Assembly: GCA_017472575.1 (NCBI GenBank)
Contig: JAFUPX010000019.1
Location: forward strand, 1-32,059
Reading direction: 5' to 3'
From: Clostridia bacterium
GTDB taxonomy: Bacteria; Bacillota; Clostridia; Oscillospirales; Acutalibacteraceae
Length of the DNA stretch: 32,059 nucleotides
Positions 1 to 32,059 of this stretch are shown piece by piece. Positions within the stretch are counted from its first letter, which is position 1, and each line of letters begins with the position of its first letter. The notes below the pieces were generated by a model that did no database searches, was not told the DNA's origin, and saw only the letters and a program-made list of their open reading frames with translations. Made by a program: the position numbers and the translations under genes.

Positions 1-29
1 AAAAAACATAGAATTTTAAAAGAAAAAAA

Positions 30-72
30 GAATAAAAAAGAAACCCCGCCGCAGGAGCAATATGCGACGAGG
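30..72 (-). terminator. Terminator-like hairpin (minus strand)
   Basis: Read on the minus strand, CCTCGTCGC (72-64) pairs with GCGGCGGGG (52-44): nine pairs, two of them G-U, across an 11-nt loop. A T-rich run follows (43-30). It would end a minus-strand transcript coming from the 73-300 region, where I see no convincing gene. Confidence 0.5.
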
Positions 73-149
73 TCATATGAAAAGGTGTAAGAGAGCTAGG
101 CAGATGTTCTTTCCTTACATATATAATATAGCAGATCAAAAAACGGGTA

Positions 150-178
150 TTGCGCATAATAGCACCTTGAGTTATAAT
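150..178 (+). promoter_or_regulatory. Candidate sigma-A promoter of a small RNA
   Basis: TTGCGC (150-155), a 17-bp spacer, then a perfect TATAAT (173-178). Transcription would start near 185. No coding frame with an SD follows before the terminator at 300-337, so the product would be a non-coding RNA of about 150 nt. Only the -10 box matches consensus exactly. Confidence 0.4.
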
Positions 179-184
179 GAAAAA

Positions 185-337
185 GCAAGGTCTTCGTCTT
201 TGTTCTTGTATAACCCTTTTTAATCTCAACCCGCCAAAAAAGGACAAACTTTTTTAGCGTGAGAGAAAAAAGAAAAAACAAGATAATAACGTGAAAAACG
301 ACCTTGTGTACCTTTTAGGTACGCAGGGTCTTTTTTT
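185..337 (+). ncRNA. Candidate small RNA with intrinsic terminator
   Basis: The segment lies between a promoter-like element (150-178) and a strong terminator (300-337). CAAGGTC at 187-193, near the predicted 5' end, is exactly complementary to GACCTTG at 300-306, which is the 5' arm of the terminator. Further imperfect pairing (CTTG at about 206-209 with CAAG at about 280-283) would extend this into a long closing stem. The RNA could therefore fold either into a terminator or into a closed 5'-3' stem. I do not recognise it as 6S RNA, SRP RNA, tmRNA or a known riboswitch. Inference only. Confidence 0.3.
300..337 (+). terminator. Strong intrinsic terminator, probably two-directional
   Basis: A 13-bp stem (300-312 with 318-330, including G-U pairs) closes over a 5-nt loop and is followed by seven T. 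On the minus strand the same hairpin is followed by GTTTTT, so it could work both ways. Confidence 0.8.
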
Positions 338-340
338 ATG

Positions 341-417
341 CACTGACAGGACTCATTGCACTAGCAGCACGTCAAAACACTGACCTACAAAACTGCACTG
401 ACTATGGGTGCACTGGC
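341..417. repeat. Five degenerate CACTGAC repeats
   Basis: CACTGAC or a one-base variant (CACTAGC, CACTGGC) occurs at 341-347, 359-365, 378-384, 396-402 and 411-417. Start-to-start distances are 18, 19, 18 and 15 bp. The near-regular spacing could mean a degenerate tandem repeat of about 18 bp or a cluster of protein-binding sites. No full-length repeat unit is conserved outside the heptamer. Confidence 0.5.
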
Positions 418-786
418 AAACCTCAATAAAACCGCATAAAATGGGCATTTTAGCGCTGAGAAAGCTACGCTAACATCAGCGTCATTCCATTTCTTTCATT
501 GTTTATCTTTGTTAACCCATTCTTTCCTTTTAATTCCCTTTGAAGCTGAAATAACCCGAAATAAAGGGAGAAAAAAGGAGCCTCTTAATTTCCAAATTGC
601 ACTCCGCAAATTCTCATTAGACTTGACCCGATGATGAGAGATACGGAGAGAAAATTGGAGAAAAAGAGAAAGAAAAAGGGCGGGTCAAATTGAAGGAATT
701 TGAGAGAGTGGGAGAAAAAAAGAAATTGTCCTTTTGACGCTAAAAAGGTTTGTCCTGTAACAGTTGCTGATTATAAAACAATCCAT

Positions 787-823
787 AAAATCCGTCTGTC
801 ATATTTGATAGGCGGATTTTTCT
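787..823 (+). terminator. Intrinsic terminator or attenuator before the LytTR gene
   Basis: A 14-bp stem (788-801 with 806-819), mostly Watson-Crick with G-U pairs, has a 4-nt loop and is followed by a T-run (817-821). It lies about 95 bp upstream of the LytTR start codon and would insulate that operon from the left side of the window. Confidence 0.7.
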
Positions 824-888
824 ATTTAAAAGCCGTTTATTCCTAAAAAAATACCGATTAGGTAAAATTACAACATTTTTTCTCAAAA

Positions 889-912
889 TATGATATATTA
901 GCCTTGGGAGGT
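889..912 (+). promoter_or_regulatory. Possible extended -10 promoter of the LytTR operon
   Basis: TGATATATT (891-899) fits an extended -10 element (TG-n-TATATT), with only a poor -35 near 871. Predicted start is near 906, immediately at the GGGAGG SD (906-911), which would give an almost leaderless transcript. Upstream, CCTAA (843-847) and TTAGG (858-862) form a small inverted repeat that could be an operator. Confidence 0.35.
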
Positions 913-918
913 GAAAAA

Positions 919-1359
919 ATGAAATATCAACTTATTATAAATAAAACAGCGGAGGAAAATATTACCGCAACCGTCTGCAAGCCTTCGGAGCTTACTGACA
1001 AAATAGAATACTTAGTTATGAACTATAACGGCACAGACAAAATCACAGGCTACACCGAGGACGATATAAAACCGCTCCCCTTTTCCGAAATAGAATGTAT
1101 ATTTGTTGAAGGAGGAAAAACATACGCTGTTTTGACAGACGGCAGCCGTTACTTAATTAAATTACGTCTTTATGAGATTGAAAAGCTGTTACCCGCGGCT
1201 TTTATAAAAATCAACAAATCTGCACTCGGCAATACAGCACGAATAGAAAGGTTTACAAATTCGCTTATCGGTGCGGTTGATGCAGTTTTTAAGTGCGGAC
1301 ATACAGAATATGTATCGCGCAGATGCTTTTCTGAAATTAAAAGGAGGATATTAAAATGA
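919..1359 (+). CDS. LytTR-domain DNA-binding regulator
   Basis: A 146-residue protein made of about 50 N-terminal residues followed by a LytTR DNA-binding domain (about residues 45-143). Recognisable motifs are PFSEIECIFVEG, YEIEKLLP, FIKINKSALGN and a C-terminal basic segment. There is no receiver domain, so it is not a classical response regulator. I choose ATG 919 because GGGAGGTG lies 8-13 bases before it; the TTG at 904 precedes that SD. It overlaps the next gene by ATGA. Known families pair this architecture with DUF3021 membrane proteins, and the regulator usually acts on its own operon or a nearby transporter. Confidence 0.9.
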   Translation: MKYQLIINKTAEENITATVCKPSELTDKIEYLVMNYNGTDKITGYTEDDIKPLPFSEIECIFVEGGKTYAVLTDGSRYLIKLRLYEIEKLLPAAFIKINKSALGNTARIERFTNSLIGAVDAVFKCGHTEYVSRRCFSEIKRRILK

Positions 1360-1775
1360 AAAAACTTTTTATTGATTTTTTAAAAAGGGGCTTAACTGCC
1401 TCGGTGGGCGGTCCAGTTGTTATGGCTGTTGTATACTTATTTTTAGATTATTTCGGTGTAGCAAAAACGGTTTCGGTTTCAAAAATTGCAGCTGAAATTT
1501 TAACCGTTTCACTTATGGCATTTATAGCTTCCGGAATAACGGTTATTTATAAATGTGAAAAATTGCCGATATTTACTGCCGCTCTTATTCACGGTATTGC
1601 CCTTTATGCGGATTATATTTTATTCTATCTGTTAAACGGCTGGCTTAAAAGTCAAATTATACCGATTTTGATTTTCACCGGAATTTTTATAGCAGGTTAT
1701 ATGGTTATATGGCTTATAATCTATCTTGTAACAAAGAGTTCTACAGCTTCGTTAAATAAAAAATTAAAGCTGTAA
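1356..1775 (+). CDS. DUF3021 family membrane protein
   Basis: A 139-residue protein with four predicted membrane helices (about residues 12-35, 43-65, 70-97 and 101-125) and short basic cytoplasmic ends. Size, topology and position directly after a LytTR gene match the DUF3021 family. Its start overlaps the LytTR stop (ATGA), with AAGGAGG just upstream, so the two are translationally coupled. The likely role is to modulate the LytTR partner at the membrane; the biochemical function of the family is not established. No terminator follows, so transcripts would run into the ylxM leader hairpin. Confidence 0.85.
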   Translation: MKKLFIDFLKRGLTASVGGPVVMAVVYLFLDYFGVAKTVSVSKIAAEILTVSLMAFIASGITVIYKCEKLPIFTAALIHGIALYADYILFYLLNGWLKSQIIPILIFTGIFIAGYMVIWLIIYLVTKSSTASLNKKLKL

Positions 1776-1785
1776 AGAAAAATAC

Positions 1786-1814
1786 TTGACAGTTATCTTT
1801 GAATGTGTTATAAT
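1786..1814 (+). promoter_or_regulatory. Perfect consensus sigma-A promoter of ylxM-ffh
   Basis: TTGACA (1786-1791), a 17-bp spacer, TATAAT (1809-1814): an exact match to the vegetative consensus. Predicted transcription start is about 1820-1822, inside the 5' arm of the palindrome that follows. Confidence 0.92.
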
Positions 1815-1853
1815 CCTCGTTGTAAAGTTTTGGACTTTACAACGAGGTGTTTT
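1815..1853 (+). promoter_or_regulatory. Perfect 14-bp palindrome overlapping +1 and the ylxM SD
   Basis: CCTCGTTGTAAAGT (1815-1828) and ACTTTACAACGAGG (1834-1847) are perfect inverted copies around a 5-nt spacer. The right arm contains the ylxM SD (GAGGTG, 1844-1849) and is followed by TTTT and ATG 1854. As DNA it is a well-formed operator at +1. As RNA a read-through transcript would form the whole hairpin and hide the SD. A transcript starting near 1821 would keep only an 8-bp 5'-terminal hairpin and leave the SD open. Confidence 0.8.
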
Positions 1854-2159
1854 ATGGAAAAGAATTTATATATCTCTTCCCTGCTTGATGTCTATGGAAA
1901 TTTTTTGGGCGAAAAGCAGCGTAGGTTAACCGAGCACTATTATAATGAAGACCTTTCACTTTCAGAAATTGCTGAAAATGAGGGCATTACCCGACAGGGC
2001 GTTCGGGATTTAATAAAAAGAGCCGAGGCTCAGCTTTTAGAGTTTGAGAAAAAAAGCGGCTACTGTAAAGCCTTTTCAAATCTTAAGGATGCTGCTGAAA
2101 GGGTACGTAAAGGCGAAAACTGTATAAATAAATTACTTGATATTATAGATAATTTATAA
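1854..2159 (+). CDS. ylxM: YlxM, putative SRP-associated helix-turn-helix protein
   Basis: A 101-residue protein of the YlxM/p13 family. It carries a sigma-region-4-like helix-turn-helix: LSLSEIAENEGITRQGVRD (about residues 34-52), followed by a coiled helix. ATG 1854 is chosen because GAGGTG lies four bases before it; a frame extended to 1803 would start upstream of the predicted transcription start. It sits directly before ffh, its usual neighbour, with which it is thought to act in the signal recognition particle pathway. The helix-turn-helix and the promoter palindrome make autoregulation possible but unproven. Confidence 0.92.
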   Translation: MEKNLYISSLLDVYGNFLGEKQRRLTEHYYNEDLSLSEIAENEGITRQGVRDLIKRAEAQLLEFEKKSGYCKAFSNLKDAAERVRKGENCINKLLDIIDNL

Positions 2160-2173
2160 AGGAGCTTTGATGT

Positions 2174-3517
2174 ATGGCGTTTGATAATCTTTCCGATAAG
2201 CTTGCGGGCGTTTTTAAGCGCCTGCGTTCAAAAGGTAAATTATCAGAATCCGATGTTAAAGAAGCAATGCGCGAAGTTCGCCTTGCCTTGCTTGAAGCGG
2301 ATGTTAACTATAAAGTTGCCAAGGATTTTACAAACTCAGTTACCGAAAAATGCATCGGTGCCAATGTTATGGAGAGCTTAACCGCTCCCCAAATGGTTAT
2401 AAAAATAGTCCGTGATGAGCTTACCGCCTTAATGGGCAGTGAGCAAGCCAGATTAAAAACATCTTCTAAAATACCTACAGTTATTATGATGTGCGGCTTG
2501 CAAGGTTCGGGTAAAACCACCCACTCAGCCAAATTAGCAAAGCATTTAAAGGCTCAGGGACACAGACCGTTGCTTGTTGCCTGTGATATTTACCGTCCGG
2601 CTGCTATTGAACAGTTAAAGGTAGTAGGTAAAGCTGTTGAAGCTCCTGTTTTTGAAATCGGAACTGAAAAGCCTGAAATCATTGCTAAAAAGTCTATTGC
2701 TCACGCAAGAGATTACGGATATGATTTTGTTATTCTCGATACGGCGGGCCGTCTTCATATAGATACCGAGCTTATGGACGAGTTAAAGCGTATTACGCAG
2801 GCAGTTGAGGTAAACAATATTTTGCTTGTTGTTGACTCTATGGTCGGACAGGATGCAGTTAATATAGCAAAATCATTTAATGAAATACTTGAAATTGACG
2901 GTATTATCCTCACCAAGCTTGACGGTGATACAAGAGGCGGTGCGGCGCTATCCGTAAGAGCTGTAACAGGTAAACCTATTATGTTTGCAGGTGTCGGAGA
3001 AAAGCTTGACGAGCTTGACGAGTTCCACCCTGACCGTATGGCTTCGAGAATTCTCGGAATGGGAGATGTTCTCTCCCTTATCGAAAAGGCTGAAAGTGAG
3101 CTTGACGAGAAGAAAGCCGAGGAAACCGCACGACGGTTACAGGAAAATAAATTTGATATGAATGATTTGCTTGACCAATTTCAGCAAATTAAAAAAATGG
3201 GTTCCTTAAAAAGCGTTTTATCTATGCTTCCGGGAATGGAAAAGCAAATTCGCGACGTTGATATTGATGACAGAGCAATGCTCAGAGTTGAAGCAATAAT
3301 CAAATCTATGACCAAAAAAGAACGTGCAAAGCCCGATATCTTAAACGCTTCGAGACGCCGCAGAATTGCCGCCGGAGCAGGAGTTAAGGTTGAGGATGTA
3401 AACAAGCTTATACGTCAATATGAACAGATGAAAAAGATGTTTAAACAGTTTTCGGGCAAGGGCGGAAAAAACAGAATGATGCGTAATATGCGTATGCCCG
3501 GTAAATTCGGTTTTTAA
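2174..3517 (+). CDS. ffh: Signal recognition particle GTPase Ffh (SRP54)
   Basis: A 447-residue protein of normal length with an N-terminal four-helix bundle, a GTPase domain and a methionine-rich M domain. Visible GTPase motifs are GLQGSGKTT (108-116), DTAGR (189-193) and TKLDGDTRGGA (247-257). The M domain (about 300-435) binds 4.5S/SRP RNA and signal sequences and ends in a basic, Met-rich tail. Ffh with SRP RNA and FtsY delivers nascent membrane proteins to the translocon. AAAGGAG precedes ATG 2174 with good spacing, 14 bases after ylxM, so the two are co-transcribed. Confidence 0.98.
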   Translation: MAFDNLSDKLAGVFKRLRSKGKLSESDVKEAMREVRLALLEADVNYKVAKDFTNSVTEKCIGANVMESLTAPQMVIKIVRDELTALMGSEQARLKTSSKIPTVIMMCGLQGSGKTTHSAKLAKHLKAQGHRPLLVACDIYRPAAIEQLKVVGKAVEAPVFEIGTEKPEIIAKKSIAHARDYGYDFVILDTAGRLHIDTELMDELKRITQAVEVNNILLVVDSMVGQDAVNIAKSFNEILEIDGIILTKLDGDTRGGAALSVRAVTGKPIMFAGVGEKLDELDEFHPDRMASRILGMGDVLSLIEKAESELDEKKAEETARRLQENKFDMNDLLDQFQQIKKMGSLKSVLSMLPGMEKQIRDVDIDDRAMLRVEAIIKSMTKKERAKPDILNASRRRRIAAGAGVKVEDVNKLIRQYEQMKKMFKQFSGKGGKNRMMRNMRMPGKFGF

Positions 3518-3562
3518 AGATTTTTCTTTTAAACATATATTAAAATTTGGAGGTGTATTGTT

Positions 3563-3805
3563 GTGGCAGTTAAAATCAGACTTCGCCGTATGGGCGCTAA
3601 AAAGGCTCCTTTCTACCGTGTTGTTGTTGCTGATTCCCGTTACCCGCGTGACGGTCGTTTTATCGAGGAAATCGGATATTACGACCCGACTAAGAATCCC
3701 GCTACTGTTAATATAGACAGTGAAAAAGCTAAGAAGTGGATATCTAACGGCGCTCAGCCCACAGATACCGTTAAGGCTCTGCTTAAGAAAAATGGTGTTC
3801 TTTAA
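3563..3805 (+). CDS. rpsP: 30S ribosomal protein S16
   Basis: An 80-residue S16 with the characteristic [19 protein letters not shown] start and the [22 protein letters not shown] segment. S16 binds 16S rRNA early in 30S assembly. The start codon is GTG 3563, with GGAGG about ten bases upstream. It follows ffh by 45 bp with no terminator and belongs to the same operon. Confidence 0.97.
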
Positions 3806-3826
3806 TAATTTATTAGAGGTAATGAA

Positions 3827-4060
3827 ATGAAAGAGCTATTAATTGCTATTGCAGCAGGTCTCGTTGAAAACCCTGACGCAGTAACAGCTACTGTCGATGA
3901 GCCCGATGAAAACGGTGTTACAGTTTATCATCTGCATGTTGCAGAAAACGATATGGGACGTGTTATCGGTAAGCAAGGCAGAATTGCCAAAGCTATACGC
4001 ACAGTTATGCGTGCAGCTGCCAACCGCAATGATGAAAAAATCGCGGTTGAAATCGACTGA
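3827..4060 (+). CDS. khpA: KH-domain RNA-binding protein KhpA
   Basis: A 77-residue single KH-domain protein (YlqC/KhpA family). The RNA-contact loop is GKQG (48-51) in NDMGRVIGKQGRIAKAI. Its place between rpsP and rimM is the usual one in Firmicutes. In streptococci and other Firmicutes KhpA forms a dimer with KhpB/Jag and binds many RNAs, with effects on cell division. The gene follows rpsP by 21 bp, and a stem-loop (4066-4091) lies directly after its stop. Confidence 0.93.
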   Translation: MKELLIAIAAGLVENPDAVTATVDEPDENGVTVYHLHVAENDMGRVIGKQGRIAKAIRTVMRAAANRNDEKIAVEID

Positions 4061-4065
4061 TTAGA

Positions 4066-4091
4066 AAGACCGGGCGATAAGCACCGGTCTT
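4066..4091 (+). terminator. Intra-operon stem-loop between khpA and rimM
   Basis: AAGACCGG (4066-4073) pairs with CCGGTCTT (4084-4091) over a 10-nt loop. The following bases (TATTACTATC) hold no real T-run, so it is at most a weak terminator; an attenuator, processing or stability element is equally likely. A TATAAT at 4101-4106 without a clear -35 could allow re-initiation before rimM. Confidence 0.5.
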
Positions 4092-4142
4092 ATTACTATC
4101 TATAATCCCACTTTAGGGACTTTTATATATTTTGGAGGAATT

Positions 4143-4658
4143 ATGATTAAAAAATTTCTTGAAACGGGAAAAATTGTAGGAACACACGGAGTTGCAGGAA
4201 TGGTGAGAATTCAGGTATGGGCAGATTCGCCTGAATTTTTATGCGGTTTTAAAAAGCTTTATACCGATGCTAACGGAGAAAACTATTTAAAAGTAAATAA
4301 AATCCAGCCTCACGGGAATGTTGTTATTGCAAAGCTTGAGGGCATAAACTCTATAGAAGAAGCCGAGAAATTAAGAAATAAAACACTGTATATTGACCGC
4401 TTGGACGCTAAAATTCCTGAAGGCAGATATTTTATCAGTGACCTTTTAGACTGCACAGTTTATGATAGCCTAACAGGCTCAGAGTTAGGTGTTATAACCG
4501 ACATTTCCGAAACCGGAGCCAATGATGTTTGGCATATAAGCAAAGACGGCAAGGAATATCTTGTTCCTGCAATAGATGAAGTAATAAAAGCGGTTGATGC
4601 AGAAAACGGAAAAATCATCATATCTCCTATGAAAGGCATTTTTGACGATGAAAATTGA
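4143..4658 (+). CDS. rimM: Ribosome maturation factor RimM
   Basis: A 171-residue RimM. The N-terminal beta-barrel carries the family signature GKIVGTHGVAGMVRIQVW (about residues 9-26); the C-terminal PRC-barrel starts near GRYFISDLLDC. RimM assists assembly of the 30S head and binds S19. TTTGGAGGAA precedes ATG 4143. Its 3' end overlaps trmD by 11 bases, which suggests translational coupling. Confidence 0.96.
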   Translation: MIKKFLETGKIVGTHGVAGMVRIQVWADSPEFLCGFKKLYTDANGENYLKVNKIQPHGNVVIAKLEGINSIEEAEKLRNKTLYIDRLDAKIPEGRYFISDLLDCTVYDSLTGSELGVITDISETGANDVWHISKDGKEYLVPAIDEVIKAVDAENGKIIISPMKGIFDDEN

Positions 4659-5403
4659 AATACTTACCCTTTTTCCTGAAATGTGCGAAACAGTTATGAG
4701 CGAAAGCATAATCGGCAGAGCAAGGTCGGCAGGCAAGGTCGAAATATCCTGTATTAATATTCGGGATTTTGCCGGAAACAAGCACAACAAGGTTGACGAT
4801 ATGCCTTACGGCGGCGGTATGGGTATGATAATGGCTGCTGCTCCCATATATAACTGCTATAAAAGCCTATATAATGAAAATGAACCTAAGCCGCATCTTA
4901 TTTATCTCTCCCCTAAAGGAAAAACCTTTACTCAGCAAAGAGCAGTTGAATTATCCAAGCTTGACAGAATAGTTCTCCTTTGCGGACACTATGAGGGAAT
5001 TGACGAAAGGGTTATCGAAGAAATAGTTGATGAGGAAATTTCTATTGGCGATTTTGTTTTAACAGGCGGAGAGCTGCCTGCTCTTACCGTTGCAGATGCA
5101 GTTTGCAGAATGCTTCCCGGTGTACTTTCGGACGATATATGCTTTGAAGAAGAAAGCCATTATTCAGGTTTACTTGAATATCCGCATTATACACGTCCTG
5201 CCGAATGGAATGGCAGAGCTGTTCCCGAAATTCTGCTTTCCGGAAACCATGCTAAAATTGATATGTGGCGCAGAGCAAAAGCAATAGAAACAACATTAAA
5301 GAAAAGACCTGATATGCTCCAGTTGGAAAATTTATCGGATTTAGATAAAAAATGTTTAAAAATGTTGAAGGATGAACAGGAAAAATCTGAAAATTTAAAA
5401 TAA
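4648..5403 (+). CDS. trmD: tRNA (guanine-N1-)-methyltransferase TrmD
   Basis: A 251-residue SPOUT-class (trefoil-knot) methyltransferase that makes m1G37 in tRNAs with G36-G37, preventing frameshifts. Motifs: MPYGGGMGM (52-60), SPKGKTFTQ (88-96), GHYEGIDERV (113-122) and SIGDFVLTGGELPA (132-145), which form the SAM-binding knot. I choose ATG 4648 over a TTG six bases earlier; it lies inside the end of rimM. In many bacteria rplS follows trmD, but here the operon appears to end with trmD. A tRNA-Pro(GGG), a classical TrmD substrate, lies about 530 bp downstream. Confidence 0.97.
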   Translation: MKIEILTLFPEMCETVMSESIIGRARSAGKVEISCINIRDFAGNKHNKVDDMPYGGGMGMIMAAAPIYNCYKSLYNENEPKPHLIYLSPKGKTFTQQRAVELSKLDRIVLLCGHYEGIDERVIEEIVDEEISIGDFVLTGGELPALTVADAVCRMLPGVLSDDICFEEESHYSGLLEYPHYTRPAEWNGRAVPEILLSGNHAKIDMWRRAKAIETTLKKRPDMLQLENLSDLDKKCLKMLKDEQEKSENLK

Positions 5404-5482
5404 AAATATGTAAATTTTGCACAAATACCGAACACCGAATTTAGCGAATGTTGGATAATTATTAGAACTTATTCACAAATAA

Positions 5483-5510
5483 TTGACGATTTCATTAAAT
5501 GTGGTATAAT
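5483..5510 (+). promoter_or_regulatory. Sigma-A promoter of the HPr gene
   Basis: TTGACG (5483-5488), a 16-bp spacer, TATAAT (5505-5510). The predicted start near 5517 gives a leader of about 37 nt to the HPr ATG. Confidence 0.85.
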
Positions 5511-5553
5511 AATTAACATAAGATTAATAAAACCTAAGCAAGGAGATTTTACC

Positions 5554-5817
5554 ATGTGTGTTAAAGATGTAGTTATTCAAAATCAGGTAGGTTTGCACGC
5601 TCGCCCTGCTACTTTCTTTATTCAGAAAGCAAATGAATACAAGTCATCAATATGGGTTGAGAAGGACGAAAGAAAAGTCAACGCGAAAAGTCTTCTCGGA
5701 GTTCTTTCTTTGGGCATTGTAGGCGGAACAACAATCAAAATCATTGTTGACGGATCTGATGAAAAAGAAGCCCTCGAAGGTCTTATTGAATTGGTAGAAT
5801 CAGGATTTGCCGATTAA
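5554..5817 (+). CDS. ptsH: HPr-family phosphocarrier protein
   Basis: An 87-residue HPr. The active-site histidine is His15 in GLHARPAT, and the regulatory serine is Ser46 in NAKSLLGVLSLG. HPr passes phosphate from enzyme I to sugar-specific EII proteins. Ser46 is the site phosphorylated by HPr kinase in Firmicutes, linking HPr to CcpA-type catabolite control. The gene stands alone with its own promoter (5483-5510), a good SD (AAGGAG) and a terminator, without ptsI beside it. With both residues kept it is more likely a true HPr than Crh, which lacks the histidine. Confidence 0.93.
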   Translation: MCVKDVVIQNQVGLHARPATFFIQKANEYKSSIWVEKDERKVNAKSLLGVLSLGIVGGTTIKIIVDGSDEKEALEGLIELVESGFAD

Positions 5818-5823
5818 AGACAG

Positions 5824-5861
5824 AAAAGCCGATTCGCTTTTAAAAAAGTGCGTCGGCTTTT
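5824..5861 (+). terminator. Terminator of the HPr gene
   Basis: AAAAGCCGA (5824-5832) pairs with TCGGCTTTT (5853-5861). An inner CGC/GCG and T4/A4 pairing extends the stem, and a T-rich stretch follows. It begins 7 bp after the HPr stop. Confidence 0.85.
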
Positions 5862-5872
5862 AAATTTTTTAT

Positions 5873-5899
5873 TGACAAATCGGAAAATACTGTTATAAT
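5873..5899 (+). promoter_or_regulatory. Promoter of the tRNA-Pro gene
   Basis: TTGACA (5873-5878) and TATAAT (5894-5899) are both consensus, but the spacer is short at 15 bp. Start would be near 5906, about 27 nt before the mature tRNA. Confidence 0.65.
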
Positions 5900-5932
5900 A
5901 ATATAGTCGGCTGTTAGAGCAGACTTAAATAT

Positions 5933-6010
5933 CCGGGTGTGGCGCAGTTTTGGTAGCGCGCTTGAATGGGGTTCAAGAGGCCGCAGGTTCAACTCCTGTC
6001 ACTCGGACCA
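5933..6010 (+). tRNA. tRNA-Pro (anticodon GGG)
   Basis: The cloverleaf folds fully: acceptor CCGGGTG (5933-5939) with CACTCGG (6000-6006), anticodon stem CTTGA/TCAAG around the loop ATGGGGT (5966-5972), and T-arm GCAGG-TTCAACT-CCTGT. The discriminator A and encoded CCA occupy 6007-6010. The anticodon GGG (5968-5970) reads CCC and CCU. G36 is followed by G37, the TrmD target. It is a single tRNA gene with its own promoter and terminator. Confidence 0.97.
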
Positions 6011-6014
6011 GAAG

Positions 6015-6058
6015 AAATCCGCTAAAGCTTGATTACAAAAGGCTTTAGCGGATTTTTT
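6015..6058 (+). terminator. Terminator of the tRNA-Pro gene
   Basis: A perfect 14-bp stem, AAATCCGCTAAAGC (6015-6028) with GCTTTAGCGGATTT (6042-6055), is followed by more T (6053-6058). It starts five bases after the tRNA CCA end. Confidence 0.9.
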
Positions 6059-6080
6059 ATTATTATTACCTCTTTCTTGA

Positions 6081-6109
6081 TTGACAAATATTAACTTACA
6101 TGATAAAAT
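6081..6109 (+). promoter_or_regulatory. Sigma-A promoter of the small membrane protein gene
   Basis: TTGACA (6081-6086), a 17-bp spacer, TAAAAT (6104-6109). Predicted start is near 6116, about 32 nt before ATG 6148. Confidence 0.8.
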
Positions 6110-6147
6110 CAAAACATATAATAAATAAATTTAAGGAGGTTGTTTTT

Positions 6148-6474
6148 ATGTCAACCGCGCAAATTGTTTTTCTTTCCATTTTAATAGGTGTGGTATTGGT
6201 AACTAAGTTAGTTATTGATATTCTTATTATTTCAAATCTTACCGCAATAAAGCGAAATACTAAGTTCACCGCAAACAAGCTGAAACAGTTATGCAAACTA
6301 ACCTCCGACAATCAGATATATGTAAGAGGAGTTTACAATGCAATAAGCGGAGATAATGAGGTTTTAGCTAAAATTGCAGAAGAACAGGAAAAAGAAAAAA
6401 AGAAGAAAAAGACAACAAGAAAAACCGCCGCAAAGCCTAAGGCAGAGCCTGTAACTGCGGCAACTGAAAATTAA
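6148..6474 (+). CDS. Small one-helix membrane protein with Lys-rich tail, unknown function
   Basis: A 108-residue protein I do not recognise. Residues 3-30 form one strongly hydrophobic segment (VFLSILIGVVLVTKLVIDILI). A basic amphipathic middle follows, then a charged tail with a run of six lysines and an Ala/Pro/Lys-rich end. ATG 6148 is chosen because AAGGAGG (6133-6139) precedes it; an upstream in-frame ATG at 6100 lies within the promoter. It is a single-gene unit with a near-consensus promoter and a terminator, so it is probably well expressed. The tail would lie in the cytoplasm under the positive-inside rule and could bind nucleic acid or phospholipid; that is inference. Confidence 0.8.
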   Translation: MSTAQIVFLSILIGVVLVTKLVIDILIISNLTAIKRNTKFTANKLKQLCKLTSDNQIYVRGVYNAISGDNEVLAKIAEEQEKEKKKKKTTRKTAAKPKAEPVTAATEN

Positions 6475-6487
6475 CTTCTACATATTA

Positions 6488-6524
6488 AAGCTCGTATGCT
6501 TTAGAAGCATACGAGCTTATTTTA
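6488..6524 (+). terminator. Terminator between convergent genes
   Basis: A perfect 14-bp stem, AAGCTCGTATGCTT (6488-6501) with AAGCATACGAGCTT (6505-6518), has a 3-nt loop and is followed by TATTTTATA. It closes the plus-strand unit. On the minus strand it lies just after the TIGR04086 gene but has a weaker T-tract there. Confidence 0.85.
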
Positions 6525-6929
6525 TATATATTTCTTATTTTTTCCCTGATTAACTCCTAAAATACCGCCAATCATTGAAGCCAGAATTATAATAATAAAT
6601 CTTAAAAGTGTGTTTATTCCAACACCGTCAAAGCTGGAAATTAACGCGATGAGCGTTACAGCAATAAAAATTACAGTTCCCATAAGCAGACCTACTATAT
6701 AACCTCTATCCCCTATTTTCTTAGAGGTAAAAAATGAAGCAACAAAGCTGCCGAGTGCCAGAGAAACGGTTGCAAACGGAACAGCAAATGAGCTGTCGAT
6801 TTCGAAAAGATACATAACAAGTGCAAAAAGAGCGGCACTGATAAATGTAACTGCTGTTCCGATGATAAGTCCAAACAGATATCTTTTTAGCTTTACTGCA
6901 GTATCACCTTTGATATATTCTTTTGACAT
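6522..6929 (-). CDS. TIGR04086 family four-helix membrane protein
   Basis: A 135-residue protein with four predicted membrane helices (about residues 15-40, 48-66, 78-97 and 108-126), ending in a short basic tail. Length, topology and position directly downstream of yajC match the TIGR04086 family of Firmicutes, whose function is unknown. The link to yajC suggests a role at the translocon or in membrane protein handling, but this is context only. Its SD (AGGAGGG) is built into the 3' arm of a hairpin (6936-6969), so its expression may be conditional. Confidence 0.82.
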   Translation of the reverse strand: MSKEYIKGDTAVKLKRYLFGLIIGTAVTFISAALFALVMYLFEIDSSFAVPFATVSLALGSFVASFFTSKKIGDRGYIVGLLMGTVIFIAVTLIALISSFDGVGINTLLRFIIIILASMIGGILGVNQGKNKKYI

Positions 6930-6969
6930 AAAAAATCCCTCCTGAACACTAAAATATATTCAGGAGGGA
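6930..6969 (-). promoter_or_regulatory. Terminator-like hairpin containing the SD of the TIGR04086 gene
   Basis: TCCCTCCTGAA (6936-6946) and TTCAGGAGGGA (6959-6969) are perfect 11-bp inverted copies with a 12-nt loop. On the minus strand the 3' arm reads TTCAGGAGGGA, is followed directly by six T, and then the ATG of the next gene. It looks like the terminator of queA-tgt-yajC and at the same time carries the SD of the next gene, so a folded hairpin would both stop transcription and hide the SD. Confidence 0.82.
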
Positions 6970-6988
6970 CAAAACTTATAACCTTTAA

Positions 6989-7348
6989 TTATTTTGAAGC
7001 TGTATCATCGTGAACAGTAAGGTTTGACTGCATCGCCCAACGGGCAACCGTAATCTTGCTATGGTCACTCTTAGACTCAATAACAATGGTATCTTCTTTC
7101 AGAGAAATAACTCTTCCGTAAATTCCGCCGATTGTAACGATTTCATCGCCAACCTGCAGATTTTCACGCATCTTCTTTTCTTCTTTCTGCTTCTTACGCT
7201 GAGGACGGATCATAAGGAAATACATAGCAGCAAAAATAATTACTATCCAGAGAATACTGAAAACCATTCCGCCTGTGCCTGCGGCAGCAACCTCCGAAGA
7301 AGTTTCTGTAGCTGTTTCTGCTGCTAATAAAATAGGATTAATATTCAT
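6989..7348 (-). CDS. yajC: Preprotein translocase subunit YajC
   Basis: A 119-residue YajC with a single membrane helix (about residues 27-46), the family signature FLMIRPQRKKQKE just after it, and a cytoplasmic domain (VGDEIVTIGGIYGRV). The N-terminal stretch before the helix is Ala/Thr/Glu-rich and somewhat longer than in short homologues. YajC associates with SecDF and the SecYEG translocon. It lies downstream of tgt with GGAGG before ATG 7348, the classical queA-tgt-yajC order. Confidence 0.95.
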   Translation of the reverse strand: MNINPILLAAETATETSSEVAAAGTGGMVFSILWIVIIFAAMYFLMIRPQRKKQKEEKKMRENLQVGDEIVTIGGIYGRVISLKEDTIVIESKSDHSKITVARWAMQSNLTVHDDTASK

Positions 7349-7422
7349 TGATTTAAACCTCCAAAAAACTTATAAAGTTATTATATATTAAACGGACAGG
7401 TATTTCAAGAACAATTTGTAAA

Positions 7423-8553
7423 TTATATCCTTGTGGAGTAAATTTCTTCCTTTTCCTTTTTGAACTGCGCAAAGTTTCCGTTATCAAGAGCGTTTCGGAT
7501 ATCCTCCATAAGATGATTGTAAAACCATAGATTGTGCATAACAAGCAATCTTTGAGACAGCATCTCTCCGCTTTTAAGCAAATGTCGTATATACGCCTTA
7601 CTGTAACGCTGACAGACCGGACAGCCGCAGTTTTCATCAATCGGAGACATATCAAGCTCATACTTCTGATTGTTTATGTTGATAATACCCTTTGAAGTAA
7701 ACAAGTGTCCGTGGCGAGCATTACGGCTGGGCATAACACAGTCAAAAAGGTCTACTCCCCTTTCAACCGCGTTAAGAATGTTTGCCGGTGTTCCCACTCC
7801 CATTAAATATCTTATCTTGTTATCAGGCATATGCGGTGTTACATTTTCAATTATATCATACATAACCTCCGCCGGCTCTCCAACCGCCAGACCGCCGATA
7901 GCATAACCGTCCAAATCAAGTTCCCTTATTCGCTTCATATGCTCAACCCGCAAATCAGCATAGGTACAGCCCTGATTTATTCCAAAAAGCATTTGCTCTG
8001 GATTTACGGTGGTTTCTAAAGAATTTAATTCCTGCATTTTTGCTTTACAACGCTCAAGCCATCTTGTTGTTCGTTCACACGATGCCTTTGCATAGGAGTA
8101 TTCTGCCGGATTTTCTACACATTCGTCAAACGCCATTGCAATGGTTGAACCTAAGTTAGACTGTATCTGCATACTTTCCTCAGGTCCCATAAAAATACGT
8201 CTTCCGTCAACATGGGAAGCAAAGGTTACACCCTCCTCCTTTATCTGGCGAAGCGAAGCCAAAGAAAACACCTGAAAGCCGCCGCTATCGGTTAAAATCG
8301 GGCCATCCCAAGTGGTGAATTTGTGAAGACCTCCGCATTTTTTTACTGTTTCGTCTCCGGGTCTTATATGGAGATGGTAGGTATTGCTAAGCATTACCTG
8401 ACAACCCAATATTTTTAAATCCTCGGCAGAAACACCGCCCTTAATAGCCGCGGCAGTTGCAACATTCATAAAAGCAGGTGTTTGAACCGTTCCTCTGTTG
8501 GTTACAAATTCAGCCCTACGGGCATTGCCTTCTGTTTTTAATAACTTATACAT
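7423..8553 (-). CDS. tgt: tRNA-guanine transglycosylase (Tgt)
   Basis: A 376-residue bacterial TGT that exchanges G34 for preQ1 in tRNAs with GUN anticodons, a step in queuosine synthesis. DSGGFQVFSL (89-98) includes a catalytic Asp; DCVMPSRNARHG (271-282) carries the nucleophilic Asp271. The zinc site CGCPVC plus a distal His (about Cys309, Cys311, Cys314, His340) is intact. GGAGAAACAA precedes ATG 8553. It follows queA by 9 bp, so both enzymes are made together. Confidence 0.98.
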   Translation of the reverse strand: MYKLLKTEGNARRAEFVTNRGTVQTPAFMNVATAAAIKGGVSAEDLKILGCQVMLSNTYHLHIRPGDETVKKCGGLHKFTTWDGPILTDSGGFQVFSLASLRQIKEEGVTFASHVDGRRIFMGPEESMQIQSNLGSTIAMAFDECVENPAEYSYAKASCERTTRWLERCKAKMQELNSLETTVNPEQMLFGINQGCTYADLRVEHMKRIRELDLDGYAIGGLAVGEPAEVMYDIIENVTPHMPDNKIRYLMGVGTPANILNAVERGVDLFDCVMPSRNARHGHLFTSKGIININNQKYELDMSPIDENCGCPVCQRYSKAYIRHLLKSGEMLSQRLLVMHNLWFYNHLMEDIRNALDNGNFAQFKKEKEEIYSTRI

Positions 8554-8562
8554 TTGTTTCTC

Positions 8563-9585
8563 CTATTCAATAAACATTGCATCACCGAAGCTAAAAAATC
8601 TGTACTTTTCATCAACAGCTTCCTTATATGCTCGCATTGTGTTTTCATACCACGAAAAAGCAGAAACCAGCATAATAAGAGTGCTTTCGGGTAAATGAAA
8701 ATTGGTTATCAGCGCATCCATACACTTGAAATTATATCCGGGATAGATAAAAATATCTGTATCACCGCTGCACTCTTTTATTTCACCGTACAAATTAGCT
8801 ACGCTTTCAATTGTTCTGCAGCTTGTTGTTCCTACGCATACTACCCTTCCGCCGTTTTTCTTGGTTTTGTTAATCAATTCTGCAGACTCGTTGGATACAA
8901 AATAATGCTCCGAATGCATTTTATGCTCGGTTATTTCCTCAACCTTAACAGGACGGAATGTTCCCAACCCTACATGAAGGGTTACAAAGGCTACATTTAC
9001 ACCGTTTTCTTTTAGCTTTTCAAGAATTTCGTCAGTAAAATGAAGTCCCGCAGTTGGAGCGGCGGCAGAGCCTAATTCTTTTGAATAAACCGTCTGATAA
9101 CGTTCCTTATCCTTTAACTTTTCCTTAATATACGGTGGCAGAGGCATCTGCCCCACCTCGTCAAGCACAGAGTAAAACTCTCCTGAACATTCAAATTTTA
9201 AAATACGGTTACCATCCTCTAAAACATCGGTAACTGTAGCTGAAAGTTTATCACTGAATTTAAAGGAATTACCTGTTTTTGCCTTTTTTCCAGGACCTGC
9301 AATACATTCCCAGAGAAGCTCGCCACGCTGTTTCAATAAAACAAACTCAACAACCGCTCCGGTATCTGTTCTTGTACCGTAAAGCCTTGCCGGCAATACT
9401 CTCGTATTATTAAGAACCAGACAATCCCCTGCTTTTAAGTAATTTAAAATATTAAAAAAGGCATCGTGCTTAATTTCTCCGTTTTGCTTAGAGAGAACAA
9501 GCAGTTTTGAATTACTTCTCTGCTCCAGCGGCGTCTGAGCAATAAGCTCGGGAGGTAAATCGTAGTAAAAATCGCTCTTTTTCAT
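8563..9585 (-). CDS. queA: S-adenosylmethionine:tRNA ribosyltransferase-isomerase QueA
   Basis: A 340-residue QueA that transfers the ribosyl part of SAM to preQ1-tRNA, giving epoxyqueuosine. Motifs: [22 protein letters not shown] at the N-terminus, [19 protein letters not shown], and near the C-terminus [10 protein letters not shown] and [17 protein letters not shown] precedes ATG 9585. It is first in the queA-tgt-yajC unit. A weak divergent promoter (9620-9647) overlaps the asd promoter. Confidence 0.98.
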
Positions 9586-9619
9586 GAGTCACCTAACAAC
9601 TTTCTTTAATTTCCAGCAT

Positions 9620-9647
9620 AAAATAGTTTGACAAACATACTCTGCAA
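9620..9647 (-). promoter_or_regulatory. Possible queA promoter, overlapping the asd promoter
   Basis: On the minus strand TTGCAG (9647-9642), a 16-bp spacer and TATTTT (9625-9620). It sits on top of the asd promoter (9628-9656) on the other strand, so the two could exclude each other. Confidence 0.4.
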
Positions 9648-9656
9648 TGGTATTAT
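9628..9656 (+). promoter_or_regulatory. Sigma-A promoter of asd-dapA-dapB
   Basis: TTGACA (9628-9633), a 17-bp spacer, TATTAT (9651-9656). The start near 9663 gives a leader of about 78 nt to ATG 9741, too short for a lysine riboswitch. Confidence 0.82.
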
Positions 9657-9740
9657 TTTATAATAGATTATTATATTGCAAAAAACAATATATATCAAGT
9701 CTATTTTTGCATTATGTTTGTGGAAAGAGTGTGAAGGAAA

Positions 9741-10820
9741 ATGAAAAAATTCAATGTAGGTATTATCGGAGCAACCGGAATGGTTGGCCAGCGCTTTGCT
9801 CTGCTTTTAGCAGATCATCCTTGGTTTAATGTTACAGCTTTAGCGGCAAGCTCCCGTTCCTCGGGTAAAACCTATGATGAAGCAGTATCGGAAAGATGGG
9901 CAATGAAATCTCCCATCCCAGAAAATTTAAAGGATATGGTAATCTATGACGCAGTTAACGATATTGAATCAATCGTTTCTAAGGTTGATTTTGTTTTCTG
10001 TGCCGTTGATATGAAGAAGGATGAAATAAAAGCCCTTGAAGAAAATTACGCAAAGCACGAATGCCCTGTAATTTCAAACAACAGCGCACACAGGCACACA
10101 CCTGACGTTCCGATGATTATTCCCGAAATAAATGCGGAGCATGCTAAAATTATTGAAGCTCAGAGAAAGAGACTGGGAACAAAGAAAGGCTTTATCGCGG
10201 TTAAATCTAACTGCTCATTACAAAGCTATGTTCCTGCACTTTTCCCTCTTGACAAGTTTGAAATTGATAAATGTCTTGTAACAACCTATCAGGCAATTTC
10301 AGGTGCCGGCAAAACCTTTGAGCGTTGGCCTGAAATGATTGATAATGTTATTCCCTTTATCGGCGGAGAGGAAGAAAAAAGCGAGCAGGAGCCGCTTAAA
10401 ATCTGGGGTAAAATTGAAGGCGGAGAAATTGTTCCCTCTGAGCGTCCTAAATTTACTGCACAGTGCTTAAGAGTTCCCGTTTCGGACGGACATATGGCGG
10501 CTGTTTTCGTTTCCTTTAAAAACAAGCCCTCCAAGGAAGAAATACTTAAAATCTGGAAAGAATACAGCGGAGAGCCTCAAAAGCTTGAGTTGCCCCACGC
10601 TCCCAAGCAGTTTATCTACTACTATGAGGAAGACAATATGCCCCAGACCAAGCTTAACCGCGATTTAGACGGCGGAATGGCAATTCACGTTGGAAGACTC
10701 AGAGAAGATTCTCAATACGATTATAAATTCGTTTGTCTTTCCCATAATACTTTAAGAGGAGCGGCAGGCGGAGCAGTACTTCTTGCAGAGCTTCTCTGTG
10801 CAAAGGGATATATGGATTAA
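9741..10820 (+). CDS. asd: Aspartate-semialdehyde dehydrogenase (archaeal/fungal-type)
   Basis: A 359-residue NADP-dependent enzyme that reduces aspartyl phosphate to aspartate semialdehyde, the branch point to lysine/DAP, threonine and methionine. GATGMVGQRF (10-19) is the dinucleotide loop. The catalytic Cys158 lies in KSNCSLQSY; Gln184 and His251 fit the remaining active-site residues. The motif context (SNNSAHRH, PDVPMIIPEIN) is that of the archaeal/fungal-type ASADH rather than the common enterobacterial form. It is first in the asd-dapA-dapB operon. Confidence 0.95.
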   Translation: MKKFNVGIIGATGMVGQRFALLLADHPWFNVTALAASSRSSGKTYDEAVSERWAMKSPIPENLKDMVIYDAVNDIESIVSKVDFVFCAVDMKKDEIKALEENYAKHECPVISNNSAHRHTPDVPMIIPEINAEHAKIIEAQRKRLGTKKGFIAVKSNCSLQSYVPALFPLDKFEIDKCLVTTYQAISGAGKTFERWPEMIDNVIPFIGGEEEKSEQEPLKIWGKIEGGEIVPSERPKFTAQCLRVPVSDGHMAAVFVSFKNKPSKEEILKIWKEYSGEPQKLELPHAPKQFIYYYEEDNMPQTKLNRDLDGGMAIHVGRLREDSQYDYKFVCLSHNTLRGAAGGAVLLAELLCAKGYMD

Positions 10821-10862
10821 ACCTATTAATTTTTAAAACAACACTGAGAAAGGAGAATTTTT

Positions 10863-11750
10863 ATGAAGCAACGGATATTTAAAGGTGCCGCAACTGCACT
10901 TATTACACCTATGTATGAGGACGGTACGGTTAATTTTAAAGGATTAGAGTTGTTGGTTGAAAAGCAGATTGAGGGCAATATTGACGCTCTTGTTATCTGC
11001 GGAACAACCGGAGAAAAATCCACTCTCAGGTATGATGAACATGTAAAGGTTATAGAGGTTGCCGCAAAAGCGGCGGCAGGCAGAGTTCCGATTATTGCAG
11101 GAACCGGAAGCAACGACACTGTTTATTCGGTTGAGCTTTGCGAGGATGCCGCAAAGATAGGTGCTGATGCATTCTTAATGGTAACCCCTTATTACAACAA
11201 AACCTCTCAGGAGGGACTTATAGCGCATTATAACTATATTGCGGACAGAGTAAGCAAGCCAATAATTCTCTACAATGTACCTTCCAGAACAGGAGTTGCA
11301 ATAAACCCCGAAACATATAAGGAGCTATCAAAGCATCAAAGAATAGTTGCGGTTAAGGAGGCTAACGGAGATATAGCCTCAGTTGCTAAAACAAAATACC
11401 TCTGCGGAGACGAGCTTGATATTTACTCAGGTAATGATGACCAAGTGGTTCCGATAATGTCGCTCGGGGGAATTGGTGTTATTTCGGTTATATCCAATTT
11501 TCTTCCGAATGAAATGCACGAAATGTGCCATTCCTATTTAAACGGAGATACAAAAAAAGCCGCCGAAATGCAGATTAAATATACAGGACTTATGAACGCG
11601 CTCTTCAGCGACGTTAACCCTGTTCCCGTTAAGGAAGCGATGAACATTCTCGGAATGGAAGCAGGCCCTTGCAGACTTCCGCTTTATCCAATGTCCGAAG
11701 TAAAAAAGCAAAAGCTCATTGAAAAGCTCAAGGAATGCGGCTGTTTATAA
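10863..11750 (+). CDS. dapA: 4-hydroxy-tetrahydrodipicolinate synthase
   Basis: A 295-residue TIM-barrel aldolase joining pyruvate and aspartate semialdehyde. GTTGEKST (47-54) binds the pyruvate carboxylate, Tyr137 (LYNVPSRTG) is the proton relay, and Lys165 (VAVKEANGD) forms the Schiff base. TPYYNK is also conserved. AAAGGAG precedes ATG 10863. It lies 42 bp after asd and before dapB, so three consecutive steps are encoded in order. Confidence 0.97.
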   Translation: MKQRIFKGAATALITPMYEDGTVNFKGLELLVEKQIEGNIDALVICGTTGEKSTLRYDEHVKVIEVAAKAAAGRVPIIAGTGSNDTVYSVELCEDAAKIGADAFLMVTPYYNKTSQEGLIAHYNYIADRVSKPIILYNVPSRTGVAINPETYKELSKHQRIVAVKEANGDIASVAKTKYLCGDELDIYSGNDDQVVPIMSLGGIGVISVISNFLPNEMHEMCHSYLNGDTKKAAEMQIKYTGLMNALFSDVNPVPVKEAMNILGMEAGPCRLPLYPMSEVKKQKLIEKLKECGCL

Positions 11751-11785
11751 CGATTATAATTTAAAAATAGTATGGATGTGTAAAA

Positions 11786-12541
11786 ATGATTAAAGCAATA
11801 CTTGTAGGTGCTTGCGGAAAAATGGGAAGATTTGTAGCAAGCTGTGCTGAGGAAGACAGCGGAATTAAAATCATCGCCGGAGTAGACCGTGTAAATACGG
11901 GATGCTCCTTCCCTGTTTTTTCTTCATTTGATGAAATCAATACCGATGCGGATGTTATAATAGACTTTTCAAGCCCTGCTGTGCTTGATTCCCTGCTTGA
12001 TTATGCAGTTAGAAAAAATATACCCACTGTGCTTGCAACAACAGGCTACAGCAATGAGCAGATAGAAAAAATTCATAACGCAGCCAAGAATATACCCATT
12101 TTCTTCTCATTTAATATGTCTTTGGGCGTAAATCTTATTTGCTCGCTTGCAAAAAAGGCGGCAAAAATTTTAGGAAACAGTTTTGATATCGAAATTGTTG
12201 AAAAACACCACAATCAGAAGATTGACGCACCCTCAGGTACCGCTATCATGCTTGCAAATGCCGTCAACGAGGTTTTTGACGACAAACTAAACTACGAGTA
12301 TGACCGACATTCAAAACGCGCCAAACGCCCTAAAAATGAAATAGGAATACATTCTATACGCGGAGGTACTATCGTCGGAGAGCATGATGTGATTTTCGCA
12401 GGACACGATGAGGTTATAACAATATCTCATTCTGCGGCATCAAAGGAAGTGTTTGCGGCAGGTGCTGTAAAGGCGGCAAAATTTATCGCAAGCCAAAGCA
12501 GCGGACTTTACGATATGAATTCAATAGTTGCGCTTGATTAA
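11786..12541 (+). CDS. dapB: 4-hydroxy-tetrahydrodipicolinate reductase
   Basis: A 251-residue DapB. The N-terminal Rossmann motif is GACGKMG (8-14); the catalytic motif EKHHNQKIDAPSGTA (about 139-153) holds the His pair 141-142 and Lys145. ATTGYS supports the reductase assignment. It uses NAD(P)H to make tetrahydrodipicolinate for meso-DAP (cell wall), lysine and, in spore formers, dipicolinate. The SD is weak (GGATG). A strong terminator follows directly. Confidence 0.97.
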   Translation: MIKAILVGACGKMGRFVASCAEEDSGIKIIAGVDRVNTGCSFPVFSSFDEINTDADVIIDFSSPAVLDSLLDYAVRKNIPTVLATTGYSNEQIEKIHNAAKNIPIFFSFNMSLGVNLICSLAKKAAKILGNSFDIEIVEKHHNQKIDAPSGTAIMLANAVNEVFDDKLNYEYDRHSKRAKRPKNEIGIHSIRGGTIVGEHDVIFAGHDEVITISHSAASKEVFAAGAVKAAKFIASQSSGLYDMNSIVALD

Positions 12542-12543
12542 AC

Positions 12544-12590
12544 AAAATAGGCTGTCTCACTACAAGAAGTGAGACAGCCTATTTTAATTA
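12544..12590 (+). terminator. Strong two-directional terminator after dapB
   Basis: A perfect 18-bp stem (12544-12561 with 12568-12585) with a 6-nt loop, flanked by T-rich runs on both strands. It ends asd-dapA-dapB on the plus strand and probably also the minus-strand unit that ends with the HD-domain gene. Confidence 0.92.
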
Positions 12591-12670
12591 ATAAAATATC
12601 TACATATTTATAACTTCTTACCCTAACAAATGGAAAGTATATTTCAGCGATACTTGCTTTAAATATTCTT

Positions 12671-13240
12671 TTATTCCTTTGGACCAAGCTGCAATTCATC
12701 CGCATATTCCTTCATCGCTTCAATACAGACTGATGCTACTTCCTTTACATCCATTCCCATCATTTCACAGCCCTGTTTAATAACCTCTCGGTTACATTTA
12801 GCGGCAAACTTCTTATCCTTGAATTTCTTCATAAAACTGGATACTTCCATATCCGTAATGCCGGCAGGACGCATTCTGGCGGCTGCCTGAATTATACCGG
12901 TCAGCTCATCCGCAGTGAACAACGATTTTTCAAGGTTTGTAATTGGCTCTACATCATTTACCAAACCGTAACCGTGAGCAAGGATTGCCCTTACCTCTTC
13001 ATCGGTAAGTCCTGCCTCTTTCAGAGGCTGTTCGGTATGCTTAAGATGCTCTTGCGGAAACTGCTCATAATCATAATCGTGAAGATAACCGATTGCCATC
13101 CAATGCTCTTTATCTTCGCCGAAATACTTTGCAAGGCCGCCCATAGCTACCATAACATTCTTTGCGTGGAGGAACAGATGCTCCTCTGTAGTAGTTGTGT
13201 TCAATAATTCTTTTGCCCTATCTAAAGTAAGTGTTTTCAT
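12671..13240 (-). CDS. HD-domain protein, probable metal-dependent phosphohydrolase
   Basis: A 189-residue single-domain HD protein. Candidate metal ligands are His25 (LFLHAKNVM), the His-Asp pair 54-55 (GYLHDYDYE), a following His (HLKHTEQP) and an Asp in TADELTG. This is the HDIG-type arrangement of small nucleotide hydrolases. The substrate cannot be told. It lies 24 bp downstream of addA with an SD of its own (AAGGAATGTG), so it is probably co-transcribed with addBA. Confidence 0.85.
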   Translation of the reverse strand: MKTLTLDRAKELLNTTTTEEHLFLHAKNVMVAMGGLAKYFGEDKEHWMAIGYLHDYDYEQFPQEHLKHTEQPLKEAGLTDEEVRAILAHGYGLVNDVEPITNLEKSLFTADELTGIIQAAARMRPAGITDMEVSSFMKKFKDKKFAAKCNREVIKQGCEMMGMDVKEVASVCIEAMKEYADELQLGPKE

Positions 13241-13264
13241 TTTTCACATTCCTTTTTATCTTAT

Positions 13265-16200
13265 TTAAAATGAAATTTCTTTTCCTAAACGGAAAGAATA
13301 CAATATTTTCTCCTTGACCTTTTTAGAGAATATTTTTTCGCAGGCGGCAGAATAAATATTCAACTGCTCGCTGTAAGCAGACTTCAACTGCTGCATATCG
13401 GTAACGCGGTCAGTTTTAAAGTCAAGAATAACAAGCTCACCGTTTTCAACAAAACACAAATCCACAGCGCCCTGAACGATTATATTTTCTTCCTTTTCGC
13501 CTTCAAGCTCAGGATTTATCCTTGAAGCCGGCATTTCGGTTAAGAAGCGCATTTCCCTTTTAACCGTATCGGAATTTTTAATTCTCTTAAATACATCGCT
13601 TTCAAAAAAGGTTTTTAAAGCCTCTGTGCTTACACATTCGGCTTCCCTTTCGGTTATAAACTGCCACTCAACAAGCCTATCAAGCTCGCTTTCAATATCA
13701 TCTGAGTTTTCAAAATCGTAAAACTGCATAACCTTATGGGTTGCATTTCCGATTTGAGTTGCAGTAACTCCACCGCACATAAATGAGGGCTTTGCGGTAA
13801 ACGCGAAATGCTCGCTTTCAGCCTTATTTGCGATTACCGAAACTGATGCCTTACTTTGTGTTTCTCTGTACTTTGCATAAGGATAAACAAAATTTATATT
13901 TTCCTTAATTTTTTCAACAATTTCGGTGTTTACTGAACATTCCGCCAAGTTCTCAGAATAATCCTGATACGGCTCATTTACATAAAATTCCTCTTTAACT
14001 TCAACTACACTTTCCGTATCTAAAGGAATGAGCTTGCTCGCATTCCCCCGCAGATTATGGCAGTCGGGGTGAAGTAAAAGTGCAGTAAGTATCCAGTCAA
14101 AATAGCTTTTTCCTTTTGTAAAGCAGACTTTTCCGTTCGAGCCGGCAGCTATTAGGTTAGTTTTTGCCTTTAAAATATTGCTTTCATATTTTTTAGGAGA
14201 AGCAACGAATACAAGCTTTTCTTCAGCACGTGTCATAGCCACATAAAGAAGTCTTAATTCCTCTGAAAGCTCTTTTGCTTTCATTTCTTCGATTTGTGTC
14301 TGACGAATTGCGGTAGTTACCTTTTCTTTTGCTTTATCGTCAAAATATTTTAATCCAAGCCCTAATTCACCGCTATATACCATCGACTCTTTAGAATCAC
14401 TGTCATTAAAAGCGGCGGCAGTATCTGCAACTATGCAAACCGGAAACTGCAAGCCTTTTGAGCCGTGAATACTCATTATTTTTACAGAATTTTCTCCTGA
14501 GAGCGCCGCCGCGGATTTAAGTCCCCTTTCAGACTGCCTTTTTATATAATCGACAAATCTGCCGATACCTGCCTGCTCACCGGACGAAAATTCCTCGGCA
14601 TACTTTGAAAGAAGCAGAAGATTGTTTCTGCGGCGCTCGCCGTCGCTCATAGCATAGACAATTTTCAAATATCCTGTTTCATACAACAACTTTGTTATAA
14701 GCTCAGGCAAGGCTAATGTAACCGCCATTCTTCTGTATTTTTCAATTCTTTTAAGTACACCGTTTGCCTTTTCATTTCCGTTTTCAGCGGCATAAACAAC
14801 CGCGGAATAAAGCTCCCCGTGGCGGTAAGCCGCTCTTATTCGGGCAGTTTCATCAGGAGTAAATCCGAAAATCGGAGAAAGCATAACACAAAGCAATTCT
14901 ATATTGCTCATTGGATTATCTATTATTTTAAGCAGAGAAAGGAAAACCGATATTTCGGTAGCTTCGGCATACCCTTCTGAGGAATAATTTACGGGAACAC
15001 CGTGTTTTCTTAATTCCTCCACCATTACAGGTGCTTTTTTAGATGTAGAACGCAAAAGAATTGCAAAATCGGAAAATTTCGCATTGCGAAGTGTATCGCC
15101 CTCTCTTATAAAAGGCTCCTCCGCCATTTTACGCTTTATATATTCCGTAATATATCCTGCCTCGTATTTTACGGCGGTTTCGGAATTTTCTCCGTTGGTT
15201 ATTATATGAAGCTCTGCGCATTTTTCGCTATTTTCGGGGAAAACTGCGCTTGGGATAAGCGCTTCTTCAAAATTATAGTCTAAGCCCCCGTTTTCCCTGC
15301 TCATAGTATTTTCAAAAAAGAAGTTTACAAAATCGCAAACGCCCTTTCGGCTTCTGAAATTATTACCGAGAACGATTTTTTTAGGCTGGTTATCCTTTGC
15401 TTCGGCTACAGGAATATATCTATCCTTTTTGCTTATAAAGTTATCAGGATTGGCACCTCTGAAACCGTAAATACTTTGCTTTACATCTCCTACTACAAAC
15501 AGATTTTTTTCTTTACCTGAAAGGATATAGAAAAGCCTGTCCTGCAAATCATTGACATCCTGATATTCATCAACCATAACCTCATCATAACTTGCCGATA
15601 GCTCTTCGAACTCCTCAAGCAGCTTAAGAGCAAGATGCTCGGTATTATGGAAAGTAAAGGTATTAATACGGAGATATTCTTCAAAAATTCTTTTATCAAG
15701 CTCTTTAAGTATATCAGCAAAAAGCCTTATCGGTGCGCTTAAATAATTATTTGTCTGCCTGATAAAATCGGTTCTTGCAAAGAAAAGCTTGCGTAAGATC
15801 TCTAAATCATCCTTATATGAGGCTACCGCCTGCTTGCAGGCATCAACCTCTTCGAGCCCTGAAATTTTTCTGCTTGAGGGAAGAGACGGAACAGAAAATC
15901 CTTGCAGGCTCTCATAAAACTCATCCCAATCGCCCTTTTCAGCCTGTATTTTCAGCTCTTCAAATTTTTCTATTAAAAGCGACAAATAAGGCAAATAAAC
16001 ATTAGCGGCTTCGTCGGTTAAGGAAATATAGTCTTTAAGTCTTACAATACCGGAAAGAATATCACTAATTATCCTTTCAGCCCTGTTAAACGCATATTTA
16101 TAACATTCGTGAGAGCTGTTAAAGTCCGCAAAATAACACTCGGCTATTTTATCATACCAAGCCTCGGGCTCAGCCATATTACGGCTGTAGCGGTAAATAT

Positions 16201-16726
16201 CAAGTAAAGCGTTTATAAATTTACCTTCATCGTAATCAGCACCGGCAATATCCAGCAAGGTGAAAAAATCTTTATCTCCCCCCTCAAGGTATTCTTCAAA
16301 AATTTCACCAGCAATTTTTTCATTAACAGACCTTAAAAGTCCCTCGTCACTTACCTTGAAATCGGGATTTACCCCTGCCCTTTCAAAATTTTCTCTTACT
16401 AAATCTATACAAAAAGAGTCTATAGTACATATTTTGGAAGATGCAATAAGATGCTTTTGCCTTAAAAGACCGATATCATCTGGATTTAGGCGACATTCCT
16501 CATCCAGCCTTTTTTCAATTCTGGTACGCATTTCCGCAGCGGCGGCATTTGTAAAGGTAACAATAAGGAGCCTGTCCGCACTTACGGGATTTACTTTATC
16601 GGTAATTCTTGATATTACCCTCTCGACCAAAACGGCAGTTTTTCCGGAGCCTGCCGCCGCAGAAACAAGTATATTTCCACGCTCGTCAATAGCAGTTTGC
16701 TGTCCTACAGTAGCCTTAAATGCCAT
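13265..16726 (-). CDS. addA: ATP-dependent helicase/nuclease subunit AddA
   Basis: A 1153-residue AddA. Near the N-terminus it has the Q-motif (GQQTAID) and Walker A AAAGSGKT (about 23-30). UvrD-like motifs follow, among them MVDEYQDVNDLQ and LRLLYVAMTRAEE. The C-terminal RecB-type nuclease shows GAVDLCF and VILDFKTD. With AddB it resects double-strand ends up to a Chi-like site and loads RecA. It overlaps addB by 11 bp, indicating coupled translation. Length is slightly below that of B. subtilis AddA. Confidence 0.97.
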   Translation of the reverse strand: MAFKATVGQQTAIDERGNILVSAAAGSGKTAVLVERVISRITDKVNPVSADRLLIVTFTNAAAAEMRTRIEKRLDEECRLNPDDIGLLRQKHLIASSKICTIDSFCIDLVRENFERAGVNPDFKVSDEGLLRSVNEKIAGEIFEEYLEGGDKDFFTLLDIAGADYDEGKFINALLDIYRYSRNMAEPEAWYDKIAECYFADFNSSHECYKYAFNRAERIISDILSGIVRLKDYISLTDEAANVYLPYLSLLIEKFEELKIQAEKGDWDEFYESLQGFSVPSLPSSRKISGLEEVDACKQAVASYKDDLEILRKLFFARTDFIRQTNNYLSAPIRLFADILKELDKRIFEEYLRINTFTFHNTEHLALKLLEEFEELSASYDEVMVDEYQDVNDLQDRLFYILSGKEKNLFVVGDVKQSIYGFRGANPDNFISKKDRYIPVAEAKDNQPKKIVLGNNFRSRKGVCDFVNFFFENTMSRENGGLDYNFEEALIPSAVFPENSEKCAELHIITNGENSETAVKYEAGYITEYIKRKMAEEPFIREGDTLRNAKFSDFAILLRSTSKKAPVMVEELRKHGVPVNYSSEGYAEATEISVFLSLLKIIDNPMSNIELLCVMLSPIFGFTPDETARIRAAYRHGELYSAVVYAAENGNEKANGVLKRIEKYRRMAVTLALPELITKLLYETGYLKIVYAMSDGERRRNNLLLLSKYAEEFSSGEQAGIGRFVDYIKRQSERGLKSAAALSGENSVKIMSIHGSKGLQFPVCIVADTAAAFNDSDSKESMVYSGELGLGLKYFDDKAKEKVTTAIRQTQIEEMKAKELSEELRLLYVAMTRAEEKLVFVASPKKYESNILKAKTNLIAAGSNGKVCFTKGKSYFDWILTALLLHPDCHNLRGNASKLIPLDTESVVEVKEEFYVNEPYQDYSENLAECSVNTEIVEKIKENINFVYPYAKYRETQSKASVSVIANKAESEHFAFTAKPSFMCGGVTATQIGNATHKVMQFYDFENSDDIESELDRLVEWQFITEREAECVSTEALKTFFESDVFKRIKNSDTVKREMRFLTEMPASRINPELEGEKEENIIVQGAVDLCFVENGELVILDFKTDRVTDMQQLKSAYSEQLNIYSAACEKIFSKKVKEKILYSFRLGKEISF

Positions 16727-19700
16727 TTTGGTTTTCCTCCTTGATTATTTTTACTGCCTCGTCGGTTTTCAATACCGACGCCGCCTTAGGTGTTATATCC
16801 TCTTTTCCGCAAACCGAAGCGAAATCGCAATATTTGCAGGCAGGAGATTTATAACCGTCCACAGGGTCAATATCAATATTTCCCGAAGCTATTTTATTTC
16901 CTATTCCGCAAAGCTTTTTATCAATATAAGTGAAAATTTCGTTAAAATCCTCTCCGTCGATAAAGGAGTTGTTGGTCTTAGAAAAGGAACCGTCCTTATT
17001 AACCGAAAGCCTTGGAACAAACTCACCGCGGTTTTCAGCCTCCATCGCTGTTACAACAGATAAATCCTTAATAAGAAGACCGTTCATAGCAGTGTTTTTG
17101 CCCTTTTCCTCACGGGAAGGCTGCATATAGAGAATTCCGGCTGCTTTTTCGCTCTCTTTACTTCCCTTAACAGCGGCATAAAGGTAAATCAGCATTTGGA
17201 GATTAAGTCCGTACAGTACATCCGAAATTTTAAACTCTCTGCTTCCTGTTTTATAATCCACAACCCTGATATAGCCGTTATATTTATCAAGCCTGTCGAT
17301 ACTGCCTGAAATTACAATATTACCCTTATCATAAGGAATTTTAAGTGCCGGTATCTCACCCTCAGCCCCAATTTTAACCTCACAGCCGTAAGGCTCAAAG
17401 CGGCTCTGGGCAAACTCTTCTATCATATGCGAGACTACCTCTTTAAGCAGCTTGGTTATTTTGGAAACAATAAACCTTGAATAAGCTGTTTCTATACTGC
17501 GATAACCTTTAACACTGTCCAGATACTCCTCTATATAGGCATCTACAAGCTCATCCGACTCCGCCTTAGAAAGAGTTCTAAGCGCTCCTGCGTTATTATT
17601 TATAAGCCTTTCAAGGACATAATGAACTATAGTACCCCTTTGAAGAACATTAAATTCAGCCGGTCTTAATTTTTCCGCCTTTAAGCCGTATCGGCAAAAA
17701 TATGAAAAAGGACAACGGGAAAAGGTATCTATTCGTGAGGCTGACATATATAAATCCTCGCCGTAGAGCATTTGAGCAGTCTCTTCCGAAATGGATAATT
17801 CCCTCTTTACTGCGTTCTCCAAGCCTTGGGCTTTTTCTTCTAAGCCGCATTCTTCGAGAGCTTTTTTTATAGTTTCCGCCGCCTCAAAAGAGTAATTGAT
17901 ACTTCGGCAGAGAAGAGTGTATGCCGCATCAGCTGTTTCGGGAAGATTTTCTTCACAAAGGCTACTCTCAGGATAAGTAACTTTTTCACACTCAATCGAC
18001 TCTGAAATTCTGTTAAGAAAAGCAGATTTTTCATACTGCTCACCGTTTAGCGCCGTTTTAGAGTAGCAGATATATAGCTTGTCCGAAGGACAGCAAAGGT
18101 TGGTATATACAAGGAATTCTTCATCCACAGCATCAGCTATCAAATCGTTACCTATTTCTACGCCGTATTCAGATAAAACGCGGCGCTCGTATGATGTAAA
18201 CACACCCGATTTATTATTTACGCGCGGAAAAATGCCCTGATTAGCGCCTAAAATAAAGGCTATTTTAGGACGGGAGGGTCTTATTCTGTCCGCCGAGCCG
18301 AAGGTTACCTCGTCAAGCGTTTGCGGAATTACACCCACGCTCGAAAGCGAAACAGCCGTTTCCAAGGAAGCAACAAAATCCTCTTTTTTTACTTCTGTTT
18401 CGGGCAAACAACGAACTGTGCTTTCAAGAAGATTTATATACATATCATAACTTTGCTTTAATATATCGGGAGAAATTTCATCTGTTGAGCTACCAAGCTT
18501 TACACACATTTGCTTTAGCTTTTCGCTGACATTACACTCCTCAAACAGCTTTATTATGGCAGAAGCCAAATTTTGGGGTGTACCCTTAAAGCTATCTTTG
18601 AAGCTTAAAATTGGGCGAATTGCCTTTTCTCTTAAAGCGTTTATTTGATCAAGCTGTTTTAAATGCTTTTCCTCTGCCGGCTCTGTAATAAATCCGCGGA
18701 CATCCATATCCCATTTTCTATTCCACATCTCCCCCTCAATTTTCCAGAGGGATACATAGTTTTCAAGAATTGAAATTTCTTCGTTGTTAAGGACGCCGAG
18801 TCCTGTTTTATTAAACCTCAAAATACTCTCAGTTGAAAAAGAGAAAGCAGCCTTAACGGCGTTCTGCGCCGCAACTGCCGCACAAAAGCTTGAAAGAGGC
18901 ATACGCTTATCTATAAAACAGCTTACATCGTTTTCTATACATGCATATTCAACGGCTTGTTCATAATCTGCGGCATCCCTTGAAATTATAACAAAATCCC
19001 TATATCTATAGCCTTTATCACGAACTAATTTTCTTATGGTTGAAGCGGCAAAATCAGCCTCATCAAAACGGGTTTCGGCACAGCAGACGGTAACACCGCC
19101 GTCCCTTTCAGCAAAGACCGCGTTATCACCCGAAACAACCTGTTCAAGCACATCCAAAGATTTTGAATTATAGTGCTTTTCCTTTAAAACAACAGGCGAA
19201 TTAATTTTAACGCCGTGGTTTAACGCCAGCCTTTCTATTTTTGCTACAGTTTTCCTGATATTTGAAAAAACATTAAAATCCTTTTTAGAATCAGGGTCAT
19301 TTGTAAAGCTTATGTATACATTATCTGCCTGAGATAATACACGGTCAATAATTTTATACTGCTGACCTGTAAATCCCTTAAAGGTATCAAAAAGCACTGT
19401 TTTACCCTTGAAATACTCATAAATACCAAGCATATCATAGAGCTTGCTGAGCCTGTCCGCAGGGTCCAAAAAGCTCTCGCCCACAAGCAAATCATAGTTT
19501 TCGTAAATTGTTGCTGTGTCATTAAGCTTTTGCCTTAATGCCTCAGAATTAATGCTAAGAGCCGCTGAGCGCAAATCCGAGGGAGTTATTGCGTTAATCT
19601 TAAGCTCGCCTACCGTATCAAGCACAGCCTTTGCATATCCTGAGGAGCCGATATAGCGGTTAGAGGATAAAAAAGGCTTTGAAGCGGATAAAGCTCTTTT

Positions 19701-19976
19701 CATCATAATTATTTTATCTGAATCGGAGAGAACGGTTCCTGCGGTTAACCCCGAAAACCTGCCTACCTCATCATAAAGACGGCTAAAGCTCAAAACAGAA
19801 ACATTAAGTGCGGCACTATCCCCTATTTCCTTTAAAATGGCCTTTTCACTCTCAAAGGAAAACTGCTCCGGAACTATGAGAACTGCCTGCTCTTTTTCTG
19901 TTACAGCTTCCTTTATTTTTTCAATTACAGTATGGGTTTTACCGGTTGACGGTCTTCCGAAAATAAACTGAAGCAT
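16716..19976 (-). CDS. addB: ATP-dependent helicase/nuclease subunit AddB
   Basis: A 1086-residue AddB. GRPSTGKT near residue 7 is the P-loop. The C-terminal nuclease has GSIDRLDKY and VVDYKTG. The 4Fe-4S cluster that pins the nuclease domain is visible as one Cys in FSRCPFSYF and three in CKYCDFASVC. The subunit recognises Chi in AddAB systems. GAGAGGAAATAAA precedes ATG 19976. Gene order addB-addA is the Firmicutes standard. Confidence 0.97.
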   Translation of the reverse strand: MLQFIFGRPSTGKTHTVIEKIKEAVTEKEQAVLIVPEQFSFESEKAILKEIGDSAALNVSVLSFSRLYDEVGRFSGLTAGTVLSDSDKIIMMKRALSASKPFLSSNRYIGSSGYAKAVLDTVGELKINAITPSDLRSAALSINSEALRQKLNDTATIYENYDLLVGESFLDPADRLSKLYDMLGIYEYFKGKTVLFDTFKGFTGQQYKIIDRVLSQADNVYISFTNDPDSKKDFNVFSNIRKTVAKIERLALNHGVKINSPVVLKEKHYNSKSLDVLEQVVSGDNAVFAERDGGVTVCCAETRFDEADFAASTIRKLVRDKGYRYRDFVIISRDAADYEQAVEYACIENDVSCFIDKRMPLSSFCAAVAAQNAVKAAFSFSTESILRFNKTGLGVLNNEEISILENYVSLWKIEGEMWNRKWDMDVRGFITEPAEEKHLKQLDQINALREKAIRPILSFKDSFKGTPQNLASAIIKLFEECNVSEKLKQMCVKLGSSTDEISPDILKQSYDMYINLLESTVRCLPETEVKKEDFVASLETAVSLSSVGVIPQTLDEVTFGSADRIRPSRPKIAFILGANQGIFPRVNNKSGVFTSYERRVLSEYGVEIGNDLIADAVDEEFLVYTNLCCPSDKLYICYSKTALNGEQYEKSAFLNRISESIECEKVTYPESSLCEENLPETADAAYTLLCRSINYSFEAAETIKKALEECGLEEKAQGLENAVKRELSISEETAQMLYGEDLYMSASRIDTFSRCPFSYFCRYGLKAEKLRPAEFNVLQRGTIVHYVLERLINNNAGALRTLSKAESDELVDAYIEEYLDSVKGYRSIETAYSRFIVSKITKLLKEVVSHMIEEFAQSRFEPYGCEVKIGAEGEIPALKIPYDKGNIVISGSIDRLDKYNGYIRVVDYKTGSREFKISDVLYGLNLQMLIYLYAAVKGSKESEKAAGILYMQPSREEKGKNTAMNGLLIKDLSVVTAMEAENRGEFVPRLSVNKDGSFSKTNNSFIDGEDFNEIFTYIDKKLCGIGNKIASGNIDIDPVDGYKSPACKYCDFASVCGKEDITPKAASVLKTDEAVKIIKEENQNGI

Positions 19977-20044
19977 TTTTATTTCCTCTCTTTTATTTAT
20001 CTCTTACATTTTACCATATCTTTTATCATTTTACGAGTATAATT

Positions 20045-20305
20045 TTATATTATCATCTGCAAAAGCACAAGTCCGCAAACAGCGGGAATACCAAATACCG
20101 AGCTTGCCCCTATACTCCATTCATTTAAGTGTATATAAACACCTGTAAATTTCGATATCAAATCTACAAGCGCCAATGCCGCAAGACCCAAACAAGCGTT
20201 TATAAGCAGTGTTTTAAGAGGTTTTGTTCCGATAATCGCAAAAATTAGTATGATAAATACTGCTAATCCCACAACCGCCAGACTGCCGTATTTTATAAAT
20301 TCCAT
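20045..20305 (-). CDS. bofA: BofA-family protein (pro-sigma-K processing inhibitor)
   Basis: An 86-residue integral membrane protein with two to three hydrophobic helices, similar in length and pattern to BofA (LLINACLGLAALALVDLISKFTG is typical of the C-terminal part). In Bacillus, BofA holds the SpoIVFB protease inactive in the outer forespore membrane until pro-sigma-K processing is due. ATG 20305 is chosen since AAGGGTGA lies just upstream; the frame extends further but without an SD. It lies between the kdgK terminator and addB and is evidence for a spore-forming lineage. Confidence 0.82.
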   Translation of the reverse strand: MEFIKYGSLAVVGLAVFIILIFAIIGTKPLKTLLINACLGLAALALVDLISKFTGVYIHLNEWSIGASSVFGIPAVCGLVLLQMII

Positions 20306-20351
20306 TTTATCACCCTTATTAAAGGTATGAGAAAAAGCAATACAAAAGAAC

Positions 20352-20377
20352 AAAAAACCGGTCAAAAGACCGGTTTT
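20352..20377 (-). terminator. Terminator of eda-kdgK
   Basis: On the minus strand AAAACCGGTC, loop TTTT, GACCGGTTTT, then more T (stem 20354-20363 with 20368-20377). It begins 7 bp after the kdgK stop. Confidence 0.88.
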
Positions 20378-20383
20378 AATATT

Positions 20384-21403
20384 TTATCTCTGAACTCTGC
20401 CTGAGCCGTCTCCTCCGGCTAACTTTTCAACCTCGCTTACACTAACGCGGTTATAGTCTCCCTCGATAGAATGCTTAAGAGCCGAAGCCGCAACTGCAAA
20501 CTCAATAGCATCCTTAGAGGATTTGCCTGTAAGCAGTGAATAGATAAGTCCACCGCCGAAGCTGTCTCCTCCTCCGACGCGGTCAACAATATGGAGATGA
20601 TAGGATTTTGAGAAGTAATAATCCTCACCGTCATAAAGCATACCTGCCCAATCGTTATCACTGGCGGAAATTGAAGAACGAAGTGTTATAGCAACCTTTT
20701 CAAAACCGAATTTATCAGCAAGCTGCTTGGCAACGCTCTTGTAGCCCTCGTGGTTAAGCTTGCCGCCGTATATATCGGTATTCTCAGCTTCAATTCCGAA
20801 AACATCCTTAGCATCCTCTTCGTTGGAAATGCAAACATCTACATACTTGCAAAGCTCGGTCATAGCGGCTCTTGCCTGTTCTCTTGTCCAAAGCTTGCCT
20901 CTGTAGTTAAGGTCACAGGAAATCTTAACACCCTTAGCCTTAGCCGCCTTGCAGGCTTCCTTGCATATTTCAACAACATTCTCACCTAAAGCCGGAGTTA
21001 TGCCTGTAAAGTGGAACCAGTCAGCCCCCTCAAAAATGCTGTCCCAGTCAAAGTCTTCCTTGCTTGCCTGCTGGATTGCGGAATAAGCGCGGTCATAAAT
21101 ACAAACAGAGCCTCTTTGAGAAGCACCCTTCTCGAGGAAGTATATTCCGACTCTTTCTCCTCCTCTTGTTATCTTGGAGGTATCAACTCCGAAATAACGC
21201 AGACTGTCTACCGCCGCCTGACCGATAGCGTGCTTAGGGAGCTTGGTTACATATACACTGTCAAGTCCGTAATTAGCTAAAGATACTGCAACATTTGCCT
21301 CTCCTCCGCCAAAGGTTGCCTGCATCTGGTCATTCTGGAAAAAGCGATAATAGCCGTTAGGGGCTAATCTTAACATTATTTCACCAAAGGTTACAACTCT
21401 CAT
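20384..21403 (-). CDS. kdgK: 2-dehydro-3-deoxygluconate kinase (PfkB family)
   Basis: A 339-residue ribokinase-fold sugar kinase. GGGEANVAVSLANYG (32-46) is the PfkB N-terminal signature, and the C-terminal VGGGDSFGGG carries the catalytic Asp and anion hole (GGGD where many relatives have GAGD). The KDG specificity comes from context: the gene overlaps eda by ATGA, so kinase and aldolase make KDG to KDPG to pyruvate plus glyceraldehyde 3-phosphate. The source sugar acid (uronates or gluconate) is not encoded here. Confidence 0.92.
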   Translation of the reverse strand: MRVVTFGEIMLRLAPNGYYRFFQNDQMQATFGGGEANVAVSLANYGLDSVYVTKLPKHAIGQAAVDSLRYFGVDTSKITRGGERVGIYFLEKGASQRGSVCIYDRAYSAIQQASKEDFDWDSIFEGADWFHFTGITPALGENVVEICKEACKAAKAKGVKISCDLNYRGKLWTREQARAAMTELCKYVDVCISNEEDAKDVFGIEAENTDIYGGKLNHEGYKSVAKQLADKFGFEKVAITLRSSISASDNDWAGMLYDGEDYYFSKSYHLHIVDRVGGGDSFGGGLIYSLLTGKSSKDAIEFAVAASALKHSIEGDYNRVSVSEVEKLAGGDGSGRVQR

Positions 21404-22038
21404 TTTCTTATCTCCTTTAATAATTCTACTGCCTCGGCAGTCATCTTTTCTATTTCATCAAACTTTTTATCGGCAATCTTGTCAGACGGAACCATCCAGC
21501 TTCCGCCGCAGCAGAAAACTGCTTTGCAATTAAGATAATCAGCAAGATTTGAGGTGTTTATTCCGCCTGTGGGCATAAAGCGGATATTTGTATAGGGAGC
21601 CGCCATTGCCTTAATCATTTTCACTCCGCCTGCTGCTTCAGCAGGGAAGAATTTAAGATATTTAAGACCATAGGACATACCAAGCTCAACCTCACCGGGA
21701 GTGCATACACCTGGAATTACGGGATAACCCTTATCTACGCAATGCTTAACAACTTTGGGGTTAAGACCGGGACTTACGATAACCTTGGCACCTGCCGCCA
21801 TAGCCTTGTCCGCCTGAGTAGGTGTTAAAACTGTTCCTGCGGCTATAAGCATATCGGGATATTTTTCCGCGATAAGGCGAATAGCTTCTTCCGCAGCATC
21901 GGTACGGAAGGTGATTTCAGCACTGTTCAAGCCGCCGTTTCTGAGTGCGGTTGCAAGGTTAACAGCGTCAGCCGCGTCGTCAATCTTAACAACAGGTACA
22001 ACGCCGACTTCTCTCATTTGTTCGATTAACTTTTCCAT
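21400..22038 (-). CDS. eda: KDPG/KHG aldolase
   Basis: A 212-residue class I aldolase that splits 2-keto-3-deoxy-6-phosphogluconate. The Schiff-base lysine is Lys129 in LKYLKFFPAEAAGG; Glu41 (SAEITFRT) is the general base. AAGTVL and SPGLNP are also conserved. ATG 22038 is chosen from the GGAG eight bases upstream; 22 further in-frame codons would overlap the promoter. It is first in eda-kdgK. Confidence 0.95.
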   Translation of the reverse strand: MEKLIEQMREVGVVPVVKIDDAADAVNLATALRNGGLNSAEITFRTDAAEEAIRLIAEKYPDMLIAAGTVLTPTQADKAMAAGAKVIVSPGLNPKVVKHCVDKGYPVIPGVCTPGEVELGMSYGLKYLKFFPAEAAGGVKMIKAMAAPYTNIRFMPTGGINTSNLADYLNCKAVFCCGGSWMVPSDKIADKKFDEIEKMTAEAVELLKEIRK

Positions 22039-22076
22039 CTTGATCACTCCAAAAAAGCAAAAATTTCTACAAATAC

Positions 22077-22104
22077 ATTTTATCACAAAGAAAAGAAAAG
22101 TCAA
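22077..22104 (-). promoter_or_regulatory. Promoter of eda-kdgK
   Basis: On the minus strand TTGACT (22104-22099), a 16-bp spacer and TAAAAT (22082-22077). It lies between the amidase stop and eda. The spacer is pure pyrimidine over much of its length. No clear operator palindrome is visible. Confidence 0.7.
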
Positions 22105-22124
22105 CCGAAATTTAACAAATATTT

Positions 22125-22865
22125 CTAAAAGCTTACAAATGCACTGTTAATATACCCCACTTTGTCTCCATACCCTGCAACTACCCACTCAGGCTGTTGA
22201 TTATAAACCGTAATTTCAGCGCCGTTTGGCACCTGCGCTATAACCGAAGCCTGAAGAGACGGAGCATATCTCATATTAACATTACCGCCAAGCGGAGTAA
22301 CAATAGTAGCAGGCAAAATCTGCTGCGGCATATTAAACGGTATTCCAAAATACTCCGTAAGAGAAAGCACAACATTTCTGGCTATTGTAGCGGTATTTTC
22401 TCTTATCCATGCCGCATCCTCAGGATTATCGTGATAAGCAAATTCAATCAAAACTCCAGGTGCCCGTACTCTTCTTACCTCTCCAAGAGAGGTTGTAGGA
22501 ATAGTGCGCACCTTATCGGGAAGCGGATAAATAAGCTGCAGATTTTCGGCTATAATCTGAGCCAATCTCATACCCGAGGTACTTGTAGGATAATAATACA
22601 CCTCCGCTCCCCTTATTTTACCGGCATTAGCTCCGGCAGCAGCGTTAGAATGAAGCGCTAAATGAACATCATAATTACCTGCGTTAGACGCGGCTATTGA
22701 AGAGGCGGCTGTCATATCAGGGGTATTTCTTGTGAACTGAATACCGCTTGCAACAAGGTACGGCACCATTTCGTCGGCAATTTTGTTCATATAAAATTCC
22801 TCGTTACCACCGCCGACATAAGGATTGAATTCCTGCGTTGACGGACTTAAATAAATTCTTGGCAT
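22125..22865 (-). CDS. N-acetylmuramoyl-L-alanine amidase (Amidase_3) with SH3-type C-terminal domain
   Basis: A 246-residue protein. The amidase domain spans about 1-175: ALHSNA holds a zinc His, and EFAYHDN carries the conserved catalytic Glu. About residues 185-246 form an SH3-like domain (VNMRYAPSLQASVIAQVPNGAEI). The N-terminus reads IYLSPSTQEFNPYVGGGNEE: the usual zinc His of DPGHGG is absent and Ser/Gln stand in its place, a variant I associate with clostridial and phage amidases. No signal peptide is present, so release would need lysis or a holin-like route; a mother-cell or prophage-type lysin is possible. Confidence 0.85.
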   Translation of the reverse strand: MPRIYLSPSTQEFNPYVGGGNEEFYMNKIADEMVPYLVASGIQFTRNTPDMTAASSIAASNAGNYDVHLALHSNAAAGANAGKIRGAEVYYYPTSTSGMRLAQIIAENLQLIYPLPDKVRTIPTTSLGEVRRVRAPGVLIEFAYHDNPEDAAWIRENTATIARNVVLSLTEYFGIPFNMPQQILPATIVTPLGGNVNMRYAPSLQASVIAQVPNGAEITVYNQQPEWVVAGYGDKVGYINSAFVSF

Positions 22866-22905
22866 AAAAAAACTCCTTTCTTTCCAAAATATGAAAAGAA
22901 AGGAG
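22866..22905 (-). promoter_or_regulatory. Terminator-like hairpin containing the amidase SD
   Basis: CTCCTTTCTTT (22873-22883) and AAAGAAAGGAG (22895-22905) are perfect 11-bp inverted copies with an 11-nt loop. On the minus strand the 3' arm ends in AAAGGAG, is followed by seven T, then ATG. The arm is thus both a terminator stem and the SD of the amidase. Confidence 0.8.
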
Positions 22906-22913
22906 CTTTTATG

Positions 22914-23462
22914 TTATTTACTAAGTAATTTAAGTTCATCGGCGGCTTTTCTTACAACCGATAAAAACCAGCAGTAAAGTGCTTCACCCAGTTCCTGATA
23001 AACGGGATCACCGTCATGCGAGCAAAGCATCGCAAAGGTTTGCCCTATACGGCGGTCAATTTCACTGCCGCGCCTGTATGCCAAGTAATAAAAGGAAAAC
23101 GCGCCCGTATCGGAAGAGGTCTTATAAAGCTCCTTATCTCTTGCCTTAACGGTATCAATAAAGCTTTTCTGGGCAATTCCGCAGACAGTATCATCAGAAC
23201 AATACTGCTCAAAGCCTATTGTAGCAGTAAAAGAGAGAAGAAGTCTGCGCTGAATCATCATATCAAAGTTATTGCCTTCGTCATTCTTTGAAAACTCGTT
23301 GGCATCGGCTATAAATTTAAGCGCAACAACCTCACCGAGCTGTTTGGCATTCTGTATATCCTTATAATTTGCAGAATCGGTCTCGGAGGATATGTTTTTA
23401 TTTCTCTCAATGTCTCGCGACGGTCTGTCCCCCGCTATTTTGATATCATCATCATGATACAA
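22914..23462 (-). CDS. Conserved-looking cytoplasmic protein of unknown function
   Basis: About 182 residues, helical, with no membrane segment and no motif I recognise. It has a charged N-terminus (YHDDDIKIAGDRPSRDIERN), then long helices. I place the start at TTG 23462, since AAGGGTGA lies a few bases upstream; a GTG at 23471 is the alternative. Both overlap or abut the TSCPD gene stop (23464), so the two genes are co-translated. Function cannot be inferred beyond this neighbourhood. Confidence 0.7.
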   Translation of the reverse strand: MYHDDDIKIAGDRPSRDIERNKNISSETDSANYKDIQNAKQLGEVVALKFIADANEFSKNDEGNNFDMMIQRRLLLSFTATIGFEQYCSDDTVCGIAQKSFIDTVKARDKELYKTSSDTGAFSFYYLAYRRGSEIDRRIGQTFAMLCSHDGDPVYQELGEALYCWFLSVVRKAADELKLLSK

Positions 23463-23463
23463 T

Positions 23464-23721
23464 TTAATCACCCTTTTCGGCTTTATACATCTTAAGTGCC
23501 TCCGCAAGCTGAGCAGGACAAGAGGTGTTTTTAAAGCCGCACTTTATATTTTCTAATCTTTCTATTACATCGTCGATTTTCATACCTTCAACGAGCTGTC
23601 CGATACCCTGTAAATTACCATTACATCCGCCTTCAAAGCTGACATTCCTAACCACACCGTTTTCAATCTCAAGATTTATAGAACGGGAGCAAACACCCTT
23701 GGTTTTATATGTGTACTTCAA
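23464..23721 (-). CDS. TSCPD-domain protein (TIGR03905-like)
   Basis: An 85-residue protein resembling the C-terminal TSCPD domain of some ribonucleotide reductases. The conserved cysteines are visible in KGVCSRSI, GGCNGN, IKCGFKNTSCPAQL. The family is common in anaerobes and of unknown role; the Cys pattern suggests metal or thiol chemistry. Start is TTG 23721 with AAAGGAGAG upstream. It follows rpoD by about 47 bp with no terminator in between. Confidence 0.85.
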   Translation of the reverse strand: MKYTYKTKGVCSRSINLEIENGVVRNVSFEGGCNGNLQGIGQLVEGMKIDDVIERLENIKCGFKNTSCPAQLAEALKMYKAEKGD

Positions 23722-23768
23722 TAAAAACTCTCCTTTTAAAAATTATGCTGTTAATATTATAATTATAA

Positions 23769-24833
23769 CTACCTGTCCTTAAATTTATTACTGCGTACAG
23801 GGTGACGCAGTTTTCTGAGAGCTTTTGCTTCTATCTGGCGTATACGCTCTCTTGTTACATTAAACTTAGCGCCTACCTCTTCAAGAGTATGGCATCGGCC
23901 GTCCTGTAGACCGAAGCGAAGTCTTATAACAGACTCCTCTCTTGGGGTAAGTGTTTTAAGAACACTGTCAATATCCTCATTTGTTATGGTTTTAAGGGCA
24001 GCTTCATCGGGAGCGAGAGCGTCCTCGTCACGGATAAAGTCCATAAGGCGGGAGTCCTCCTCAGGACCTATGGGAGTTTCCATAGATACGGGTTCCTGAG
24101 CTATTCGCATAATCTCTCTTACCCTTTCAACCGGAAGCTCCATTTTCTCAGCTATAAGCTCCTCGCTCGGCTCAAAGCCGTTTTCGTGAAGAAGCTGACT
24201 TTGAACCTTTTTAAGGCGGTTTATGGTTTCAACCATATGAACGGGGATACGGATAGTTCTTGCCTGATCGGCAATAGCTCTGGTTATAGCCTGTCTTATC
24301 CACCACGTAGCATAGGTAGAAAATTTAAAGCCCTTTGTATAGTCAAACTTATCGACAGCCTTTATAAGACCGACATTTCCCTCCTGAATAAGGTCAAGGA
24401 AATACATACCTCTTCCGACATATTTCTTGGCAATACTTACAACAAGACGAAGATTCGCCTCGGTAAGGCGCTGTTTGGCATACTCGTCACCCTCGGAGAT
24501 TTTTACAGCAAGCTGAATTTCCTCATCAGAAGAAAGAAGCGGAACCCTGCCTATTTCTCTTAAATAAACCTTTACAGGGTCATCAAGAGAAATATTATCA
24601 ACAGAGATATCCTCTGTAAGGCTTTCAACATCCATTTCCTCCAGCTTAAGGTCGTCCTCACTGGGTTCGTCAAAATCAATATCCAGAGTAGGAGGCTCGG
24701 CAAAAAGCGCGTCTAAATCATCAGGAGCAGGTTCAAGGTCATCAAGAGAAGGCTCTTTTTCTTCTAAATCGTTCAAAATATCGTTCTCATTCTCCTTTTC
24801 TACTGCTTTTAAATCCTTTTTCTTTTCTGCCAT
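23769..24833 (-). CDS. rpoD: Primary sigma factor RpoD (SigA)
   Basis: A 354-residue vegetative sigma factor. The N-terminal ~80 residues are very acidic (degenerate region 1.1). Region 1.2 is [17 protein letters not shown]; region 2 includes [21 protein letters not shown], which contacts the -10 box; region 4 has the helix-turn-helix [21 protein letters not shown] for -35 recognition. It starts one base after the dnaG stop. The near-consensus TTGACA/TATAAT promoters of the window fit this factor. Confidence 0.98.
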
Positions 24834-24834
24834 T

Positions 24835-26610
24835 TTAATTTTCCCCTTTGTTTTTAGTGTCTATAATGTTTTTAAGATTATTTGCCCAGTCTTCAACCGA
24901 CAAATCCTTACTGTTTGTATTTGTTTTCAGCATTTCCTCTTCTAATATTACCTTAATACAATCTTTTAATACAATTTTTGGATTTTCTCCCGCTTTATCA
25001 CCGTTTTGCAAAGCCACTAAGTAGCCTAACTCTGCCGGCAGGAGCCTGTCCGAAAAATACGAAATATCAATACCCTTGCCCGACCTTATTGTATCAGACA
25101 GCAACTGATAAATGCGGCGGTTAAGCGCAGTAACCATTTTTTCAGGAGGAAGCGCGGTATAAGCCTCTTCAAAAAAGTCCGGATGTCTTAAAAGAATAGC
25201 TATTAAAGTTTCCTCCGCAGCGGTGGCCTTTGGAGAATTACGCCTTTCAGGATTAATATCGTCCCTTGAGTATCGGGGAGTTATAACCTCGCTGATTTCT
25301 TTTTTTTGCTTCTGCCGCGCTTTTGTTTTTCTGAGCTCCTCAACCTTACTGGTTATAGCAAGCCTTGTTATACCGTATTTCTCGCTTAATTTTCCTATAT
25401 ACAAATCACGCGCTAGAACATCATCGGTATCAGCAATAATCGCAACTGCTTTATTAATATATTCAAGCTTTGAGTTTTCATTCTGAGTATCAATACCCTT
25501 TGCTGCGGTAAGCAGCTTATAATCAACTATATTAACCGCCTTTTCAAGTAAGCCTTTAAACTTTTCAGGACTGTTCTTTCTTAAAAATTCGTCAGGGTCC
25601 TTGCCCTCAGGCAATACCAGTACTTTTACGCTTAGTCCCGAATTTTTAAGCAGCTCGGAGGCTCTCGCAACAGCCTTTTGTCCGGCGGCGTCAGCATCCA
25701 GAGTGAGAACTATTTCCTTTGAGTACCTGCTTATAAGATTTACCTGTTCTTTTGTAAATGAGGTTCCTAAAGCGGCAACAGTATTAGGGAAGCCTGCCTG
25801 ATGAAGAGCAATAACGTCCATATTTCCTTCTACAAGAATAATCTGCTCACTGCAATGATTTTTCGCATAATTCATTGCAAAAAGGTTTTCGCTTTTTTTA
25901 TAAACCGGAGTATCGGAAGTATTGACATACTTTCCGCCTTTTTTTTCATCCTCCGGAAGTGCTCTTCCGCTAAAGCCGATAATATTTCCTCTTATATTTA
26001 TTATCGGGAACATATAACGCTTGCGAAATCTGTCATAATAAGTTCCCTTAGAGCTTTTTCCTATAACATTTGCCGCAAGCATATCGCCTATTGAAAAACC
26101 CTTTGCTTTTAAATGCTTTATAAGGTTGTCCCAACCATCCGGCGCACAGCCAAGACCGAAATGCTTTATCGTTTTAAGAGACAGCCCTCTGCGTGTAAAA
26201 TAATCAAGACCCCATTTCCCCTCGGGCGTCATCATATACGAATGATAAAACCTTGCGGTTTCCTTATTTATCTCATAAATGGTATTTTTAAGTTTTTGCA
26301 TGGAGTTGTCGTAATTATCCTCCACAATAGAAATACCTGATTTTTCTGCCAAAAGCTTCACAGACTCTATATAATCAAGATTTTCAATTAAACCCGTAAA
26401 GGTAAATATGTCTCCTCCCACTCCGCAACCGAAGCAGTAAAAAGAGCCATTTTCGGGATAAACTGTAAAAGAAGGAGTTTTCTCACTATGGAAAGGACAA
26501 AGTCCTACAAGATTTTTACCTCTGCGCTTTAAATTCACATAAGGAGAAATAACATTTTCTATATCGTTTCTGTATTTAATTTCACTGATAACCTGCTCAG
26601 GTATAGCCAT
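24835..26610 (-). CDS. dnaG: DNA primase DnaG
   Basis: A 591-residue primase. The CHC2 zinc finger uses Cys38, His41, Cys59 and Cys62 ([19 protein letters not shown]). The TOPRIM core shows [17 protein letters not shown] and [10 protein letters not shown]. The C-terminal helicase-binding region begins after a basic linker near residue 425. It lies directly before rpoD, the standard macromolecular-synthesis order, and 17 bp after dgt. Confidence 0.98.
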
Positions 26611-26627
26611 TTCTCCTCAACTCCTTT

Positions 26628-27626
26628 TTAAATATTCCACGCTTTAGGTATATATATATTGGAATAAACAGTGATAGCGTAATGGTCGGTCATTCCGGCA
26701 ATATAGTCCGCTACTGCTCTTTCCGCACCCTCTTTTATATATACATCCTTATATTCGCCTGACATTTTTTCCGGATTTTTAAGAAAATAATTAAAAAGAC
26801 CCTCAGCAATTCCTAAAACCTTGCTTTCCTCCGCCTTTGCAACGGGGTTTCTGTATACATATTCAAACAGAAATTCGTGAAGCAAAAGATAATATTTTTC
26901 AATATCAGAGTCCATTTTTATATCCTCGCCACTGTTTAAAACAACAGATTTAACCAGCGTGTCAATTCTTTCACTTTTAGAATTTCCTAATTTTTCGGAA
27001 ATTTCTTTAGGTATGGCATCAGCCGATAAAACACCTGCTCTTACAGCGTCGTCAATATCGTGGTTAATATAAGCAATTCTGTCCGAAAGGCGGACTACTC
27101 TGCCTTCAAGACAATCCGACCAGTCGCCCTTGGTGTGATGGAGGATACCGTCCAGCACTTCATAGGTTAAATTAAGACCCTTTCCGTTTTTTTCTAATCT
27201 TTCACATACACGCACGCTTTGCTCATAATGTGTAAATCCAAAACTGCACAAATCGTTAAGCGCGCGCTCTCCCGCGTGACCGAAAGGTGTATGCCCCAAA
27301 TCGTGACCTAAGGCTATAGCCTCGGTTAAATCCTCATTAAGCCTTAATGCTCTTGCAATAGTTCGAGCTATCTGAGTAACCTCAAGAGTGTGGGTAAGTC
27401 TGGTACGGTAATGGTCAGACTCAGGGGATAAAAAAACCTGAGTTTTATGCTTTAAACGGCGAAACGCTTTACTGTGGATAATACGGTCCCTATCCCTTTG
27501 AAAACAGGTTCTCAGCTCACATGGTTCTTCTTTAACGGCTCTTCCTTTTGAATTACAGCACAAAACCGCATAATCAGATAAAATCTGTTTTTCATTCATT
27601 TCGGTAAATTCTCTGATACTCGGCAA
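26628..27626 (-). CDS. dgt: Deoxyguanosinetriphosphate triphosphohydrolase-like protein
   Basis: A 332-residue HD-domain dNTPase. The ligands are in [13 protein letters not shown] and [17 protein letters not shown], with a later Asp in HDIDDA. The family removes triphosphate from dNTPs and is often found upstream of dnaG in Clostridia. I choose TTG 27626 because AGAGGTG lies six bases upstream; the longer GTG start at 27635 falls inside that SD. Confidence 0.93.
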
Positions 27627-27689
27627 GCATTTCACCTCTTTTTCTCTCTATTAATGTTATTAGTTAAAAAAATTAAAAATCCTCTTTTT

Positions 27690-28313
27690 TTATTTAATTT
27701 CTGTTAAAAAAAGTTTTTCGCCCTGTACTTGAGCCGTAATTTTACCTGAAAACACTTCGGTCAGGTTCTTTTCAAAGTCCTCGTATATTTCATTTTTTAA
27801 ATAACAAGTAATTTCAACCTCGGCAGCAAATTCTGTACCGTCAACCGATGCTCCGTAATCTTTCAGCAGATTAGTAAGCTGGGTATGATAAGAATAAGGG
27901 CACTTTATATAAATCTTTTTACAAAGCGTTTTTTGAGCTTTTACAGCAGATAAAAGCGCATCCTTAGCAGATTTTGAATATGCACGGACAAGTCCTCCCG
28001 TTCCCAAAAGCACGCCCCCGAAATACCTTGTAACAACCACTGCTACATCATTAAGACCCATTCCGTTTAGACAATCGAGAATAGGCTTTCCGGCAGTACC
28101 GTGAGGCTCACCGTCATCCGAAAATCTCGAATTTCCGTTTACGGTATAAGCATATACATTATGCCGAGCATCCCAATATTTCTTTTTTTGACTTTCAATA
28201 AACAAAAGCGCCTCTTCTTCGGTTTCGCAGTGAATACAGCGGGCTATAAATTTTGAGCGCTTTTCCGTATATTCGGCTGTTGATTCTCCGAGAATTGTAA
28301 TCAGGTTTCCCAA
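27690..28313 (-). CDS. yigZ: YigZ/IMPACT family protein
   Basis: A 207-residue protein with the IMPACT (UPF0029) N-terminal domain, seen in RFSDDGEPHGTAGKPIL and VVVTRYFGGVLLGTGGLVRAYS. A DUF1949-type ferredoxin-like domain follows. Members bind nucleic acid or ribosomes; the eukaryotic relative inhibits Gcn2 activation. TTG 28313 is chosen since GGAGG lies nine bases upstream; the frame upstream of it runs back through the rpmE terminator. Confidence 0.9.
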   Translation of the reverse strand: MGNLITILGESTAEYTEKRSKFIARCIHCETEEEALLFIESQKKKYWDARHNVYAYTVNGNSRFSDDGEPHGTAGKPILDCLNGMGLNDVAVVVTRYFGGVLLGTGGLVRAYSKSAKDALLSAVKAQKTLCKKIYIKCPYSYHTQLTNLLKDYGASVDGTEFAAEVEITCYLKNEIYEDFEKNLTEVFSGKITAQVQGEKLFLTEIK

Positions 28314-28333
28314 AGCAAAATTCCTCCAAAAAG

Positions 28334-28366
28334 AAAAATCCGTAACTGCCGCTTGGCAGTTACGGA
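28334..28366 (-). terminator. Terminator of rpmE
   Basis: A perfect 12-bp stem, TCCGTAACTGCC (28339-28350) with GGCAGTTACGGA (28355-28366), has a 4-nt loop and is followed on the minus strand by TTTTTCTTTTT. Unlike other hairpins in this window, the next gene's SD lies beyond the T-run, not within the stem. Confidence 0.9.
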
Positions 28367-28374
28367 ATAAAGGC

Positions 28375-28578
28375 TTATTTTTCCATACCGAAACGCTTTT
28401 TAAATCTGTCAACGCGTCCGCCGGTATCTACCAATTTCTGCTTACCTGTAAAAAACGGATGACATTTTGAACAAATATCCAAACGGATGTCTTTTTTAGT
28501 AGAGCGTGTTTCAAATTCCGCACCACAAGCGCACTTTACGGTTACCTTTTCATACTGCGGATGAATACCTTCCTTCAT
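28375..28578 (-). CDS. rpmE: 50S ribosomal protein L31 (zinc-binding type)
   Basis: A 67-residue L31 of the C+ type, with CACG and CSKC providing zinc ligands. [19 protein letters not shown] and [15 protein letters not shown] are typical. The second of two tandem ATG codons (28578) is chosen, seven bases after AGGGGTG. It has its own promoter and terminator. Confidence 0.95.
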
Positions 28579-28613
28579 CATTGGTCACCCCTTTCAATCT
28601 CGATAACATATGA

Positions 28614-28642
28614 ATGATACCACAAGAAAAAGAAAAATGCAA
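28614..28642 (-). promoter_or_regulatory. Probable promoter of rpmE
   Basis: On the minus strand TTGCAT (28642-28637), a 17-bp spacer and TATCAT (28619-28614), giving a short leader of about 30 nt to the rpmE ATG. Confidence 0.6.
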
Positions 28643-28653
28643 GATAAATTTTA

Positions 28654-29265
28654 TTATTTTATGATTTTTTTCAATTTTTCATATATTTCGACCGCTTTAA
28701 ACTGCATAATATACCTTTGAGAATCCTCAGCAACAGCCGCAGATTCCTCAGTTACACTATCTGTGAGTTCTGATTTTGAAGCTGCCGGAATACAAACTCC
28801 CGGAAAAACAACACACCACCAGTTTTTACCTTTTCCATCCCCTAAACGAATGATAAGCGATTTATAGGTTCCTGCGGGCAAAGAAAAATCGTCATATTCT
28901 CTTGTTTCAAAATAGCTGTCGCCTATTTCTGCTTTTGCACTGTACTCAAAACCGTTTTCCTCCAAAACCCTTAAAGCCGTTTTCTCAAACTCCGGCAAGG
29001 AATTTCGTGCGCTGTTTAAAGCTCCGTTAAGGTCTGTATTTGTATCAAAAAGCTGTGAGGTTTCAGAAAGTATAGCGTCCCTTACCTTAAGTTTAATGTT
29101 TTGGTCTGCCTCGCTGTCGGAATTTGCAATTATATGAAGTCTTAATACATTCGTCCGTAAATCCTCACAGGCGGCATCAAAATGCGAAAAAGACATCATT
29201 ACCGCGCATATAAGTCCAAATAAAACAGCAAGCTCTAATCTTTTCTTATTAGTAAATTTTTTCAA
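28654..29265 (-). CDS. spoIIR: Stage II sporulation protein R (SpoIIR)
   Basis: A 203-residue protein with an N-terminal hydrophobic segment (about 12-29) that acts as export signal, then the SpoIIR domain: LRLHIIANSDSEADQNIKLKVRDAIL and KNWWCVVFPGVC are diagnostic. In Bacillus the forespore secretes SpoIIR to activate SpoIIGA, which processes pro-sigma-E. The start is TTG 29265, with GGGAG eight bases upstream inside a hairpin arm (29270-29316). Clostridial genomes often have it near ispE, as here. No sigma-F-like promoter is obvious in the short gap. Confidence 0.93.
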   Translation of the reverse strand: MKKFTNKKRLELAVLFGLICAVMMSFSHFDAACEDLRTNVLRLHIIANSDSEADQNIKLKVRDAILSETSQLFDTNTDLNGALNSARNSLPEFEKTALRVLEENGFEYSAKAEIGDSYFETREYDDFSLPAGTYKSLIIRLGDGKGKNWWCVVFPGVCIPAASKSELTDSVTEESAAVAEDSQRYIMQFKAVEIYEKLKKIIK

Positions 29266-29268
29266 AAT

Positions 29269-29316
29269 AAAAACTCCCTTGCAATATTCTATAATGGGAA
29301 TATTGTCGGGAGTTTT
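29269..29316 (-). promoter_or_regulatory. Terminator-like hairpin containing the spoIIR SD
   Basis: The outer stem AAAACTCCC (29270-29278) pairs with GGGAGTTTT (29308-29316), and the inner stem CAATATTC (29282-29289) pairs with GAATATTG (29298-29305), with a small internal loop between. On the minus strand the 3' arm supplies GGGAG, the spoIIR SD, followed by TTTTTATTTTG, where TTG is the start. It would serve as terminator of the EamA-IspE gene and as SD mask for spoIIR. Confidence 0.75.
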
Positions 29317-29321
29317 AAATT

Positions 29322-31052
29322 TTATTCAATTTTTAAAGCTGTTTGCTTTGGAACGGTTAAATAGCACTCATTATATTTTGTAACAGCAATCTTATATGCC
29401 GCCTGTGCCTTTTGCTCATCCTCAAACAAAGCAAAAACTGTGGGACCGCTGCCCGAAAGAACCGCCGCATCTGCGCCGAGAGCTTCTAATTCTGCCTTTA
29501 AACCGCTCTGATCGCTGACTTTTTCAAAAGAATTACCCACATTATCGCATATTCTGCTGTAATCCTTTTCTTTTAGAGCAGAAACTAAATCAGGGGTATT
29601 GGGAACATCATATTCTCCGCTATCAAGCTTACCGTACATTTCTTTAGTTGAAGACTTTTTGCCGTGCTTTACAAGAAGTATGTAACAGTTTTCCAGCGGC
29701 TCACAGGCTGTTAAAATTTCACCTATACCCTGAGCTCGCTGTGTGCCTCCCTCTATAAAGAAAGGAACATCTGCACCTAATCTTTCTGCTAAAAGTATAA
29801 GTCTTTCATTTGTAAGCTCTGCTTTATAGATTTTATTAAGCGCAACAAGCACCGCTGCGGCGTCCGCACTGCCGCCGCCTAATCCTGCACATTCGGGTAT
29901 GCCTTTTTTTATGCTGATTTTAGCACCGCCCTGTATTCCGGTTTCACCGAAGAAAAGCTTAGCCGCCTTAAATGCTATATTTTCCTCCTGCGGAATATCG
30001 CATTTATCGCAATTTACTGAAATTTCTTTTTGTTTTTTTATTGTTAGCTTATCGTAAATACCTACCGACTGCATAACCGTATCAATATCGTGGTAGCCGT
30101 TTTCCCTTTTGCCTAGAATTCCGAGACCAAGATTTATCTTTGCAAACGCTTTAACGGAAACAGTATTATTATTTTTTATATTGAGAATAACAACCGCCGA
30201 AAGCACCAGCAAAATACCTAAAAATCCCACTGTATCCAAAGGCTCCTTAAAAAGGAAGGTTCCAATAAGCGTTGCCACAACCGGCTCAACCGTTGCCATA
30301 ATAGGCGCCATAGACGGCTCAACACCCTTAAGACCGTTTGTATATAAAATATACGGAAATACCGTATTTACCAAAGCCATTCCGAAAACTGTTAACAGTA
30401 GGTTTAAGGAGGAAAATGCCGCCGATACCGTTTCAAATGCATTTACAAACGGTATACAGCCTATACTTGCACATAAAAAGGTATAAAAGGTTATAGTTAA
30501 AGAAGAATAACCCTTTTTAAGCAAAATCTCTCCAAAAACGGTATACATTGCGTAGCCGAAGCCTGTAAGCAGGCCGAAGAAAAGAGCCTCTGCGCTTATC
30601 TTTTGCCCTGAGCCGAAAAGCCCCGAAACCATACAACATCCAATAAAAGCACAGACACAGGCAAATAATTTTTGCAAGGTAAGCTTTTCCTTAAACGCAA
30701 ATACTGAAATAAAAACCACAAAAAACGGTGCGGTATAAAGCAAAACAGCCGATACGGACAGGGATGTCAGCGACATTGTTTTATAATACGAAAAATTAAA
30801 TAAAACGATACTTACAATGCCTGATGCGGCAAACCACGGCAAATCCTTTATTTTAATTTTAATAAGCCTTATATCCTTTATATGGGTAATTACTCCGATT
30901 ATTACACACGAAAGCAAAGCTCGCCAAAGAACTATCTGCATTTCGCTTAAAATTCCCTCAAGGCTCCTTACAAAAACACCTGCCGTTCCCCAAAGACAGG
31001 CGGCAAGCAATATAAAGCTTACAGATAATAAACTGTTTTTTTTACTTCCCAT
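29322..31052 (-). CDS. ispE: EamA transporter - IspE kinase fusion protein
   Basis: One 576-residue frame. Residues 1-294 are a complete EamA/DMT-superfamily transporter with ten predicted helices in two repeats. Residues 299-576 are a complete IspE, which phosphorylates CDP-methylerythritol in the MEP isoprenoid pathway. IspE motifs: KAFAKINLGL (Lys305), PECAGLGGGSADAA (GHMP loop, 387-400), GADVPFF (Asp428) and VLSGSGPTVFALF. The junction is only NIKNNNTVSV. No ATG, GTG or TTG and no SD lies where a separate IspE would start. DMT proteins usually have both ends in the cytoplasm, placing the kinase inside. ATG 31052 overlaps the vanZ-like gene by 11 bp. The substrate of the transporter half is unknown. 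Confidence 0.9.
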   Translation of the reverse strand: MGSKKNSLLSVSFILLAACLWGTAGVFVRSLEGILSEMQIVLWRALLSCVIIGVITHIKDIRLIKIKIKDLPWFAASGIVSIVLFNFSYYKTMSLTSLSVSAVLLYTAPFFVVFISVFAFKEKLTLQKLFACVCAFIGCCMVSGLFGSGQKISAEALFFGLLTGFGYAMYTVFGEILLKKGYSSLTITFYTFLCASIGCIPFVNAFETVSAAFSSLNLLLTVFGMALVNTVFPYILYTNGLKGVEPSMAPIMATVEPVVATLIGTFLFKEPLDTVGFLGILLVLSAVVILNIKNNNTVSVKAFAKINLGLGILGKRENGYHDIDTVMQSVGIYDKLTIKKQKEISVNCDKCDIPQEENIAFKAAKLFFGETGIQGGAKISIKKGIPECAGLGGGSADAAAVLVALNKIYKAELTNERLILLAERLGADVPFFIEGGTQRAQGIGEILTACEPLENCYILLVKHGKKSSTKEMYGKLDSGEYDVPNTPDLVSALKEKDYSRICDNVGNSFEKVSDQSGLKAELEALGADAAVLSGSGPTVFALFEDEQKAQAAYKIAVTKYNECYLTVPKQTALKIE

Positions 31053-31755
31053 TCTTCCACACTCCGAAAGTAACCGCGGAGAGCTTTTCACTTACCGCTT
31101 TTATTCTGATTATTCCAAAAGCTGTCAATGCACCGGCGGAATTTAAAATCAAGTCATCAATATCAAAAGAGCCGGTAAGCAGTAAAAGCTGTAAAACCTC
31201 AATAGCCGCAACCGATAAAACAACCGCTCCCAAAAAAGCATACCATTTTTTCAATTTTTTGCAAAAAGCGGGAACAAAAAACGCCAGCGGCATAAAAGCA
31301 AGAAAATTGCCGAGTAAATTTGTTATAACAGCTGAAAAAGACAAATTATACAGCCTATACCCTTTAATAAAAAGCTCAATCGTAGCAAAAGGGAGCAAAT
31401 TTACATTTGTATCAAGATATTCCTTTAGTTGAGCAGGATTTGAGAATATAAACCGTATATTTCTGCCGAGACTGTCGTCAATAAGCGTGAAATCAATTAA
31501 TATCGCCGTATACAGTACAAATAAAAAAATAACGGTCTTTTTCATAATTGAGTATTTTCGCTCTGCTTTTCTTTGACGCAGACACGCCGTATAAGAGCCG
31601 AAAAAACTAAAAAAAGCCGTAAAAAAATATATCAATGATTTTTGTATATAAGAAAAATCAAAAATACCGAAAATATAGCATATCAGCAATATAAAAGAAA
31701 AAGCGCTTATTGAATACAGTATCTTATCAATATTATTAAGAAACTGTTTATTCAA
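31042..31755 (-). CDS. VanZ-family membrane protein
   Basis: A 237-residue protein with about six membrane helices. The VanZ-like core is LLPFATIELFIKGY, NLLGNFLAFMPLAFFVP and AIEVLQLLLLTGSFDIDDLILNSAGAL. VanZ itself gives low-level teicoplanin resistance, but most family members are not resistance genes and have no known role; nothing nearby suggests a van cluster. The start is TTG 31755 with GGTGA six bases before it. Its end overlaps the EamA-IspE start, so both belong to one operon. Confidence 0.87.
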   Translation of the reverse strand: MNKQFLNNIDKILYSISAFSFILLICYIFGIFDFSYIQKSLIYFFTAFFSFFGSYTACLRQRKAERKYSIMKKTVIFLFVLYTAILIDFTLIDDSLGRNIRFIFSNPAQLKEYLDTNVNLLPFATIELFIKGYRLYNLSFSAVITNLLGNFLAFMPLAFFVPAFCKKLKKWYAFLGAVVLSVAAIEVLQLLLLTGSFDIDDLILNSAGALTAFGIIRIKAVSEKLSAVTFGVWKNGK

Positions 31756-31772
31756 AAAATCACCGTATTTCT

Positions 31773-31800
31773 AAAAAAGTAGGTATGTATCCATACCTAC
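31773..31800 (-). terminator. Terminator of the ABC transporter operon
   Basis: GTAGGTATG (31779-31787) and CATACCTAC (31792-31800) form a perfect 9-bp stem with a 4-nt loop, followed on the minus strand by six T. It lies between the ABC ATPase stop and the VanZ-like gene. Confidence 0.88.
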
Positions 31801-31834
31801 TAATTTTACAATCATAATTATTATATGTCAAGTT

Positions 31835-32059
31835 CTAGTTTCCACATTCGATACTTATTCTGTTAAAAGTCTCGAGAAGGTCATCAACCGAGGTATTCTG
31901 CTTTTCCTCGCCTGATTTATCAATAATTATCTCACCTTTATCCATCATCAGAAGCCGTGTACCGTAATCAACGGCATAGCGCAGATTATGCGTTACCATT
32001 ATGGCAGTTAAATTCTTTTCCTTAACGATTTTATCGGTAAGCTCCATAATGGTTTCGGC
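31835..32059 (-). CDS. ABC transporter ATP-binding protein, C-terminal part (cut by window edge)
   Basis: The last 74 residues of an ABC ATPase; the 5' part lies beyond the window. AIMVTHNLRYAVDYGTRLLMMDKGEIIIDKSGEEK holds the switch (H-loop) histidine and the typical C-terminal end. The tail resembles ATPases of the clostridial and streptococcal ABC systems linked to TrpX-type substrate-binding proteins; that subfamily call is from memory and tentative. A terminator follows the stop codon. Confidence 0.85.
   Translation of the reverse strand, partial: AETIMELTDKIVKEKNLTAIMVTHNLRYAVDYGTRLLMMDKGEIIIDKSGEEKQNTSVDDLLETFNRISIECGN

Follow-up and report, generated by a model that had tools for sequence, protein, structure and literature searches.

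The fused gene and its closest described relatives

The known IspE, the CDP-methylerythritol (CDP-ME) kinase of the MEP pathway, is a separate and soluble protein, and the E. coli enzyme is described in PMC5821942 as a monomer of 30.9 kDa. A natural fusion involving MEP enzymes is IspDF, according to PMC10663253 and PMC5821942; the survey in PMC10663253 treats IspE and most other MEP enzymes as evolutionarily rigid and names IspDF as a fusion. According to PMC10666635, short overlaps between genes couple their translation and show enrichment among the subunits of complexes.

In the stretch of 32,059 nucleotides analysed here (the window), an EamA/DMT carrier and IspE are encoded by a single gene, so that IspE forms the tail of a membrane protein (Table 1). 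Whereas IspDF joins two MEP enzymes, the fusion here has neither an IspD nor an IspF domain. In Pfam, two EamA repeats (PF00892, 131.1 bits against a cut-off of 28.2), GHMP_kinases_N (64 bits against 22.3) and GHMP_kinases_C (39.1 bits against 21) were recognised, and no domain other than EamA and GHMP was found at E<=0.001. The frame is already open from a GTG at 31091 on the minus strand. The NCBIfam ispE model TIGR00154 scored 228.2 bits against its curated equivalog cut-off of 138.7, which was exceeded in all 10 fused genomes described below. The preliminary description had claimed a complete EamA transporter and a complete IspE in one frame, and the open frame, Pfam and NCBIfam agree with it. 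It had also placed only a few residues (NNNT) between the halves; this was confirmed by the boundary sequence LN-IKNNNT-VSVKAFAKINL, in which the kinase begins about six residues past the last carrier helix. Judged by sequence, both halves are complete, and CDP-ME kinase activity and transport are their predicted functions only. K305, H321, S395 and D428, which we take to fill the active-site roles of the lysine, the histidine, the GGGS loop and the aspartate of IspE, were invariant in 10/10 fused proteins and in 65/65 alignment rows. The carrier was the better conserved half in 38/45 fused pairs and in 197/231 overlapping pairs.

Table 1. Positions in the window of the fusion gene, its parts and its neighbours
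Feature	Position	Strand	Remarks
EamA-IspE fusion gene	29322..31052	-	576 codons; ATG 31050-31052, stop 29322-29324; single uninterrupted open frame
EamA/DMT carrier half, residues 1-291	30180..31052	-	ten predicted membrane helices
Join, residues 292-297 (IKNNNT)	30162..30179	-	the 12 codons preceding the AKINL lysine hold no start codon
IspE (CDP-ME kinase) half, residues 298-576	29325..30161	-	Lys305, His321, Ser395 and Asp428 conserved
VanZ-like gene, upstream	31042..31755	-	3' end overlaps the fusion start by 11 nt
spoIIR, downstream	28654..29265	-	downstream of ispE in 62/63 genus loci
YigZ-like (UPF0029/DUF1949) gene	27690..28412	-	next in the common gene order

The predicted model of the fusion had a mean pLDDT of 82.6, with the last carrier helix ending at residue 291 and the first IspE strand at residue 297. 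Its pTM was 0.61; therefore, the relative placement of the two halves is not fixed by the model. The kinase half is a whole IspE domain with the GHMP motifs and the fold of known IspE structures (PDB 4dxl, 3pyd, 1oj4). In Foldseek, the 50 rows listed were all GHMP-superfamily entries, and the carrier half was judged by a separate comparison. Like other EamA/DMT carriers (PF00892, TIGR00950; folds of SLC35B1, LicB and the triose-phosphate translocator), the carrier half has two repeats and the DMT fold; it differs from them by the enzyme at its C-terminus and by a TIGR00950 score below the cut-off. The ten helices claimed earlier were recovered in the predicted model, and they are a prediction there as well. 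Assuming that the N-terminus is inside, the loops held 10-12 Lys and Arg residues inside versus 3-7 outside in all 10 fused proteins. This charge bias and the model suggest that both termini would be cytoplasmic and that the IspE half would lie on the cytoplasmic side, together with ATP and CDP-methylerythritol. The anchoring of IspE to the membrane, as proposed in the preliminary description, would follow from the predicted topology.

Occurrence and gene order of the fusion

To the fused protein as query, 10 of the 70 genomes of the genus returned a full-length fusion with no internal stop. These genomes were G000 (the window's own), G021, G084, G043, G018, G007, G015, G081, G046 and G071, and the nine other fused proteins were 45-60% identical to that of the window. 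The window's strain is therefore not alone in having the halves joined. The sources are metagenome bins and short A/T-rich runs lie close to the join, which could raise the suspicion of an assembly or sequencing error. However, the fusion is common to ten diverged genomes, and the fused contigs of G084, G081 and G043 match in length the public records CANQGK010000021.1, CALWUY010000066.1 and SVPU01000001.1, whose isolate names are of three different kinds. Since all ten genomes would need an error at the same site, this explanation was rejected and its probability is practically negligible. The EamA-IspE fusion is a genuine domain architecture, conserved in frame.

The loci of the 70 genomes were sorted into classes by hand. 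Besides the 10 fused loci, 22 genomes had an EamA gene directly upstream of ispE and overlapping it, 4 (G040, G047, G063 and G064) had ispE in its usual place and a close EamA gene (45-48%) elsewhere, and 27 had ispE and no close EamA. Among these 27, G052 had a 36% EamA elsewhere and several had distant ones. The remaining genomes had fragments (G073 and G083) or neither gene (G005, G056, G057, G072 and G078), G057 having only a distant EamA.

The fused gene sits where ispE usually lies in this genus. spoIIR was found downstream of ispE in 10/10 fused and 52/53 unfused loci, the exception being G082, in which the contig ends at ispE. Since the locus stretches were unequal in length, the counts for the other neighbours are lower bounds: a YigZ-like gene followed spoIIR in at least 8/10 fused and 36/53 unfused loci, a polysaccharide deacetylase-like gene (Pfam assignment) lay upstream in at least 6/10 and 27/53, and a VanZ-like gene lay upstream in at least 2/10 and 18/53, respectively. 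Where the stretch is long enough, what is presumably a dGTPase-like gene comes next in order. In G001 (L092), spoIIR is followed by genes that by eye resemble those for ribosomal proteins L21/L27 and Obg, at the position where many loci have YigZ, and a gene that by eye resembles trpB precedes ispE. In the window, the overlap with the VanZ-like gene at 31042-31052 covers the ATG of the fusion, and the carrier may be translationally coupled to this upstream gene.

Beyond the genus, the fused protein was searched against 394 genomes of the order (best rows only), 398 of the family (E<=1e-80), and 391 of the class and 398 of the phylum (both E<=1e-66). The four samples are not disjoint and contain some members of the genus, and at most three candidates were scored per genome. 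Among the matches listed, that of the window itself was the only full-length one in each sample; a very diverged fusion could escape such a search. Long IspE or EamA frames outside the genus (G085, G087, G433, G272, G447, G106, G139, L020 and L024) did not hold both domains. spoIIR also lies downstream of the IspE gene in two further families within the order, directly in G036 and about 660 bases on in G106, suggesting that the link between ispE and spoIIR is older than the insertion of EamA. An EamA-IspE fusion was not found in searches of open-access papers. Within that scope, the earlier statement that no such fusion had been described holds, and as far as searched the architecture is undescribed and confined to one genus of the sampled genomes.

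Overlapping pairs and the origin of the fusion

In each of the 22 overlapping pairs, the EamA stop falls where the ispE frame is already open. The ispE start nearest to the kinase lies 8-38 nt before that stop in 21/22 pairs, always in the same relative frame; the exception, G017, overlaps by 1 nt, and five pairs have further possible ispE starts upstream, up to 83 nt. These unfused relatives thus resemble the coupled overlapping pairs of PMC10666635; however, an overlap of at least 8 nt, as in 21/22 pairs, exceeds the most frequent overlaps of 1 or 4 nt, and ten other genomes are fully fused. Because the ispE frame is open inside the overlap, a small indel there would suffice to join the two frames.

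The number of origins was addressed with unrooted trees that exclude G007n, which duplicates the G007 locus. The IspE tree comprised 63 rows (LG+G4), without the rows G000b and G022b that were present in an earlier mixture-model IspE tree; the EamA tree comprised 36 rows (mixture model), and a joined-alignment tree was built with LG+G4. Both IspE trees require six changes of the fused label. In the IspE tree, G071 groups with the unfused G041, G002 and G014 (98/86), at a wide distance from the remaining fused rows, and in the EamA tree it falls inside a seven-row clade of otherwise unfused genes (100/100). A single clade of all ten fused rows, as a single origin would give, was rejected by the AU test with both IspE (p 9.5e-59) and EamA (p 1.1e-8). 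The trees support an independent fusion in G071, apart from the other nine, giving at least two origins.

A clade of the other nine fused rows was recovered in 0/3 trees. Nevertheless, it was not rejected by the AU test with EamA (p 0.10) or with the joined alignment (p 0.49). With IspE, p was 0.26 when five EamA-less rows were left free, 0.25 for the nine plus four EamA-less rows, and 0.12 when G048 was also included. Further fusions or later fissions, besides the two origins, are possible.

Several EamA-less genomes stand next to fused ones: G001 is sister to the fused G015 (100/100), G049 is sister to the fused G021 (100/98), and G061 and G053 are grouped with six fused rows (85/91). These relatives show that the link between carrier and IspE is dispensable. 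The simple reading, which they suggest, is that the carrier half was lost after fusion; the alternative is repeated fusion. Of the 27 EamA-less loci, 13 were searched for an EamA remnant; none was recognised, and three weak matches (E about 0.001) lay well away from ispE.

Taken together, the following course of events appears probable. An ancestor in the genus would have had an EamA gene directly upstream of ispE, in a gene row ending in spoIIR. The end of EamA would have overlapped the start of ispE in another frame, a state seen in 22 living genomes, and small indels in the overlap may have joined the frames at least twice. The product would be one polypeptide, in which ten membrane helices are followed by the complete IspE. 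With the start of ispE then lost, the fusion would have been kept by co-expression and by the lock-in that follows from the lost start, not by channelling.

Kinase starts, carrier substrate and persistence

The fused genes were scanned for start codons over the 22 codons that precede the AKINL lysine. A start that follows one of the listed ribosome-site words and lies no more than 12 codons from this lysine was found in 49/53 unfused loci versus 0/10 fused ones; the four unfused loci without it were G049, G053, G061 and G006. If the carrier was lost after fusion, the lack of such a start in G049, G053 and G061 is as expected for descendants of a fusion, a match that was noticed afterwards; G001, an EamA-less sister too, does not show this start loss. 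Once the usable start near the kinase is lost, IspE would be made only with the carrier, at 1:1.

A different outcome would follow if the fused product were cut, or if ispE were started internally, and free soluble IspE were the working enzyme. Candidate starts exist: ATG in G018 and G081 and GTG in G007, each 7-10 codons before the lysine, and TTG at 12 codons in G021. None of these follows a listed ribosome-site word. Starts after such a word lie 14-22 codons up, inside the last helix, in G000, G007, G015, G084, G081 and G046, the strongest being the GTG of G015, which stands after AGGAG 20 codons before the lysine. However, G071 has no in-frame start within 22 codons, and G000 has only a GTG at 22 codons, after AGGT. 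Moreover, the join varies from 9 to 14 residues between LN and AKINL among the fused proteins, with no obvious kept cleavage site. A free soluble IspE is thus unlikely, and the sequences point to an obligate fusion product as the likely, if not proved, state.

A search of the IspE family in the 10 fused genomes gave a single match, in the fused frame, in 9/10, and Dxr was present in 10/10. The fusion is apparently the only IspE found in most fused genomes; these are bins of 77-97% completeness, so a second IspE could be missing from them. With a ribosome-site-preceded start near the kinase lacking as well, IspE is probably tethered to the membrane obligately. Two matches occurred in G000, the second being a free IspE (C36:18733-19524; L051 4225-5097) on a contig that also encodes MurT, a GATase_3 protein and MreB. 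Its closest row in the set is G061 (46%), and the MurT of this contig had no match at E<=1e-20 in 15 genomes of the same genus and 8 of the same order. The G+C content of the piece (42.5%) is near that of the window (39.6%). The contig is likely, though not proved, to be foreign or mis-binned; if it is native, the window's genome may have another IspE besides the fusion. G022 also has a second IspE (C15, L069), 89% identical to that of G019 and on a 3.3 kb contig, which is probably bin contamination.

The preliminary description had further proposed that the carrier moves a metabolite of the MEP pathway. In such a metabolic coupling, the carrier would export or import methylerythritol, its cyclodiphosphate or a cytidine nucleotide, with the kinase at its mouth. 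The substrate does not follow from a match to the DMT fold; the choline importer LicB was within 1.5 Z among the fold matches of the carrier. When solved structures were searched by profile, the carrier matches were all weak (5i20, E 0.22; EmrE, E 0.8-0.9). Away from ispE, the carrier relatives of G063 and G064 directly adjoin M20 peptidase genes, and that of G047 lies at a distance of one gene from one; the relative in G040 is near Wzz and acyltransferase genes, and the neighbours at eight order-level loci include a YbaK-like or SDR-like gene (named by eye). Where loci of EamA relatives beyond the ispE operon were inspected, the neighbours included no recognised isoprenoid gene, and the close EamA-less relatives retain IspE. 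The proposal is therefore not upheld, and coupling of this kind is quite improbable. Only the recurrence of the fusion speaks for a shared metabolic role of carrier and IspE, which is possible. A membrane-tethered MEP pathway, in which the carrier handles an MEP or cytidine compound, transport sets the flux through IspE, and the arrangement was selected at least twice in a single genus of gut Clostridia, is also improbable. The probable cargo of the carrier is an unrelated small molecule, for instance an amino acid or amine, though this assignment is weak. The score against TIGR00950 (carboxylate/amino acid/amine carrier) was 125.4 bits, below the cut-off of 230.2. Co-expression and start-loss lock-in, rather than channelling, would most likely account for the persistence of the fusion.

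Here a core MEP kinase forms the tail of a ten-helix carrier, and the same genus keeps the overlapping and the EamA-less states as well. It thus provides a naturally occurring series in which to test how gene overlap leads to protein fusion, and whether an enzyme that is normally essential and soluble remains functional once it is locked to the membrane. The fusion also draws attention to an uncharacterised carrier, and the M20 peptidase neighbours of the EamA relatives (L080, L082 and L076) are a lead on the substrate of the carrier.
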